A stretch of 64,000 bases of DNA from contig NZ_CP017946.1 of the NCBI RefSeq assembly GCF_003952665.1, positions 496,001 to 560,000 of the forward strand. Direction: 5' to 3'. The notes under the pieces were generated by a model, which saw only the letters and a list, made by a program, of their open reading frames with translations, searched no databases and was not told the DNA's origin. The stretch comes from Bosea sp. Tri-49. Lineage in GTDB: Bacteria > Pseudomonadota > Alphaproteobacteria > Rhizobiales > Beijerinckiaceae. Below are positions 1 through 64,000 of this stretch, in pieces (position 1 is the stretch's first letter; the number at the start of each line of letters is the position of its first letter). A program made the position numbers and the translations under genes.

Positions 1-33
1 GCTGGTCGCGAAGGGCAGCTGAGGGAGGCGGGG

Positions 34-453
34 ATGAGCGATCATACGAGCTTCAGCCGCGAGACCTTCGCCGCCTTCCGTGCCGACGATCGGCCGGGCC
101 CGGTGCAGATGCTGAACCTGATCCGGCTCAATGTGGAGGCGCAGTATCCGGACGGGCCGCATGGCGGCGGCCGCGAGGCCTTTGCCGTCTATGGCCGGAT
201 CAGCGCGCCGGTGTTGTCGCGGCTCGGCGGACGCATTCTCTGGCGCGGCAGCTTCGAGCAGATGCTGATCGGCCCGAGAGGCGAGCGCTGGGACATCTGC
301 TTCATCGCCGAATATCCGAGTGTCGAGGCTTTCGCCGCGATGTTCCGCGATCCGATCTATCGCGAGGCGATGGTGCATCGGCAGGCGGCCGTGAAGGATT
401 GCCGATTGATCCGATTGGAGACGCGGGAGGCGGGCGTGACCTTCGCCGGATAG
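34..453 (+). CDS. DUF1330-like small protein
   Basis: The protein has 139 residues and no signal peptide. The N-terminal VQMLNLIRL segment and the WDICFIAEYPSVEAFAAMF stretch match the DUF1330 layout, a small ferredoxin-like alpha/beta barrel that is usually dimeric. The molecular function of that family is largely unknown. A strong GAGGGAGGCGGGG ribosome site lies directly before the ATG. The gene is convergent with the SnoaL-like gene, 11 bases apart. The family call rests on remembered motifs, so it is probable rather than certain. Confidence 0.7.
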   Translation: MSDHTSFSRETFAAFRADDRPGPVQMLNLIRLNVEAQYPDGPHGGGREAFAVYGRISAPVLSRLGGRILWRGSFEQMLIGPRGERWDICFIAEYPSVEAFAAMFRDPIYREAMVHRQAAVKDCRLIRLETREAGVTFAG

Positions 454-464
454 GACGGGGTCGC

Positions 465-938
465 TCAGCCCTGCTTCAGGCGTCCGATCAGGCCATGGAT
501 GTCGCCGAGCACGAAGAGGTCGCGCACAAGGCCGCCCTCGAAGGTGAAGGCCGGCGCGCCATGCCACCAGACATGGCGGCCTGTTGGTGGCACCCCGAAC
601 ATCTCGCGGCGGTGAAAGCCGTGGAAGCGCAGGCGGCCGAAGACGCGGTTGCCTTCCTCGACCAGCGCGAGAATGTCGGAGGTGTACTCGCCGAGCGAGC
701 CGGTGACCCAGTCGACATAGCCCGCAAACTCGCGATGGCCGTGCAGGACCGGGCCGAGCGAGCCGCGAAAGGTGAAGTCCTCATGGAAGATCCGCGGGAT
801 CAGCGACTTGTCGGCATGGTCCCACATCTCCTTGTAGAAGACCCTGACGATCTCCTTCTGCGGCGAGAGCGTGACGCCCTCGAAGAGGAGTGAGGGCTCG
901 TCCTGCGGCGCGTCTCGGCCCTGCGGCATCTGCGTCAT
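465..938 (-). CDS. SnoaL-like / ester cyclase family protein
   Basis: This is a 157-residue cytosolic protein of the NTF2-like (SnoaL) fold. Visible signs are the early helix IVRVFYKEMWDHADKSLIP, the FTFRGSLGPVLHGHREFAGYV turn-and-helix typical of SnoaL-like cyclases, and the final beta strands with VWWHGAPAFTFEGGLV. The ATG at 938 is preferred because GGGGGAAG precedes it; a longer upstream reading frame exists but has no convincing ribosome site. The gene lies downstream of the RND pump on the same strand, with 128 bases between. The substrate cannot be read from the sequence. Confidence 0.7.
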   Translation of the reverse strand: MTQMPQGRDAPQDEPSLLFEGVTLSPQKEIVRVFYKEMWDHADKSLIPRIFHEDFTFRGSLGPVLHGHREFAGYVDWVTGSLGEYTSDILALVEEGNRVFGRLRFHGFHRREMFGVPPTGRHVWWHGAPAFTFEGGLVRDLFVLGDIHGLIGRLKQG

Positions 939-1066
939 GCTCGTCTTCCCCCTCTGGCGCGGGCCGTCGAAAGCCCACCCGATCAAGCTCGGACGAAGAT
1001 GCACCGGAGGCGACAGCGAATCTCGCAAAGCGCCGGTGGCAAACTGCCCATGCCGGGCCGGTCTGA

Positions 1067-4000
1067 TCACCCTGTCGTGCGGGGTGTTTCCGCCGGGGCG
1101 GGCGTGGCCGCTCCGCTACCGCCGAGCCGGCGCGAGAGCCCTTCCATTGCAAGGAAGATCACCGGGGTGATGAACAAGGTCAGCACCTGCGAGACGATCA
1201 ATCCACCGACGACGGCGAGGCCGAGTGGCTGGCGCAGTTCGGCGCTGGCGCCGGCGCCGATCGCGATCGGCAGGGCGCCGAGGATCGCCGCCAGCGTCGT
1301 CATGATGATCGGCCGGAAGCGACGCAGGCACGCCTCGCGGATCGCAGTCTCCGGTGGCTCGCCGGCGCGCTGCAATTCGAGCGCGACGTCGATCATCATG
1401 ATTGCGTTCTTCTTGACGATGCCGATCAGCATCAGCAGCCCGATCACGGCGATGACCGAGAGGTCGAGACCGAAGAGCTTCAGCGTCAGGAGCGCGCCGA
1501 GGGCCGCTGCCGGTAGCCCGGTCAGGATGGTGAGCGGGTGGATGAAGCTCTCATAGAGGATGCCGAGCACGATGTAGATCGTCAGCACCGCGCCAGCAAT
1601 CAGCAGGCCCTGGTTGCCGAGCGACTGCTCGAAGGTCTTGGCGACGCCGGCGAAGCTGGTGCCGATCTGCGGCGGCATATTGAGCCCGGCCTTGATCGCG
1701 TCGATGCGCTGCACGGCCTCGCCGAGCGCGCGGCCGGCGGGCAGGTTGAAGGAGAGGGTGACGGCTGGGAGCTGGCCGAGCTGGTTGACGGTCAGCGGGC
1801 CGGCTTTGCGCTCGATCCTGGCGAAGGTGCCGAGCGGGATGAGCGCGCCCGAGGAAGAGCGGAAGCGAACCTGATCGAGCCGGTCGTTCGACCATTCGAT
1901 GTCGGGATTGAACTCGATGATGACCTGGTAGCTGTCGCTGGTGGTATAGATCGTCGAGATCTGGCGCACGCCGAAGCCGGAATAGAGGCTGGAGCGCAGC
2001 ACGTCGGCGCTGATGCCCAGCGACTGCGCCTTGGATCGGTCGACGATGAGGTTGGCGAGCAGGGCCTTGTTCTGCAGGTCGGTGGTGACATCGACGAAGA
2101 GTGGGTCGTGCTGCAGCGCCTCCAGCATCTTGCCGGACCAGTCTGACAGCGCCGCCTGGTCGATCGCCTGCATCACGAACTGATACTGGCTCTTCGAGGC
2201 ACGCGCGCCGATGTTCAGGTTCTGCACCGGCGACATGTAGGTCGCGATGCCGGGGATGGCGGCGAGCTGGCGACGCAGATCGGCGAGCATCTGCTGCAGG
2301 GGCGGGCGCTGCGCCTTCGGCTTCAGTTCGACGAAGAGCCGCCCGGCATTGAGGCTGCTCGACTGGCCGCCGGAGCCGATGGTCGAGGCGACATGGGCGA
2401 CATAGGGCGAGCGCCGGAAAACCTCCTCGACCTTCTGCTGCAAGGCCGACATGGCGTCGAAGGAGATGTCCTGGCGCGCCTCGGTCGCGACCTGGATCTG
2501 GCCGATATCCTCCTGCGGGAAGAAGCCCTTGGGAATGGTCATCACCAGCCAGGCGCTGGCGGCAACGCTGGCGACGAAGATCATCAGAACCGTACGGCGA
2601 TATTTCAGGTTGAGGTCGAGGCCGGCGCGATAGGCGCCGAGCACGGCGTCGAAGCCGCGTTCTAGGAAGGCGAGCCGGTCTTTGCCTTCCCCGTGGGCGG
2701 CCGCACTGGCGCCGAGGCGGGCGCACATCATTGGCGTCAGCGTCAGCGAGACGAAGGCCGAAGCGAGGATGGCGACGGTGACGACGACCGCGAACTCGTT
2801 GAAGACGCGCCCGATCACGCCGCCCATCAGCAGCACCGGGATGAAGACGGCGACCAGCGAGAGCGAGATCGAGATGATGGTGAAGCCGATCTCGCTCGAC
2901 CCCTTCAGCGCCGCGTCGAAGGCCGAGAGCCCGTCCTCCTCCATATGGCGGACGATGTTCTCGAGCATGACGATGGCGTCGTCGACGACGAGGCCGACTG
3001 CCAGCGTCAGGCCGAGCAGCGAGATGTTGTCGATCGAGAAGTCGAACAGGTACATCGCGCCCAGCGTCGCGATCAGCGAGATCGGCACGGCGACGGCCGG
3101 GATCAGCGTTGCGGTGAAGCGACGTAGGAAGAGGAAGATCACCGCGACAACGAGCACGATCGTCAATCCGAGCGTGAACTGCACGTCTTCGACCGCCTGG
3201 CGGATCGAGGCGGAACGGTCGTTGAGCAGGCCGAGCGTGGTCGCTGGCGGCAGCAGCGATTGCATCTGGCTGATCGCCGTCCTGACGCGGTCGACGACCT
3301 CGACCGTATTGGCATCGGGCTGGCGGAAAACCGCGACGACGAGCGCGCGCGTGCCGTCATACCAGCTGGCGAGCTGGAGGTTCTCGACCGAGTCGATCAC
3401 CTTGGCGACGTCGCCGAGCCGCACCGGGCGGCTGTCGCGGGTGGCGATGATGATGTCGGCAAAGTGTGCGGCGTCGGCGAGCTGGGTCTCGGCTTCGATC
3501 GTCAATTGCTGTGGGCCGGACTGCATGGTCCCGACCGGAGTGTTGACGTTGGCGGCGGTGATCGCTGCCTGCAAATCGTTGATGCCGATGCCGCGGGCGG
3601 CGAGCGCCGTTGGGTCGACCTGGATGCGCACCGCGTATTTCTGGCTGCCGAAGATCTGGACCTGGGCCACGCCCTCGACCGTGGAGAGCGTCGGCGACAG
3701 CACCTGCTGGACGAAGGCGTCGATCTTGGAGAGCGGAGTGACCTCGCTCTTCAGTGCCAGCAGCAGGATCGGGGCGTCGGCGGGGTTGAACTTCCGGTAG
3801 CTCGGCGGCGTCGTCATGTCGACCGGGAGCTGGCGCTGGGTGCGGGCGATCGCGGCCTGGACGTCGGCGGCAGCGGCGTCGATGTCACGGTCGAGCGCGA
3901 ACTGGATCGCGATAGAGGTCGTGCCGAGCGCGTTGGTGGTGGCGATCGAGTCGATGCCGGCGATGGTAGCGAACTGCTTGATCAGCGGCGTCGCCACCGA

Positions 4001-4183
4001 GGTCGCCATGATCTCGGGCGAGGCGCCGGGCAATTGCGCGGAGACGTTGACGACCGGGAATTCAGCCCGCGGCAGCGCCGCGACCGGCAGCGAGCGCCAG
4101 GCGAACAGGCCGCCGAGGATGAGCGCGCACGACATCAGGATCGTCGCGACCGGATGGCGGATGCAGAAGGCGGAGACCGACAT
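1067..4183 (-). CDS. RND efflux transporter permease (HAE1/AcrB-MdtBC type)
   Basis: This 1038-residue protein is the inner-membrane proton-driven pump of a tripartite efflux system. It has full RND architecture: TM1 at about residues 12-30, a first large periplasmic loop, a TM2-6 bundle, a second periplasmic loop from about 550, and TM7-12. The TM4 motif GLVVDDAIVMLENIVRH contains the paired aspartates of the proton relay, and NAIMMIDVALELQ appears near TM10. The adaptor gene ends 9 bases upstream, so the two form one transcription unit. No outer-membrane channel gene is nearby, so the pump probably uses a shared TolC-like protein. The substrate is unknown. Confidence 0.93.
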   Translation of the reverse strand: MSVSAFCIRHPVATILMSCALILGGLFAWRSLPVAALPRAEFPVVNVSAQLPGASPEIMATSVATPLIKQFATIAGIDSIATTNALGTTSIAIQFALDRDIDAAAADVQAAIARTQRQLPVDMTTPPSYRKFNPADAPILLLALKSEVTPLSKIDAFVQQVLSPTLSTVEGVAQVQIFGSQKYAVRIQVDPTALAARGIGINDLQAAITAANVNTPVGTMQSGPQQLTIEAETQLADAAHFADIIIATRDSRPVRLGDVAKVIDSVENLQLASWYDGTRALVVAVFRQPDANTVEVVDRVRTAISQMQSLLPPATTLGLLNDRSASIRQAVEDVQFTLGLTIVLVVAVIFLFLRRFTATLIPAVAVPISLIATLGAMYLFDFSIDNISLLGLTLAVGLVVDDAIVMLENIVRHMEEDGLSAFDAALKGSSEIGFTIISISLSLVAVFIPVLLMGGVIGRVFNEFAVVVTVAILASAFVSLTLTPMMCARLGASAAAHGEGKDRLAFLERGFDAVLGAYRAGLDLNLKYRRTVLMIFVASVAASAWLVMTIPKGFFPQEDIGQIQVATEARQDISFDAMSALQQKVEEVFRRSPYVAHVASTIGSGGQSSSLNAGRLFVELKPKAQRPPLQQMLADLRRQLAAIPGIATYMSPVQNLNIGARASKSQYQFVMQAIDQAALSDWSGKMLEALQHDPLFVDVTTDLQNKALLANLIVDRSKAQSLGISADVLRSSLYSGFGVRQISTIYTTSDSYQVIIEFNPDIEWSNDRLDQVRFRSSSGALIPLGTFARIERKAGPLTVNQLGQLPAVTLSFNLPAGRALGEAVQRIDAIKAGLNMPPQIGTSFAGVAKTFEQSLGNQGLLIAGAVLTIYIVLGILYESFIHPLTILTGLPAAALGALLTLKLFGLDLSVIAVIGLLMLIGIVKKNAIMMIDVALELQRAGEPPETAIREACLRRFRPIIMTTLAAILGALPIAIGAGASAELRQPLGLAVVGGLIVSQVLTLFITPVIFLAMEGLSRRLGGSGAATPAPAETPRTTG

Positions 4184-4192
4184 GGCGCGCCC

Positions 4193-5338
4193 TCACGGCT
4201 TGCTGGTTTGCGGGGCGGCCAGCCTGATCCGGGCGCCGGGCGCCAGCCGCGACTGGCCCTCGGTGACGACCTTCTCGTCCTGCGACAGCCCCGATGCGAG
4301 CGCCGCGACGCCGTTCTCGTTGGAGGCGACCTTCACCGGCCTCGCCTCGACCGTGTCGTCGGATTTGGCGACGTAGACGAAGGGGCCCTTCTGCCCCTCC
4401 TGCAGGGCGACCGAGGGCACGGTGACGGCGCCGGACATCATGCCGAGCTGGACGACGACATCGACATATTGCCCCGGCCAGAGCCGGTGCGGCTCGTTCG
4501 TGAACAGCGCCTTCACGCTCACGGTGCCCGAGGGGATGTCGACGGCGGAATCGATGAAGGAGAGATCGCCGGTGGCGAGCTCCTCGCGCGTGCCGGAGGC
4601 GAAGGCGGTGACTTTCGCCGGCGTCTGTGCCTTCGCCGCGGCCTGCACCAGGGTCAGGTCGCGCTCGGGCAGGGTGAAGGTGACGCGGATCGGGGCGAGC
4701 TGCGTCACCGTCACGAGATTGCTGTTGGCATCGTTGACCCGCACCGCATTGCCCGGCGTCGCCGTGATGGCGCCGAGCCGGCCCGAGATCGGGGCAGTGA
4801 TCGTGGTGTAGCCGAGCCGGACGCGGTCGAGCGCCAGCGTCGCCTCGTCCGCCTTGACGACCGCCGTGGCGACGGCCTCGTCGGCGGTCGCCTGGTCGAG
4901 CGCCTGCTGCGTGCCGGCGCCCTTGTCGACCAGGCTTTTCTGGCGGGCAAGATCGGCGCGCTTTTGCGCCACGGTCGCCTTGTCGCGCTCGACATTGGCC
5001 TCGTCGCGGGCGACCTGCGCCTTGAGCTCGCGATCGTCGAGGGTGAAGAGCAGGTCGCCCTGCTTGACCTCCTGGCCCTCCTTGACGTGCTGGTCGGCGA
5101 TGACGCCGTCGAGGCGGGATTTGACCGCGACGATCGCGACCGGCTCGGCGAAACCGATCGAGCGGCGCGTCACGGGCACGTCGGCACGGCCGGCGAGCAC
5201 GGTCGTGACCGGCGTCGATGGTGGCCCCTCGCGGCGTTCTGCATGGGCTTGTTCCGGGCCGTCCTGCGGTCTGATCACGCGATAGGCGGCGAAGGCGGTG
5301 ACAGCCACCAGGAGGGCTATGATCGCGTAACGTTTCAT
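4193..5338 (-). CDS. RND efflux periplasmic adaptor subunit (MFP)
   Basis: This 381-residue adaptor links the RND pump to an outer-membrane channel. It has an N-terminal membrane anchor or signal (residues 1-20), then a biotinyl-lipoyl half (VKSRLDGVIADQHVKEGQ), an alpha-helical hairpin rich in A/K/D/E, the second lipoyl half (TTITAPISGRLGAI) and beta-barrel plus membrane-proximal domains. The ATG at 5338 (MKRYAIIALL) is chosen because it puts the hydrophobic signal at the N terminus; an in-frame ATG 75 bases upstream would bury it. It is the first gene of the pump operon and diverges from the methyltransferase gene. Confidence 0.9.
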   Translation of the reverse strand: MKRYAIIALLVAVTAFAAYRVIRPQDGPEQAHAERREGPPSTPVTTVLAGRADVPVTRRSIGFAEPVAIVAVKSRLDGVIADQHVKEGQEVKQGDLLFTLDDRELKAQVARDEANVERDKATVAQKRADLARQKSLVDKGAGTQQALDQATADEAVATAVVKADEATLALDRVRLGYTTITAPISGRLGAITATPGNAVRVNDANSNLVTVTQLAPIRVTFTLPERDLTLVQAAAKAQTPAKVTAFASGTREELATGDLSFIDSAVDIPSGTVSVKALFTNEPHRLWPGQYVDVVVQLGMMSGAVTVPSVALQEGQKGPFVYVAKSDDTVEARPVKVASNENGVAALASGLSQDEKVVTEGQSRLAPGARIRLAAPQTSKP

Positions 5339-5555
5339 CGAGGGTCCCGGCGCAGCGCTGTCGACGACGAGCCACCTTACAGCCAGCCGCCCGGGAGCGC
5401 CTGTCCGCAGCATGAACTCTTCGTAATACTGGTTGAAGGCGGGAGGCCGCGTACCGTCATTTCGAAGCAGGAAAGGGCCGAGGCGGGTGTTGGGTCAGGT
5501 GCCCGATAAGGAGGCAAAACCATTGATCGGATGGACACCAATTCTACGAAGCCGG

Positions 5556-6356
5556 ATGCAATTATTTAAGGTGTCCGCGCTATTGGCTTGGCGGTCATTG
5601 CTTAGAAGGTCGCTCTGCATGAGTGCGCTGTCTCCGAACGAATTCAGATCGTCGATCGATCTCGAAAAGCGCAAATTCCATATGAAGTCCTATTTCGAGA
5701 GTAGTTTCTATCGACAGTATCGCGCAGCGAGCATGGCTCTGAACAGCCTGGGACGGAGCCCTCGCGTCCTGTCATTGGGAGCTGGCGGAGCTTTCGTCGA
5801 GGAAATCGTTCAGAAACATCTCGATGCTTCGGTCTTCGTCGTCGATTTCGCTGAAACCCTGAAAATCGAGGGCGAACTCTACGGTAATTTTGCCGGCATG
5901 TTCGCCGGCGACATCTCCGCGCCGGAATGGGTTTCTCCGCTCGATGCCGTCGATGCCGTGTTCTGGTTCGATAATATCGAGCATTTGCGTACGGACCCGA
6001 CGACGATCCTGCGAAAGCTGCGCACGGCGCTCTCGGATACCGGGCAGATATTCATAACCACCGATAATTTCGCGCGGCTGCGGAATATCTTGAAGCTGAT
6101 CTTCAACCGCTCGATCGTCGCCTTGCCGCCTGACCTGTTCGCCGATGTCGATTTCGAGCACGAGTATGTCCACCGGCGCGAATATACCCGGCCCGAGCTG
6201 GAGACCTGTCTGGCGGATGCGGGCCTGAAGCTCGTCGAGATCGAAATGCTCTGGCAGAGCCCGTCGGAAAGCCTGAAGAAGCTACCGTTCCGGACCTTCG
6301 AATATCTGTTCCCGCGCTTTCGCCCGCACATGCTGATCCGGGCGCAAAAGGCCTAG
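5556..6356 (+). CDS. class I SAM-dependent methyltransferase-like protein
   Basis: The protein has about 266 residues from the ATG at 5556; an internal ATG at 5619 is an alternative start. The Rossmann core is visible: motif I-like VLSLGAGGAFVEEIV, an acidic strand end VFVVDFAE, the DAVFWFDNIEHL segment of motif IV and an FITTDNFARLRN strand, as in Methyltransf_11/23 proteins. The glycine loop is degenerate (GAGG). Base composition in the first third is visibly more AT-rich than the neighbours, which may mean acquisition. Such proteins often modify sugars or lipids, but no substrate can be named. Confidence 0.72.
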   Translation: MQLFKVSALLAWRSLLRRSLCMSALSPNEFRSSIDLEKRKFHMKSYFESSFYRQYRAASMALNSLGRSPRVLSLGAGGAFVEEIVQKHLDASVFVVDFAETLKIEGELYGNFAGMFAGDISAPEWVSPLDAVDAVFWFDNIEHLRTDPTTILRKLRTALSDTGQIFITTDNFARLRNILKLIFNRSIVALPPDLFADVDFEHEYVHRREYTRPELETCLADAGLKLVEIEMLWQSPSESLKKLPFRTFEYLFPRFRPHMLIRAQKA

Positions 6357-6376
6357 AGCAGGGGCAGGTAGAACAC

Positions 6377-6410
6377 TCGCCGGGTTGGCTACGGTCGGAC
6401 CAACCGGCGA
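6377..6410. terminator. hairpin between convergent genes
   Basis: An inverted repeat with arms TCGCCGGGTTGG and CCAACCGGCGA (one bulge) and an 11-base loop lies between the methyltransferase stop and the cckA stop. There is no clear T-run on either side. It may be a weak bidirectional terminator or simply an mRNA-stabilising hairpin. Confidence 0.4.
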
Positions 6411-6416
6411 TGCAGT

Positions 6417-8921
6417 TCAGCTCATCGCCGCCTTCACCGTCTCGACGAGCTGCTTCATCGTGAAGGGCTTGGGCAGGAAGTGAAACTCCTCGCCCTCCGG
6501 CAGATTCTTGCGGAAGGCTTCCTCGGCATAGCCCGAGACGAAGACGACCTTGGTGGTGGGGCTGCGCTTGCGCAATTCGCCGAGCAGTGTCGGGCCGTCC
6601 ATCTCGGGCATGACGACGTCGGAGATGACGAGGTCGATCTTGCCTTCGTGCTGTATGAACAGCTCGAGTGCCTCGACGCCTGACGCGGCCTCGTGGACGG
6701 TGTAGCCGCGCGAGACCAGCATGCGGGCGTTGAGAGCCCGCACGGCGTCCTCGTCCTCGACCAGCAAGATCATGCCGGCGCCGGTATGGTCGGCGGCGAC
6801 CTTCTTCGGCGCCTCCCTGGCGGCTGCCTCGGCGGCGATGTCCTCCTCGGTCGGGATATAGCGCGGCAGGAAGATGCGGAAATTGGTGCCGCGCCCGACG
6901 ACGGAGTCGCAGAAGACGAAGCCGCCGGTCTGCTTGACGATGCCGTAGACCATTGAGAGGCCGAGGCCCGTGCCCTTGCCGACCTCCTTGGTGGTGAAGA
7001 AGGGCTCGAAGATCTTTTCCAGATGCTCCTGGGCGATACCGGTGCCGCTGTCCTCGACCTCGAGCAGGACATAGTCGGTGGCGGGCAGGGCTTCGTAGCC
7101 GAGCTCGCCGACTTCGGCCGCCGGCACGTTGCGGGTGCGCACCTGGAGCTTGCCGCCGCTCTGCATGGCGTCGCGTGCGTTGACGGCGAGGTTGACCACG
7201 ACCTGCTCGAGCTGGCCGAGATCGGCCTTGACCGGCCAGAGGTCGCGGCCTTGGCGGACGTCGAGCGAGATCTTGTCGGCGACGACGCGCTTCAGCATCA
7301 GCGAGAGGTCGGAAAGCACGTCGCCGAGCGCCAGCACCTGCGGGCGCAAGGTCTGCCGGCGCGAGAAGGCGAGCAGCTGCCGGACCAGCGAGGCTGCCCG
7401 GTAGGCATTCTGCTTGATCTGCATGATGTCCGGGAAGGACGGATCGGTCGGCTTGTGGCTGGCGAGCAGGAATTCCGAGGCGTTGATGATGACCTGCAGC
7501 ACGTTGTTGAAATCGTGCGCGATGCCGCCGGCGAGCTGGCCAACCGCCTGCATCTTGCCGGCCTGGTCCATATTGTCCTTGAGCTTGCGCTCGGCAGTGG
7601 TCTCCAGCGCATAGACGATGGCGCGCTCGCCGTCGGTATCCTCGCTCGCCGGAACGGGCGAGAGATAGAGCCTGGCCGAGCGGCCCTCCTCGCCGGTGAG
7701 CGCGACGTCGAGCGGGGCGATCTCGCCCTTGCCGGCGAGCGCAGCGTCGAAGGCCTGGGCGAGGGCGCCATTGCCGTTGACCAGCTCCTGGATCGTCGCC
7801 GGCTGGGCGCCGCCCTGCGTCAGGCGGGCGAAGGAGGCGTTCGAGCGCAGGATCGCGCCAGTGCGGTCGACGGTCGCGATCGCCATCGGCGTCGCGTGGA
7901 AGAAGCGGGCGAAGCGCGCTTCGGCGTCGGTATGGCGGTCGGCCCCGGCTTCGCCGGCGGCGCGGTTCAGAACCAGCGTGCGCGAGGCGCCGGCGCGCCC
8001 GTCCTGGCCGAAGGCGACCTGATGGTGCAGACGCACCGGCAGGGACTGGCCGTTGCGACGGCGCAGGTCGACGTCGAGCACTTCGATGCGGACATCGCCG
8101 GGCTGGCCGCGAATGGCCTGGATCAACGCCGCGGCGTTGGGCGAGGCGATGTCGTCGAGCTGCAAGCCGCCGGAGCCGAAGCGGGCGAGATCGTAGTCGA
8201 GCCAGCCGGCCAATGTGGCGTTGAGATAGGGCACCTCGCTGTCGGCATCGATCGAGAGGAAGCCGGCCGGGGCATGATCGAGATAGTCGATCGCGTGCTG
8301 CAGTTCCTGGAACGCGTTCTCCTGGCGCTCGCGCTCGGGGGTGACGTCGGCGACGCTCCAGAGACAAGCCGGGCGGCCGGCACGGGTGATCGGCGAGACG
8401 CGCACCCGGTACCAGCCGACGGCGCCGCGCTCGTTCAGCGCTGGCTCTAGCCGGATCTCCTCGGAGAGCCGGCGGCCGGCGCGGGCAGCGGTGGCGAGGC
8501 GGTAGATCGCCTCGGAAACCTCGGCGCGGCCCTTGAACAGGCGCTCGACCGGCGCGATCTCGCTGGCATTGCGAGCGCCGGCGAAGGCGAGATAAGCCTC
8601 GTTGGCGTAGACGATGCGATTGTCGCCCTCGGTGACGACGACGCCGTCATCGGCACTGTCGACGATCGCCTTGGTCAGATCGTTGCGGGCCGAGCGGCCG
8701 GCGAACTGGATCAGCCCGATCGCGAAGGCGAACAGGCAGAACACGCCGACGACCGAGAGCAAGGCGAGCAGGCCGAGGATCAGCGGCTGAGCCCATTCAT
8801 TGGCGATGAAGCCGAGCGCGATCGCGGCCCCAACCAGGAGGCCCGCAATCAGCAGGATGATCCCGACATGGCCGGGCCGGTCGGACCGGTCGATCGCGGT
8901 CGATGCCGTGCTTGCACTCAT
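6417..8921 (-). CDS. cckA: cell cycle hybrid histidine kinase CckA
   Basis: This 834-residue membrane hybrid kinase phosphorylates ChpT, and through it CtrA and CpdR, in alphaproteobacteria. It has two N-terminal TM helices (about 19-40 and 46-72), PAS domains (about 80-420), HisKA with the H-box GIAHDFNN (phospho-acceptor His469), HATPase_c with [10 protein letters not shown] and [13 protein letters not shown] boxes, and a C-terminal receiver with [12 protein letters not shown] (phospho-acceptor Asp768) and conserved VSGYAEEAF. It lies 86 bases downstream of flhB at the end of the flgB-flhB run. As I recall, Caulobacter keeps cckA close to fliQ-fliR-flhB as well. Order and domains make the name nearly certain. 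Confidence 0.95.
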
Positions 8922-9007
8922 TGCAGCGGGTCCGTTTTCCTTCAGTCGCCCGTCGTTGATAGGTCAGGGCAGGGCGCCAGGATATTGTCGCCTGCCCGGC
9001 CAGCGAG

Positions 9008-10075
9008 TTAGGCGCGCCGACGCTTCAGGCGCAAGACGTATCCGATGACTTCCGCCACTGCCTGATAGTGTTCGACAGGAATTTCGTCATCGATCTCGAC
9101 GGTGGCGTAGAGCGCGCGGGCCAGAGGCGGGTTCTCGACGATCGGGATGCTGTGCTCGCCGGCGACCTCGCGGATCTTCAGCGCGATGGCATCGACGCCC
9201 TTGGCGAGGCAGACCGGTGCGCCCTGATCCTGATCGTATAGCAAGGCGATCGCATAGTGGGTCGGGTTGGTGATGATCACCGTCGCCTTCGGCACCTGCG
9301 CCATCATGCGCGAGCGGGCCTTTTGGGCGCGCAATTGCCGCAGCTTGGCCTTTACCTCGGGATTGCCCTCGGTGTTCTTGTACTCGTCCTTGAGTTCCTG
9401 CTTGGTCATGCGCTGGCGCTGGTACCAGGTGAAGCGCTGGTAGCCGAAATCGCCGATGGCGATGACCGCGAAGATCGCGAGCACGCCGGCCATCAGCTTG
9501 ATCGTCAACGCGAGCACTGCCGGCAGCAAGGCGTGCACGTCCATCTGCGCGAAGCCCTGCAGGCGGTCGCGTTCGCCCCAGAGCACGATCCAGACGCCGA
9601 CGCCGACCACCAGGATCTTGGCTAGGCCCTTGGCGAAATTGACCCAGGCATCCTTGCCGAAGACGCGCTTGAAGCCCGCCATGGGCGAGATGCGATCGAA
9701 TTTCGGCATCATCGGCTCGGTGGTCCAGAGCGGCTTGTGCTGGATCAGCGCGCCGGCGAGCGCGGCGATGAGGATGAAGCCGAGCGGCAGGGCGAGGGCA
9801 GCGAAGCCGGTCATCACGCCCTTGCTGGTGACATGGAAGAGGGCGGCCGGGTCGTCCGAGACCTGATGGGCGTTCATCAGGAAGGAGCGCAGCGAGAGTG
9901 CGGCGTCGCGGGCGGCCGAGCCCGCGGCGACGAGGAGTGCGAGGGTGAAGCCGCAAAGCACGAAGAAGGTGCCGATCTCCTGCGACCGTGCGACATCGCC
10001 CTTCTCGATGGCTTCGTCGAGCTTTCGCTGGGTCGGTTCTTCTGTGCGGTCTTCGTTTTCGACGTCACCGGCCAT
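9008..10075 (-). CDS. flhB: flagellar type III export gate protein FlhB
   Basis: This 355-residue inner-membrane protein is the export substrate-specificity switch. The opening ENEDRTEEPTQRKLDEAIEKG is the FlhB signature, four TM helices follow (about residues 35-215), and the C-terminal cytosolic domain contains the autocleavage site Asn270-Pro271-Thr272-His273. The conserved VDAIALKIREVA and VENPPLARALY segments are present, so switching should be intact. GAGGAGG precedes the ATG. It sits 12 bases downstream of fliR. Confidence 0.97.
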   Translation of the reverse strand: MAGDVENEDRTEEPTQRKLDEAIEKGDVARSQEIGTFFVLCGFTLALLVAAGSAARDAALSLRSFLMNAHQVSDDPAALFHVTSKGVMTGFAALALPLGFILIAALAGALIQHKPLWTTEPMMPKFDRISPMAGFKRVFGKDAWVNFAKGLAKILVVGVGVWIVLWGERDRLQGFAQMDVHALLPAVLALTIKLMAGVLAIFAVIAIGDFGYQRFTWYQRQRMTKQELKDEYKNTEGNPEVKAKLRQLRAQKARSRMMAQVPKATVIITNPTHYAIALLYDQDQGAPVCLAKGVDAIALKIREVAGEHSIPIVENPPLARALYATVEIDDEIPVEHYQAVAEVIGYVLRLKRRRA

Positions 10076-10087
10076 GCCTGCGCCTCC

Positions 10088-10846
10088 TCACAGACCGATG
10101 AACTGGCGCAGAAAGGTACCGAGATCGTCGAGGAAGACGCCCATCATCACGCCGACCGTGGCGAGGAACACCAGCATGCCGCCGAGGATGGAAGCGGGTA
10201 CGGCGAGGAAGAAGACCTGCATCTGCGGCATCAGGCGCGCGAGCACGCCAAGACCGAGATTGAACAGCAGCCCGAAGACGATGAAGGGCGCCGAGATTTG
10301 CACGGCGAGCGAAAAGCCCTGCGCCATCGCCTTGACCGCAAGCGTCATGACGTCACCGATCTCGGGAAAGCCACCGGGCGGCAGCAGCCGGTAGCTCTCA
10401 TGGATGGCGGCAAGTGCAAGGTGATGCAGGTCGGCCGCCAGGATCAGCGTGATGCCGAGCATCGAGAGGAAGTTGGCGAGCGAGGGGTTCTGCAGGCCGC
10501 CGGTCGGGTCGACGGTGACGGCAAAGCCGAGGCCGAGCGTCTGGGCGATGATGAAGCCGGCGGTCTGCAGTGCACCCATCAAAAGGCGCACCGTCGCGCC
10601 GATGACGAGCCCGACCATGATCTCGCTGATCAGCAGGCCGCCGAGCCCGGCCGGGTCCTGCGGCATGGTGATCGTGCTGCGAGCCATCGGCAGGATGACG
10701 AGAGTGACGAAGAAGGCGAGGGAGAGCCGGCCGCGCGACAGGATGAAGCGTTCGCCGATGCCCGGCATCAGCATCACCAGGGTGCCGACGCGCGCGAAGA
10801 TCAGCACGAACAGCGCGCTGATCTCGGGCAGGATGGCGATCTGCAT
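10088..10846 (-). CDS. fliR: flagellar type III export protein FliR
   Basis: This polytopic export-gate protein has 252 residues from the ATG at 10846 (MQIAILPEISALFVLIFAR). The MPGIGERFILSRGRLSLA segment and the LNLGLGVLARLMPQMQVFF motif are typical of FliR. An upstream in-frame ATG at 10927 would overlap the fliQ stop by four bases and add 27 residues that look non-conserved; I prefer the start that gives the usual FliR N terminus. It works with FliP and FliQ in the export gate. Confidence 0.95.
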   Translation of the reverse strand: MQIAILPEISALFVLIFARVGTLVMLMPGIGERFILSRGRLSLAFFVTLVILPMARSTITMPQDPAGLGGLLISEIMVGLVIGATVRLLMGALQTAGFIIAQTLGLGFAVTVDPTGGLQNPSLANFLSMLGITLILAADLHHLALAAIHESYRLLPPGGFPEIGDVMTLAVKAMAQGFSLAVQISAPFIVFGLLFNLGLGVLARLMPQMQVFFLAVPASILGGMLVFLATVGVMMGVFLDDLGTFLRQFIGL

Positions 10847-10923
10847 CGGGCGGACCCGGCTCCCGCGCCAGTGAGGCGCGCCGGCCGGACTCCATGGTAA
10901 GGAGGCGCTGGCAGGCGCGAGGC

Positions 10924-11190
10924 TCATTCGCCCGTGGCGATTCGGACGGCGACCCTGCCCATATAACCCGCCAGGGCGTCGCCCATGAACGGCAAAAACA
11001 GCAGCATAGCGGCGAATACCGCGATGATCTTCGGGACATAGACCAGGGTCTGCTCCTGGATCTGCGTCAGCGCCTGGAACAGCGAGACGACGAGGCCGAC
11101 GACGAGCGCGATCAGCATCAGCGGCGCGCCGGCCTTGAGGAAGACGACGATGCCGTCGCGGGCGACGTCTAGGATGGCTGCGGAGGTCAT
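10924..11190 (-). CDS. fliQ: flagellar type III export protein FliQ
   Basis: This 88-residue protein has two TM helices and the FliQ pattern: APLMLIALVVGLVVSLFQALTQIQEQTL is nearly diagnostic, followed by the short loop VPKII and a second hydrophobic helix. It forms the FliP-FliQ-FliR export gate in the basal body. It lies between fliE and fliR in the same minus-strand unit. Confidence 0.96.
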   Translation of the reverse strand: MTSAAILDVARDGIVVFLKAGAPLMLIALVVGLVVSLFQALTQIQEQTLVYVPKIIAVFAAMLLFLPFMGDALAGYMGRVAVRIATGE

Positions 11191-11229
11191 GGGCTCGGAT
11201 CCGGTCGGCGTTGGATGGGAGGGCGGTCG

Positions 11230-11556
11230 TCAGACCGGCATCCGCATGATTTCCTCGTAGGCGGCGATGACGCGGTCGCGCACCGCCACCAGCGTCTCGA
11301 TTGCCGCTTCGCTTTCGGCGACCGCGGTGACTACGTCGACGACATTGGAGCGGCCAGCGGCGACATTGCCGGTCTGAATATCGGCCTGACGAGCGCTCTG
11401 CGCCGTCGATTCCAGCGCCTTGCCGACGAGGGACGAGAAGTCCGGCAGGCCGGCGCCGTCGAGACCGCCGACCGAGGCCGGCTTCTTCAGCAGGGCGCTC
11501 GTGCCCATGCCCTGCATCGAGGCGTAGGCGCCGGCGGCGAAACTCGATGTGGTCAT
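11230..11556 (-). CDS. fliE: flagellar hook-basal body protein FliE
   Basis: This 108-residue protein joins the MS ring or export gate to the proximal rod. The C-terminal half carries the FliE signature (VVTAVAESEAAIETLVAVRD followed by VIAAYEEIMRMPV); the N-terminal half is poorly conserved, as usual. A GGAG ribosome site lies 10 bases before the ATG. It is located between flgC and fliQ. Confidence 0.94.
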   Translation of the reverse strand: MTTSSFAAGAYASMQGMGTSALLKKPASVGGLDGAGLPDFSSLVGKALESTAQSARQADIQTGNVAAGRSNVVDVVTAVAESEAAIETLVAVRDRVIAAYEEIMRMPV

Positions 11557-11584
11557 GAAAGCAGCTCCGCTTCAGCCGGTCGCG

Positions 11585-11995
11585 TCAGGCGCGCAGGATG
11601 TCGATGGTGCGCTGGATCATCCGGCGCGTGGACGAGATGACGTTGAGATTGGCCTCGTAGCTGCGCTGGGCCTCGCGCATATCCATCGTCTCGATCAGCG
11701 AATTGACGTTGGGCATCTTGACCTGGCCGTTGGCGTCGGCGGCGGGATGGCCGGGGTCGTATTTCGTCTTGAAGTCGCTGCGGTCGCGGTTGACCCGGCC
11801 GAGGTCGACGACCTGGGCGTCGAGCTCGCGGTCGAGCCTGCCCTGGAAGCTCACGATCTTGCGGCGATAGGGGTCGACGCCGGCGCGCTCGGGCGAGGAA
11901 TCGGCGTTGGCGAGGTTCTCGGCGATGACGCGCATGCGGCCGGCCTGGCCCTTCAGGCCGGATGCGGCGACGGCGAGGCTCTTGAGCAGATCCAT
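11585..11995 (-). CDS. flgC: flagellar proximal rod protein FlgC
   Basis: This 136-residue rod protein begins MDLLKSLAVAASGLKGQAGR and continues RMRVIAENLANADS, the conserved N-terminal rod helix. The C-terminal helix MDMREAQRSYEANLNVISS is also conserved. The start at 11995 gives the standard FlgC length; the frame stays open upstream but only as a shadow of flgB. It lies 11 bases downstream of flgB. Confidence 0.95.
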   Translation of the reverse strand: MDLLKSLAVAASGLKGQAGRMRVIAENLANADSSPERAGVDPYRRKIVSFQGRLDRELDAQVVDLGRVNRDRSDFKTKYDPGHPAADANGQVKMPNVNSLIETMDMREAQRSYEANLNVISSTRRMIQRTIDILRA

Positions 11996-12006
11996 GACGT
12001 AGCTCC

Positions 12007-12390
12007 TTAGCGACCTTTGCCGATCGCGATCTTCATCAGCCCGAGGCTCTTGCTGTAGAGCGAGGCCGCGAGCTGGTAGTCGGACTGGTTCTGCGCGACC
12101 TTCATCATCTCGTCCTCGAGATTGACGCTGTTGGCGCTGGGCGTCGTCTCGAAGCGCTTGGGATCGCGCGGGTCGAAGCCGCCTTGCTGGCCGGAGAGGC
12201 CGAGATGCATCGGCGAGGTCTGCAACAGAGTCGTGCCACCGCCGGCCTGGGAGGGGGCGCGCAAATCGTGCGGCTTGAAGCGGGGTGTGTCGGCATTGGA
12301 GACGTTCTCGGCGAGCAGCTTCTGGCGCGCCTGATGCCACTGCATGCGCGTCTTCAGAGCTCCCATCAGGCCAAGGCCATTGTTCGCCAT
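12007..12390 (-). CDS. flgB: flagellar proximal rod protein FlgB
   Basis: This 127-residue rod protein starts MANNGLGLMGALKTRMQWHQ, followed by KLLAENVSNADTPRFKPHDL, the FlgB signature, and ends with a helix containing SDYQLAASLYSKSLGLMKIA. An in-frame ATG 54 bases upstream would extend into the CtrA-box region and is less likely. It is the first gene of the flgB-flgC-fliE-fliQ-fliR-flhB-cckA run, with two CtrA-like boxes upstream. Confidence 0.94.
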   Translation of the reverse strand: MANNGLGLMGALKTRMQWHQARQKLLAENVSNADTPRFKPHDLRAPSQAGGGTTLLQTSPMHLGLSGQQGGFDPRDPKRFETTPSANSVNLEDEMMKVAQNQSDYQLAASLYSKSLGLMKIAIGKGR

Positions 12391-12446
12391 GCTGCCAATC
12401 CCCAGTCGGCTCTTGCCGAAGTGGGAAATTATTGCCGAGTGCATGG

Positions 12447-12461
12447 TTAACGCGCGGTTAA
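12447..12461. promoter_or_regulatory. CtrA-like box (TTAA-N7-TTAA)
   Basis: TTAA at 12447-12450 and TTAA at 12458-12461 are separated by exactly seven bases, matching the CtrA full-site consensus. The left half extends to ATGGTTAA (12443-12450), the reverse complement of the TTAACCAT half-site. It lies 57 bases upstream of the flgB start, in the divergent region with fliO. Binding is inferred from the motif alone. Confidence 0.7.
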
Positions 12462-12485
12462 CCCAGCCCGATTTGCAGGTTCATG

Positions 12486-12500
12486 TTAACCATCTGCTAA
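12486..12500. promoter_or_regulatory. second CtrA-like box (TTAA-N7-CTAA)
   Basis: This near-consensus box has TTAA at 12486-12489 and CTAA at 12497-12500 with seven bases between. The first half reads TTAACCAT, the extended half-site. It lies 25 bases from the first box towards fliO, so the pair could serve both the flgB and fliO transcription units. Confidence 0.55.
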
Positions 12501-12598
12501 CCATGTTTCTCGAACTGGCGGCGCTTATGGTATAGCCAACTCCGTCTATCCGTCTGATCGCCTTTACAAAGAGCGGTCGGCGGCTGTCGCGTCGCTTC

Positions 12599-13963
12599 AT
12601 GAGGCAGACCTTGCAGACTTTGTTTGGCTTCGAACTTTCCTCCGGCCTGCGTTGGATCATCGCCTTCGCAGTAGTGCTGCTCCTGGTCGCGCTGCTCGGC
12701 TTCTTCCTGCGGCGGATGAGCGGTGGGCGGCTGAAGTTCAAGGGTCAGGGTGGTGGACGTGCCCGCCAGCCGCGCCTCGGCGTGGTCGATGTCTACGATC
12801 TCGACCGGCAGCGCCAGCTGATCCTGGTGCGGCGCGATAATGTCGAGCACCTCGTGATGATCGGCGGCGCTTCCGACGTCGTGGTCGAGACCAATATTGT
12901 CCGCAGTGGCGGACGCGTGGCGGTGCCGGCGCCTACCGAAGGCCTGGCCGAGCGGCCGCTGGCCTTCGAGGCCGAATCGCGTCCGCAGATCGCCGAGGAA
13001 CCGCGCCCGCTGCCGCCTTCGCCGGTGCCGGCCGCAGCCGTTCCGGTCGATCCCGTTCCGCCGCCGCGTCCGCAACCGCCAGTCGCTCCGGCGCCTCTCG
13101 CACGTCCGATCGCCCAGCCTCAGCCGCCGCGCCCTGTGCCAGCTCCGGTTCCGCCCGCGGTCGCCGCGGGGGCTGCCGGCATCAGCGCCGCCCTGACCCG
13201 CGATCCGGCTCCGGCTGCCAGCGCCAGCGAGCTCGGCGACATGGCGCGTCAGCTCGAAGAGGCCTTGAAGCGGCCGTTCTCTGCCGTGCGTCCCGGCTCG
13301 GCCGGGCCGCGCACGGAGCCGGAAGCGCCGGTGCCGACGCCTGCCGCTCCGCCGTCGGCGCCTCCCGTGCCACCGGCTCCGCCGATCGCTGCTGCCAAGC
13401 CGCCGGCTCCGACGCCAGCGCCCGCCCGACCGGCGCTGGATATGGAAGCCGAACTCGAAATGGCGCTGGGGTTGAAGCCGGCATCGGCCCGCCCCGCTGC
13501 AGCAGAGACACCGCTGGTCGCCCCGCCGGTCTTCGCCCCGCCCAAGCCTCCGGCCGCCGAGCCAGCCAAGGCCGAAGAGAAAAAGCCCGCACCGGCAAAG
13601 GAGCAGACGCCGCCGGCTCCGGTTGCCGATCAGCCCAAGCCTGCCAAGTTCGCGCCCGTCTTCGACGACATGCTCGATGACGAGCTGGATTCCGCCAAGG
13701 CCGACGCGCCTGAGGCAACGGCCAAGGCCGAAGGCAAGCCGAACGAGACCAAGTCGGCCGAGACGAAGCCTGCGGAAGCGAAGCCCGCTGACGTCAAGCC
13801 CGCTGCTGACGTCAAGCCGGCTGAAACCAAGCCGGAAGCCGCGGCCAAGCCGTCGGATTCGAAGCCGGCCGCCAAGCCGCCTGAGGACGACCCGTTCTCG
13901 GTCGATGCGATCGAGGCGGAGTTCGCCCGCCTGCTCGGACGCGATCCCAAGCCGAAAGGCTGA
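12599..13963 (+). CDS. fliO: FliO-like export gate assembly protein with long proline-rich tail
   Basis: This 454-residue protein has one TM helix (about residues 18-38). A short basic linker leads into the FliO-type cytosolic domain (LGVVDVYDLDRQRQLILVRR then NVEHLVMIGGASDVVVETNI). Residues about 125-430 are low-complexity Pro/Ala/Lys sequence with KPAE/KPAD-type repeats. The end returns to a structured-looking, acidic-helical segment (FSVDAIEAEFARLLGRDPKP). FliO helps assemble FliP. Ordinary FliO is roughly a quarter of this length. The gene precedes fliP by 139 bases. Confidence 0.82.
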   Translation: MRQTLQTLFGFELSSGLRWIIAFAVVLLLVALLGFFLRRMSGGRLKFKGQGGGRARQPRLGVVDVYDLDRQRQLILVRRDNVEHLVMIGGASDVVVETNIVRSGGRVAVPAPTEGLAERPLAFEAESRPQIAEEPRPLPPSPVPAAAVPVDPVPPPRPQPPVAPAPLARPIAQPQPPRPVPAPVPPAVAAGAAGISAALTRDPAPAASASELGDMARQLEEALKRPFSAVRPGSAGPRTEPEAPVPTPAAPPSAPPVPPAPPIAAAKPPAPTPAPARPALDMEAELEMALGLKPASARPAAAETPLVAPPVFAPPKPPAAEPAKAEEKKPAPAKEQTPPAPVADQPKPAKFAPVFDDMLDDELDSAKADAPEATAKAEGKPNETKSAETKPAEAKPADVKPAADVKPAETKPEAAAKPSDSKPAAKPPEDDPFSVDAIEAEFARLLGRDPKPKG

Positions 13964-13996
13964 GCAGCCTCCCTGGGGTGAGGGGGCACGAGACTG

Positions 13997-14016
13997 CCTG
14001 CCGCCAAGGCGGCAGG
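13997..14016. repeat. REP-like perfect hairpin
   Basis: CCTGCCGCC and GGCGGCAGG form perfect 9-bp arms around AA, in the spacer between fliO and fliP. There is no T-run, so it is not a normal terminator. It could be a dispersed palindromic repeat or set relative fliO/fliP mRNA levels. Confidence 0.45.
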
Positions 14017-14102
14017 GGATAGCGAGTGAAACCCCCTTCGCCCGCCCCCGAGCCTTGCTCTAGCGTTCCTGCGAGCCCGCGCCTTGATTCGGGCAGGGAC
14101 GG

Positions 14103-14858
14103 ATGATGGGCAGGCGGATACCTACGGCACGGAGATTGCGCTGGCTGGCGGTGCTTGCCGTCGTGCTGGGCGCGCTCGGAAGCGTCGCCCAGGCCCAGAC
14201 GCTCTCGCTCGATCTCGGCCAGGGCGGCGTCACCGAACGGGCGCTGCAGGTGATCGCCGCGATCACGGTGCTGTCGCTGGCGCCGTCGATCCTGATCATG
14301 GTGACCTCCTTCACCCGCATCGCGGTGGTGCTGTCCCTGCTGCGCTCGGCGATCGGCACCCAGACCGCGCCGCCCAACGCGGTGATCATCGGGCTGTCGC
14401 TGTTCCTGACCGGCTTCGTGATGGCGCCGACCCTGAAGGAGGCCTACCGCGTCGCCGGCGCGCCTTTGATTGCCGGGCAGATGCAGCCGCAGGAGGCGTT
14501 CGAGCGTGGTATCGTGCCGTTCCGCGAGTTCATGCTGAAGCATGTGCGCGAGAAGGATCTGGCGCTGTTCATGGAGATGTCGCGCGAGCCCCCGCCCGAG
14601 CGTCCCGATCAGGTGCAGATTCAGGTGCTGGTGCCGGCCTTCATGATCTCGGAGCTCAGGCGCGCTTTCGAGATCGGCTTCCTCTTGTTCGTGCCGTTTC
14701 TGATCATCGACCTGGTGGTCGCCTCGATCCTGATGTCGGTCGGCATGATGATGCTGCCGCCAGTGACGGTGGCGCTGCCGTTCAAGCTGATCTTCTTCGT
14801 GCTGGTCGACGGCTGGGGGCTGGTCGCCGGCTCTCTGGTCAAGAGTTACGGCAGCTAA
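14103..14858 (+). CDS. fliP: flagellar type III export protein FliP
   Basis: This 251-residue protein has a cleavable signal peptide (to about residue 31, ending AQAQT), as is usual for FliP, then LSLAPSILIMVTSFTRIAVV, the FliP signature near the first TM helix, and the C-terminal signature ELRRAFEIGFLLFVPFLIID. Four TM helices are visible. Tandem ATGs occur at 14103 and 14106. It forms the core of the export gate with FliQ and FliR. It is convergent with the large TPR gene, 9 bases apart. Confidence 0.96.
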   Translation: MMGRRIPTARRLRWLAVLAVVLGALGSVAQAQTLSLDLGQGGVTERALQVIAAITVLSLAPSILIMVTSFTRIAVVLSLLRSAIGTQTAPPNAVIIGLSLFLTGFVMAPTLKEAYRVAGAPLIAGQMQPQEAFERGIVPFREFMLKHVREKDLALFMEMSREPPPERPDQVQIQVLVPAFMISELRRAFEIGFLLFVPFLIIDLVVASILMSVGMMMLPPVTVALPFKLIFFVLVDGWGLVAGSLVKSYGS

Positions 14859-14867
14859 GGCGACAGC

Positions 14868-17800
14868 TTAGCCCTGGCCGGGCTTGGGTCCGGCATTGGC
14901 CGCGTCGGCTTCGCCCGCCTTCCGTCTCTCGCGCACGGAGCTGGAATAGGCCGGGTAGCGCTTGCGGTATTCCTTGAGGAAGTCGGTCATGGTGTCGGAG
15001 CCGGAGGCCGAACGCGCGGCCTCGCGGATATCAGCGGCGTTGGCCCGGCTCGCGCCGGTGACGAAGCCGAACAGGCGCGCATCGGCACCCTGCGCCATCT
15101 TGCCGGCGAACTTGGTGCGCAGGCGGTCGAGCGAGAGCGCCTCGTCCGACATGACATAGCCGATGGCGGCGCGCATCACGTCGCCGCGCTCGCCGTCGCT
15201 GAGGGGCGCCTGGCCGCGCCAGCTCTCGCCGAGGATGCGTTCGAGCGCCTCGCCGGCCTCGCGCCAGCGCCGCCCGCTCCACAGGATGTCGGCATTGAGC
15301 CGATCGACTTCGGGGCCGCTTTCGCCCTCCATCAGGTCGAGCGCCTGATCGGTGCGCGACAGGTCTGACAGCGCCTTGGCCTCGAGCAGCAGGCGGGCGC
15401 GCTTGACGTCGGCCGGCAGCTCGGCGAGCCGGGTCGAGACGATCGCCTGCAGGGCTTCCGCCGGCTTGCCGTTCATCAATCGGATCATGGCGAGGCGCGT
15501 CGCCACAGTGGAGCGCGCCGCGCCAGTCAGGCGCCGATCCATCTGGTATTGCAGGATGTCGCTGGCCTGGTCGAGCAGGTCGAGCTCGACCAACCGGTCG
15601 GCGAGCAGGCGGGTGATCTCGTCGCCGCGCCGGCCGATCGGCAGGAACTCCTTGAAGTCGTAGAACAGCGCGAGAGCATCGAGCCGCGGCAGCTTTTCGA
15701 GATCGGGGTCGCTGAACAGCGCTTCGAAGCGCTGGGCGGTCTCGTCATGCAGGAGCCGCGTCGCCGGATGCTCCGGGAAGACCTCGTTGGCGCGCCGCGC
15801 CGTCTGGAAGGCGTCGCGCCAGCGCTGCTGCTCGGCGTAGAGGCGGCCGAGCTCGGCCAGCGCCTCGATCTCGACCTCGCCGCCACGCCAGATCGCCGAG
15901 ACGGTCTCCAGCCGGGCGATGGCCTCGTCGACCGGCAGGTCGGCGCGCTTCTCGGCACGGGCAAGCTTGACGGCGCGCAACTGCGCCTCGGCAGCGACCG
16001 GCCGGGTTTTCGCCTCGAAGAGCGGGCGATAGCCGTTGAGCGCGGCCTCCGGCCGGCCGCTGACATCGTCGAGCTTGGCACGCAGCAGCGCCAGCTCCTC
16101 TGGGTTCATCAGCTCCTCGGGTATGTCGGCGAGGCGTCCGATCTGCTTTTCCGCCACTGTCGCCTCGCCGGAGGCGAGGGCTGCCCGTGCCATCGCCGGG
16201 CGGAACTCGGCCTGGAGATCGGCGGGGTAGCGGTCGAGGATGTCTTCGGCTCGACGGAAGCCGGCGAGGGCCTGACCGTTGCGGCCGAGCCGCTGCTCCG
16301 AGAGGGCACGCCAGAGCCCGGTCTCGGCTTCGTCGCGGATTGGAGCGGCCTCGAAAGCCTTCAGCGCCTCGGCGCTGCGGTGCATGCGGGAGGCGATCAC
16401 GCCGCGCAGGAAGATCGCATCGCGATTACCGCGCATCGCGGCATCGTCGGCCAGGAGCGCATTCAGCGGCCCGGCGGCTTCCGACATCATGCCGTTGGCG
16501 GCGAGGAAACGGGCCAGCGCCAGCCGGGTTTCGGATTTGCGCCCACGTGAGGCGCCGGTGACTTCGCGCAGCAAGGCTGCCGCGCGGTCGCGGATGTCGG
16601 CTGTGTGCAGCGCTGACCAGGCCTCGGTCTCGAGCAATGGCTGCGTGACCGCCCCAGCGCTCTTCTTATCTGCCTCGCTTGGCTTTTCGGCATCGAGGCT
16701 GACGATCAGGCCGTTGCGGCGGCCGATCCGCACCTCGTTGGTGTCGGCGCGCACCGCAAGATCGTCGGCGACGGCGCTGACGACGACGCCATGGGCGCTT
16801 TGCGGCAGCCCGAACTCGACGAAACGATACGGCTTCGACACAGCCCGCGTCGGGCCCATCGCGGTCGCGACCGCGAGCGCCGGGCCGCCTTCGCTGTTCT
16901 CGAGCCAGTGCACGCCGGTCAGGCCTGGCACCGGCACGTTGACGATGGTCTGGCCGCGCTCGTCGGCGCCGCGGCGCGGGCTAAGCGCACCGGCCGGCTT
17001 GCCGGCCTTGTCGCCGAAGGTCAGGGACCATTGCGGGCCGTCATCGGAGAGCCGCACGATCTGCTGGCGGCGCGTCTTCAGCCTGATGATGGTGACCTTG
17101 GTCTCGCGGGTGACGGTGACGTCCTGAACCAGCGCTGGGAGCACGCCTTTGAGCCTGTCCGGGTCGAGCGTGTCGCGCGTGTCGAAGACCAGAGTAACCC
17201 GTCCCGGCTCGGCGAAGGCGGCAGCGCCTGTCGGCCGCGAGAAGCGGAAATCGATGCGGCCGCCATCGCCATCGGCGGCGGAGCCGATCTCGACATCCCG
17301 GGGCGGTGCGTCAGCAGCGACCGTAGCCACTGGCTTGGGCTGGGCTTGCGGCGTCTCGGCTGTCGGGGCAGGGGACGGCGGTGCCGCGGCTGGCTTTTGC
17401 TCTGGCGCCTTGCTCTCCGCCGGCTTGGCTCCGCTTGACGGGGCGGCCTGCAGATCGGCCAGCGACAGCGGGATGGCAGCGCCAGGATGCGGCAGATCGA
17501 CGGTCCAGCCGGCCTCGTCGCGGAAGCTGCGAAGCTGGCGATCCTTCGGCACGGTGAAGACGAGCTGCGTCCGGTCATCCCCGATCGTCGCCTGCTCGAG
17601 CGTGAAGTCGGCCGGCAGGAGGCTGCGGATCTGCGATGGCGTCACCGACAGCGCCTGGTCGAAATTCAGCGTCAGCTTGCCGTCGCCCGAGACGGGCGTG
17701 AGCATGGTCTCCGGCGGCGTCGAGAACATCAGGCGATCGAGCGTCGGCAGGCGGGCGCTGCGGAAGCCGAGCGGCTTCGGCGGGATCGCCGGAGCGCGGG

Positions 17801-18269
17801 CGATCTCCCGTGCGCGTGCTTCGGCGAGGCGCAGGCGCTGGGTGAGTTCGGCGAGAATCTCGGGCGGCAGGCCCGGCAGCTGGCCGGTCCAGTTCTCCGG
17901 CAGCAGGTCGATGAAGGCCCTGTCGCCCGCTTCGAGCAGATTGGCGCGATAGGGGCGGGCAAGAGCAAGACGCAGGCCGCGGCCATCAGGATCGATCCGA
18001 ACGATCGAGATGTAGTTGGGCAGCTCAGCGGCGAGCCGGCTCGGGTCGAGCTGCACCGGCTGGCTGAAGCCGATGACGACGACGCCGTTCGAGACCCGGA
18101 CCCGCGTGGTCACCGGCTCGTCGAAGCTGAAGGCGAGGCGGCCAAAGCCGGCACGCATGGCCTCGCCGCGCAGGGTCGCGTTGGCCGCCGCCACCGGCGC
18201 GACGAAGCCGGCAGCGAGGCTCAGCGCCGCCAGGCCAATGCCGAAGCTCAGGGACCGCAGGATACGCAC
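14868..18269 (-). CDS. large exported TPR protein of the flagellar cluster
   Basis: The protein has 1133 residues from a GTG start. A signal peptide (residues 1 to about 29, ending VAAANA) implies export to the periplasm. Three similar beta-rich segments of about 80-100 residues follow (near 32-130, 190-275 and 325-420), each built around an F-S/D-F-x-x-P/A-type strand and ending with a W or F; they resemble AMIN-type beta domains. A Pro/Ala linker lies around 280-320. From about 560 to 1080 the sequence is helical, with many A-L-x-x-F/Y repeats typical of TPRs. I do not recognise a named family. A CtrA-like box lies 77 bases upstream, which ties it to motility. Confidence 0.8.
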   Translation of the reverse strand: MRILRSLSFGIGLAALSLAAGFVAPVAAANATLRGEAMRAGFGRLAFSFDEPVTTRVRVSNGVVVIGFSQPVQLDPSRLAAELPNYISIVRIDPDGRGLRLALARPYRANLLEAGDRAFIDLLPENWTGQLPGLPPEILAELTQRLRLAEARAREIARAPAIPPKPLGFRSARLPTLDRLMFSTPPETMLTPVSGDGKLTLNFDQALSVTPSQIRSLLPADFTLEQATIGDDRTQLVFTVPKDRQLRSFRDEAGWTVDLPHPGAAIPLSLADLQAAPSSGAKPAESKAPEQKPAAAPPSPAPTAETPQAQPKPVATVAADAPPRDVEIGSAADGDGGRIDFRFSRPTGAAAFAEPGRVTLVFDTRDTLDPDRLKGVLPALVQDVTVTRETKVTIIRLKTRRQQIVRLSDDGPQWSLTFGDKAGKPAGALSPRRGADERGQTIVNVPVPGLTGVHWLENSEGGPALAVATAMGPTRAVSKPYRFVEFGLPQSAHGVVVSAVADDLAVRADTNEVRIGRRNGLIVSLDAEKPSEADKKSAGAVTQPLLETEAWSALHTADIRDRAAALLREVTGASRGRKSETRLALARFLAANGMMSEAAGPLNALLADDAAMRGNRDAIFLRGVIASRMHRSAEALKAFEAAPIRDEAETGLWRALSEQRLGRNGQALAGFRRAEDILDRYPADLQAEFRPAMARAALASGEATVAEKQIGRLADIPEELMNPEELALLRAKLDDVSGRPEAALNGYRPLFEAKTRPVAAEAQLRAVKLARAEKRADLPVDEAIARLETVSAIWRGGEVEIEALAELGRLYAEQQRWRDAFQTARRANEVFPEHPATRLLHDETAQRFEALFSDPDLEKLPRLDALALFYDFKEFLPIGRRGDEITRLLADRLVELDLLDQASDILQYQMDRRLTGAARSTVATRLAMIRLMNGKPAEALQAIVSTRLAELPADVKRARLLLEAKALSDLSRTDQALDLMEGESGPEVDRLNADILWSGRRWREAGEALERILGESWRGQAPLSDGERGDVMRAAIGYVMSDEALSLDRLRTKFAGKMAQGADARLFGFVTGASRANAADIREAARSASGSDTMTDFLKEYRKRYPAYSSSVRERRKAGEADAANAGPKPGQG

Positions 18270-18345
18270 GACCGCTACTCAACCCGACGCGATGGCGGAG
18301 CGGCGACAGGCCGCTCCAACCTGCGCGGAGGCTAGCCCGTCAAGG

Positions 18346-18360
18346 ATAACGGTGGGTTAA
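18346..18360 (-). promoter_or_regulatory. CtrA-like box (minus strand TTAA-N7-TTAT)
   Basis: Read on the minus strand this is TTAA, seven bases, TTAT, one mismatch from the CtrA consensus. It lies 77 bases upstream of the GTG start of the large TPR gene, similar to the distances seen for flgB and fliL. The rest of 18270-18526 holds nothing else I can identify. Confidence 0.42.
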
Positions 18361-18526
18361 GGGATCGACCCTTCGCAACGCATCCATGTCGAGCTCGCCG
18401 TCGGTCAAAAGGGCTGGTCCGTCGCGCTCAAGGTCGAAGAGCTGGAGGTCGCATGATCTCGCAGTTCCCTCAGCCAGATCAGTTTGCCAACTGGTGGCGT
18501 GCGTCGAGATGAGTGTTAGCTCGCTT

Positions 18527-19306
18527 TTAAGCTCCAATCGCAATCTTTTCAAAGTTTTGGATCTGCTTCCGAGTCGCAAATATTTCAGCTTTCAACCCGC
18601 CATCCATCTGGCGAAGAGCGGTCTCAGCCTCCATCGCGCGACGTCGGTTGTTGGCCCAATGTCGGAGGAGATTGTCTCGGTGCGGCGACGCTTCCAAGCC
18701 ACCGTGACGTTGGATCGCGTCTATTCTCATCAGGGTCAAAGATACAGTGTTCTGCAAGCTCAGCAGGAACATCAAGGCCTGCCTTCGGGGCGCGGCCGCA
18801 AGAGAATCTGCGCCGGACAGTTCGAAGGTCTCCAGCTTACGAATGGATTCTGCGAGATCGTCCCATGCCCCGCTCAGCCGGTTCTTTATGTGCTCAAGGG
18901 CCACCATAGGTATCGGAACTTCAATTTCCTCCAGCCGCGCCATGAGGCGAGGCAGGATACGAAGCAACTGAACGATCAGAGTCCGCTTCTCCTCCAACTC
19001 TTGCGTCCGGAGACGAAGAGCAGTGGCGCCGGCGATAGCAGTTTGCCTATGGGACACCGCGAACTGGCGAACGATCCAGAGCAGCGTTGTGCCGGCCACA
19101 GCGGAGGCCAGGACACTCCCTATTAGAGATTGGTATCGATTAAGCCAGAATTCGAAGCAGCCGAATTCGATTTTGTCGGGCGCCATAGATTTGATCTTGG
19201 CTGCCTCGCAGAGCGGCGCCGTGATGTCGTTCGCGATTCCGATCGCAATGGTACCGCCGATGACCACCACGAAGAATGCGATGGCGAAGCCGTTATCAGT
19301 CTGCAT
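18527..19306 (-). CDS. hypothetical membrane protein with cytosolic coiled coil
   Basis: The protein has 259 residues from the ATG at 19306, which has GGGGATAGG just upstream. Two TM helices are visible (about residues 5-25 and 58-78), separated by a short loop with two cysteines (APLCEAA, FGCFEFW). A long helical region with heptad-like E/K/R/L spacing follows (about 90-255). No known family is recognised. The gene is clearly less GC-rich than its neighbours and sits inside the flagellar locus without a flagellar motif, so it is a likely acquired gene. Confidence 0.6.
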   Translation of the reverse strand: MQTDNGFAIAFFVVVIGGTIAIGIANDITAPLCEAAKIKSMAPDKIEFGCFEFWLNRYQSLIGSVLASAVAGTTLLWIVRQFAVSHRQTAIAGATALRLRTQELEEKRTLIVQLLRILPRLMARLEEIEVPIPMVALEHIKNRLSGAWDDLAESIRKLETFELSGADSLAAAPRRQALMFLLSLQNTVSLTLMRIDAIQRHGGLEASPHRDNLLRHWANNRRRAMEAETALRQMDGGLKAEIFATRKQIQNFEKIAIGA

Positions 19307-19600
19307 GCCTATCCCCAGACGGCACTCTAGTGGGGCGCTGCAGCACTCCAAAGGTAGCCGGCGGCCACAATCGCAAGCACGAGCACGAGGGTACTAGTCA
19401 ATTTCTTGCTGGGCTTCCACGGCGTGACTCTGCCGCTACGTTACCTCGGCCGCAAGCTGCGCGCGGGACGTGTCCACAACCTCACGACGGTAGCATGAGC
19501 GACCTAAGGCTTCTTGTCGCCTCCAGCAGGGTCCGCATCTAGGACTATCAAGTAGCCAATGCGATGCCGGCCATTGCTCGAAGTTGGGTAACCGCGGGAA
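19307..19600. other. gene-poor spacer
   Basis: This spacer holds no convincing reading frame, repeat or hairpin. Its composition is more AT-rich than the surroundings, like the hypothetical gene next to it. Confidence 0.5.
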
Positions 19601-20509
19601 TTACGTGTGCCCGGCCGCGTATTTCCTCGCGCTGCGGGCGAGGTGCCGCGCCAGCGCCCGCGCCGCAGGGGACAGGGTCCGGCCGTTCCTCACGCAGATC
19701 TTGACGCAGGCTTTGCGCAGATTGCGCCCGCGTATCGGAACCGCGACCAGGCGACCCTCGGAAACATCCCGCCGGGTCGCGCACCGCGTCAGGATGCTGA
19801 TGCCCATGCCGGCCCGCGCGAAGGAGCGCAGCGATTCGATCGAGTTCGTGACCAAGGCCGGCTTGAGCGCTACGCCGGTCGCCGCCGCGACGTCATCGAC
19901 CAGGCGCCGCAGGCCGAAAGTCCGGTCGGGGAGCGCCAGACGCGTCTCGCCGATTTCGGCGATGGTCGTCGGCTGGCGCTGCGCGAAGACGTGGTCGGGA
20001 TGCGCGGCGACGACCAGCGGGTCGGCGATCTCGGCAAGCGACAGGACGCTGCGGTGCAGGATCGGGTTGAACGCGGCCACCATGTCGGCTTCGTCGTCGA
20101 GCAGGCGTTGCATGAGCTGGTCGGAACTCGCGACCATGACCTCGAAGCTCACCGACGGATGCGCGGTCGAGAACTCCGCAAGGGCAGGGTAGAGAAAATC
20201 GTCGAGCGCACCTTCGACCGCCCAGACGCGGACGTGGCCGCGCTTCATCCCCTGAAGCTCTTCTATGGCGGAACGCGCCGTCTGGACGCTGTCGAGGATG
20301 GTGCGTGCCGTTTCGAGAACCGCCGATCCCGCCGTGGTCAGCCTCATGCCACGCGCCCGGCGCTCGAACAGCGCCGTGCCGTATTCCTCCTCGAGGCTGG
20401 CGATCTGACGGCTGATCGCCGACGGGGCGACGCGCAACGCATCCGCCGCCTCGCGGACGGAGCCATGGTCGGCGACGAGTGCGAAATACCGGTAGCGGGT
20501 GAGCGACAT
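19601..20509 (-). CDS. LysR family transcriptional regulator
   Basis: This 302-residue regulator starts at the ATG at 20509 (MSLTRYRYFALVADHGSVRE). The winged HTH is clear (VREAADALRVAPSAISRQIA, then a LFERRARGMRLTTAG wing), with the effector domain from about residue 90. It is divergent from the CnbZ-like deaminase and the Bug-type binding protein, with two T-N11-A dyads between. LysR regulators usually control the divergent genes, so the effector is probably the substrate or intermediate of that cluster. Confidence 0.9.
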   Translation of the reverse strand: MSLTRYRYFALVADHGSVREAADALRVAPSAISRQIASLEEEYGTALFERRARGMRLTTAGSAVLETARTILDSVQTARSAIEELQGMKRGHVRVWAVEGALDDFLYPALAEFSTAHPSVSFEVMVASSDQLMQRLLDDEADMVAAFNPILHRSVLSLAEIADPLVVAAHPDHVFAQRQPTTIAEIGETRLALPDRTFGLRRLVDDVAAATGVALKPALVTNSIESLRSFARAGMGISILTRCATRRDVSEGRLVAVPIRGRNLRKACVKICVRNGRTLSPAARALARHLARSARKYAAGHT

Positions 20510-20535
20510 GCCGGAGCCTCGCGGCGGGAGCGAAC

Positions 20536-20576
20536 CTGTTGGCCGAACAGTAAGAAACTGTTGCCGGATCGGCAAC
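20536..20576. promoter_or_regulatory. tandem LysR-type dyads (T-N11-A)
   Basis: Two inverted repeats lie between the divergent genes: CTGTT-5-AACAG at 20536-20550 and GTTGCCG-3-CGGCAAC at 20560-20576. Both contain the T-N11-A core of LysR operators, and their centres are 25 bases apart. This is the usual arrangement of a recognition and an activation site. Confidence 0.6.
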
Positions 20577-20656
20577 GATCTCTCCGCGATTACAGTCTGG
20601 CTGGTCGATCTCCGCTGCCTCTAGAAATGATCGGAACAGTGCGGGGAGCCGATCCG

Positions 20657-21415
20657 ATGTATTCGACCCAACCGAGCCAGGACGGCAGCTACAGGTTCAT
20701 CCCGGCCGTCTACCAGTATTCCGGCGGCGTCGCGGCGCAGCCGGGCTTCCGGATCGAGCGTGCGCAATTGATGAGCCCGGTCGCGCTGGATCGCGGTCTT
20801 GCGATCGTCGAGGCGCATCTGAAAGAGCTGGGCAGGCCGCTGACCGCGTTCTGTGCCTGCGAATTGCGCTCGCCCGAGCCCTTCTCGGAAGGCGGATTCG
20901 ATGCCTTCAACCGGCTCTACGCCTCCCGCCTCGACCAATGGGGCGTCCTCCAAGGCAAGGTGAACCCGGTTGCCCGGACGAATATCTGCCCCGAACTCGG
21001 CAAGCCGGACACCGTGTCGCTCCATGCCTTCAGCTATACCGTTCCCGACGCTTCGGCGCGGACGAGCTTCGTGGTGGCCGGCAGCGGCGAGGCGCCGGAA
21101 GGCGGCGCGAGCTACGCGCAGGGAACGATCCGACCAGGCGATGCCTCCCCAAGCGGCGTCCGCGCCAAGGCCGAATGGGTCATGGGCGAGATGGAGCACC
21201 GCCTCGCGGGGCTCGGCTATGGCTGGCAGGATGCCACGGTCGCGAACATCTACACGGTTCGCGACATCCATCCGCTCCTGGCGGACGTCCTCCTACCGAT
21301 CACCAGCCTCGGCCGCGGCCTGACCTGGCACTTCTCGCGGCCTCCGGTGGCTGTCCTCGACTACGAGATGGATGTGAGGGGCCTGTCGCGAGAGCTCGTG
21401 ATCGATCAGCCCTGA
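20657..21415 (+). CDS. CnbZ/Rid-like deaminase (2-aminomuconate deaminase type)
   Basis: This cytosolic protein has 252 residues from the ATG at 20657. The YRFIPAVYQYSGGVAAQPGF opening, the GRPLTAFCACELRSPEPFSE segment and the NPVARTNICPELGKP segment match my memory of CnbZ, the 2-amino-5-chloromuconate deaminase related to the Rid/YjgF fold. The C-terminal half resembles a RidA domain (EMEHRLAGLGYGWQDATVAN). The role would be hydrolytic deamination of an enamine or imine in catabolism of an aromatic or amino compound. The exact substrate is unknown; the general fold is more certain than the name. Confidence 0.55.
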   Translation: MYSTQPSQDGSYRFIPAVYQYSGGVAAQPGFRIERAQLMSPVALDRGLAIVEAHLKELGRPLTAFCACELRSPEPFSEGGFDAFNRLYASRLDQWGVLQGKVNPVARTNICPELGKPDTVSLHAFSYTVPDASARTSFVVAGSGEAPEGGASYAQGTIRPGDASPSGVRAKAEWVMGEMEHRLAGLGYGWQDATVANIYTVRDIHPLLADVLLPITSLGRGLTWHFSRPPVAVLDYEMDVRGLSRELVIDQP

Positions 21416-21504
21416 CTAGGCGCGGTCTGGCTGCATGTGTTGCCGGAACGGGAACGCATTACAGCCGGCCACAGCTTTGACGATGTCATGCTTGGAGAGC
21501 CCCG

Positions 21505-22485
21505 ATGTTGCTTGATCGACGCGCGTTGCTCCTGGCGGGATTGACCGCCTCAGCCCTTGCGAGAGCGGACCTGGCAAGTGCGCAATCCGAGTGGCGCCCG
21601 ACGAGGCCGCTGCGGCTGATCCTCCCGTTCACGGCTGGGACGTCGATGGACCCGGTCGCGCGGCTGGCCCAGGAGAGCCTCAAGGACACGCTCGGCCAGA
21701 CCGTCGTCGTCGAGAACATCGCCGGCGCGGCCACCGTGATCGCCGGTGCCGAGACGCTGAAGTCCCCGGCCGACGGGCACACCATGCTGATGATCGCCAA
21801 CAGCTTCGCGGCGAACATCACGCTGCGGGCGCGGACCGCGGATTGGCAGCGCGCCTTCGCCCCGGTGGTGCAGGCGACGGTGGTGCCGCATGTCCTCGTG
21901 GTCGCGCCGTCGCTGAAGACCGACTGGGTGGGCTTTGTGAAGCGCCTGCGCGAGAGTGGCGGCGCGATGACCTATGGGAGCCCGGGGATCGGGACCTCGC
22001 CGCATCTCGGCTCCGAGCACTTCCTGCGCCTGATCGGCGGCAAGGCCGTCCATGCGCCGTATAATGGCACCGCGCAGCTCTTCGTCGATCTGTTCGCCGG
22101 CCGGATCGATTTTGCGCTGAGCAATCTCCCGGACGTCGTCCAGGCGATCGACGAGGGCAAGCTCCTCGCGCTTGCGGTCACCGCCGACAAGCGCGTGCGG
22201 GAGCTGCCCAAGGTCCCGACCTTCGCTGAACTCGGCCAGCCGGACCTTCTCTCGGATAGCTGGTTCGGCATCATGGTGCGCCGCGACACGCCGGTGCCGG
22301 CTCGCGAAGCGTTGGAGCGCGCCTGGCTCACGGCCCTGACGCGCCCGGATGTGCGCGAGCGCCTCCAGGGCCTGAGCTTCACGGTGCTGGCCAGGCCGGG
22401 CGCGGAATTCGAGACAGTGATCGACCGCTACGTTTCGACCTATGCGACGATCATCAAGGAGAGCGGGATCTCGGTTCAGCAGTGA
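21505..22485 (+). CDS. Bug/TctC-type tripartite tricarboxylate transporter binding protein
   Basis: This 326-residue periplasmic binding protein has an N-terminal signal ending near LASAQS. Family hallmarks are RPLRLILPFTAGTSMDPVAR, VVENIAGAATVIAGAETLKS, TYGSPGIGTSPHLGSEHFLR, VHAPYNGTAQLFVDLFAGRI and PTFAELGQPDL. Bug proteins bind small carboxylates or amides for a TctAB-type permease, but no tctA or tctB gene is present here. GGAGAG precedes the ATG. With the deaminase it forms a small catabolic unit under the divergent LysR regulator. Confidence 0.9.
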   Translation: MLLDRRALLLAGLTASALARADLASAQSEWRPTRPLRLILPFTAGTSMDPVARLAQESLKDTLGQTVVVENIAGAATVIAGAETLKSPADGHTMLMIANSFAANITLRARTADWQRAFAPVVQATVVPHVLVVAPSLKTDWVGFVKRLRESGGAMTYGSPGIGTSPHLGSEHFLRLIGGKAVHAPYNGTAQLFVDLFAGRIDFALSNLPDVVQAIDEGKLLALAVTADKRVRELPKVPTFAELGQPDLLSDSWFGIMVRRDTPVPAREALERAWLTALTRPDVRERLQGLSFTVLARPGAEFETVIDRYVSTYATIIKESGISVQQ

Positions 22486-22547
22486 TGGTCGAAGCCGTGG
22501 CCTGATCGCAGCGCGGCCTGTCCGGGCAAAGCCAAACCGGCAGGTGG

Positions 22548-23351
22548 TCAGCGTCGCGGAGCGGGCTCGATCGCCTGCAACTCGGTGCCCGCCGGCATGG
22601 CGGCCGGTGTGCGATCGACGGCGACCACGGGACGTCCGCGCACCGAGAGCGCGACGGTGAGCCGTTCGGCCGCCTCCGGCGACATGGCGGCGAGCACGTC
22701 CGACATCTTGCGCGGGCTCATCTGCTGAACGACGGGGACGAGGATGTCGAGCGCCAGCCGGTCGAAGACGCGGGCGGCGTCCTTCGGCTTCATCGTCTCG
22801 TACATGATCACCAGATTCTTGACAGCCTGATTCGCCTCGGTCTCCTGCTTGCGCGGGCCTTCGGCCTTTTCTTCCAGTGCCTTGAGATCATCGACGCGGC
22901 CGCCGAGCTTCTTTTCAGCCGAATCGAGCAGCTTCTCGCGCATGTCGAGCTCGCGCATGCGCGCCTCGATCTCCTCGCGGCGCTGGCCGAGCCGTTCGAG
23001 CAGCGCCTTCTCCGCCGGCGAAACCGGCTGGGCTGTGCCGTTCATCAAGCCGGCCTTGTTGTTCGGGTTGGCGTCGCGCTTCGCCTGCTCCTCGGGGGGG
23101 AGCTTCGGCGCCGGCGGATCGATCGTGCCGGTGGTCTCGGGATCCATGAAGACGTCGGGCTGATGGGCTTTGGCGATGATCTTGGCCAGTCCCCAGACCT
23201 CTTTCTTCTCCGTTGCCGGTGTGGCGAAGGCCTGGGCGCTGGCAGGTATCTTGCCCGGGCTGGGCTCCGCCGACCAGGCAAGCAGCTTCAGCGCCAGGAG
23301 CCCCATGGCGCCGAGGATGACGGCCGGGATGAGGCGGGGCGACTGGATCAC
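22548..23351 (-). CDS. motE: MotE family motility protein
   Basis: The protein has 267 residues from a GTG that overlaps the preceding stop as GTGA. An N-terminal TM/signal anchor (about 8-27) is followed by a Pro-rich stretch, a coiled coil (about 115-190, LGQRREEIEARMRELDMREK) and an MgtE-N-like C-terminal domain (MYETMKPKDAARVFDRLALD, then VVQQMSPRKMSDVLAAMSPE). Such MotE proteins in alphaproteobacteria are periplasmic motility factors, shown in rhizobia to act with MotC and in Cereibacter to be needed for stator function. It is the last gene of the fliL-fliM-DUF6468-motE operon. Confidence 0.85.
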   Translation of the reverse strand: MIQSPRLIPAVILGAMGLLALKLLAWSAEPSPGKIPASAQAFATPATEKKEVWGLAKIIAKAHQPDVFMDPETTGTIDPPAPKLPPEEQAKRDANPNNKAGLMNGTAQPVSPAEKALLERLGQRREEIEARMRELDMREKLLDSAEKKLGGRVDDLKALEEKAEGPRKQETEANQAVKNLVIMYETMKPKDAARVFDRLALDILVPVVQQMSPRKMSDVLAAMSPEAAERLTVALSVRGRPVVAVDRTPAAMPAGTELQAIEPAPRR

Positions 23352-23794
23352 GCAGCCTGGCCCTCCAGCCTGCGGGCGGCGCGGGCGCGGATCGCGGCGG
23401 CGGCGTCGGCGGCGCTCGCCATGCGCGAGAGCGCCGGCTTCTCGGGCGTGGGCTCGGGCTTGGGGGCGACCATGCTGGCGGCGCTGACGATCTGGCCGAT
23501 GCGCTCCATCACACCCTGGCCGGCCTCGATCTGCTGGGCGAGGTCGGCGGCGTAACGCTCGGCGGTGCGCAGGCGTTCACCGAGCGTGCGGTCGCAGTCG
23601 CCGAGCGTCAGCTTGAGGCCGGCGATGGCGCGCTCGGCGGTATCGGTCGCCGAGATGAGGGCGCCGATGGTCTGGCGCATGGCGCTCTCATCGGCCTTCA
23701 GCCTTTCGATGCGCTTGGAGAGCACGAAGCAGGTGATGATGGTGGCGACCAGCAGGCAGCCCACCAGCGCATCGGCGATCAGGGTGATGGTCAT
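23348..23794 (-). CDS. DUF6468 flagellar-operon membrane protein (PflI-like position)
   Basis: This 148-residue bitopic protein has one N-terminal TM helix (about 5-27) and then a long cytosolic or periplasmic coiled coil with A/E/R heptads (about 28-105). A Pro-rich link and a basic C-terminal helix (IRARAARRLE) follow. It matches my memory of DUF6468. In Caulobacter the flagellar positioning protein PflI is, as I recall, encoded at the equivalent place after fliM, so a role in flagellar placement or the stator complex is plausible. It is 18 bases downstream of fliM. Confidence 0.72.
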   Translation of the reverse strand: MTITLIADALVGCLLVATIITCFVLSKRIERLKADESAMRQTIGALISATDTAERAIAGLKLTLGDCDRTLGERLRTAERYAADLAQQIEAGQGVMERIGQIVSAASMVAPKPEPTPEKPALSRMASAADAAAAIRARAARRLEGQAA

Positions 23795-23812
23795 GGGGCA
23801 GAAACTCCCTGG

Positions 23813-24943
23813 TCAGGACGCCGTATTGAGATGGCTGGTGTCGAAGGCGGCCATGGTCGTCTTCGAGCGCCGCAACGGGGTGACGACCTGGACGGCGATC
23901 TTATCGTCGACGCGCCCGATCCGGCCCTCGCTGACGATGAACTCGCCGCAGCGCAGCGAGGCGACGGAGTCAGGGCGGGCATCGAACATCAGCGTGTCGC
24001 CGATCTCGAGCTTCATCACGCGCTTCAGCGGCATGGTGCATTCGTGCAGCACGCACTTCACGGCGACGTCAGCCTGCCAGACCTCGGTCGCGAGGTGGTT
24101 CTCCCAGATCGGGTCGCGTCCGAGCTTCTCGCCCATGAAGCTTTCGAGGAGCAGTTCACGGATCGGCTCGATGGTGGCGTAGGGCAGGAGCAGATGGAGC
24201 GAGCCGCCGCGGCCCTCCATGTCGAAGCGCAGCTCGACGCGGATGGCGGCGTTGGCCGGCCGAGAGATCGAGACGAAGCGCGGATTGGATTCGATCCGGT
24301 CGATCTTGAAATTCACCGGGGAGAGCGGCTTGAAGGCGGCCTCGGCATCGCCGAGCACGACGCCGATGACGCGGCGCAGCAGGCTCATCTCGATCGAAGT
24401 GAAGGGGCGCCCGTCGACGCGCGCTGCCGACTGGCCGCGCTTGCCGCCGAGCATGGTGTCGAGCACCGAATAGGTGAGGGCGGACTCGATGGTGACGAGG
24501 CCGAAATTGTCCCATTCCTCGGCCTTGAACACCGCGAGCATCGCCGGCAGCGAGATCGAGTTCATGTAGTCGCCGAAGCGCACCGAGCGGATGCCTTCCA
24601 GCGTCACCTCGACATTGTCGCTGAACAGGTTGCGCAGGCTGGTGGAGAGGAGGCGGACCAGACGCTCGAAAATGATTTCGAGCATCGGCAGGCGTTCATA
24701 GGTGACCGAGCCCGAGTCGACGATGGCCTGGATGCCGTTGCGGCCGCCCTTGCCGTCGTCACCGATGGAGAAGCCGAGCATCGTATCGATCTCGTCCTGA
24801 TTCATCAGGCGATCGATATTGGCTTCCGTTTCGCCACCGTCCTCGTCGACGATGTCGGGCATGGCAGCCCACTCCGCCGCCATGCCTTCCGGCGTCAGCG
24901 GCAGCTTGTCCTTGTCCTGGGCTTCGAGGTCGCTGCTGGCCAT
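23813..24943 (-). CDS. fliM: flagellar motor switch protein FliM
   Basis: This 376-residue C-ring protein is the CheY-P receiver of the switch. The RLMNQDEIDTMLGFSIGD motif, expected at the N terminus for CheY binding, is present here after a 44-residue extension. The middle CheC-like domain and the C-terminal SpoA domain are both present (LEIGDTLMFDARPDSVASLR, CGEFIVSEGRIGRVDDKIAV). It is the second gene of the fliL operon. No fliN is in the window. Confidence 0.93.
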   Translation of the reverse strand: MASSDLEAQDKDKLPLTPEGMAAEWAAMPDIVDEDGGETEANIDRLMNQDEIDTMLGFSIGDDGKGGRNGIQAIVDSGSVTYERLPMLEIIFERLVRLLSTSLRNLFSDNVEVTLEGIRSVRFGDYMNSISLPAMLAVFKAEEWDNFGLVTIESALTYSVLDTMLGGKRGQSAARVDGRPFTSIEMSLLRRVIGVVLGDAEAAFKPLSPVNFKIDRIESNPRFVSISRPANAAIRVELRFDMEGRGGSLHLLLPYATIEPIRELLLESFMGEKLGRDPIWENHLATEVWQADVAVKCVLHECTMPLKRVMKLEIGDTLMFDARPDSVASLRCGEFIVSEGRIGRVDDKIAVQVVTPLRRSKTTMAAFDTSHLNTAS

Positions 24944-24973
24944 GTGGGTCTGCTCGGGCGAATGGGGCTGCCG

Positions 24974-25486
24974 CTACTGCAGCAGCAGTTCCTTGAAGAG
25001 GACGGCGTCGACCTTGGCCGGGTAGACGGTAACGTTCACCCGGCGCAGCAGCTCTTCCTTCAGCCGGTACATCCCGGCCGAGCCGTCGAGGTCGGAAGGA
25101 CGCAGCTCGCGCATGAAGACCTGGAAGGCGTCCTCGACCCGCGGCAGCAGCGGCTTGACCTGGTCCGCGGTCTTGGGGTCGGCGATCTCGAGCGCGACCT
25201 TGATCTTGACGATCGGCTGGCGGTCCTGCTGCGGCCCGGCAGAGATGCCGATCATCATGTCCTTCATCTCGACGAAGGTGATCTGCTTCTTGGCCGCTGC
25301 GGCAGCCGCCTCGGCACTGACCTCCTCGACGGGCTTCTTCTTCAGGAAGAAGAACCAGCCGCCACCGAGCACGGCGACGAGCCCCAGGGCGCCGCCGATC
25401 ATGACGAGCTTCTTCTTGCCGGACTTCGGCGCCGCTCCGGCGCCGTCCTCGGCGGTCTCGTCGTCCTTGCTTGTCTTCTTCGCCAT
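24974..25486 (-). CDS. fliL: flagellar basal body-associated protein FliL
   Basis: This 170-residue single-pass protein has a cytosolic lysine-rich start, a TM helix (about 27-48, ending FFFLKKKP), and a periplasmic SPFH-like FliL domain with VKIKVALEIADPKTADQVKP, then LLPRVEDAFQVFMRELRPSD and an RVNVTVYPAKVDAVLFKELL end. FliL surrounds or stabilises the stator. It is the first gene of the minus-strand operon. A CtrA-like box lies 72 bases upstream. Confidence 0.93.
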   Translation of the reverse strand: MAKKTSKDDETAEDGAGAAPKSGKKKLVMIGGALGLVAVLGGGWFFFLKKKPVEEVSAEAAAAAAKKQITFVEMKDMMIGISAGPQQDRQPIVKIKVALEIADPKTADQVKPLLPRVEDAFQVFMRELRPSDLDGSAGMYRLKEELLRRVNVTVYPAKVDAVLFKELLLQ

Positions 25487-25557
25487 CTCGGCTTGCCTGC
25501 CCGGAACGGGCGCCGCCGCTGGCCCGTCTCTCTGGCTCCGACCTTGACCAATTACGG

Positions 25558-25572
25558 TTAACGGCCCGTTAA
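25558..25572. promoter_or_regulatory. CtrA-like box (TTAA-N7-TTAA)
   Basis: TTAA at 25558-25561 and TTAA at 25569-25572 have exactly seven bases between them, a full-consensus CtrA site. It lies 72 bases upstream of fliL on the minus strand and about 200 bases upstream of flgF. In Caulobacter the fliL promoter is a known CtrA target, and the layout here agrees. Confidence 0.7.
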
Positions 25573-25690
25573 GGAGGGCAATTTTTGCCGGGTCATTTCT
25601 GCCGCGAGGGCGGGTTCGTACCAGCGCGGTTAAAGGCTTTCAGTATTGGTATCTCCATTTATATCAAATACTTATCAGAATTAACCATGT

Positions 25691-25705
25691 TGGCACGTCG
25701 CTTGC
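25691..25705 (+). promoter_or_regulatory. sigma-54 promoter for flgF operon
   Basis: TGGCACG, four bases, TTGC is a full match to the -24/-12 consensus, with the GG and GC dinucleotides ten bases apart as required. The predicted start would be near 25717, about 59 bases before the flgF GTG. A TTAACCAT half-site at 25681-25688 abuts it. Late flagellar genes of Caulobacter, including flgF, are sigma-54 and FlbD controlled. Confidence 0.8.
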
Positions 25706-25775
25706 CACCTGATTGTCGTGGCCACCGCGCTGGGGAGCGTCGGGGCGGCCATGGGACAGATCGGGAGCAGGAGCC

Positions 25776-26519
25776 GTGGAAAACGCGCTTCTCGTCAGCC
25801 TGTCGCGCCAGATGGCTCTGGCGCGCGAGCTCGACGTCATCGCCAACAATGTCGCCAATGTCGGCACGAACGGCTTCAAGGCGCGCTCGGCGCGCTTTGC
25901 CGAATACGTCTCGCCGACGGCGCGCGCCGACACCTTCCAGACGCAGGATCGTCGGCTCTCCTATGTCATCGACAAGGGCACGCCGATCGATCTCTCGCTG
26001 GGAGCGATCGAGCGCACCGGCAACCCGCTCGATGTCGCGGTTCAGGGCGACAACTATCTCGTCGTCCAGACCCCCCAGGGCGAGCGCTACACTCGCGCCG
26101 GCTCACTCGATATCAACGGCCGCGGCCAGCTCGTGACCCAGGCCGGTCAGCCGGTCATGGGCGATGGCGGCCCGATCGTCTTCGGTTCGACCGAGAGCAA
26201 TCCGCGGATCGCCACGGATGGCACGGTCACGTCCGACCAGGGCCAGCGCGGCAAGCTCCGGATCGTGCGCTTCGACAACCCCGCTGCGCTCGCCAGCGAT
26301 GGCAGCAACCTGTTCTCCTCGACCACCGCAGCGCAGCCCGCAGGGCCGCAGGCGCGGCTCGAGACCGGGGCGATCGAGCGCTCGAATGTCAAGGCCGTGG
26401 TCGAGATGACGCGGCTGGTCGAGGTCCAGCGCGCCTATCAGACCCTGTCGGCGATGATGGCCAAGACCGACGAACTGCGTGCCAAGGCGATCACCCGCCT
26501 GGCCGATCAGCAAGCCTGA
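25776..26519 (+). CDS. flgF: flagellar proximal rod protein FlgF
   Basis: The protein has 247 residues from a GTG start, chosen because it yields VENALLVSLSRQMALARELD, the standard FlgF N terminus, with AGGAG just upstream; longer in-frame starts lack conservation. The ANNVANVGTNGFKA rod motif, the central GNPLDVAVQGDNYLVVQTPQ segment and the C-terminal helix VEMTRLVEVQRAYQTLSAMM are all present. It is the first gene of flgF-flgG-flgA-flgH. Confidence 0.95.
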   Translation: MENALLVSLSRQMALARELDVIANNVANVGTNGFKARSARFAEYVSPTARADTFQTQDRRLSYVIDKGTPIDLSLGAIERTGNPLDVAVQGDNYLVVQTPQGERYTRAGSLDINGRGQLVTQAGQPVMGDGGPIVFGSTESNPRIATDGTVTSDQGQRGKLRIVRFDNPAALASDGSNLFSSTTAAQPAGPQARLETGAIERSNVKAVVEMTRLVEVQRAYQTLSAMMAKTDELRAKAITRLADQQA

Positions 26520-26538
26520 CGCGGAAAGGGAGCAATCC

Positions 26539-27327
26539 ATGCGCGCGCTTTACACTGCCGCCACCGGCATGATGGCCCAGGAACTCAACGTCCAGGTCAT
26601 CTCGAACAACATCGCGAACGTCCGCACCACCGGCTACAAGCGCCAGCGCGTCCATTTCCAGGACCTGCTCTACGAGCACTTCCGCCGCGCCGGTACGCAG
26701 ACCTCGGACCAGAACACGCAGGTTCCGGCCGGCACCTTCGTTGGCTCGGGCGTCAAGACCGCCTCGACCGGGCGGGTGATGAGCCAGGGCAACCTGACGC
26801 CGACGGAGAAGCAGTACGACCTCGCGATCCGCGGCGAGGGCTTCTTCCGCATCCAGATGCCGGATGGCCGCACTGCCTATTCGCGCGACGGCTCCTTCGA
26901 CCTCGATAGCCAGGGCCGGCTGGTGACGCGCGACGGCTATGTCGTCCAGCCGGGCATCACCGTCCCGAACAACGCGACCGGCGTTTCCATCAACGCGCAG
27001 GGCACGGTGGAGGTCACTTTGCCCGGACAGACTGCGCCGCAGCAGCTTGGCCAGGTCCAGCTCACCCGCTTCATCAACAAGGTCGGCCTCGAATCGATCG
27101 GCGACAACCTGTTCCTCGAGACGGCCGGCTCTGGCCCGGCGATCGACGGCCTCGGTGGCGAAGAGGGCTTCGGCACGCTGCAGCAGAACTACCTGGAAGA
27201 AGGCAACGTCCAGGCGGTGACCGAGCTGTCCTCGCTGATCGCGGCGCAGCGCGCCTACGAGATGAACTCCAAGGTGATCTCGGCCGCCGACCAGATGATG
27301 CAGTCCACCACGCAGATCATGCGCTGA
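26539..27327 (+). CDS. flgG: flagellar distal rod protein FlgG
   Basis: This 262-residue protein starts at the ATG at 26539 (MRALYTAATGMMAQELNVQV), with GGAAAGGGAG upstream. The distal-rod motif SNNIANVRTTGYKRQRVHFQ and the C-terminal EEGNVQAVTELSSLIAAQRA helix are diagnostic. It lies 19 bases downstream of flgF and 6 bases before flgA. Confidence 0.97.
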   Translation: MRALYTAATGMMAQELNVQVISNNIANVRTTGYKRQRVHFQDLLYEHFRRAGTQTSDQNTQVPAGTFVGSGVKTASTGRVMSQGNLTPTEKQYDLAIRGEGFFRIQMPDGRTAYSRDGSFDLDSQGRLVTRDGYVVQPGITVPNNATGVSINAQGTVEVTLPGQTAPQQLGQVQLTRFINKVGLESIGDNLFLETAGSGPAIDGLGGEEGFGTLQQNYLEEGNVQAVTELSSLIAAQRAYEMNSKVISAADQMMQSTTQIMR

Positions 27328-27333
27328 CGAAGG

Positions 27334-28374
27334 ATGAGCCAGATGATCCGCTCCATTCTCCTGATCGCGACCATGACCGCGATTCCCGCCACGGCATTTG
27401 CACAGGCAGCGGCTCCGGCCGGCGAGCGTGCGCCAGCGGCCGTGGCGGCGGCAGCCAGCAAGCTCAAGCTGAAGACCGATCTCACGCTCTCGCGCGACAT
27501 CGTCGGCTTTGGCGACCTGATCGCCGGCCTGTCGCCGCAGGACGCGGCGCTACCCGCTTTCCGGGCACCGGCACTCGGCGAGACCGGTACGATTCAGGTC
27601 AGCCGCATCGTCGAGGCCGCGGTGAAGCACGGTCTTCTGCGCGACGCGCAGGAGCTCGACAGCCAGGGTGTCGCCCAGGTGGTGGTGACCCGCGCAGCAC
27701 GCCGGATCACCGGGCTCGATGTCGAGGCCGCCGTGAAGTCGGCGCTGCTCGAACGCTTCGGCTTCGACGGGCGCGCCTTCGCGCTGCTGCTCGATGGCGG
27801 TGCGCCCTCCGTCGTGGTCGAACCGGAGCTGACCGGCGACCTCGCCGCGCTCGATTTGAATTACGACGCGCGCAGCCGCCGCATCACCGGCCGCCTGACC
27901 ATGCCCGGCAGCGCCGCGACCCGGCTGAAGCCGGTGCGCGTCTCAGGCCAACTGGTCGAGACGGTGGAAGCCGTGGTGCCGCTACGCACGATCGCCCGTG
28001 GCGAGACGCTCAAGGCAACCGATGTCACCATCGAGCGCCGGCCGCGCGATGCGCAGTTCAACGACGTGATCGGCGAGGCGAAAGCGGCAGTCGGCAAGGT
28101 CGCCAAGCGGATGCTGGTGGCGGGCTCGGTGCTGCGCAGCGGCGATGTCCAGCGCGAGGAGATCGTCGGGCGCGGCGATATCGTCACCATCTTCTACGAG
28201 GCGCGCGGCGTCGCGATCAGCATGCGCGGCCGCGCCAACGAGGCCGGCGCGATCGGCGACGTGATCTCGATCACCAACCCACAATCCAAGCGCGTGCTGC
28301 AGGGAACGGTCACCGGTCCCGGGCGCGTCAACGTCAGCCCGCAGAGCGGCGGCCAGATCGCCGCTGCCCGCTGA
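27334..28374 (+). CDS. flgA: flagellar P-ring chaperone FlgA
   Basis: This 346-residue periplasmic protein has a signal peptide to about residue 24 (ATAFAQA). It has a long N-terminal domain and a C-terminal SAF domain (TIARGETLKATDVTIERRPR, AKRMLVAGSVLRSGDVQRE, ending in a VNVSPQSGG strand). It helps assemble FlgI into the P ring. It is longer than enteric FlgA, as is common in alphaproteobacteria. Its stop overlaps the flgH ATG. Confidence 0.92.
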   Translation: MSQMIRSILLIATMTAIPATAFAQAAAPAGERAPAAVAAAASKLKLKTDLTLSRDIVGFGDLIAGLSPQDAALPAFRAPALGETGTIQVSRIVEAAVKHGLLRDAQELDSQGVAQVVVTRAARRITGLDVEAAVKSALLERFGFDGRAFALLLDGGAPSVVVEPELTGDLAALDLNYDARSRRITGRLTMPGSAATRLKPVRVSGQLVETVEAVVPLRTIARGETLKATDVTIERRPRDAQFNDVIGEAKAAVGKVAKRMLVAGSVLRSGDVQREEIVGRGDIVTIFYEARGVAISMRGRANEAGAIGDVISITNPQSKRVLQGTVTGPGRVNVSPQSGGQIAAAR

Positions 28375-29150
28375 TGACGATCCCATTGCTCCAGTTGCGG
28401 ACCATTGCCATGACCCGGACCAACCCTCTCGCCATTCCCGCCACCCTCGGCCTCAGCCTGATGCTAGGAGCTTGCGGTGCCGCCGACAGGCTCGCCAATG
28501 TCGGCCAGGCGCCGGCCCTTTCGCCGATCGAGGACCCGACCGCCGCCAAGGGCTACAAGCCCGTGCAGATGCCGATGCCGCCGGTCGAGCATGCCTCCTT
28601 CGCGCCGAACTCGCTCTGGCGCACGGGATCGCGCGCCTTCTTCAAGGATCAGCGCGCTCGCCAGGTCGGCGACCTCGTCACCGTCAAGGTCAAGGTCACC
28701 GACCGGGCCCAGCTCGACAACACCACCAAGCGCAGCCGCAAGAATGGCGAGGATTTCGGTGCCGAGAACTTCTTCGGCTCCGAGAGCAAGTGGAGCAAGA
28801 AGGCAGATCCCAGCTCGCTGCTGAAGCTCGACTCGGATTCGTCGAGCGAGGGTACGGGCTCGGTGCGCCGGGCTGAGCAGCTCGCCACCAATGTCGCCGC
28901 CGCCGTCACCCAGACCTTGCCGAACGGCAATCTGGTGATCGAGGGCAAGCAGGAGATCCGGGTGAATTTTGAGGTCCGGGAATTGATCGTCGCCGGCGTG
29001 ATCCGGCCGGAGGACATCGAATCCGACAACACGATCGAGTCGGCCAAGATCGCCCAGGCCCGTATCGCCTATGGCGGCCGCGGCCAGATCACCGACGTGC
29101 AGCAGCCGCGCTACGGCCAGCAGGTGATGGATATCCTGCTGCCGTTCTAG
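28374..29150 (+). CDS. flgH: flagellar L-ring lipoprotein FlgH
   Basis: This L-ring protein is an outer-membrane lipoprotein with the lipobox LMLGAC at Cys34 counted from the ATG at 28374; an internal ATG at 28410 would place it at Cys22, a more usual length. The conserved LWRTGSRAFFKDQRARQVGD and the end YGGRGQITDVQQPRYGQQVMD identify FlgH. It is the last gene of the operon, followed by a palindromic element and a terminator. Confidence 0.95.
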   Translation: MTIPLLQLRTIAMTRTNPLAIPATLGLSLMLGACGAADRLANVGQAPALSPIEDPTAAKGYKPVQMPMPPVEHASFAPNSLWRTGSRAFFKDQRARQVGDLVTVKVKVTDRAQLDNTTKRSRKNGEDFGAENFFGSESKWSKKADPSSLLKLDSDSSSEGTGSVRRAEQLATNVAAAVTQTLPNGNLVIEGKQEIRVNFEVRELIVAGVIRPEDIESDNTIESAKIAQARIAYGGRGQITDVQQPRYGQQVMDILLPF

Positions 29151-29197
29151 GCATGTCCCGGAAAAGTGGAAAACGGTTTTCCGAGACAGGACATGCC
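29150..29197. repeat. nested palindromic intergenic element
   Basis: Outer arms GGCATGTCC (29150-29158) and GGACATGCC (29189-29197) enclose inner arms CGGAAAA (29159-29165) and TTTTCCG (29177-29183). I recall very similar GGAAAA...TTTTCC elements scattered between genes of Hyphomicrobiales, so this is probably a member of a dispersed repeat family. Only one copy was noticed in this window. Confidence 0.6.
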
Positions 29198-29345
29198 TGA
29201 AAGATAATTCCCCTCCCGAGTTTCCGGCGCGACGGCAACGCTCCCCACGTTCCATGCCTTCGCGCCGGGCCGGCGGTCTCTCCCGAGCCGCCTTTTCTCC
29301 CGGCCGCCCGCCACGCTCCCCGGCTATCCAAGGCTGGCGGCCAGA

Positions 29346-29378
29346 AGCCCCGCGCCCTCCCGCGCGGGGCTTTGCTTT
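29346..29378 (+). terminator. rho-independent terminator of flgF-flgH
   Basis: A 9-bp stem AGCCCCGCG / CGCGGGGCT with an 8-base loop is followed by TTTGCTTT. It lies 195 bases after flgH and directly at the oxyR stop, so it would end the flagellar transcript before the convergent oxyR gene. Confidence 0.7.
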
Positions 29379-30343
29379 CACGAGGCTGCAACAGCTCCTG
29401 AAGTCTCGAGGTGAGAACCGGGCGAGGAAGCGTCATGGGCCTGCCGCAGCACGCCGGCCGATTGGCGGACCATGTCGGAGATTTCCAGCAGTTGCCTCGC
29501 CAGCGGGCTGGTCTTGCGCCAGACCATGCCGATGGTCCGCGAAGGCTCTGGCTGCCCGAAGCGCACGACCGAGACCGAGGCCGAGCGCGTTTCGACCGCC
29601 ACCGCCATTTCCGGGATCAGGGTGACGCCTAGCCCCGCATCGACCATCTGGACCAGTGTCGACAGTGAACTTGCGTCCAGGAGGTCGCGCGGCGGCACAG
29701 TGCGCGGCTTGGTATTGCAGAAGGAGAGGGCCTGATCGCGAAAGCAGTGGCCCTCTTCCAGCAGCAGCAGCCGCATCTCGCGCAGGGCCTCGCGATTGGG
29801 GGCGGGCTTTCCTTTGTCCTCGCGCGGCCGAACGAGGACAAAGCTTTCGGTGAAGAGGGCGACTTCGGTCAGCGATGGTTCCGACACCGGCAAGGCGACG
29901 ATTGCCATGTCGAGCCTTCCCTCGTTCAGTTCCTGGACGAGCTTTGGCGTCAGCGTCTCGCGTACATGCAGGTCGAGGCCGCCATGCAGGCGGGTGAGAT
30001 CGCCGATGAGGCTCGGCAGCAAATAGGGCGCGACCGTCGGGATCACGCCGATGCGTAGTTTCGCAACGAGCCCGTTCCGTGAGGCACGCGCATAGCCCTC
30101 CAGCTCGTCGAGCGCGCGCAGGATATCCTTGCCCCGCTGGGCGATCTCCTCGCCGAAGCTGGTCAGGCGCACCTGGCGCCTGTCCCGCTCGAACAATTCG
30201 GCGCCGAGCTCTTCCTCGAGCGTCTTGATCTGCATGGACAGCGCCGGCTGCGAGATGGCGCAGGCTTCCGCGGCGCGGCCGAAGTGACCATGCCGTGCCA
30301 GCGCCTCCAGATAGCGAAGCTGCTTGAAGGTCAGGTTTGTCAT
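29378..30343 (-). CDS. oxyR: hydrogen peroxide-inducible regulator OxyR
   Basis: This 321-residue LysR regulator senses peroxide. It has a winged HTH at the N terminus ([20 protein letters not shown]) and a regulatory domain containing [12 protein letters not shown] with Cys200 and Cys209, matching the redox pair Cys199/Cys208 of E. coli OxyR. It is divergent from katG with 97 bases between, a classic arrangement. The intergenic region has a dyad CTGA-14-TCAG at 30347-30368 with ATCG-3-CGAT inside it, a possible binding site. A C-terminal extension of about 20 residues is unremarkable. Confidence 0.93.
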
Positions 30344-30404
30344 AATCTGAGCTTATCGTCGCGATCAGAAAATCGGAATTAAAATAATGAAATCCTTTTG
30401 CTAA

Positions 30405-32618
<2,214 letters not shown>

Positions 32619-32681
32619 TCTGATGACTCGGCCCGGCCGCCACGCCTGGTGGTGGCCGGGCTATAGTCTTGGCCTTCGATG

Positions 32682-32720
32682 AAAAAAAGCCCCGCAGCGA
32701 AACTGCGGGGCCTTTTTCTT
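32682..32720. terminator. bidirectional terminator katG / dksA
   Basis: The stem GCCCCGCAG / CTGCGGGGC with loop CGAAA is flanked by an A-run on the left and CTTTTTCTT on the right. It can therefore terminate both katG from the left and dksA from the right. Confidence 0.85.
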
Positions 32721-32747
32721 GGAAAGGACGATGTTGTCTACCGCGCC

Positions 32748-33170
32748 TCAATCGTCGCGGAAGACGCGCTCGTTGCGCTCATGGCGCTCCTGGGCTTCGA
32801 GTGAGAGCGTCGCGATCGGGCGGGCTTCCAGGCGCTTGAGCGAGATCGGCTCGCCGGTCTCCTCGCAATAGCCATAGGAGCCGTCCTCGATGCGGGCGAG
32901 CGCGCTGTCGATCTTGGAGATCAGCTTGCGCTGGCGATCGCGGGCGCGCAGCTCAATGGCGCGGTCGGTTTCCGAGGAGGCGCGGTCGGCGATGTCGGGG
33001 TGATTCTCGCTCTCGCTCTGCAAGGTGACCAGGGTCTCCTTGGCCTCCTTCAGAATCTCCTCCTTCCAGGCGAGCAGCTTGCCGCGAAAGTACTCGCGCT
33101 GCCGCTCATTCATGAACGGCTCCTTGTCGGAGGGTTTGTAGTCAGGCTCGAGACTGATCTGCTTCGACAT
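32748..33170 (-). CDS. dksA: RNA polymerase-binding protein DksA (single-cysteine type)
   Basis: This 140-residue coiled-coil regulator acts in the RNA polymerase secondary channel with ppGpp. The coiled-coil tip region carries the acidic pair expected for DksA (HPDIADRASSETDRAIELRA). The zinc-finger region retains the spacing but only one of four cysteines: Cys102, Thr105, Ser123 and Ala126 stand where CxxC and CxxC are usual. Zinc-free DksA is known in alphaproteobacteria. A sigma-70-like promoter lies at 33245-33273. Confidence 0.92.
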   Translation of the reverse strand: MSKQISLEPDYKPSDKEPFMNERQREYFRGKLLAWKEEILKEAKETLVTLQSESENHPDIADRASSETDRAIELRARDRQRKLISKIDSALARIEDGSYGYCEETGEPISLKRLEARPIATLSLEAQERHERNERVFRDD

Positions 33171-33244
33171 GAGAGGCCTTCTGCATGAACGTCCGCTCGA
33201 AGGCCCCGCCGGCTTTGCCGTGTCGAGGCCGCCGATTTGGCGCC

Positions 33245-33273
33245 CTTATAGCGACTGGTCACATTAGGAACAA
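33245..33273 (-). promoter_or_regulatory. putative dksA promoter
   Basis: On the minus strand, TTGTTC (33273-33268) and TATAAG (33250-33245) are 17 bases apart. This predicts a leader of about 70 bases before the dksA ATG. The rest of 33171-33317 shows no gene. Confidence 0.5.
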
Positions 33274-33317
33274 TCGCTTTCGCGCAGCCGTGAACAAGCT
33301 GGCAAAGTGCTGGAAAA

Positions 33318-33655
33318 TCAACGCAATCCGATGATCGCCTCGGCGATGTCGGCACCGAGCGGCCCGGCGCTCCTCTGCCGGTAGTGGGTATGGTCGAAAT
33401 AGTTGTCCGGCTCGCGATTCTCCGGCCGGTCGATCCGCCAGTTGATCAGCGCGGTCTTTGGGTAGCTCGCGGAGCCTGCCATGGGCATCGTGGCAGGCCG
33501 TGTGGGCCTGGGCTCCGGCGCTGCCGAAGGCGGGCAGGGCAGTGACGAATTGGGCGGCCGCGCCAATATGACGGACGCGCACATCTGGAGCCATTCGATC
33601 GAGCAGACGCTGCGCGGGCCGTGCGAGCTAACGGCCGAAGCCACCCCAGCGCGCG
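33318..33655 (-). pseudogene. remnant of SGNH/AlgX-like partner of the MBOAT gene
   Basis: The last 45 or so codons read ALINWRIDRPENREPDNYFD followed by HTHYRQRSAGPLGADIAEAI, very like the C-terminal end of the SGNH-type proteins encoded directly after MBOAT acyltransferases. The D-x-THYR motif would hold the catalytic Asp/His. Upstream, the frame loses all similarity to such a protein and only about 100 codons fit before the MBOAT stop, whereas the family is several hundred residues long. A deletion remnant is the simplest reading. Confidence 0.5.
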
Positions 33656-35029
33656 TCAGAACTGGAAGTAGATGAACTCATAATTGGCGTCGTCGCCGAT
33701 CTTGAGCAGGACCAGCACGAAGAGGATGGCGGTGAGGACAGCGAGCCAGCGTGCCGGTGCCGCCTTGTGCACCGCCGCCCAGGCGGTCGGGCCGATCATC
33801 GCGACGGCGATCGCGGGCAGGAAGGCGCGCCATTTGAAGCCGGTGCCGATGGGGCCGAAGCCGAGCATGGCCTTGTAGACCGCGAGTGCCGCATCGAAGG
33901 AGGTGGCGCGGAACAGCACCCAGCAGAAGGCGACGAAGAGGAAGGTCAGCGCCCAGCCGAGCAGCTTCGGCATCGGCAGCCCGGCGCGGCGCCAGAGCAC
34001 GCCGATGGCGAGCACGACGCCATGGGCCACGCCCCAGGCAACGAAGTTGAGGCCGGCGCCATGCCAGAGGCCACCGAGCGCCATGGTGGCAAACAGCGCC
34101 CAGAGCTGCAGCGGCAGGCCGTGCCGCGAGCCGCCGAGCGGGATGTAGAGATAGTCGCGCAGGAAGCGCGACAGGGTCATGTGCCAGCGCCGCCAGAAAT
34201 CCTGCAGGCTGATAGCGCGATAGGGCACGTCGAAGTTCTGCGGCAGCACGATGCCGAACAACAAAGCGAGGCCGAGCGCCATGTCGGTGTAGCCGGAAAA
34301 GTCGAAATAGATCTGGAAGGTGAAGGCGAGGGTACCCTGCCAGGCCTGCGCCATGCTCAGCGCCTCGCCAGCGGCGGCGGCAGCGAAGACCGGATTGGCG
34401 TATTCGGCCAGGGGGTCGCCGAGCAGAACCTTTTTTGCCAGGCCAAGCGTCACCAGCATGATGCCGCGGGCGATGCGCTCGGCGGCATCCGGCCTGAGAT
34501 AGGGCCGCTCCTCGAGCTGGTGCATGATCTCGCGCCAGCGCACCAGCGGCCCGGCCAGCACCTGCGGGAAGAAGGCGATGTAGAGCGCGTAGCGGACGAG
34601 ATCGTAGCGCGGCGCTTCGCCCCGGCGCAGATCGGTCAGGTACATCACATGGTGGAAGGTGAAGAAGGAGATGCCAAGCGGCAGCGCGAGCTCGAGCTTC
34701 GCTGTCGGCAATCCCGGAATCATCGCAGCGAGATCGGCGAAGAAGTTGAAGTATTTGAACAGCGCCAGGATGGCGAGGTTGATCGCGATGGCGAGCGTGA
34801 TCAGCATCCCGCGCTTGGTCCTGAGGAAGGCTTCGGCGATCAGCCAGTTGAGCAGGATCGAGAAGGCGAGCAGCGGCACGAAGCGCCAGTCCCACCAGCC
34901 GTAGAAGGCGAAGGAGAGCGCCGCCAGCAGCGGCAGCCGCCACGCCGGCGCGAAGCGCTCGACCAGCCAGTGCAGGGCGAGCGCGAGCGGCAGGAAGCCG
35001 AGCAGGAAGGCGAAGGAGTTGAACAGCAT
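33656..35029 (-). CDS. MBOAT family membrane O-acyltransferase (AlgI-like)
   Basis: This 457-residue polytopic protein has about ten TM helices. Family marks are LPLGISFFTFHHVMYLTDL, YFDFSGYTDMALGLALLFGI, FDVPYRAISLQDFWRRWHMT, DYLYIPLGGSRHG and the catalytic histidine motif GGLWHGAGLNFVAWG. Such proteins transfer acetyl or other acyl groups across the membrane to polysaccharides. The start MLFNSFAFLLGFLPL at 35029 is the normal N terminus. Its usual SGNH partner is decayed downstream, so activity in acetylation is uncertain. Confidence 0.92.
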   Translation of the reverse strand: MLFNSFAFLLGFLPLALALHWLVERFAPAWRLPLLAALSFAFYGWWDWRFVPLLAFSILLNWLIAEAFLRTKRGMLITLAIAINLAILALFKYFNFFADLAAMIPGLPTAKLELALPLGISFFTFHHVMYLTDLRRGEAPRYDLVRYALYIAFFPQVLAGPLVRWREIMHQLEERPYLRPDAAERIARGIMLVTLGLAKKVLLGDPLAEYANPVFAAAAAGEALSMAQAWQGTLAFTFQIYFDFSGYTDMALGLALLFGIVLPQNFDVPYRAISLQDFWRRWHMTLSRFLRDYLYIPLGGSRHGLPLQLWALFATMALGGLWHGAGLNFVAWGVAHGVVLAIGVLWRRAGLPMPKLLGWALTFLFVAFCWVLFRATSFDAALAVYKAMLGFGPIGTGFKWRAFLPAIAVAMIGPTAWAAVHKAAPARWLAVLTAILFVLVLLKIGDDANYEFIYFQF

Positions 35030-35144
35030 CGGGCGGGTGAGGGCGGCAGGAGAGGGCCGCCTTAGATGATTACGCACCAGATGTCATGAGAAGGCTGGGC
35101 CGAAAGAGCAGCAACAGGTGCCGGATTCCTGACGAGATGCTCTA

Positions 35145-35166
35145 TTCAATCAATCGATTGATTGAA
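35145..35166. promoter_or_regulatory. perfect 22-bp palindromic operator
   Basis: TTCAATCAATC is followed immediately by its exact reverse complement, a perfect palindrome without a spacer. It covers a -35-like TTGATT (35158-35163) that is 17 bases from a -10-like TAATGA (35181-35186), just before the TetR gene start at 35194. A TetR-type repressor bound here would block its own promoter and the exporter operon. Confidence 0.75.
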
Positions 35167-35193
35167 AACTAATACCGTGCTAATGATCTTGCC

Positions 35194-35865
35194 ATGGCAC
35201 GTACATCCATCCTCAAGGACGCCGAGGGCACGCGGCAGGCGTTGATCCGGGCGGGACTCGATTTGTTCGGCCGCAACGGCTTCGACGCGACTTCGACACG
35301 CGAGATCGCGCAGGCGGCGAAGGTCAACAGCGCCGGCATCGCCTATCACTTCGGCGGCAAGGACGGGCTGAGGCAGGCCTGCGCCGAGGCGATCATCGCC
35401 CGGATCCAGGCCGTGCTGGCGGGCGCGGCGCCCGCGGCCGCGATCATGGCCGGCACAGCCGATCGGGACGCCGCAGCCGAGCAGTTGCTGTCGCTGGTCG
35501 AGCGCATGGTCGCCTTCCTGACGACGGCGCCGGAGAGCGAGTTGATCGCGCGCTTCGTCGTGCGCGAGATGCTGACGCCCGGCCCGGCCTTCGAGACGAT
35601 TTATGGCGGGCTGTTCGAGCCGGTGCATCGGCGGGTCTGTCAGGTCTGGGCGGCCGCGACCGGCATGGAGCCGGAGGCGCCGGCGACGAAGCTCGCCGTC
35701 TTCGCCGCGATCGGCCAGGTCGTCTATTTCCGCATCGCGCGACCGGCGGTCACCCGCCGCATGGGCTGGGATGGCATCGGCCCGGAGGAAGCACGCGCCA
35801 TCAGCGAAACCGTCAGGCGCTCGGTCCGCGCCAGCATCCTCGCCTGCAGGGGAGAGGCGTCATGA
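35194..35865 (+). CDS. TetR family regulator, CecR (YbiH)-like
   Basis: This 223-residue repressor has an N-terminal HTH (ATSTREIAQAAKVNSAGIAY followed by HFGGKDGLRQA) and a ligand domain resembling the DUF1956/CecR C-terminal domain (IARFVVREMLTPGPAFETIY). No ribosome site precedes the ATG and the putative -10 is only 8 bases away, so the mRNA may be leaderless. It is followed, with stop/start overlaps, by HlyD, ATPase and permease genes, as in the E. coli cecR-ybhGFSR operon. Confidence 0.87.
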   Translation: MARTSILKDAEGTRQALIRAGLDLFGRNGFDATSTREIAQAAKVNSAGIAYHFGGKDGLRQACAEAIIARIQAVLAGAAPAAAIMAGTADRDAAAEQLLSLVERMVAFLTTAPESELIARFVVREMLTPGPAFETIYGGLFEPVHRRVCQVWAAATGMEPEAPATKLAVFAAIGQVVYFRIARPAVTRRMGWDGIGPEEARAISETVRRSVRASILACRGEAS

Positions 35866-36818
35866 TCCTCGACTTCATCTGCTCCTTCGCCGTCGCCGCT
35901 TCGCTCGGCGTCTGCGCGCCGCCCTCGACCCGCGTCGTCGGCTATGTCGAGGGCGAGTATGTCCGGATCGGGCCGATCGACACGGCGCGGATCGAGAGCG
36001 TCGCGGTCCGTCGCGGTGAGCGTGTCGCACCCGGTGCGCTGCTTGCCGAATTGCAGGCGGACGATGCCCGCAACGCCGTCGCCGAGAGCGAGGCGCGGCT
36101 GGTGCAGGCGCAGGCGCAGCTCGCCAACCTGCTCAGCGGCAAGCGCCCCGAGGAGATCGCGGTGATCGAGGCGGTCGCCGCCTCGGCGAAAGCACAGGAG
36201 CGCGAGTCGGAACGGGCGCTGGAGCGCCGGCAGGACCTGTTCCGCCGGGGAGTCTCGACCCAGGCCGATCTCGACCAGGCCCAGACGGCACGCGATGTCG
36301 CCACGTCGAGGGTGCGCGAGACCGTCGCCAATCTGAACGTCGCTCGGCTGGCGGCGCGCGAGGAGGAGATCAAGGCGGCGCGCAATCAGGTGGCGCAGGC
36401 GCAGGCCGCGCTTGATCAGGCCAAATGGCGGCACGGCCAGCGCAAGCTGACGGCGCCGGCAGCCGGCATCGTCACCGATCTGATCCGCCATCCCGGCGAA
36501 CTCGCAGGACCGTCGGCCCCGGCCCTGACCATCCTGCCCGATGGCGCGGTCAAGCTGATGCTCTATGTGCCTGAGGCGCTGCTCTTCGGCACCACCGTCG
36601 GCACGCGGCTCGATGTGCGCTGCTCGGGCTGTCCTCAGGGGCTTGCCGCCACCGTCTCCTATGTCTCGCAGGAGCCGGAATTCACGCCGCCGGTGATCTA
36701 TTCTGCCGAGACCCGCCAGAAGCTGGTCTATCTCGTCGAGGCCAGGCCCGAGGGCGGGCCAGCGACGCGGCTCCAGCCCGGCCAGATCGTCGACGTCATG
36801 CTGCGGGGGCGGCGGTGA
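35862..36818 (+). CDS. HlyD/YbhG-like membrane fusion protein
   Basis: This 318-residue periplasmic adaptor has an N-terminal hydrophobic anchor (about 1-20). A lipoyl half (IESVAVRRGERVAPGALLAE), a long helical hairpin (about 68-190, with LERRQDLFRRGVSTQADLDQ) and a second lipoyl half (LTAPAAGIVTDLIRHPGELA) follow. Its ATG overlaps the TetR stop by four bases. It would connect the inner-membrane ABC exporter to an outer-membrane channel. I use no symbol because equivalence to YbhG is by layout only. Confidence 0.87.
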   Translation: MILDFICSFAVAASLGVCAPPSTRVVGYVEGEYVRIGPIDTARIESVAVRRGERVAPGALLAELQADDARNAVAESEARLVQAQAQLANLLSGKRPEEIAVIEAVAASAKAQERESERALERRQDLFRRGVSTQADLDQAQTARDVATSRVRETVANLNVARLAAREEEIKAARNQVAQAQAALDQAKWRHGQRKLTAPAAGIVTDLIRHPGELAGPSAPALTILPDGAVKLMLYVPEALLFGTTVGTRLDVRCSGCPQGLAATVSYVSQEPEFTPPVIYSAETRQKLVYLVEARPEGGPATRLQPGQIVDVMLRGRR

Positions 36819-37747
36819 GCGAGCGCAACGTCATCGACGTGCGCGGCCTGACCAAGCGCTTCGGCAAGCGCACCGTGGTCGACAATGTCGACCTCGCGGT
36901 CAGGGAGGGCGAGATTGTCGGCTTCCTCGGGCCGAACGGCTCCGGCAAGACCACGACGATCCGGTTGATCTGCGGGCTGCTGACCCCCGATGCCGGTGAG
37001 GGCACGGTGCTGGGCTTGGACGTCCGCACCCAAAGCGCCGAGATCAAGCTCCAGGTCGGCTACATGACGCAGAAGTTCTCGTTCTACGAGGACCTGACGA
37101 TCGAGGAGAACCTGACCTTCGTTGCCCGGCTCTATGCGCTGAAGCCGGTCGAGGAGGCCGTGGCACGCACGCTCGACAATCTCGGCCTGGCCTCGCGCAA
37201 GGACCAGCTCGCCGGCACGCTCTCGGGCGGCTGGAAGCAGCGGCTGGCGCTCGCAGCCTGCATCATGCACCAGCCGAAGCTGCTGCTGCTGGACGAGCCG
37301 ACCGCCGGCGTCGATCCCAAGGCGCGGCGCGAGTTCTGGGACGAGATCCACCGGCTCGCCGGCGACGGGCTCACTGTCCTGGTCTCGACCCACTACATGG
37401 ACGAGGCTGAGCGCTGCCACCGCATCGGCTACATCGCCTATGGCAGGATGCTCGCGACCGGAACGGTCGATGAGGTGGTGAAGGGCTCGGGCCTCTCGAC
37501 CTATGTCGTGCATGGCGCGCTGAAGCCGGCCGAGATCGCCGACCTCGCGAAGACCGATGGCGTCGAGCAGGTCGCTCCTTTCGGGACGACTCTGCATGTC
37601 GTCGGCACCGACAAGGTCAAGCTCGAACAGGCTTTGGCGCATCTGAAGGATCGACCGGGCATCAGCATCGAGCCCGATGCCACCAGCCTGGAGGACGTCT
37701 TCATCCAGTTCATGGCCAAGGCCCAGGCCGAGGGGAGAGCGGCATGA
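36815..37747 (+). CDS. ABC exporter ATP-binding protein (YbhF-like single domain)
   Basis: This 310-residue ATPase starts with a GTG that overlaps the previous stop. The Walker A motif GPNGSGKT is at residues 39-46. The Q-loop is YMTQKFSFYEDL, the signature LSGGWKQR is slightly atypical (W in place of Q/M), and the Walker B motif is LLLLDEPTAG. The C-terminal region resembles ABC-2 drug exporter ATPases (SLEDVFIQFMAKAQ). E. coli YbhF carries two ATPase domains; this protein has one. Confidence 0.93.
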   Translation: MSERNVIDVRGLTKRFGKRTVVDNVDLAVREGEIVGFLGPNGSGKTTTIRLICGLLTPDAGEGTVLGLDVRTQSAEIKLQVGYMTQKFSFYEDLTIEENLTFVARLYALKPVEEAVARTLDNLGLASRKDQLAGTLSGGWKQRLALAACIMHQPKLLLLDEPTAGVDPKARREFWDEIHRLAGDGLTVLVSTHYMDEAERCHRIGYIAYGRMLATGTVDEVVKGSGLSTYVVHGALKPAEIADLAKTDGVEQVAPFGTTLHVVGTDKVKLEQALAHLKDRPGISIEPDATSLEDVFIQFMAKAQAEGRAA

Positions 37748-38886
37748 GCGCGGTCGCCCTTTTATCGGTAGGCCGGCTCGGCGCGGTGCTGGCCAAGGAG
37801 TTCGTGCAGATGCGGCGCGACCGCATCACCTTCGCGATGATGCTGGTGGTGCCGATCGTCCAGCTGCTGCTGTTCGGCTATGCGATCAACAACGATCCCA
37901 AGGGCTTGCCGGCGGCGGTTCTGGCGCTGGGGCAGGATCGCTACACCCGCTCGGTCGTCGCGGCGCTCGAGGTCTCCGGCTATTACCGCTTCGCCAAGCG
38001 CCCGGAGAGCGCGGCCGAGGCCGAGAGCCTGATGGCGCGCGGAGCGATCTCCTTCCTCGTCACCATTCCCAGCGATTTCGGCATGCGCGTCGAACGCGGC
38101 GACGAGCCGCGCATCCTGGTCGAGGCCGATGCGACGGATCCGGCTGCCTCCAGCAACGCGGTCGGTGCGCTCCAGACCATCGCCAGCCGCGCCCTGACGC
38201 GGGCGCTCGGCACTGATGAAGTGAAGCGCGAGCAGAGCGAGAGCGCGCTCTCCTTCGTCGTGCACCGGCGCTACAATCCGGAGGGCATCACCCAGTACAA
38301 CATCGTGCCCGGCCTGCTCGGCGTCATCCTGCAGATGACCATGGTGATGATGACGGCGATGGCGCTGACCCGCGAGATCGAGCGCGGCACCATGGAGAAC
38401 CTGCTCGCCATGCCGGCGACGCCGGGCGAGATCATGCTCGGTAAGGTGCTGCCCTATCTCGCCGTCGGCAGCGTCCAGGTCGCGGTGGTCCTTAGTGCGG
38501 CGAAGCTGCTCTTCGGCGTGCCCTTCCTCGGTAGCCTCGGCCTGCTGCTGACCTGCGTCACCATCTTCGTGCTGGCGCTGGTGCTGCTCGGCTACACGAT
38601 CTCGACCATGGCGCGCACGCAATTGCAGGCGATGCAGCTGACCTTTTTCTTCTTCCTGCCCTCACTGCTGCTCTCCGGCTTCATGTTCCCCTATGCCGGC
38701 ATGCCGCTCTGGGCGCAGTGGCTCGGCGAGATCTTCCCGCTGACGCACTTTTTGCGCGTCGTGCGTGCCATCATGCTGAAGGGCGCCGGTCTCGACGATA
38801 TCGGGCTGGAGGTGTTCTACCTCTCGATCTTCGTGCCGCTCTATGCCGGCATCGCACTGCTGCGCTTCAGGAGCACGCTCGATTAA
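37744..38886 (+). CDS. ABC-2 type exporter permease (YbhS/YbhR-like)
   Basis: This 380-residue membrane protein has TM1 at about 28-45, a large extracytosolic domain (about 50-185) and five more TM helices. Family features are VPIVQLLLFGYAINNDPKGL, IVPGLLGVILQMTMVMMTAM, ALTREIERGTMENLLAMPAT and the PYAGMPLWAQWLGEIFPLTH segment near the end. The ATG overlaps the ATPase stop. Only one permease gene is present, so it probably forms a homodimer. The likely substrates are hydrophobic drugs or lipids, by family. Confidence 0.92.
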   Translation: MSAVALLSVGRLGAVLAKEFVQMRRDRITFAMMLVVPIVQLLLFGYAINNDPKGLPAAVLALGQDRYTRSVVAALEVSGYYRFAKRPESAAEAESLMARGAISFLVTIPSDFGMRVERGDEPRILVEADATDPAASSNAVGALQTIASRALTRALGTDEVKREQSESALSFVVHRRYNPEGITQYNIVPGLLGVILQMTMVMMTAMALTREIERGTMENLLAMPATPGEIMLGKVLPYLAVGSVQVAVVLSAAKLLFGVPFLGSLGLLLTCVTIFVLALVLLGYTISTMARTQLQAMQLTFFFFLPSLLLSGFMFPYAGMPLWAQWLGEIFPLTHFLRVVRAIMLKGAGLDDIGLEVFYLSIFVPLYAGIALLRFRSTLD

Positions 38887-38999
38887 CCGCATCGGACCCG
38901 GCGTCCTGGGAGGCGCCGGCTAAGCACGCGAATCCGCTTGACTGTGCGTCAGGGCGGCGATCCCCTGCCGGTCCCGTCGCTAGGAAGTCGATCGCGTCC

Positions 39000-40799
39000 A
39001 TGCTGATCCTGATCCTCACGCTTCTGGCCGTATTGCTCGCCGTCGTCTTCGCTCTGCTCGCTCGCCGCGGCGATCCGAACGCCGTCATCGCCGAGCGGGA
39101 AGGCGCCGCGCTGAAGCGCGGGACCGGCTTCAACTTCGCCGCAATCGCCTCCGTGCTGGTCGCGGTGTTCCTGTTCGCCTCGACCTCCTATGTCGTGGTC
39201 GGGCCGAACGAGACGGGGCACCTGCGGCGCATCTATGGCGGTTCCGACCTGCCGACCGGCAAGATCATCGCGATCGACGGGCAGAAGGGGCCGCAGGCCG
39301 AGGTGCTTGGCCCCGGCTTCCACTTCATCCCCTTCGTCAACGTGCTCAACCAGGTCGAGCAGCTCGAGCTCGTGACCGTGCCGAATGGCAGCTATGGCCG
39401 GCTCGTTGCCAAGGACGGAGTCGCCCTGCCGTCCGGCGTGTTCATGGCGCCAGCAATTCCCGACGACAAGGTCGCCGGCATGCTCGACGCGCGCACCTTC
39501 CTGACCTCTGGCGGTCTGCGCGGCGCGCAGGAGACGGTGCTGAAGCCCGGCGTCTATCGGCTCAACCGCTATCTCTTCGACGTCGAGATCAACAACCGCA
39601 CCGTCGCCAGCATCGTGCCGGCCGGTTTCGGCGGGGTGATCAAATCGAACGTCGCGGCGCCCGGCGTCGCCTGCCGCGAGGAGAAGGTGCAGACGGCCGA
39701 TACCTCCGACGCGATCGTCGTGCCGGTCGTGCCTTCGGGCTGCGTCGGCATCTGGCGGACCGTACTCCTGCCGGGCGCCTATTATCTCAACCACCAGGCC
39801 TATGAGATGACGCAGGTCGATACGCGCGTGCAGACCTGGGAATATCGCGGCGGCTTCCGCAAGCGCATCATCGACCTCGCAGTGGACGATCAGGGCCGCA
39901 TTCGCCAGGTCGAGCGCTTCGTCGAGCAGCCGACGCCGAAGGAGGCGGCCGATCAGGCGATCTTCGTCAAGATCGAGGGCTGGGACATCCCGGTCGAGCT
40001 GCGCGTCGTCGTGCAGGTGCCGCCGGAGAACGCCCCGGTCGTGGTCGGCGGCGTCGGCGGCCTCGAGCAGATCGAGGATCGCATCCTGACGCCGACGATC
40101 CGCTCGATCGTCCGCAATGTCGCGGGATCGTCGATCCGGGTGCCAGTCCGCAACGCCGCCGGCGAGCTCGCGCCGGGGCAGTTCCAGACCAGGCCGACCC
40201 GCGTACTCGACCTGATCGACAATCGCGATGCGCTCGAAAGCACGATCGAGCAGCAGATCCGGATCGAAGGGCGCAAGGCCGGGATCGAGATCAAGGAAGT
40301 GCGCATGGGTGAACCCTCGATCCCGCCGGAGCTGTTGGTCTCGCGTCTGCGCGAGCAGCTCGCCGAGCAGCTTTCGCGTGCCTACTCCCGCGAGACCGAG
40401 GCGCAAAAAGTCCGTCTCGACACCGAGGCGGCCCGCGCCCGCGCCGACCAGCAGCGCGAATTCGTCGCCGCGCAAATCGGCGTCCAGGTTGCCGAGCAGC
40501 GCCAGAAGGAGCGCCAACTCCTCGGCCAGGCCGAGCGCGGCTATCTTGAAGAGCTGGCCAAGGGCCAGAACGCCCAGGCCAACGTGCTCGGCCAGGACCG
40601 CGTCGCCTATCTGCAGGCGCTGGAGAAGGTCTTGGCGACGCTGGAGAAGAAGCCGGAGCTGGTGAACCTCGTTGGTCGTCTCGTGCCGAACACGATCGTC
40701 ACGGGCGGGGGCGACGGGCTCGCTGGCGCCGCAGCCCTGTTGTCGGGGGCGCTGACCGGCGCGGGGGCGCCTGCAAGGAATAGCGGCAACTCGCGTTGA
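39000..40799 (+). CDS. SPFH/band 7 domain membrane protein
   Basis: This 599-residue protein has two N-terminal TM helices (about 2-21 and 45-64). The SPFH domain starts at TSYVVVGPNETGHLRRIYGG and is interrupted by a long insertion (about 110-300), then resumes at EGWDIPVELRVVVQV. A charged coiled coil follows (about 455-540, REQLAEQLSRAYSRETEAQK) and then a small-residue tail. Flotillin-like proteins scaffold membrane proteases or domains. It begins 113 bases after the exporter operon and could be cotranscribed. No NfeD gene is adjacent. Confidence 0.82.
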   Translation: MLILILTLLAVLLAVVFALLARRGDPNAVIAEREGAALKRGTGFNFAAIASVLVAVFLFASTSYVVVGPNETGHLRRIYGGSDLPTGKIIAIDGQKGPQAEVLGPGFHFIPFVNVLNQVEQLELVTVPNGSYGRLVAKDGVALPSGVFMAPAIPDDKVAGMLDARTFLTSGGLRGAQETVLKPGVYRLNRYLFDVEINNRTVASIVPAGFGGVIKSNVAAPGVACREEKVQTADTSDAIVVPVVPSGCVGIWRTVLLPGAYYLNHQAYEMTQVDTRVQTWEYRGGFRKRIIDLAVDDQGRIRQVERFVEQPTPKEAADQAIFVKIEGWDIPVELRVVVQVPPENAPVVVGGVGGLEQIEDRILTPTIRSIVRNVAGSSIRVPVRNAAGELAPGQFQTRPTRVLDLIDNRDALESTIEQQIRIEGRKAGIEIKEVRMGEPSIPPELLVSRLREQLAEQLSRAYSRETEAQKVRLDTEAARARADQQREFVAAQIGVQVAEQRQKERQLLGQAERGYLEELAKGQNAQANVLGQDRVAYLQALEKVLATLEKKPELVNLVGRLVPNTIVTGGGDGLAGAAALLSGALTGAGAPARNSGNSR

Positions 40800-40860
40800 T
40801 CACACTGCAGCTCGAATGTAGCTTGCAAAAAGATAGCGACCACGTTAGCGAGCCCGGGCT

Positions 40861-41367
40861 ATGCAGCCTAAGCTCGTTCCGCTCACCGAATGCCCCTGCG
40901 CCCTTGCGGTCGAGACCGTCGGCGAATGGTGGAGCATCCTGATCCTGCGCGATGCGCTGCAGGGGCTGACCCGCTTCGACGAGTTCGAGCGCAGCCTCGG
41001 CATCGCCCCGAATATGCTGACGCGCCGGCTGAAACATCTCACCGAGAGCGGGCTGTTCGAGCGGCGGCTCTATAGTGAGCGGCCGAAGCGCTACGAATAC
41101 GTCCTGACTGAGAAGGGCCGCGACGTCTTCCCGGTCGTCGTGGCGCTGATCGGCTTCGCCAACCGCCACCTTGCGCCGGAAGGCGCTTCGCTGCTGCTGG
41201 CCGAGCGCGGGACCGGGCGGCCGATCACGCCAATCGTCGTCGACGCCGCGACCCTGCAACCGGTCACCGCGGACAACGCCACCGTCATCGCCGGGCCCCG
41301 CGCCAGCAACGACCTGCGCGAACGTCTCGCTGCGCGCCAGGCAGCCACACAAGCCAGATCGAACTAG
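40861..41367 (+). CDS. HxlR family transcriptional regulator
   Basis: This 168-residue winged-helix protein has the HxlR start CPCALAVETVGEWWSILILR and the recognition region LTRFDEFERSLGIAPNMLTR, followed by LKHLTESGLFERRLYSERPK. A C-terminal extension of about 50 residues (from VDAATLQPVTAD) is beyond the minimal domain. The fabF-like gene starts 8 bases downstream, so the two are probably cotranscribed. Confidence 0.9.
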   Translation: MQPKLVPLTECPCALAVETVGEWWSILILRDALQGLTRFDEFERSLGIAPNMLTRRLKHLTESGLFERRLYSERPKRYEYVLTEKGRDVFPVVVALIGFANRHLAPEGASLLLAERGTGRPITPIVVDAATLQPVTADNATVIAGPRASNDLRERLAARQAATQARSN

Positions 41368-41375
41368 GAGCCGCC

Positions 41376-42641
41376 ATGCGTCGCATTGTCGTCACCGGAC
41401 TGGGCGTCGTCTCGCCTCTAGGCTGCGGAGCCGAACTCGCCTGGCAGCGCCTGCTCGCCGGCCGCTCGGGCCTGGGCCGTCTGCCCGACGCGATCGCCGA
41501 GACCTTGCCGGCCAAGGTCGCGGGCGTCGTCCCGAGCAAGGCGGAGGACAATGAGGGCGGCTTCGATCCCGACGTCGCGATCGCGCCCAAGGACCAGCGC
41601 AAGATGGACCGCTTCATCCAGTTCGCGCTGGTCGCCGCCAAGGAGGCGCTGGCGCAGGCCGACTGGCAGCCGCAGGATGAGGCGCAGCGCGAGCGCACCG
41701 CAACGGTGATCGCCTCGGGCATTGGCGGCTTCCCGGCGATCGCCGAGGCCGTGCGGACCACCGACCAGCGCGGCGTGCGCCGGCTCTCGCCCTTCACCGT
41801 GCCGTCCTTCCTGGTCAACTTGGCCGCCGGCCATGTCTCGATCGACCACGGCTTCAAGGGGCCGATCGGCGCGCCGGTCACCGCCTGCGCCGCCGGCGTC
41901 CAGGCGATCGGCGATGCGGCGCGCATGATCCGGGCCGGCGAAGTCGACATCGCGCTGTGCGGTGGCAGCGAGGCCTGCGTCGATCTTGTCGCGCTCGGCG
42001 GCTTCGCCGCGGCGCGCGCGCTGTCGACCGGTTTCAACGACGAGCCGGAGAAGGCCTCGCGTCCCTTCGACCGTGACCGCGACGGCTTCGTCATGGGCGA
42101 GGGCGCCGGGATCCTGGTGATCGAGGCGCTTGAGCATGCGCAGGCGCGTGGCGCGACGATCCTCGCCGAACTGACCGGCTACGGCACCAGCGCCGACGCC
42201 TATCACATCACCTCCGGACCCGAGGATGGTTCCGGCGCGCGCCGGGCGATGGAGACGGCGCTGCAGCAGGCAGGCTTGGAGCCAGGCGATATCGCTCACC
42301 TCAACGCGCATTCGACCTCGACGCCGGTGGGCGATCGCGGCGAGCTGGCCGCGATCAAGGCTGTGTTTGGCAACGACGGCGGCATCGCGATCAGTGCGAC
42401 GAAATCGGCGACCGGCCATCTGCTCGGCGCGGCCGGCGGGCTGGAGGCGGTCTTCACCATCCTCGCGCTGCGCGACCAGATCGCGCCGCCGACGCTCAAC
42501 CTGGAAAACCCGGACGAGGATGCGGCCGGGCTCGATCTGGTGGCGAAGACGGCCCGGCCGCTCGCAATGGAACACGCCATCTCGAACGGCTTCGGCTTCG
42601 GCGGTGTCAATGCCAGCGTGGTGTTCAGCCGCTGGGCCTGA
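41376..42641 (+). CDS. fabF: 3-oxoacyl-ACP synthase II (KAS II)
   Basis: This 421-residue condensing enzyme elongates acyl-ACP with malonyl-ACP. The catalytic triad is complete: Cys171 (VTACAAG), His312 (NAHSTSTPVGD) and His348 (ATGHLLGAAGG). The GFGFGGVNAS glycine-rich end is present. It is not surrounded by acpP or fabG, as the housekeeping copy often is, and it follows an HxlR regulator. It may be a second, conditionally expressed KAS II. Confidence 0.93.
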   Translation: MRRIVVTGLGVVSPLGCGAELAWQRLLAGRSGLGRLPDAIAETLPAKVAGVVPSKAEDNEGGFDPDVAIAPKDQRKMDRFIQFALVAAKEALAQADWQPQDEAQRERTATVIASGIGGFPAIAEAVRTTDQRGVRRLSPFTVPSFLVNLAAGHVSIDHGFKGPIGAPVTACAAGVQAIGDAARMIRAGEVDIALCGGSEACVDLVALGGFAAARALSTGFNDEPEKASRPFDRDRDGFVMGEGAGILVIEALEHAQARGATILAELTGYGTSADAYHITSGPEDGSGARRAMETALQQAGLEPGDIAHLNAHSTSTPVGDRGELAAIKAVFGNDGGIAISATKSATGHLLGAAGGLEAVFTILALRDQIAPPTLNLENPDEDAAGLDLVAKTARPLAMEHAISNGFGFGGVNASVVFSRWA

Positions 42642-42648
42642 GCGGCCT

Positions 42649-43644
42649 TTAGAGCGTCACCACGACCTTGCCGAACTGCTCGTTCGATTCGAGGTAGCGA
42701 TGCGCTTCGACGATCTGCTCGAACGGGAACGTGCGGGCGATGATCGGCTTCAGGGAGCCATCGCCAAGGCCATCGAGGATGAAGGCCTTGGCGGCGGCGA
42801 GGCGCGCGGGATCGCCCGTGATCTCGTGGACGAGATAGCCGCGTAGCGTCAGGCTCTTGCTGAGGACGTTGAAAAGCGGAAAGGGCGTCGCCTCCGGGCT
42901 CTGGCCGCCATAGTTGATCAGGATGCCGCCAGGCGTCATGGCGGCGGTCAGCGGCAGGAAAGCCGGGCCGCCGACGGCGTCGAACACCACCCTGATGCCG
43001 TTTTCGCCGGCGATCTCCTTCAGGCGGGCTTCGAGGTCGTCCTCGCTTGAGGCGAGGACATGAACGGCCCCGGCTTCGCGCAGCGCCCGCGCCTTGCGCG
43101 AAGTCCGCGTCACCGCGATCGGGATCGCGCCGATCCGGTTGGCGATCTGGATCGCGGCGAGGCCGACGCTGCTCGACGCCGCGGTGATGACGAGATGCTC
43201 GCCGCGGCCGAGGCGGGCGATATCGACCAGTGCGCCATAGGCAGTGAGATATTGCATCCAGCTCGCCGCGGCCGCTTCCCAGCTCAGCGTCGGGGGATGC
43301 TTGATCGCGAGCCTGGCCGGGACGGTGACGAGTTCGCCATGCACCGGCGAGCGCACCATCGAACGCGGCGGCACCAGGCTGACGGGGTCGCCGAGCGAGA
43401 GGCCTTCGACGCCGGCGCCGATGCTTTCGATCAGCCCGGCGGCTTCGAGGCCGATGCCAGAGGGAAAGCGCGCCTGCTCGATATAGCTCCCCGCGCGGAA
43501 CAGGGCTTCGGCGCGGTTGAGGCCGAGCGCTTTGGTTCGAATGCGGACCTCGCCGGGGGCGGGCGGCGGGACGTCGATATCCTCGATGGTGAGGACTTCG
43601 GGGCCGCCATGGCGGTGAAAGCGGATCGTGCGGGCCATGCTCAT
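42649..43644 (-). CDS. MDR family zinc-free alcohol dehydrogenase / quinone oxidoreductase
   Basis: This 331-residue medium-chain dehydrogenase has a GroES-like N-terminal domain (residues 1-120, LNRAEALFRAGSYIEQARFP) and an NAD(P) Rossmann domain with LVITAASSSVGLAAIQIANR in place of the AxGxVG loop. The zinc-binding cysteines of classical ADH are missing, as in NADPH:quinone reductases. It is divergent from a LysR gene that probably controls it. The substrate is unknown. Confidence 0.88.
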   Translation of the reverse strand: MSMARTIRFHRHGGPEVLTIEDIDVPPPAPGEVRIRTKALGLNRAEALFRAGSYIEQARFPSGIGLEAAGLIESIGAGVEGLSLGDPVSLVPPRSMVRSPVHGELVTVPARLAIKHPPTLSWEAAAASWMQYLTAYGALVDIARLGRGEHLVITAASSSVGLAAIQIANRIGAIPIAVTRTSRKARALREAGAVHVLASSEDDLEARLKEIAGENGIRVVFDAVGGPAFLPLTAAMTPGGILINYGGQSPEATPFPLFNVLSKSLTLRGYLVHEITGDPARLAAAKAFILDGLGDGSLKPIIARTFPFEQIVEAHRYLESNEQFGKVVVTL

Positions 43645-43738
43645 GACTCCAAAACAGAGCGAATGAATGAGCTATGGCAGCGCGCTATCCTGCGATAAAT
43701 TGCGCTGTATGATCGATAATCAGAACTGGTGATTTCGG

Positions 43739-44638
43739 ATGATGGATCGCCTCACCAGCATGAGCGTCTTCGTCAGGGCGGTCGATCTCGGCTCTTTCGC
43801 TGCGGCCGCAACGACGCTCGACCTCTCGGCGCCGATGGTCGGCAAACATGTCCGCTTCTTGGAGGAGCGCCTCGGCGTGCGCTTGCTCAACCGCACGACG
43901 CGCCGGCAGAGCCTGACCGAGTTGGGCCGGGCCTATTACGAGCGCTGCAAGACGGTCCTCGCCGAGGCCGAGGCGGCCGATGCGCTCGCTGCCGACCAAT
44001 TCGGCGAGCCGCGTGGCAAACTTCGGATGGCGCTGCCGGTGCTGTTCGGCCGGCGCTGCGTCATGCCGATTCTGCTGGAGGTCGCGCGGCGCCATCCGCA
44101 GCTTGAGCTCGACCTCGCTTTCGGCGACGGCTTCGTCGATCTGGCGGAGGGCGGGTATGACCTCGCCATCCGCACCGGCGAATTGCACGATGCGGCCAAT
44201 CTCGTGACGCGCCGCGTCGCGCGCCAGCACATGATCGTCTGCGCTGCGCCGTCCTATCTCGAAGCCCGCGGAACGCCGCAGCGGATCGAAGAGCTGGAGG
44301 GCCACGACGCAGTGGTTTATCGCCGCTCCGGCCGCGTCCGCCCCTGGCTGTTCCCGCGCGCCGGTGGGCCGCCGGCTGAGGCGATACCGCGCCACCGTTT
44401 GCGGCTCGGCGATCTCGGGGCGATCGCCGATGCGACTACGCTCGGTATGGGCCTGGCCTGGCTGCCGTCCTGGCTGGTGTGCGAGCAACTCAACGCCGGG
44501 GGGCTGGTCGAGCTGCTGCCGGAAGAAGGGCGGCTGCCCTATGACGTCCACGCGCTCTGGCTGCAGACGCCGCATCTGCCGCCGAAGGTGCGCGTCGCCA
44601 TCGACGCGCTGGCGTTGGAGCTGCCGGGGTTGATGTGA
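43739..44638 (+). CDS. LysR family transcriptional regulator
   Basis: This 299-residue regulator has an N-terminal HTH (SFAAAATTLDLSAPMVGKHV, then RTTRRQSLTELG) and a CrgA-type effector domain (FGDGFVDLAEGGYDLAIRTG, GMGLAWLPSWLV). It lies 94 bases from the divergent MDR dehydrogenase gene. The spacer contains TATC-4-GATA (43686-43697) overlapping a T-N11-A pattern, a candidate but weak operator. It is convergent with the carboxylase gene. Confidence 0.9.
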   Translation: MMDRLTSMSVFVRAVDLGSFAAAATTLDLSAPMVGKHVRFLEERLGVRLLNRTTRRQSLTELGRAYYERCKTVLAEAEAADALAADQFGEPRGKLRMALPVLFGRRCVMPILLEVARRHPQLELDLAFGDGFVDLAEGGYDLAIRTGELHDAANLVTRRVARQHMIVCAAPSYLEARGTPQRIEELEGHDAVVYRRSGRVRPWLFPRAGGPPAEAIPRHRLRLGDLGAIADATTLGMGLAWLPSWLVCEQLNAGGLVELLPEEGRLPYDVHALWLQTPHLPPKVRVAIDALALELPGLM

Positions 44639-44663
44639 GGCGGCCCCGGCACCGGATTTCCGC

Positions 44664-46193
<1,530 letters not shown>

Positions 46194-46320
46194 GGAGCCC
46201 CCGCGCGCTTGGCAAGTCGCTATCCGGCTTAAGGGCGGAAGGCCGGGCTGTCCATCGGGGGCGGTTGCGGCTTTGGTGCAAGGCGGGTTGCGCATTGGCG
46301 TTCGGCCGCTTGCGAATCAA

Positions 46321-46336
46321 ATAAGTGCATGCTTAT
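46321..46336. promoter_or_regulatory. candidate ArsR operator
   Basis: ATAAG and CTTAT arms flank TGCATG, 9 bases upstream of the ArsR start codon. ArsR repressors commonly bind such short AT-rich dyads over their own promoters. This is motif-level evidence only. Confidence 0.35.
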
Positions 46337-46345
46337 GTGTTGGCC

Positions 46346-46660
46346 ATGGTTGAGCAGGACATCTTCAAGGCGCTGGCCGACCCGACCCGCCGGGCGATCT
46401 TCGAGAAGCTCGCCGCCGGCAGTATGAACGCCAGCGCCTTGCGCGAGGGCATGGCGATCAGCCAGCCGGCGATGTCGCAGCACCTTGCGGTTCTGCGCAC
46501 TGCGAAGCTGGTGCGGGAGGAACGGCAGGGGCGCTTCGTCAACTACGAGGTCGACCCGGACGGGCTTGCCCTGATCGCGCAATGGCTGGCGAAATACCGG
46601 GCCTACTGGCCGGCGCGCATCGATGCCCTCAAGGATCTGCTGCGGGACATGGACCAATGA
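46346..46660 (+). CDS. ArsR family transcriptional regulator
   Basis: This 104-residue winged-helix repressor contains DIFKALADPTRRAIFEKLAA and MAISQPAMSQHLAVLRTAKL, the typical ArsR helices. It has no metal-binding cysteine pair, so it belongs to the non-metal ArsR proteins that pair with SRPBCC (AHSA1) proteins. The start at 46346 is chosen over an ATG 21 bases upstream that lies inside the candidate operator. It is translationally coupled to the next gene. Confidence 0.88.
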   Translation: MVEQDIFKALADPTRRAIFEKLAAGSMNASALREGMAISQPAMSQHLAVLRTAKLVREERQGRFVNYEVDPDGLALIAQWLAKYRAYWPARIDALKDLLRDMDQ

Positions 46661-46998
46661 GCGAGAGCGACATTCAGGAACGCACCAAGCAGCTGGTCTT
46701 CGAATACCAGCTCGAGGCGCCGCCCGAGAAGGTCTGGCGGGCGCTCAGCATTCCCGCCTTCCGCGAGCGCTGGCTGCCGGCTGAGGTTGAGGCGCTTTCC
46801 AGCGTACCTGGCGAGGAGGTGCGCTATCGGCTGAGGGAAGAGGAGCCGCCTTTCCTCGAAAGCGTGGTGACCTTTCAGCTCGCGCCGAACGAGGGCGGCA
46901 CCGAGCTGCGGATCATCCACAGCTTGACCGATGCAAGGTTGAGCCAGCCGCCGGCACCAGCCAACAGCAACCAGCCGCTGATGCTGCGCGCCGCCTGA
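46657..46998 (+). CDS. SRPBCC (AHSA1-like) protein
   Basis: This 113-residue START-like protein starts with an ATG that overlaps the ArsR stop. The family opening is clear ([20 protein letters not shown] followed by AFRERWLP). It is shorter than usual AHSA1 proteins, ending after the [10 protein letters not shown] strand with a Pro/Ala tail, so the last helix may be incomplete. ArsR-SRPBCC pairs are common and the ligand is generally unknown. Confidence 0.82.
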
Positions 46999-47051
46999 CC
47001 GGCCAAGCTCGCAAGCCAAGCCATCAACATCCAGAACAGAGGAGGTCGTCG

Positions 47052-47657
47052 ATGCACGGCACGATGCAGCTCGTCCCTATGGTGGTCGAACAGTCGACCC
47101 GTGGGGAACGGTCCTTCGACATCTATTCGCGCCTGCTGCGTGAGCGGATCATCTTCCTGAACGGCGAGGTCAATGATGGCAGCGCCGCGCTGGTCTGCGC
47201 CCAACTGCTGTTCCTGGAGGCTGAGAACCCGAAGCGCCCGGTCCATTTCTACATCAACTCGCCGGGCGGCGTCGTCACCAGCGGCTTCGCGATCTACGAC
47301 ACGATGCAATACATCCGCTCGCCGGTGCACACGCTCTGCATGGGCACGGCCCGCTCGATGGGCTCCTTCCTGCTGATGGCAGGCGAGCCCGGCGAACGCG
47401 CGGCGCTTCCCAATGCCAGCCTGCATGTCCATCAGCCGCTCGGCGGCGCGCAAGGGCAGGCCTCGGACATCCTGATCCAGGCCGAGGAGATCCAGAAGAC
47501 CAAGCGGCGGATGATCAGGCTCTACGCCGAGCATTGCGGACGCAGCGAGGAGGAGGTCGAGCGCACGCTCGATCGGGACCGCTTCATGAGCGCCGAGGAG
47601 GGGCTGGAATGGGGGCTGATCGACCGCGTGCTGACGGGGCCGCCGCCGGAAGCGTAG
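47052..47657 (+). CDS. clpP: ClpP-family ATP-dependent protease subunit (paralogue)
   Basis: This 201-residue serine protease subunit has an intact catalytic triad: Ser102 in [11 protein letters not shown], His127 in LHVHQPLGG and Asp176 in [11 protein letters not shown]. The oxyanion region [20 protein letters not shown] is conserved. The nucleophile motif has Arg before Ser where housekeeping ClpP has Ala (GQAASMG). No tig or clpX gene is adjacent, so this is probably an accessory ClpP isoform. The preceding ribosome site AGAGGAGG is strong. Confidence 0.88.
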
Positions 47658-48050
47658 TCACATGCTCGGCTTGCTCGGGTCGCCGAGCTCGCGGTTGAGC
47701 GCGACCGCGGCGCGCACCAACTCGGCGGCAACGGCCGGATCGACCGCATCGCCCTCGCGCAGGACCATGGTCGCGAGCTCGAACTTGCCGCCGGGCTTCA
47801 GGCGCGGCTCGATCCCGCGCAGCCGCTTGCCGCGCCAGAAGCCGAAGAGCACGCGCGCCGCTTCAGCCCGGATCAGCAGCACCGGCCCGTTCGAGAAGTA
47901 GACCAGGTGCGTCCACTTGATCCGCTCTTCGAGCGGGGCGGCCGCCTTCACCGCGGCGCGCAGGGCCGCGACCGTCGCGAGCTGCCAGCCATCGAGCTGG
48001 GCGATATAGTCCTCCGGGTTGTCGGCCTTGGGCGCGCCCGGGATGATCAC
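47658..48050 (-). CDS. DUF1801 (YdhG-like) protein
   Basis: This 130-residue cytosolic protein has the DUF1801 pattern: DNPEDYIAQLDGWQLATVAA, then EERIKWTHLVYFSNGPVLLI and a C-terminal FGFWRGKRLRGIEPRL stretch. The biochemical role of the family is unknown. It begins 2 bases after the ATP12 gene ends, so it is in that operon, and its stop abuts the clpP stop tail to tail. Confidence 0.8.
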   Translation of the reverse strand: MIIPGAPKADNPEDYIAQLDGWQLATVAALRAAVKAAAPLEERIKWTHLVYFSNGPVLLIRAEAARVLFGFWRGKRLRGIEPRLKPGGKFELATMVLREGDAVDPAVAAELVRAAVALNRELGDPSKPSM

Positions 48051-48052
48051 GC

Positions 48053-48853
48053 CTAGCCTTTCGTCAGCAGCAGCACAGCGGCGTCGTATTCCTTGCGACG
48101 GATGGCGCGGCGCTCGGCCGCTTCCTCGTCCTGGCCCCAGATGCCGATCTGGTAATCCTCGTCGAGATGGGCGGCTGCCCAGGTCTGCTCGGCATCGATC
48201 AGGCCTTCGGCCAGTGCCAGCATCAGGATGGTCGAGCCGGTCAGGGTCATGACATTGTGGGCGCCGGCGAGCGCGACCGGGGAGAGGATCGCGGCAACAC
48301 GCTTCGCCACCGCCTCGAGCACGGTCTGTGGCTGCTCGGTGAAGACCACGCCCTGCGCCATGACGAAGCGACCGCCGATGCGGTCTTCGAGCGCGGCGAT
48401 GAGCGGGTTCCAGATCTCATCCTGCCGCTCGGCCAGCGCCTCGGGTTCGCCGGCGCGGTAGCAGAGCGCGTCGCTGCCGGCATAGCGGACGATCTCGGCG
48501 CGGACGGCCTCCCCCTGATCGGCGACGCCGTCGAGCGCCGAGTTGACCAGGCGAGTCAGCGGCATGCGGGCCGGGTCGATCTGCTCCTGCTGCGCTTGCC
48601 ATTCCTGCGCGAGTGCCTCTGCGACAGCCTTCGAGGCGACGGCGAGCGGCTTGCGCGCCGGGGTGCGGGCGGTGCGCCCGTCGAGCGCGACATGAAACAG
48701 GCCGTCGCGTTCCAACACGTCGGCCTTCTCGTAGAAGCGCTTGGGCAAGGGATTGCGCATCGCCTGCTGGGCGGCGGCGACGGGATCGGGCTGGCGCTGG
48801 CCGGCAGGCCCGAAGCGGGCGAGGAAATCATCGGTCGACATGGCGGTGTCCAT
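48053..48853 (-). CDS. ATP12 family chaperone
   Basis: The protein has 266 residues from the ATG at 48853; an in-frame ATG at 48841 is an alternative. It matches the ATP12 chaperone for F1-ATPase alpha, found in mitochondria and alphaproteobacteria: PLPKRFYEKADVLERDGLFH with VALDGRTARTPARKPLAVAS, then RMPLTRLVNSALDG and GSDALCYRAGEP, and the C-terminal AHLDEDYQIGIWGQDEEAAE are all characteristic. It presumably supports assembly of the F1 head. Confidence 0.93.
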   Translation of the reverse strand: MDTAMSTDDFLARFGPAGQRQPDPVAAAQQAMRNPLPKRFYEKADVLERDGLFHVALDGRTARTPARKPLAVASKAVAEALAQEWQAQQEQIDPARMPLTRLVNSALDGVADQGEAVRAEIVRYAGSDALCYRAGEPEALAERQDEIWNPLIAALEDRIGGRFVMAQGVVFTEQPQTVLEAVAKRVAAILSPVALAGAHNVMTLTGSTILMLALAEGLIDAEQTWAAAHLDEDYQIGIWGQDEEAAERRAIRRKEYDAAVLLLTKG

Positions 48854-49110
48854 AGCGCATCCGGAGGCGGGCGCGAAAGGCTTCGAGCGGCTGCGCGCCA
48901 TTGACGCGAGGCGGAAGCGCGCTTAAACGCCTCGTCCCCGGACGCGATGCGCCGGCGCGAAGTGCAAGAGGGTTTTGTGTTGGAGACTGTGGGAACCCGG
49001 TGAGGTTTCGCTGAGGCGAGACCTGATCCAGCGCCGGGTGAAAGATGCGGAGCCTAAAGCCCGCCTTCACTCCTGCGCTTGCCATGGTTCCATGCACAGG
49101 CTCTACCAAC

Positions 49111-49368
49111 ATGAACATTTCGCGGGGCGAGCAGCGCGTGCTGCACGTGCTGGCCCGTGGCGGACAAATCCGCCATCTTCGCGGCGAGAACGGCCGCATC
49201 CACCACATCGACTGCTTCACCCATGAAGGCTACATCCTGAGCGATTGCACGCTCGCCATCTTTGCCGGGCTCCGGCGAAAACGGCTGATCGAATCGCGCC
49301 AGGGCGGCCCCTATCGGATCTCGCAGCAAGGACGGCTCGCCGTCCGCTCGCAAGCCGACAACCGATGA
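49111..49368 (+). CDS. YjhX family (UPF0386) protein
   Basis: This 85-residue protein has the same length as E. coli YjhX and a closely matching pattern: MNISRGEQRVLHVLARGGQI, then CFTHEGYILSDCTLAIFAGL, and KRLIESRQGGPYRIS. YjhX has been proposed as the toxin of the yjhX-yjhQ pair, but a GNAT-type yjhQ partner is not adjacent here. The start at 49111 is preferred over an upstream in-frame ATG at 49045 because of family length. A strong terminator follows 7 bases after the stop. Confidence 0.88.
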   Translation: MNISRGEQRVLHVLARGGQIRHLRGENGRIHHIDCFTHEGYILSDCTLAIFAGLRRKRLIESRQGGPYRISQQGRLAVRSQADNR

Positions 49369-49375
49369 TCACAGG

Positions 49376-49404
49376 CGGGAGGGCGCAAGCCCTCCCGTTT
49401 TCGT
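49376..49404 (+). terminator. rho-independent terminator after yjhX-like gene
   Basis: A 9-bp stem CGGGAGGGC / GCCCTCCCG with a GCAA tetraloop is followed by TTTTCGTTT. It would separate this gene from the convergent VOC gene. Confidence 0.85.
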
Positions 49405-49429
49405 TTCGGGCCAGGGGAAGCGAGGGCTC

Positions 49430-49795
49430 TCAGGTCGGCTCGAACAGCTCGATCGCATTGCCCGACGGGTCCTCGCACAGGATCTGCTTGCCGCCTGGCC
49501 CGACCACGATCTCGTTGCGGAAGGGCACACTCCTACGGCGCAGGGTCTCGACGAATTCCGCCAGATTCTCGACTTCGATGACGAAGCGGTTCCAGCCGCC
49601 GGGGATTGGCTTGCCTCCGCCCGGCATCGCCCGCGAGGCCGAGGCGCCGGGGCCGGCGAGCCAGAGCGTCAGGTCACCACGCTCGAGGATCGCCATGGCC
49701 GGGCCGAACTGCTGCTTCAGCGCGAAGCCGAGCCGGTCGACGTAGAATCTTGCCGCCTCGTCGACATCGGTCACGAAATAGCGGACGGTGGCCAT
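49430..49795 (-). CDS. VOC family (glyoxalase/bleomycin resistance-like) protein
   Basis: This 121-residue protein has the paired beta-alpha-beta-beta-beta modules of the vicinal oxygen chelate fold: VRYFVTDVDEAARFYVDRLG F at the start, a central WNRFVIEVENLAEFVETLRR repeat, and a terminal CEDPSGNAIELFEP carrying the usual last metal-ligand Glu. An HxH-type first ligand is not obvious, so it may be non-catalytic or bind a ligand. Function is unassigned. Confidence 0.82.
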   Translation of the reverse strand: MATVRYFVTDVDEAARFYVDRLGFALKQQFGPAMAILERGDLTLWLAGPGASASRAMPGGGKPIPGGWNRFVIEVENLAEFVETLRRRSVPFRNEIVVGPGGKQILCEDPSGNAIELFEPT

Positions 49796-49833
49796 CGGTT
49801 CGCTCCCTCGCGTTGGGGGGCGTTGCGCCCCGC

Positions 49834-50832
49834 CTATGCGCCGAACCTGTCACGCCAGGCCGGCTTGGCGCCCGCAAAGGGCAGGGCGCTGGCGCAATAT
49901 ACTGCTCGCGCGACCGCCCGCGCCAGCACGTCGGCGGCGGTGGCGCAGAGCTCGGTCAGGGCATAGGCGTCGGAGGGCGCACCGCTATGCCCGGTCGCGG
50001 CGGCGAAGACGACATCGCCGTCGAGCGGGGCGTGCACCGGGCGCAGCGCCCGGGCAAGCCCGTCATGGGCGCAGAGCGCCATGCGCTTGGCCTGCGCCTT
50101 GGTCAGCACCGCATCGGTCGCGACCAAAGCGACGGTGGTATTGGCGCCGGGGCCGCCCTTGAAGCGCAGAGCGAGGTCCTCGGGTGGGATTGCCGCCGGC
50201 CAGCCGCGGCCACCGAATTCGCTGCCCTGCTCGTAAGGCGCGGCCCAGAAATGCTGGCCGTCGCCGATCGTCGCCGTGCCGACGGCGTTGACCGCCACCA
50301 GCGCGCCGACGATCTGGCCGGTCGCGGCCCTCGCGCTGGCCGAGCCGAGCCCGCCCTTGAGATTGGCCGTGGTCGCGCCATGGCCGGCGCCGACGCTGCC
50401 GAGCGCGAATTCGGCCGCTGCCGCCGCGCTGGCCTTCCCGGCGAGCGCGCGATAGGGCGCCTCGCCGTCGCCGCGGGCGAAGGGTTTTTCGCCGCCATTG
50501 GCGAGATCGAACAGGATCGCCTGCGGGACGATCGGCACGCGGTAGCCACCGATCGGGAAGCCCCTTCCTTCGCGGGCGAGCCAGCTTAGTGCGCCATCGG
50601 CGGCGGCCAGGCCCCAGATCGAGCCGCCGGAGAGGACGATGCCGTCGACATGCTCGACCGTCATGCCCGGCTCGAGCAGCGCGGTGTCGCGCGTGCCCGG
50701 TGCCCCGCCGAGCACGGCGACCGAGGCTATGCTCGGCCGCTCGAACAGGGCGACGGTGACGCCGGTCGCAGCAATGGCATCCTCGGCATTGCCCACGAGA
50801 ACGCCACGAACATCGGTGATGAGATTGCGCAT
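49834..50832 (-). CDS. P1 family peptidase (DmpA/BapA-like aminopeptidase)
   Basis: This 332-residue self-processing Ntn-type hydrolase has family marks: LITDVRGVLVGNAEDAIAAT, the LLEPGMTVEHVDGIVLSGGS region, GLAAADGALSWLAREGRGF, the HGATTANLKGGLGSAS region and the ANTTVALVATDAVLTKAQAK region. In DmpA-type enzymes the chain is cleaved before a Ser nucleophile in the last of these; here Thr232 follows Asn231, so a threonine nucleophile is suggested. Substrates are N-terminal amino acids, D-amino acids or beta-peptides in known members. Confidence 0.87.
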   Translation of the reverse strand: MRNLITDVRGVLVGNAEDAIAATGVTVALFERPSIASVAVLGGAPGTRDTALLEPGMTVEHVDGIVLSGGSIWGLAAADGALSWLAREGRGFPIGGYRVPIVPQAILFDLANGGEKPFARGDGEAPYRALAGKASAAAAAEFALGSVGAGHGATTANLKGGLGSASARAATGQIVGALVAVNAVGTATIGDGQHFWAAPYEQGSEFGGRGWPAAIPPEDLALRFKGGPGANTTVALVATDAVLTKAQAKRMALCAHDGLARALRPVHAPLDGDVVFAAATGHSGAPSDAYALTELCATAADVLARAVARAVYCASALPFAGAKPAWRDRFGA

Positions 50833-51072
50833 GGTGGAACTCGCTGCCGACCAGAAGGGAGCTTGGTCGCTCGCTGGATGATGCGCCGATTCGGCCCTGC
50901 GCGACGACTTGATCGGAACTTCCGGCTCGCCGGTGCGTCAAGCCGACATTACGATCTTGTCATGCGCGCGCCATCGCCGGGTCAGCCCGGCTCAGCCATC
51001 GTGGCGATATCGCGACCCGGCTTCGAGACCCGCCAGCGAACCGTATTCGATCCGAACAAGACGGAGAGCTTC

Positions 51073-51729
51073 ATGAAACGTATCGCCCTCATCGTCGCCT
51101 CCAGCGCTGCGGCCGTCGCTGCGACGCTGGCGATCGCCCAACCGCAGCCGATCCCGCCCGCACCGGGCAGCGCGCCGCCAGCGCAACAGCAGAGCGAGCC
51201 GCGTGGCGACCGCGCCGAGCGGGGCGACCGGCCCGACCGGCGCGAGGAATGGCGTCAGCGCCGGGCGGAACGCGCCACCGCGCGCCTGAACGAACGGCTG
51301 GCGCAGCTGCGTACCGACCTCAAGTTGAAGCCTGAGCAGGTGCCGGCCTTCGAGAAGGTCGAGGCGCTCATCAAGCGCAATGCCGAGCAGCGCCGCGAGA
51401 ACTTCGCCAAGATGCGCGAGCAGCGTGAGAACTTCAGGGACGCCGACATAATGGAGCGGCTCGACATGATGGCGACCCGCCAGGGCGAGCGTGCGGCCCG
51501 CAGCAAGGAACTTGCCGATGCGGTTCGCCCGCTCTGGTCGACGCTCTCGGACGAGCAGAAGACCGTGGCGCGCCGCGCCGTACGCCAGACGATGTCGGAA
51601 GGGCGCGAGCACATGCGCGAGATGCGTGGGCGCAGTTGGCACGGCCGCGACGGCGACCGTGATCGCGACGACGATCGTGGTCCGCGCCGCTGGCGTGATC
51701 GCGGCCATGACGACGACGATCGTGGCTGA
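51073..51729 (+). CDS. Spy/CpxP-like periplasmic LTXXQ protein
   Basis: This 218-residue protein has a signal peptide (1 to about 22, cut near AIAQ). A Pro/Gln-rich link is followed by a helical core with LTXXQ-like turns (LKLKPEQVPAFEKVEALIKR and VRPLWSTLSDEQKTVARRAV) and an Arg/Asp/His-rich tail. Spy and CpxP proteins are envelope-stress chaperones. GGAG lies 6 bases upstream of the ATG. The strongly charged C-terminal tail is unusual and may bind metal or nucleic acid non-specifically. Confidence 0.82.
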   Translation: MKRIALIVASSAAAVAATLAIAQPQPIPPAPGSAPPAQQQSEPRGDRAERGDRPDRREEWRQRRAERATARLNERLAQLRTDLKLKPEQVPAFEKVEALIKRNAEQRRENFAKMREQRENFRDADIMERLDMMATRQGERAARSKELADAVRPLWSTLSDEQKTVARRAVRQTMSEGREHMREMRGRSWHGRDGDRDRDDDRGPRRWRDRGHDDDDRG

Positions 51730-51753
51730 GGTCGCAATTTATCAGACGAGGCG

Positions 51754-51783
51754 AGGGCGGTCCGACAGGGCCGCCCTTTTTGC
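51754..51783 (+). terminator. terminator after Spy-like gene
   Basis: A 7-bp stem AGGGCGG / CCGCCCT with a 10-base loop is followed by a T-run (TTTTT). It ends just before the stop of the convergent PsiF-like gene. Confidence 0.75.
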
Positions 51784-51792
51784 TTGGTAAAC

Positions 51793-52038
51793 TCAGGTGC
51801 CGACAGCGTCCTTGACGCATTTCGTCGTGAAGCTCGTCTTGGCAGCCCCAGCAAGCTTCTTGTCGGCTGCCTGCTTGTCGCAGGCCGCGCCGGCGTCCTT
51901 CTCGCATTTGGTGACGAAGCTGGTCTTGGCCGCGCCGGCGAGCTTCTTCTCTGTGGCCTGGGCAGTACAGCTCGGGCTCTGGGCGAAGGCCGGGCTGGCG
52001 AGTCCGACGGCGAGAACTGCGAGGATGAGCGTCTTCAT
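51793..52038 (-). CDS. small exported PsiF-repeat-like protein
   Basis: This 81-residue protein has a signal peptide (1 to about 19, ending PAFAQS). Two near-identical repeats follow, each of the form KKLAGAAKTSF-V/T-TKC-x-KDA, separated by a Cys-containing spacer. This matches the PsiF repeat, found in a phosphate-starvation-inducible periplasmic protein of E. coli with no known activity. The four cysteines may form two disulfides. The start at 52038 has AGGGAT upstream. Confidence 0.8.
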   Translation of the reverse strand: MKTLILAVLAVGLASPAFAQSPSCTAQATEKKLAGAAKTSFVTKCEKDAGAACDKQAADKKLAGAAKTSFTTKCVKDAVGT

Positions 52039-52199
52039 GGCGCGATGATCCCTGTGGCGGGGCCTCAACGCTAGCTGAGTCGCGACGTAGCGTCATGGCG
52101 GTGCTTCCGCAGCCTCCCCTTCATTGAACCGTCACATCGTGCCGGCTATAGGCCGCAGGATCGCGGCGGTTGGAAGCGCGCCGTTACGGGGGCAGGCGC

Positions 52200-52916
52200 A
52201 TGCGCTTCATCCAAACCTTCGACCTCTACCCCTTCCTCGACTCGGTCATCAGCCTGCTGGCGGCCTTCGTGCTCGGCGCGCTGATCGGGGCAGAGCGGCA
52301 GTACCGGCAGCGCACGGCAGGCCTGCGTACGACAGTGCTGGTCGCGGTCGGCGCCGCCGCCTTCGTCGACCTCGCCATGCGGATGGCCGGTGCGCACGAG
52401 GCGGTGCGCGTCGTCTCCTATGTCGTTTCCGGCATCGGTTTTTTGGGCGCCGGCGTGATCATGAAGGAGGGTCTGAACGTCCGCGGCCTCAATACGGCCG
52501 CGACGCTCTGGTGCGCGGCTGCGGTCGGCGCCTGCACCGGCGCCGACATGGTGGCCGAGGGTGCGCTGGTCACCGTCTTCGTCATCGCCGGCAACACCCT
52601 GTTGCGCCCGCTGGTCAACGCGATCAACCGCAGCCCGATCAACGAGAAGGCCTCGGAAGCTACCTACGAGGTCGTGGTTACCACCGATCCGGACGCGTTG
52701 CCTGCGGTGCGCGAGGCGATGGTCGAGCTACTCGAGCAGGCGAATTATCCGGTCGGCGACGTCAAGACGGTGGAGCGCGGAGAAGAGGCGATCGAGATCG
52801 TCGCGACCCTGATCAGCACGGCGATCGAGCGCAAGGAACTCGACGCCGTCGTCGAGCGCATTGAGCGGCTGGCCGGCGTCACCCATGCGACCTGGGAGAG
52901 CAGCACGAGCGATTGA
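52200..52916 (+). CDS. MgtC/SapB family membrane protein
   Basis: This 238-residue protein has four to five N-terminal TM helices with the MgtC signature (FVLGALIGAERQYRQRTAGL, LRTTVLVAVGAAAFVDLAMR, SYVVSGIGFLGAGVIMKEG, VRGLNTAATLWCAAAVGACT). An ACT-like C-terminal domain begins near residue 155. In pathogens, MgtC supports growth in low magnesium and inhibits the F-ATPase. Here its role is unknown. The start at 52200 has GGGGGCAGG upstream. Confidence 0.92.
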   Translation: MRFIQTFDLYPFLDSVISLLAAFVLGALIGAERQYRQRTAGLRTTVLVAVGAAAFVDLAMRMAGAHEAVRVVSYVVSGIGFLGAGVIMKEGLNVRGLNTAATLWCAAAVGACTGADMVAEGALVTVFVIAGNTLLRPLVNAINRSPINEKASEATYEVVVTTDPDALPAVREAMVELLEQANYPVGDVKTVERGEEAIEIVATLISTAIERKELDAVVERIERLAGVTHATWESSTSD

Positions 52917-53014
52917 GGTCTCGGCGTTGCTCCGAGAGGCTCATTGCTGATCGCCGCAGTTTATGGCGATTATGGATGAAGCTGCGGTCTTCCGTAGCGC
53001 TCGCCGAGGTTCGG

Positions 53015-53275
53015 ATGCTCAAACCCGCTTGGTTCTGGCCGGATATTGTGGAGTGGGTCGTCTCGTCTGTTTTTTACTGGCGCCATATCGTCAAAGAAGA
53101 GGCGATTGCGTTGATCGAGCGGCAAGGGCACTCGGCCTTGGCTACGGCGCGGCAGGTCGCCCAACTTGCTCGCGCGCGGCGCGACTGGAAGAGCGCTCGG
53201 CTATGGGATGCGGTGTGTCGGGAGATCGAGCGAAGGCAAGCTGCCGGCAAACTCCTTTCGGGCGATGGCAGGTGA
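53015..53275 (+). CDS. small hypothetical protein
   Basis: The protein has 86 residues from an ATG with GAGG eight bases before it. The N-terminal third is aromatic (PAWFWPDIVEWVVSSVFYWR), possibly a membrane-associated helix; the rest is a charged helix (EEAIALIERQGHSALATARQ, ARRDWKSARLWDAVCREIER). I recognise no family. An in-frame ATG at 52976 would lengthen it by 13 residues. It is 7 bases upstream of the lyase gene and may be in one operon with it. Confidence 0.5.
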   Translation: MLKPAWFWPDIVEWVVSSVFYWRHIVKEEAIALIERQGHSALATARQVAQLARARRDWKSARLWDAVCREIERRQAAGKLLSGDGR

Positions 53276-53282
53276 GGGTCGG

Positions 53283-54221
53283 ATGACGAGGATCGTGACG
53301 GGCCGCAGCTGCGCAGCTGCGGCGTTTTTCTGCGGCGCGTCATTCCTCTGCAGCCCGGGCCAAGCCGAGGCGCCGGCGCCCACTTTCCAGGCGAGCTTCG
53401 CTACCGGTTGCCTGAACCCCAAGGACTGGAAGGTCTCGGGCCAGCTCGACAAGGCGGTCCGCGCCGATCGCATCCGCTGTGTCGATGCCGAGCGCGCCGG
53501 GCAGGAAAAGCCAGCCCTCGCCATCACGGTGAAGCCCGGCGACGCCTACGACCCCAATCCCGGCTCGACCCCGACCGAACGGTCGGAGGTCCAGATGACG
53601 GCCGAGCTGATCCGCTTCGACGCGACGAGCTGGTATAGCTTTCGGTTTCGTGTCGAAAGCCCGTGGGCGCCGCGGCGCAATCGCACCGTGATCCAGCAGA
53701 TCAAGCAGAACATCGACCTGCGCTACGAGAAGGGCAGGGGCGGCGAGGAGATCTGCGACGCCGGCAACCCGCTGTTCAAGATCGAGGTCGATTCCGACAA
53801 CGGCAAGCCGGTGTTCCGGGCCAAGACGGCGGGAACCGAAGGCTGTGGCGACAGCGTCGGCCAGGCCCAGTTCTGCGGTGACTGGCCGGTCGCGCCGGAT
53901 CGCTGGCATCGCATTAATGTCATGATCCGGCCGAGCCAGCAGGCTGGTGAGAGCCGCCTGCGGCTCTGGCTCGACGGGCGGGCCTGCCCGGAATTCCGCG
54001 GCGTGCTCGGCTATCCGCGCTATGGCACGACGAAGGACGGCAAGCCATTCATCGATACGCAGCCGCGTTTCGGCATCTACCGCGACGCGCTGCCCGATGT
54101 CAGCCAGACGATCCTGTTCGACGACATCGCCTTCTGGACACAGGATCCCACCGGCCATGCGGCCTGGGCAGGCATTGTCGAAACCCGGCCCGACCAACCT
54201 GTGGCGCAGGCCAATCGATAG
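53283..54221 (+). CDS. heparin-lyase-like exported polysaccharide lyase
   Basis: This 312-residue secreted protein has a signal peptide (1 to about 28, ending GQAEA). The concanavalin-like jelly roll of the heparin lyase I family (PF14099 type) is suggested by the RSEVQMTAELIRFDATSWYS start with FRFRVES, the VIQQIKQNIDLRYEKGRGGE region, WHRINVMIRPSQQAGESRLR and the terminal TQPRFGIYRDALPDVSQTIL segment. Two cysteine pairs are likely disulfides. Activity on host-type heparin is not implied; many bacterial members have unknown substrates. Confidence 0.78.
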   Translation: MTRIVTGRSCAAAAFFCGASFLCSPGQAEAPAPTFQASFATGCLNPKDWKVSGQLDKAVRADRIRCVDAERAGQEKPALAITVKPGDAYDPNPGSTPTERSEVQMTAELIRFDATSWYSFRFRVESPWAPRRNRTVIQQIKQNIDLRYEKGRGGEEICDAGNPLFKIEVDSDNGKPVFRAKTAGTEGCGDSVGQAQFCGDWPVAPDRWHRINVMIRPSQQAGESRLRLWLDGRACPEFRGVLGYPRYGTTKDGKPFIDTQPRFGIYRDALPDVSQTILFDDIAFWTQDPTGHAAWAGIVETRPDQPVAQANR

Positions 54222-54424
54222 ACTTCCAGCCGATCCAACGGGCCGCCCGCCGCGGCTGAGGTCGATAGCGAAGCGAGAACAAAAAGACGGGTGCGCCCGC
54301 TGGCAGGTCGGGTGTGCCTGCGTTAGCGTCCCAAAGATCCCGGGGGCGGGTCGATTGCGCCTAAGCCGCTTGTTCGAGCGGATGCCGATCAGCAGATCGA
54401 AGATGCTTCATCGGGAGCCTCGTC

Positions 54425-55366
54425 ATGGGAAACATCGCGCAGTTCACGCCAGAGAGTTACATCGACCGCCTGCGTAATCTCTCAGTCCCCGGCTATGACG
54501 ATACGGTGGCGGTGTGCCGCTACATGTCGGCCAATCCGGCCTATGGCGGCAATGCCAAGCCGGCCGACCTGCAGAACGCGATCGCCGCCGCTGTCAAGAA
54601 GCGCACCGATCTTGCGTCGCGCGCAAAGGTGGATGGTTACGCTCGCGTCTTCACCGGCCAAGGCGATCCCGACGGATTCAGCAACGTCATGAGTCTCGTC
54701 GTGGAGCTGCGTGAGGAGCTCGCCAAGACCAAGGCCCTGTCCGAGCCCCTGAAGAAGGAAAAGTATCTGCAGGAGCTGTGCGACAAGGGCGTCTTCGGCA
54801 TGGACTGCATCGGTTTCGTCGGGACATATCTGTCGGAATCCGGCCTCGATCCGAGCTATCAGGGCGGAAGGCCACTCGACTACGCGGCAAGATTCCCGCC
54901 CGTGAAGGATGTCGACGAGATCGAGCGCTACAGCATCGTCATGAAGGCCGACGGCCAGCATATCCAGATCATCACCGATTACGAGATCCAATCGAACGGG
55001 ACGCTGAAGGTCGATCTCTGCCAGTCGGCCGGCGCGCGCGGTCCGCACCGCAATGCCGGCGTCCTGCTCCGTCCCGGCGGTGGCAATTATCTGCCCGTCG
55101 ATGAGTTTCGCGCCGCGATGGCCAAGTTCAGGAAAGAGAACAACGACCCGAAAGCCGCCGTCGCCAAGGAGGCGGAGCTTCGCAAGCAGATGACGGAGCC
55201 CAACAGGAAGTTCGGTTTCCGCGGCGGCGCGATCTTCCAGCTCGGCGGAGACGGGGAGCCGGGGAACCCGGTCGCCGGCTCGGTCTATATCGGGGTGATG
55301 AAGGGGGGAGGCATCCGGATCAAGACGCCGAGAGACTGGTCTGATTTCGAATACCAGCAGCGTTGA
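54425..55366 (+). CDS. orphan protein with NlpC/P60-like catalytic motif
   Basis: This 313-residue protein has no signal peptide. A helical N-terminal domain (1-115) is followed by GMDCIGFVGTYL (Cys128), which mirrors the DCSGFV nucleophile turn of NlpC/P60 peptidases, and by DGQHIQIITDYE (His179), 51 residues later, as expected for the catalytic histidine strand. The C-terminal part is beta-rich and ends WSDFEYQQR. I do not recognise the whole protein. A cysteine amidase or peptidase activity is an inference from two motifs. Confidence 0.6.
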   Translation: MGNIAQFTPESYIDRLRNLSVPGYDDTVAVCRYMSANPAYGGNAKPADLQNAIAAAVKKRTDLASRAKVDGYARVFTGQGDPDGFSNVMSLVVELREELAKTKALSEPLKKEKYLQELCDKGVFGMDCIGFVGTYLSESGLDPSYQGGRPLDYAARFPPVKDVDEIERYSIVMKADGQHIQIITDYEIQSNGTLKVDLCQSAGARGPHRNAGVLLRPGGGNYLPVDEFRAAMAKFRKENNDPKAAVAKEAELRKQMTEPNRKFGFRGGAIFQLGGDGEPGNPVAGSVYIGVMKGGGIRIKTPRDWSDFEYQQR

Positions 55367-55380
55367 GGCGGCATGCGAAA

Positions 55381-55414
55381 CAAAAAGGGGGAGGGCGATA
55401 TCTCGCCCTCCCCC
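55381..55414 (-). terminator. rho-independent terminator of rpsD
   Basis: A 12-bp perfect stem GGGGGAGGGCGA / TCGCCCTCCCCC with loop TATC is preceded on the plus strand by CAAAAA, which is a T-run on the minus strand. It lies 42 bases after the rpsD stop. Confidence 0.88.
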
Positions 55415-55455
55415 AAATCGTTGAAACAGCCGTACCGGCAAGCCGGTCCGAACAA

Positions 55456-56073
55456 TCAGCGCGAGTAGAACTCGATGACCAGGTTCGGTTCCATCTGCAC
55501 CGCATAGGGCACGTCCGTCAGGGTCGGCGTGCGGGTGAAGGTGGCGGTCGACTTGTTGTGGTCGGCGTCGATGTAGTCGGGCACGTCACGCTCGGCGAGA
55601 GCGGCGGCCTCGATGACGATGGCGAGCTGGCGCGAGCTCTCCTTGACCGCGATCACGTCGCCCGGCTTGACCTGGTAGGAGGCGATGTTGACGCGCTTGC
55701 CGTTGACCGTGACATGGCCGTGGTTGACGAACTGGCGGGCGGCGAAGACGGTCGCGACGAACTTGGCGCGGTAGATCACCGCGTCGAGACGGCGCTCGAG
55801 CAGGCCGACCAGGTTCTCGCCCGAATCGCCCTTGAGGCGGATCGCCTCGGCGTAGTAGCGGCGGAACTGCTTCTCGGAGATCGAGCCGTAATAGCCCTTC
55901 AGCTTCTGCTTGGCGCGCAGCTGGGTGCCGAAGTCGGACGGCTTGCCCTTGCGGCGCTGGCCGTGCTGGCCGGGGCCGTATTCGCGGCGGTTGACCGGGG
56001 ACTTCGGACGGCCCCAGATGTTCTGACCGAGGCGGCGGTCAATCTTGTACTTCGCCTCATGGCGCTTCGACAT
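55456..56073 (-). CDS. rpsD: 30S ribosomal protein S4
   Basis: This 205-residue primary 16S rRNA-binding protein starts [20 protein letters not shown]. The S4 domain is clear ([20 protein letters not shown], then [20 protein letters not shown]). It stands alone, as is usual in alphaproteobacteria, rather than with rpoA. A sigma-70-like promoter lies at 56218-56246 and leaves a leader of about 140 bases, in which a structured autoregulatory site is possible but not evident. Confidence 0.97.
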
Positions 56074-56217
56074 ATCGCGTGTCCTCTGTGGTTCGCGAGT
56101 TGAGGACCGCGCCCTCCTGTCCCCGTCTCCGGGGCGACAGATCCGGCTCGAGAAGACGAGCGGATCACGGGTGCGGAAAAAGCCACGCGGCCCCGTGAGG
56201 AGCCGCGCGACGCCGGC

Positions 56218-56246
56218 TTACAAGCACCGCTGACGCGATTTGTCAA
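56218..56246 (-). promoter_or_regulatory. rpsD promoter
   Basis: On the minus strand, TTGACA (56246-56241) and TTGTAA (56223-56218) are 17 bases apart. The -35 is a full consensus match. The element lies about 145 bases upstream of the rpsD ATG, in a 196-base spacer. Confidence 0.65.
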
Positions 56247-56269
56247 ACCCGGAGCGCATGTTTTTGGAG

Positions 56270-56935
56270 TCAGCGGCTCACCGGCGGATGGTATTGCGGC
56301 GCCTCGCGCCTGTCGAAACGGCCATAGTCGCGGATGATCCGCACCGTCCGGTGCCGCATCGCCTTCACGCCTGCTATCGGCTTCGGCACGAAGGTCTCGG
56401 CGGCTTCGACGTCCCGCCAGGAGGCGAGCAAAGCGAGCTTGCCGGGGGTGTAGAGGCTGGCGAAGAGATCGTGCTCGACCAGGTCGGATGCGCTGGTTAG
56501 GCCGATCTGTTGCGCTAACTCACCAAGCCGTTCGGTTAGGTCGACGTCGCCCTCCGGCGTGATCTCGGTGAAGCTCGCGACCTTGGCGATGCCGGTCTCG
56601 GTCTCGTCGAGACGCCGTCCATCTGATGAGCGTTCTTGGGGCGCGGTGTCGTGGATCACCTCGCCGATGCGCAGGTGATAATCCTCGAACACTTCATCAC
56701 GCCCCTTGCGCTGCACGACATGGTGCTCGCCTTGGGCGCGCCAGCGGACCAGCGATTTCTCGTCGCGCCAGGACGAATGCGACAGCACCCAGCCCGGCCG
56801 CAGGCGGCTCTCGAAGCGCTCATTGTCGATGAAGCCGTCAATGCTTTCGAGGATCGGCTTCAGCTGCTTGCCCAGAGCGAGGTACTCGTCCTTGCGATGG
56901 GCGTGAGGGTGGACTTCGAAGATCACGGAAAACAT
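56270..56935 (-). CDS. tandem ABM (antibiotic biosynthesis monooxygenase-like) protein
   Basis: This 221-residue protein has two ferredoxin-like ABM domains. The first is visible at residues 1-95 (FSVIFEVHPHAHRKDEYLAL, then FIDNERFESRLRPGWVLSHS and SWRDEKSLVRWR). The second, at about 115-205, is weaker (AKVASFTEITPEGD, LLASWRDVEAAETF). ABM domains occur in oxygenases and heme-degrading enzymes. No catalytic residues can be assigned. It is 16 bases downstream of the hydrolase gene, in the same unit. Confidence 0.78.
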   Translation of the reverse strand: MFSVIFEVHPHAHRKDEYLALGKQLKPILESIDGFIDNERFESRLRPGWVLSHSSWRDEKSLVRWRAQGEHHVVQRKGRDEVFEDYHLRIGEVIHDTAPQERSSDGRRLDETETGIAKVASFTEITPEGDVDLTERLGELAQQIGLTSASDLVEHDLFASLYTPGKLALLASWRDVEAAETFVPKPIAGVKAMRHRTVRIIRDYGRFDRREAPQYHPPVSR

Positions 56936-56951
56936 GGGTCTCTCCGTCGGC

Positions 56952-57998
56952 TCAGGCGGCTAGGGTGGGCGCGTCGGCGGCGGTGAGGAAGGCGATGCTC
57001 TCCTGCCAGAGGGCAAAGCGCATCGTCTCCAGGTGCATCAGATGCGTGCCGTGGCTGATCTTGATGTCTCGCTTCGCTGCCGAGGCAGTGAAGGCGTCGA
57101 AGAGCCAGCGCGCGTCGGCGTCGGTGATCAGGCTGTCCCATTCGCCGCGGATGATCGCTACGGGAGCGTGGATCAGAGCGGGATCATAAGGCAGCACGCC
57201 TTGCCAGGCCTTGCCGATATCCGCGGCCGGGCCAGCCGGAACCTTGACGCTGGCAGGATCGTGCGAATCTGCCTGTGAATCGCTGGCAAGATAGCGCTCG
57301 CCCCATTCCGCGAAGTGCTGGCGCGACAGTACTGGCTCGGCACCGGCTGGAACATCCTCGACGAAACGGCGCCACTGATCATCCAGCGTGATCAGCCGCC
57401 AAGCCGCCAGGCCGGGCGGGGTTTCCTGGTTCAGCGGCTCGCGCCGCGCGATCGGTCCGAACAGGACGAGGCGATCGATCAGATCGGAATGCGTGCCGGC
57501 AAAATGGCAGGTCGGCATCGAGCCCCAGGAATGGGCGATCAGCGATAGCTGCCGGACGCCAGAATGGGAGAGAATGAAGCGCGTAGCTGTCTCGACCTGC
57601 AGCGCGGCTTCCTCGGTCGTGCCGAGTGGCGGGTTCACTGAGGCCGGTTCGTCCATCGCCGGATAGCGACCGGAATGGCCGTAGCCATAGAAGTCGAAAC
57701 CCCAAACGTCGAAGCCGGCCTCGCACAGCGCATCGCGCCAGGAGCGGCCATCGTAGCGATGGGCGATCGAAAGCGCCGATGGAAAGGTCGCGCCATGGAT
57801 GTAGAGGACCGCGCGGCGCGGCGAGAAACTCGTGACCGCCGTCGGCAGATGACGCAGGAACAGTGACAGGCCCTCGATCGGGCCGGGAATCACAAAATGT
57901 TCTTCCCGCGGGTCGAGCGGGGCGATGTCGTAACCGGTCAAGGCAAACCTCCAGCGATACGAGCGCGTGGCAGCGGCGCCGAAGACGAAGGCCGTCAT
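56952..57998 (-). CDS. alpha/beta hydrolase
   Basis: This 348-residue serine hydrolase has the nucleophile elbow AHSWGSMP, an oxyanion turn YIHGATFPS, the acid at GEWDSLITDADA and the catalytic His in SHGTHLMHLE. The fold and lid spacing resemble lipase or esterase-like hydrolases. The N terminus has a short hydrophobic stretch but no convincing signal peptide. It is followed by the ABM protein gene. The substrate is unknown. Confidence 0.88.
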   Translation of the reverse strand: MTAFVFGAAATRSYRWRFALTGYDIAPLDPREEHFVIPGPIEGLSLFLRHLPTAVTSFSPRRAVLYIHGATFPSALSIAHRYDGRSWRDALCEAGFDVWGFDFYGYGHSGRYPAMDEPASVNPPLGTTEEAALQVETATRFILSHSGVRQLSLIAHSWGSMPTCHFAGTHSDLIDRLVLFGPIARREPLNQETPPGLAAWRLITLDDQWRRFVEDVPAGAEPVLSRQHFAEWGERYLASDSQADSHDPASVKVPAGPAADIGKAWQGVLPYDPALIHAPVAIIRGEWDSLITDADARWLFDAFTASAAKRDIKISHGTHLMHLETMRFALWQESIAFLTAADAPTLAA

Positions 57999-58171
57999 CG
58001 GCTAAGCTTTCGGCTCTCGGTGATCGTCTGAATGTAACCCGGTCAGCACCGCGCTGCTCTGCGTGATCGCTTCGGTCATCACCGTATAATCGACGGCGAG
58101 CGCTTTATCCCGCCGTGGACACGATCGGCACCGGCAAGGCGAGCTTAGACTGTCGATAGCCCGGTCGAGGT

Positions 58172-58393
58172 CTAGTACCGCCAATAGGCGCGGCGATGGT
58201 GCGGGTGCTTGTACCAGCCCAGATGCCGGCCACGATTCCAGCCATGGTGACGGCGTGGGCCGTCGCTGTGACCGTAATGGTGGCCCTTGTGCTTGTGCCA
58301 GCCCTTTGGCTTGGCCTGTGCATCGTCGATGCCGCCGAACCCGAACAGCATGGCGCCGAGCCCGAGGACCGCGGCCAGGATCAGTTTCTTCAT
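58172..58393 (-). CDS. small exported histidine-rich basic protein
   Basis: The protein has 73 residues. The signal peptide (1 to about 27, ending DDAQA) is followed by a mature part rich in His, Gly, Arg, Trp and Tyr (GWHKHKGHHYGHSDGPRRHH and GWYKHPHHRRAYWRY). No family is recognised. The 14 or so histidines suggest binding of a transition metal in the periplasm, but this is inference. GGGAGAGTGCC precedes the ATG. It is downstream of murI on the same strand. Confidence 0.72.
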   Translation of the reverse strand: MKKLILAAVLGLGAMLFGFGGIDDAQAKPKGWHKHKGHHYGHSDGPRRHHGWNRGRHLGWYKHPHHRRAYWRY

Positions 58394-58459
58394 GGCACTC
58401 TCCCATTATGACCGGTGGCGTCGATAACGCCTCCAGATCAGAACAGTTCCAAAATATGG

Positions 58460-59281
58460 TCAGATTGCGAGCGGGAGCGGCTCGGTCTCGATCCGTGCCA
58501 GGCCGAAGCCGGCGAGCGCGATATGAGCCGGGCCGGAGAGGCGCGAGCCGTCGGTGAAAACGGCGACGGTCATAGCGGGCTCCGGGCGGATCTGTGCCGG
58601 GCCAAGCAGCTGCATGGTTCGCCGCGCGATCGCCGGGGCGGGGTCGATCCATTCGACCGGCCAGGGGGTGAGCCGCTGCAGGCGGGGTAGCAGCAGCGGG
58701 TAGTGGGTGCAGGCGAGCGTCACCACGTCGGTTCGCCTTCCGTCGCGGTCGACGAAGCAGGGTGCGATCTCCGCCTCGATCTCGGCGTCGTCGACAGGCT
58801 CGCCCTTCAGCGCCGCCTCTGCCAGGCCGGCGAGCTGGGTCGCGCCGACCAGTGTGACCTCGCAGCCGGTGGCATAGTGCTCGATCAGGTCGCGGGTGTA
58901 GTCACGCGCGACCGTGCCGGGCGTCGCCAGGACCGAGATCAGGCGGCTGCGGGTGCGCTCGGCTGCCGGCTTCACCGCCGGGACGGTGCCGACGAAGGGA
59001 ATGGCGAAGCGGGCGCGCAGGGCCGGCAGCACCAAAGTCGAGGCGGTGTTGCAGGCGATGACGACGAGATCGGGATGGAAGCGGTCGACGAGGCGCTCCA
59101 TCACGGCGAGCACGCGCTCGACCAATGCCGGCTCGTCGAGGCGGCCATAGGGGAAGGCGGCGTCGTCGGCGGCGTAGACGATATCGGCGTCGGGGCGCTG
59201 GCGCATGACCTCGCGCAGCACGGTCAATCCGCCGAGGCCGGAATCGAAAACGAGGATGGTCGGGATACGCAAGGGCAGCAT
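58460..59281 (-). CDS. murI: glutamate racemase MurI
   Basis: This enzyme makes D-glutamate for peptidoglycan. It has 273 residues from the ATG at 59281, which gives the usual short N terminus before ILVFDSGLGGLTVLREV; in-frame starts at 59338 (ATG) and 59341 (GTG) would add about 20 residues. The two catalytic cysteines are in VVIACNTAS and LACTHYPLLLPRL. Asp and Ser of the FDSG turn and FVGTVPAVKPA are conserved. Confidence 0.93.
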   Translation of the reverse strand: MLPLRIPTILVFDSGLGGLTVLREVMRQRPDADIVYAADDAAFPYGRLDEPALVERVLAVMERLVDRFHPDLVVIACNTASTLVLPALRARFAIPFVGTVPAVKPAAERTRSRLISVLATPGTVARDYTRDLIEHYATGCEVTLVGATQLAGLAEAALKGEPVDDAEIEAEIAPCFVDRDGRRTDVVTLACTHYPLLLPRLQRLTPWPVEWIDPAPAIARRTMQLLGPAQIRPEPAMTVAVFTDGSRLSGPAHIALAGFGLARIETEPLPLAI

Positions 59282-59470
59282 CGGCGCGGCATAGCCGGCT
59301 CCGGCCAGAAGATCGACCTGCATCGCACTCAAACTCATCACGCCCGCAAGCCCTCGATTGGGCGCTTCCCAAGTTAAGGCGCGGTGAATGCGGGCTTTCC
59401 AGCAGTGCGATAATTTAGTTGACTCTGTCTATTAATTGGCGCTTCTCGCGACCAGAAGAGGAGGCTAGCC

Positions 59471-60397
59471 ATGTCCGCCGTCGACACATCGGCCATCGCG
59501 ACGATCCGCCGTTTCGGCCGTTTCCATACCCGCTTCATCGGGGCGCTCGGTGGCGATCTGCATGGTTCCGGCTTCGGGCTGACCGAGGGGCGGGTGCTCT
59601 ACGAGCTGGCGCAGCGCGATGGCTGGCGGGCGGGCGAGCTGGCGCGCGAGCTTGGACTCGACCCAGCCTATCTCTCGCGCCTGCTGAAGCGCTTCATCGA
59701 TCTGGGCTGGCTGGAGCGGACGAAATCGGATGGCGATGGCCGGGCCTATGAACTCAGGCTGACGACAGCCGGGCGGATGGCTTTCGTACCGCTGGACGAC
59801 GCCTCGCGTCGGCAGGCCGACATGATCTTGTCGCGCCTGGCAACGAGCGAGCAAGCGAGCCTCGTTACCGCGCTCGATCGCGCGCAGGCGCTGCTGTCAG
59901 GCGCCGCCAGTCCGCAGCCTGCGGTGACGATCCGCGAGCACCGTCCCGGCGATATCGGCTGGGTGATTTCGGCTCATGGCAGACTCTATGCGGAGGTCTA
60001 TGGCTGGGACATCAGCTTCGAGGCGCTGGTCGCCGAGATCGCGGTGAAGTTTCTGCGCGAGTTCCGGCCGGGACATGAGCGCTGCTTCATCGCCGAGCTC
60101 GACGGCGCCCCTGTCGGGTCGGCCTTCGTCGTGCGCGAGAGCGACGAGGTGGCGAAGCTCCGGCTCGTATTGGTCGAGACGCGGGCGCAGGGGCTCGGCC
60201 TGGGCAAGCGCCTTGTGCGCGAGGCGCTCAGTTTCGCTCGCGCCGCCGGCTATCGCAGCATGGCGCTGTGGACCAACGACATCCTGCACGCCGCCCGTGC
60301 CATCTACATCGCCGAGGGCTTCAGGCTGGTGGCGGAAGAGAAGCATCATTCCTTCGGGAAGGATCTGGTCGGTCAGAACTGGGAGCGCGATCTCTAG
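59471..60397 (+). CDS. MarR-GNAT fusion protein
   Basis: This 308-residue protein fuses an N-terminal MarR-type winged helix (residues 1 to about 145, with RVLYELAQRDGWRAGELARE, GLDPAYLSRLLKRF and an SDGDGRAYELRLT wing) to a C-terminal GNAT acetyltransferase (about 155-308, with the acetyl-CoA loop VETRAQGLGLGKRLVREALS). Such fusions are a recognised family with few characterised members. Its 3-prime end overlaps the DUF805 gene by 77 bases in convergent orientation. Confidence 0.9.
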   Translation: MSAVDTSAIATIRRFGRFHTRFIGALGGDLHGSGFGLTEGRVLYELAQRDGWRAGELARELGLDPAYLSRLLKRFIDLGWLERTKSDGDGRAYELRLTTAGRMAFVPLDDASRRQADMILSRLATSEQASLVTALDRAQALLSGAASPQPAVTIREHRPGDIGWVISAHGRLYAEVYGWDISFEALVAEIAVKFLREFRPGHERCFIAELDGAPVGSAFVVRESDEVAKLRLVLVETRAQGLGLGKRLVREALSFARAAGYRSMALWTNDILHAARAIYIAEGFRLVAEEKHHSFGKDLVGQNWERDL

Positions 60398-60818
60398 CGC
60401 TCGGCCAGACCAACAGGAAGAGCAGCGAGGCGAGCGAGAGTGCGCCGCCGAGCGGTGTCATGGTCTCGAGCGGCGCCGGCAGCCGGGCCTGCGTCAACGA
60501 AGGCAGCACGGCGTATTCCAGCAGCTCGATAGCGGCCATTACGGCGATGGACGGCAGGACCGGGAAGCCGGTGTCGCGGATGCGCTGGGCCGCGATCGCC
60601 AGCAGTGTCCAATAGAGCAGGCCCTGGATGGCAGCGTTGGGGAGCGGCTCGACAAAGAGGCGTGGGTCGGCGTCATCCGCCCAGGTCAGATTGAGCAGTT
60701 GCGCGGCAACGACGGCAACGACGAGCAGCAGAGTGCAGGCCAGCACCAGGTAGCCCGCGAAGGCGATCCGCCCGAGTCTGCCATCAAGCCGCCAGAGGCG
60801 AGAGAGGCCGGAGAACAT
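60321..60818 (-). CDS. DUF805 family membrane protein
   Basis: This 165-residue protein has four predicted TM helices and a polar tail. The motif LDGRLGRIAFAGYLVLACTL at the start and the AAQRIRDTGFPVLPSI turn are DUF805 hallmarks; the function is unknown. The ATG at 60818 is used, but a GTG at 60833 overlaps the stop of the upstream gene as GTGA and could couple translation. The 3-prime 77 bases run antisense to the MarR-GNAT gene. Confidence 0.8.
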   Translation of the reverse strand: MFSGLSRLWRLDGRLGRIAFAGYLVLACTLLLVVAVVAAQLLNLTWADDADPRLFVEPLPNAAIQGLLYWTLLAIAAQRIRDTGFPVLPSIAVMAAIELLEYAVLPSLTQARLPAPLETMTPLGGALSLASLLFLLVWPSARDRAPSSDRPDPSRRNDASLPPPA

Positions 60819-60829
60819 CCGTTGCGCCG

Positions 60830-61843
60830 TCACTGCACCGAGGTCAGCGCGGCCCGCTGGAAATCGGCGCGGCGTTGCTGGTGCAGCGAGCCGTCGCCTG
60901 TCGTCACCACCGAGAACATTACGAAGCCGCCCTGCTTGCGCGGCAGCACGTAGAACTCGTAATAACGGGCATCGCCGCCATTCTCGCAGGAGGAGAAGCC
61001 GCGCAGCACAGTGCTGCCCTCGACCGTGTCGGTGGTTCGGCCCGAGGCGAACCTGCCCTGGCAACCGCGCGCATCGGCCGCGGAGACCGCGGCGGCGACG
61101 TCGACATCCTTCAGGTTCGGAGTCGTCAGGACGCGCACGAGACCTGTCGCATTCTTGGCCTGCCAGCCGGCGCCGTTGTTGCCGATGCCGGAAGGCGCCT
61201 CCGCGCCGCTCAACACCTTCGGCTCGGGCAGCTGGGTCTTGAGCAGGAAATTGGTCGCGAGCGTCACCGCTTCGAGCTGGAGCGCCGGATCGGTGGCGGC
61301 CGCCGCGGTCGTACCGCTGCCTTGCGCCGGCGCCGGGCTCCCGGGTGCGACCTTCAGGTTGGCGTTGGTCTTCACGCAGTCGAGCAGCGCCGGCATGATC
61401 TCGGCAGTCGCCGTCAGGCGGAAGGTGTAGCGCGCCCCAAGCATGTTGGCTTCGAGGAATTCGGCGCCGCGGAAGGCCCGGACGATGTTGGAGTTCGCCG
61501 GCATGGTGACGACGACGAGCTGCGGCTGCACCGCCTTGGCGTTGATCCGGACCGTGTCGTTGCGGTCGAAGACGAGTTCCATCGGCACATCGACGCTCGG
61601 CTGCAGGCCCCAGGCTCGATTGGAGAAGCCGAGGTTCCAGCCGTAATTGCCGTTGAGCGAGGCGTGCATGGTGACGCCGCTCTTGTAGCTCGCCGAGACC
61701 GCGCAGTGCGAAAACGCGCCGGTCTGGTTGTTGGTGAAGGCGCCGCCGGCCCAGTTGCCGACCGAGAATTTCGCATACGGCCCGGCGGCAAGCGCCGGAG
61801 AGGCCAGCAGGGCGCCGGCCAGAATGAGCGACAGACGCATCAT
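60830..61843 (-). CDS. exported protein of unknown function
   Basis: The protein has 337 residues from tandem ATGs at 61843 and 61840. A signal peptide (to about residue 20, ending PALAAG) leads into a secreted beta-rich region (YAKFSVGNWAGGAFTNNQTG, CAVSASYKSGVTMHASLNGN). A Pro/Gly/Ala-rich link lies near residues 165-180, and a second domain has a conserved-looking pair of cysteines (RGCQGRF and FSSCENGG). I recognise no family. It is followed by DUF805 in the same operon. Confidence 0.7.
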   Translation of the reverse strand: MMRLSLILAGALLASPALAAGPYAKFSVGNWAGGAFTNNQTGAFSHCAVSASYKSGVTMHASLNGNYGWNLGFSNRAWGLQPSVDVPMELVFDRNDTVRINAKAVQPQLVVVTMPANSNIVRAFRGAEFLEANMLGARYTFRLTATAEIMPALLDCVKTNANLKVAPGSPAPAQGSGTTAAAATDPALQLEAVTLATNFLLKTQLPEPKVLSGAEAPSGIGNNGAGWQAKNATGLVRVLTTPNLKDVDVAAAVSAADARGCQGRFASGRTTDTVEGSTVLRGFSSCENGGDARYYEFYVLPRKQGGFVMFSVVTTGDGSLHQQRRADFQRAALTSVQ

Positions 61844-61933
61844 CAGGCTCCGCTTCGATCCCCAGCGCTGCCATGGTGGCAAAGACTGGGCGGGTCGGGC
61901 AAGCCTTGTGCGGGCCAGAGCTGGTCTCGGGTT

Positions 61934-63250
61934 CTAGGCCTTGAGGCGCGCCACGGCCGCTGCCGCCGTGCGGCCGGCGAGGGTCGCGCCGCCCGCGGTC
62001 ATTGCGCCGCCGCCGGCTGTCGCCTCGCCGGCGAGCCAGAGCTTGCCGCCGATCGGTTCGGCGAGGACGTCGCGTGCATTGGCATGGCCCGGCAGGCAGA
62101 CTGAGTAGGACCCGTGCGAGAACGGGTCGGTCCACCAGGCCGGGAAGGAGACCGGGCCGGCCGCCTTGCGGAATTCGCTGCCGATCATCGATGCCAGCAG
62201 ATCGACGACCTGCTCGCGGGCGGCGCCCGGACCGGCGCTCGAGAGGTCGCGGGCGAAATCGCCGCCGCAATAGCCGATGACGAGGTCGCGGTCGTCCGGG
62301 AAGAGCTCGAAGCTGATCAACCGCCCAGCCGCGCCGGCCTCGAAATAGGTCGTGCCCGGCGCGATGCCGAAGCGATCGCCCTCGACCTTGAGCGCGATCT
62401 TGGTGAGCGCGCCCATGCCAATGCCGGCGAGCGCGTCGCGGGTGCGTGCGGGCAACTCCGGCGTGAAGCGGATTCCACCGGCCTTCAGCACGCCGACCGG
62501 CACGGTGACGATGCAGGCGCGGGCCCGGAGCGTTCCCGCGGCGGTGGTGACGGCAACGCGCGAGCCGCTCCAGTCGATCGCCGTGACGGGCTGGTTCAGG
62601 CGGATATCGAGACCGGCGCCATAGCGCGCGACGAGATTGCCGTAGCCGCTCGGCACGACGTAATCCTCGCCCGACCAGAGCCGCTGATAGTCGCGCGCCG
62701 AGATGCGCGCCGATTCCTCGCCGATCGAGAGCAGCAGGCCGGAGGAGGCGACGGGCGCGAGGTCGGGGCCGAGATCGCTCAGCAACTCGGCAACGGAGAG
62801 ATCGCGGCTTTGCAGATCGACCGTCTCCAGCCGCCGGTCGATCTCGCCGAAGGCGCCGCGGCGGCGGGCGCGGTCGCCCGCCGGCATTGGCTTACCGCTC
62901 TGGAAGAGCTGGAAGCCACCACCCCAGCTTTCGTTCGGGGTCGCGACGCCAAGGTCGCGGGCAATCTCGGTCCAGGGATTGCGCTCGGCCCAGTGGATGA
63001 ACATCGCCCCGGCGTCATAGGCCGGCCCCAGCGACGAATCGGTGAAGGTGCGCCCGCCGAGGCGGTTACGCGCCTCGAGCACGATGGCCTGCCGGCCTGC
63101 AGCCTGAAGCTGCTTTGCCGCGGCGATCCCGGCCGCTCCAGCACCGATCACGACGACATCGGGTTCGGCGGCGCGGGCAGGGAAGGGCCCGCCGGCGAGA
63201 CTTGCTGCCAGCGCGCCTGAACCCATCAGCCATCTCCGGCGGTCGAGCAT
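61934..63250 (-). CDS. Tat-exported FAD-dependent amine oxidase
   Basis: This 438-residue flavoprotein starts at the ATG at 63250. The twin-arginine signal LDRRRWLMGSG precedes an FAD dinucleotide-binding loop (DVVVIGAGAAGIAAAKQLQA), then ARNRLGGRTFTD and the C-terminal FAD contact LWLAGEATAGGGAMTAGGAT of the monoamine oxidase/polyamine oxidase family. The Tat signal implies folding with FAD in the cytosol and export to the periplasm. The substrate, probably an amine, is unknown. Confidence 0.88.
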   Translation of the reverse strand: MLDRRRWLMGSGALAASLAGGPFPARAAEPDVVVIGAGAAGIAAAKQLQAAGRQAIVLEARNRLGGRTFTDSSLGPAYDAGAMFIHWAERNPWTEIARDLGVATPNESWGGGFQLFQSGKPMPAGDRARRRGAFGEIDRRLETVDLQSRDLSVAELLSDLGPDLAPVASSGLLLSIGEESARISARDYQRLWSGEDYVVPSGYGNLVARYGAGLDIRLNQPVTAIDWSGSRVAVTTAAGTLRARACIVTVPVGVLKAGGIRFTPELPARTRDALAGIGMGALTKIALKVEGDRFGIAPGTTYFEAGAAGRLISFELFPDDRDLVIGYCGGDFARDLSSAGPGAAREQVVDLLASMIGSEFRKAAGPVSFPAWWTDPFSHGSYSVCLPGHANARDVLAEPIGGKLWLAGEATAGGGAMTAGGATLAGRTAAAAVARLKA

Positions 63251-63607
63251 GAAGAATGGTCCGTGTCTGTGACGAGGCGATGATGATGCCAGCGGCTTTT
63301 CGCACCGCAATACACGACCACGAGTGCGGCGGGAGCAGGGCCATCACAGCTTTGCGAGGCCGGCCGGGTGGCGGCCTCGTCGGCGCGCAATCTTTCGGTT
63401 TAGACGAATGATAATTTTAGTTTGAAATTGCAATAAATAAGTAATGCATCACGCAATCGCGAGTCTATTGACAGTTAAACTGCAGTTAAATAACCGCTGA
63501 TGGTGAAAGTAAGGCATATGTCCTAGTTTTCAGGCATTATAAAAAGCAATCGACTTGGCAAGACAACTTGGCAAGGAAAGTTGCTTCTCAGCGACAGGAT
63601 ACGGGCG
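63251..63607. other. AT-rich regulatory spacer before the TonB receptor
   Basis: The stretch has no gene. From about 63405 it is strikingly AT-rich compared with the rest of the window. It holds a consensus -35 (TTGACA at 63468-63473) with only a poor -10 at proper spacing. It also holds a TTAA-N7-TTAA pattern (63475-63489) that may be chance in such DNA. A loose Fur- or Irr-like stretch occurs near 63408-63425, but I cannot assign an operator with confidence. Confidence 0.45.
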
Positions 63608-64000
63608 ATGGGGACGAATTGCAGCGGGCTGCGCCAAGGCGTGGCGCTTGGGGCCTTGATGCTGGCCATGACGGCGCCGGCGCTCGCGCAGCAGCAACGA
63701 ACCCCTGCGCGCCCGCCCGCCACGCCCGATCAGGTCGTGCTCGACCAGATCAACGTGCAGGGTGAGGGGCAGGCATCGCCGCTGCTGCAGGGGCCGACGA
63801 CCACGACCACCACCCGCGCCGAGCTCGACCGGCAGCAGATCCAGAGCCTGACCGATCTGTCCAACCGGATCGAGGCGGGCATCACCTTCAACCGCCAGAA
63901 CGGCTCGCTCAACATCCGCGGCCTGGATGGCGCGCGCGTGCTGACGACGATCGATGGCATTCGGCAGCCCTTCATCGTCGACACCCGGATCGGCCGCGCC
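63608..64000 (+). CDS. TonB-dependent receptor, N-terminal part (cut by window edge)
   Basis: The first 131 codons are present and the frame is open at the edge. There is a signal peptide (about 1-28, ending PALAQQ), a linker with a TonB-box-like VVLDQINVQGEG, and the start of the plug domain (LTDLSNRIEAGITFNRQNGS, then LNIRGLDGARVLTTIDGIRQ). The plug pattern resembles heme/hemoglobin or transferrin-type receptors, but the barrel is outside the window, so the ligand is open. AGGAT lies upstream of the ATG. Confidence 0.85.
   Translation, partial: MGTNCSGLRQGVALGALMLAMTAPALAQQQRTPARPPATPDQVVLDQINVQGEGQASPLLQGPTTTTTTRAELDRQQIQSLTDLSNRIEAGITFNRQNGSLNIRGLDGARVLTTIDGIRQPFIVDTRIGRA

Follow-up and report, generated by a model that had tools for sequence, protein, structure and literature searches.

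The 289 bases that separate fliL from flgF in this Bosea genome are, with a probability of about 0.85 by our estimate, a divergent class II/class III flagellar promoter of the Caulobacter type that carries an additional leader hairpin. Divergent promoters of this kind are known, and the leader is predicted to be an RNA hairpin. The window, i.e. the whole stretch of 64,000 nucleotides that was analysed, corresponds to C1:496001-560000 in a host genome of 6.45 Mb on two contigs. Our reading draws on the sites, their conservation and spacing, the genes present and the covariation of base pairs, all of which we observed. Binding, the order of events, the start site and every function are predictions, in which CtrA at 25558-25572 would drive fliL-fliM early and FlbD, controlled by FliX, would bind the GGCA-N5-TGCC enhancer within 25577-25603 once the early structure is built. 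IHF at 25662-25674 would bend the DNA and sigma-54 polymerase at 25691-25705 would start transcription of flgF-flgG-flgA-flgH near 25717. The transcript would open with a short GGGG-loop hairpin, the most likely role of which is to adjust translation or stability.

Elements of the fliL-flgF intergenic region

The features are listed below in window coordinates.

24974..25486, minus strand: fliL (PF03748, Pfam 58.2 bits), start at 25486, heads fliL-fliM and diverges from flgF
25558..25572, minus strand: CtrA-type box TTAA-N7-TTAAC, 72 bases before fliL, exact in 30 of 30 same-genus loci
25577..25589, no strand assigned: ftr-like palindrome GGCA-N5-TGCC, putative FlbD enhancer, 114 bases upstream of the -24 element
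25591..25603, no strand assigned: second, imperfect palindrome copy GGTC-N5-TGCC, 14 bases further on, in a conserved footprint block
25662..25674, plus strand: perfect IHF consensus match TATCAAATACTTA, between enhancer and promoter
25682..25689, plus strand: half-site TTAACCAT, abutting the -24 element
25691..25705, plus strand: putative sigma-54 -24/-12 promoter TGGCACG-N4-TTGC, start predicted near 25717
25727..25740, plus strand: leader hairpin gcgct-GGGG-agcgt, an invariant block with its loop from 25732 (+16 if the start is 25717)
25776..26519, plus strand: flgF (Pfam), GTG start at 25776, heads flgF-flgG-flgA-flgH
12447..12461, no strand assigned: second, exact TTAA-N7-TTAA, 2 bases upstream of flgB (minus, start at 12444)

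The intergenic elements were compared among 30 loci of the same genus (host genome included), 11 more divergent loci of the genus, loci from other families of the order and from the class, and 80 named loci. The latter add Methylobacterium, Methylorubrum, Enterovirga, Salinarimonas and Rhabdaerophilum to the genus set, and named and genus loci overlap in part. The five named loci with the closest FlgF (93-98 % identity) belong to Bosea, Boseaceae or unclassified Rhizobiales.

On the forward strand the letters at 25558-25572 are TTAACGGCCCGTTAA; the minus-strand TTAA-N7-TTAAC points at fliL, which by sequence has the upstream box expected of a CtrA-activated class II promoter. The pattern occurs three times in the window against 0.02 expected from shuffles, and with at most one mismatch the box was found in 77 of the 80 named loci. 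The copy at 12447-12461 sits between the divergent flgB and the ORF at 12599 (plus strand), which precedes fliP. The third exact copy (63475-63489) lies about 165 bases upstream of a non-flagellar amine-oxidase ORF (61934-63310, minus strand).

Adjoining the CtrA box is the palindrome GGCAATTTTTGCC, which is present in 80 of 80 named loci. Its distance to the -24 element is 113-115 bases in all 30 same-genus loci and 111-114 in nearly all of L160-L204, the exception having two palindromes, and varies in other families of the order (65-103 among those tallied). Exact tandem palindromes 14 bases apart were found in six loci (L088, L101, L258, L264, L275 and L289). We call it ftr-like, after the FlbD enhancer of Caulobacter, for its position. 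Based on its position, its recurrence and the presence of FlbD, the palindrome is likely an FlbD enhancer.

The IHF site between enhancer and promoter is a sequence match to the consensus WATCAANNNNTTR. Searching 15-60 bases before the -24 element in either orientation with at most one mismatch, and taking expectations from shuffling, we found such sites in 24 of 30 same-genus loci (2.0 expected), 18 of 22 FlbD-bearing loci of the order (2.1 expected) and 12 of 41 loci of L160-L204 (1.0 expected), a 9- to 12-fold excess over shuffles in all three sets.

The sigma-54 site itself reads TGGCACGTCGCTTGC (25691-25705), with GG (25692-25693) and GC (25704-25705) separated by ten bases as in -24/-12 promoters. 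The original prediction had located this site, the spacing of GG and GC and the TTAA-N7-TTAA box at 25558-25572 correctly to the base. The half-site that it placed next to the sigma-54 site is indeed there, and its assignment of CtrA to the early side and sigma-54 to the late side is the best reading, with FlbD, FliX and RpoN encoded and the sites conserved. Its term "perfect" holds over the 15 bases named; the 16-base consensus TGGCACG-N4-TTGCW ends here in C, one mismatch. While both of its sites stand, that account overlooked the enhancer palindrome, the IHF site and the leader hairpin. It also described sigma-54 control of flagella as less established in Hyphomicrobiales, which is partly out of date: judging by the title, Dardis et al. 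in 2021 reportedly dealt with FlbD-FliX control of flagellar synthesis in Bradyrhizobium diazoefficiens. That species belongs to the same order and, by this title, has the same regulators.

According to passages of PMC3096577, PMC3930126 and PMC6180460, the flagellar hierarchy of Caulobacter runs from CtrA to FlbD, FliX, sigma-54 and IHF, and the first of these states that class III and IV genes need sigma-54, IHF and FlbD with FliX. Bosea resembles Caulobacter crescentus in the CtrA-type box on the early side, in the -24/-12 element with an enhancer-like palindrome and an IHF site on the late side, in the presence of RpoN, FlbD and FliX, and in the rod, ring and hook operons that bear the late promoter. 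It differs by the added hairpin leader and by flagellins without a sigma-54 site, whereas Caulobacter flagellins are RpoN-dependent (passages of PMC3930126).

The flgF leader hairpin and flg-Rhizobiales RNA

Hairpins with a stem of at least 4 pairs were found in 39 of 40 leaders of the genus (0.46 expected), in 7 of 21 leaders of FlbD-bearing loci of the order (0.11 expected), with 14 lacking it, and in 1 of 33 leaders of the class (0.04 expected); the order and class counts each omit one leader that was too short. In other families the arms differ and the loop is kept, e.g. cgatct-GGGG-agattg or gttt-GGGA-gaac. Because a MAFFT alignment of the short hairpins lost the register, pairs were counted in a fixed register by script over 17 hand-chosen rows, one per distinct type, including second hairpins of two loci and two poorly pairing rows (L187 and G100) and excluding the 48 of 137 leaders in which TGGG[GA] is not found at the expected position. 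Standard pairs filled 80 of 102 cells against a mean of 59.1 for shuffled arms, and none of 2000 shuffles reached 80. As the stability of the whole 84-base leader is not unusual for RNA (z -0.81), the case for RNA structure rests on this covariation.

A genome-wide family of the leader block was considered and discarded: 34 places match with at most two mismatches against 24 backwards, and the exact block occurs only at flgF. In the 148 kb scanned, one other copy of the hairpin was noted in the window at 49810-49823 (gcgtt-GGGG-ggcgt), intergenic and not near a flagellar gene. We also rejected a small leader peptide or an N-terminal extension of flgF; there is an open frame of 268 aa upstream, but by eye it is shifted by indels between relatives that leave the block unchanged.

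The leader was also compared with flg-Rhizobiales RNA (RF01736; Weinberg et al. 2010, with a table entry in PMC2864571), which a passage of PMC3765529 describes with three stem-loops. By position, both are 5' leaders of a flagellar operon, that of flgF, in the same order, and both have hairpins with GGGA/GGGG loops. In contrast, the window scores 26.3 bits, below the gathering score of 55, and we found one clear covarying hairpin in the genus, not three stem-loops. We take the flgF leader hairpin to be a divergent, sub-threshold relative of flg-Rhizobiales RNA.

The first base of the RF01736 model falls at 25686, which precedes the predicted start by 31 bases. A scan of 20 related loci gave nine matches at E up to 0.1 and none in the other 11, among them the hairpin-bearing L088, L093, L100 and L126; the threshold was passed by two. 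Five of the nine matches begin 0-4 bases downstream of the transcription start expected from the sigma-54 site (L091 with 103.5 bits and L190 with 56.0, the two above threshold, L096 with 49.6, L172 with 30.8 and L168 with 29.1), and four start 36-52 bases before it (L141, L173, L202 and L158, 40.7-45.6 bits). The three loci with the best fit of the first stem agree with the promoter. G095, a genome of the order that measures 8.0 Mb and encodes a second FlgF, combines the same promoter with the best RF01736 match. The agreement of RF01736 starts with the sigma-54 promoter is thus suggestive, not uniform. In the literature passages that name the RNA, a body of text in which subscription papers are mostly not covered, we found neither a link to sigma-54 or FlbD nor an assigned function. 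The orphan flg-Rhizobiales RNA would gain a promoter, and with it predictions of its 5' end, regulon and timing by which its function can be tested directly.

We consider it unlikely that the leader block is instead a DNA site for a downstream-bound regulator. Such a site would suit the near-fixed distance of the block to the -24 element (36-37 bases in nearly all loci, 34 in L168) next to a distance to the start codon that ranges from 47 to 70, as well as the ordinary stability of the leader and the four RF01736 matches that begin before the predicted start. However, both arms change together and the loop stays, which is expected of an RNA stem but not of a fixed site for a protein, and the five matches that begin just after the predicted start likewise favor the RNA hairpin.

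Regarding a possible reader of this RNA hairpin, GGGA occurs 2.8 times per Bosea leader against 0.8 in shuffles. These repeats, of which one lies close to the start codon and another in the hairpin loop, are reminiscent of CsrA/RsmA target leaders. CsrA itself was nevertheless rejected as reader of the GGGA-type loops and the GGGAG ribosome site, since none of the 101 relatives has a CsrA match. FlbT is a known RNA-binding flagellar regulator of the class and is encoded in the host genome. The flgF leader could be a second, translational checkpoint, at which a GGA-reading regulator (candidate FlbT) would bind the GGGG/GGGA loop and the GGGAG site and delay rod/L-ring synthesis even once FlbD has turned on the promoter, an idea that we put forward as speculation and consider quite unlikely. 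If it were true, FlbT would be a functional counterpart of CsrA, possibly a remote relative. FlbT was found in 7 of 7 hairpin-bearing genomes of the order, but 12 of the 14 that lack the hairpin have it as well, so its distribution is uninformative on this point. In Caulobacter, FlbT acts on the flagellin leader (passages of PMC3930126 and PMC4347634); no such hairpin was found before the flagellin genes of the host genome.

By eye, the N-terminal pattern LKVELKPNERIIIG...RTRFFIEGEAPILREKDI of FlbT (L052:14991-15383, minus strand) resembles CsrA. Kinship of the two proteins is not supported: NERIIIG and GETLMIG look alike by eye, but the HHalign profile comparison gave a probability of 1.9 %. 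A search by sequence for solved structures resembling FlbT returned none.

Conservation of the flgF promoter and co-occurrence with FlbD

A sigma-54 site was counted if GG-N10-GC was intact, with at most two mismatches, no more than 200 bases from flgF, and the same rule was applied to the backwards motif. The site is present in 30 of 30 same-genus loci (backwards 0 of 30), 10 of 11 more divergent loci of the genus (0 of 11), 22 of 22 FlbD-bearing loci of other families of the order (1 of 22), 74 of 80 named loci (2 of 80) and 34 of the 38 class loci fetched (0 of 38). Allowing three mismatches, 75 of the 80 named loci have the promoter; among the remaining five, L196, L200 and L203 retain the -24 element and have GT for GC at -12, the -24 GG is changed in L155, and L167 has GG at -12. 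In the former three, a locus from Rhabdaerophilum and two MAG loci resembling it, the palindrome and the core of the leader hairpin are preserved, and there is no TTAA-N7-TTAA. We regard the arrangement as class-wide and no peculiarity of this genome.

The host FlbD matches NF050807 with 790 bits (cut-off 750), and 80 of 101 relatives have FlbD above the cut-off. Within the order we drew 40 genomes of other families, 29 of which gave an FlgF match and were all fetched. Site and divergent fliL occur in all 22 genomes with FlbD, counting G100 at 739 bits (the other 21 exceed the cut-off), and the site in none of the seven that lack FlbD. Six of these seven show no match to the window's FliL in the stretch, and their best FlgF matches reach only 33-36 % identity; the seventh (G086, assembly 67 % complete, FlgF 39 % identical) likewise lacks the site, although fliL is divergent and the palindrome is there. 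This pattern of presence and absence fits the split between subpolar and lateral flagella published in PMC6406911, a passage of which assigns Bosea subpolar flagella with or without lateral ones.

The class draw comprised 76 genomes, 46 with an FlgF match; of the 45 besides the window's own, 38 were fetched, and G132 (<100 bases upstream) and six genomes with weak best matches (G108, G120, G131, G144, G156 and G169) were left out. An open divergent frame is present in 33 loci and was shown by tblastn to be fliL in only 4. FlbD exceeds the cut-off in 18 of the 76 genomes, with 15 more at 600-749 bits. The site is found in 29 of 29 loci with an FlbD match of at least 500 bits and in 5 of the other 9. 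These five have no FlbD match >350 bits, and two of them (G159 and G160) are in genomes at least 95 % complete. Judging from this distribution, the FlbD/sigma-54 late-gene switch at flgF has a long history in Alphaproteobacteria.

Those five genomes would suit a real sigma-54 promoter whose activator is not FlbD but another, NtrC-like one of the six enhancer-binding proteins of the host genome (Sigma54_activat genes >179 bits). We hold this to be very unlikely, as within the order the site tracks FlbD exactly (22/22 against 0/7) and the palindrome recurs with the sigma-54 sites of flgF, flgE and flgI. Still less probable is transcription of flgF mainly from a CtrA/sigma-70 promoter that uses TTAACCAT at 25682, with the sigma-54 site secondary. 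The TTAAC of this half-site is invariant over the 30 same-genus loci, but TTAACC lies near the sigma-54 site in only 4 of the 11 more divergent loci of the genus, is gone in 7 and is mostly absent from other genera, whereas the sigma-54 site is retained. A search of 25400-25900 gave no sigma-70-like site, although CtrA promoters need not fit the sigma-70 consensus.

By itself, the sigma-54 motif is weak evidence. The exact 15-mer has 6 copies in the 6.45 Mb genome; with at most one mismatch there are 141 genome-wide against 115 backwards, and with at most two 8 in the window against 9.1 expected. No enrichment was seen in the 148 kb around flagellar genes, where up to two mismatches gave 5, 5 and 3 against 3, 5 and 4 backwards, and up to three gave 24, 36 and 15 against 39, 50 and 31 backwards, i.e. 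fewer. Motif counts alone are thus insufficient, and it is the conservation at the same place upstream of flgF throughout the class, together with the backwards-motif controls (0 of 38) and the 0.02 CtrA boxes expected in the window, that leaves chance matches in a large genome with practically no probability.

Other flagellar genes of the host genome

The original prediction had suggested scanning the genome for flbD and for the same element before other late flagellar genes; besides FlbD, the scan found the element before flgE and flgI. We inspected 13 flagellar gene starts and found the palindrome before flgF/fliL, flgE and flgI/fliX, and at flhA. The sigma-54 site of flgE (C1:461540-461555, two mismatches, palindrome 98 bases upstream) overlaps the called start, whose true position is probably further downstream; that of flgI (C1:473445-473460) has one mismatch and the palindrome 108 bases upstream. 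A further match with two mismatches falls inside the called fliP frame, 22 bases past its start. Near-CtrA boxes were seen by eye before flgB (exact), fliF, flhA and fliX. For the two flagellin genes (C1:467431-470386, beside flbT and flaF) no sigma-54 site with up to four mismatches was listed, the start of the second being uncertain. From the sites seen at the gene starts, the early class looks CtrA-driven and the hook, P-ring and flgF operons FlbD-driven, with the flagellins under something else.

The near-CtrA box of fliF (C1:5322034) was recognised by eye, and fliX, divergent from flgI, has its box close to the called start. At flhA (C1:5329764) GGCA-N5-TGCC overlaps the called start, with the near-CtrA box just upstream, and this combination would suit repression of an early gene by FlbD.
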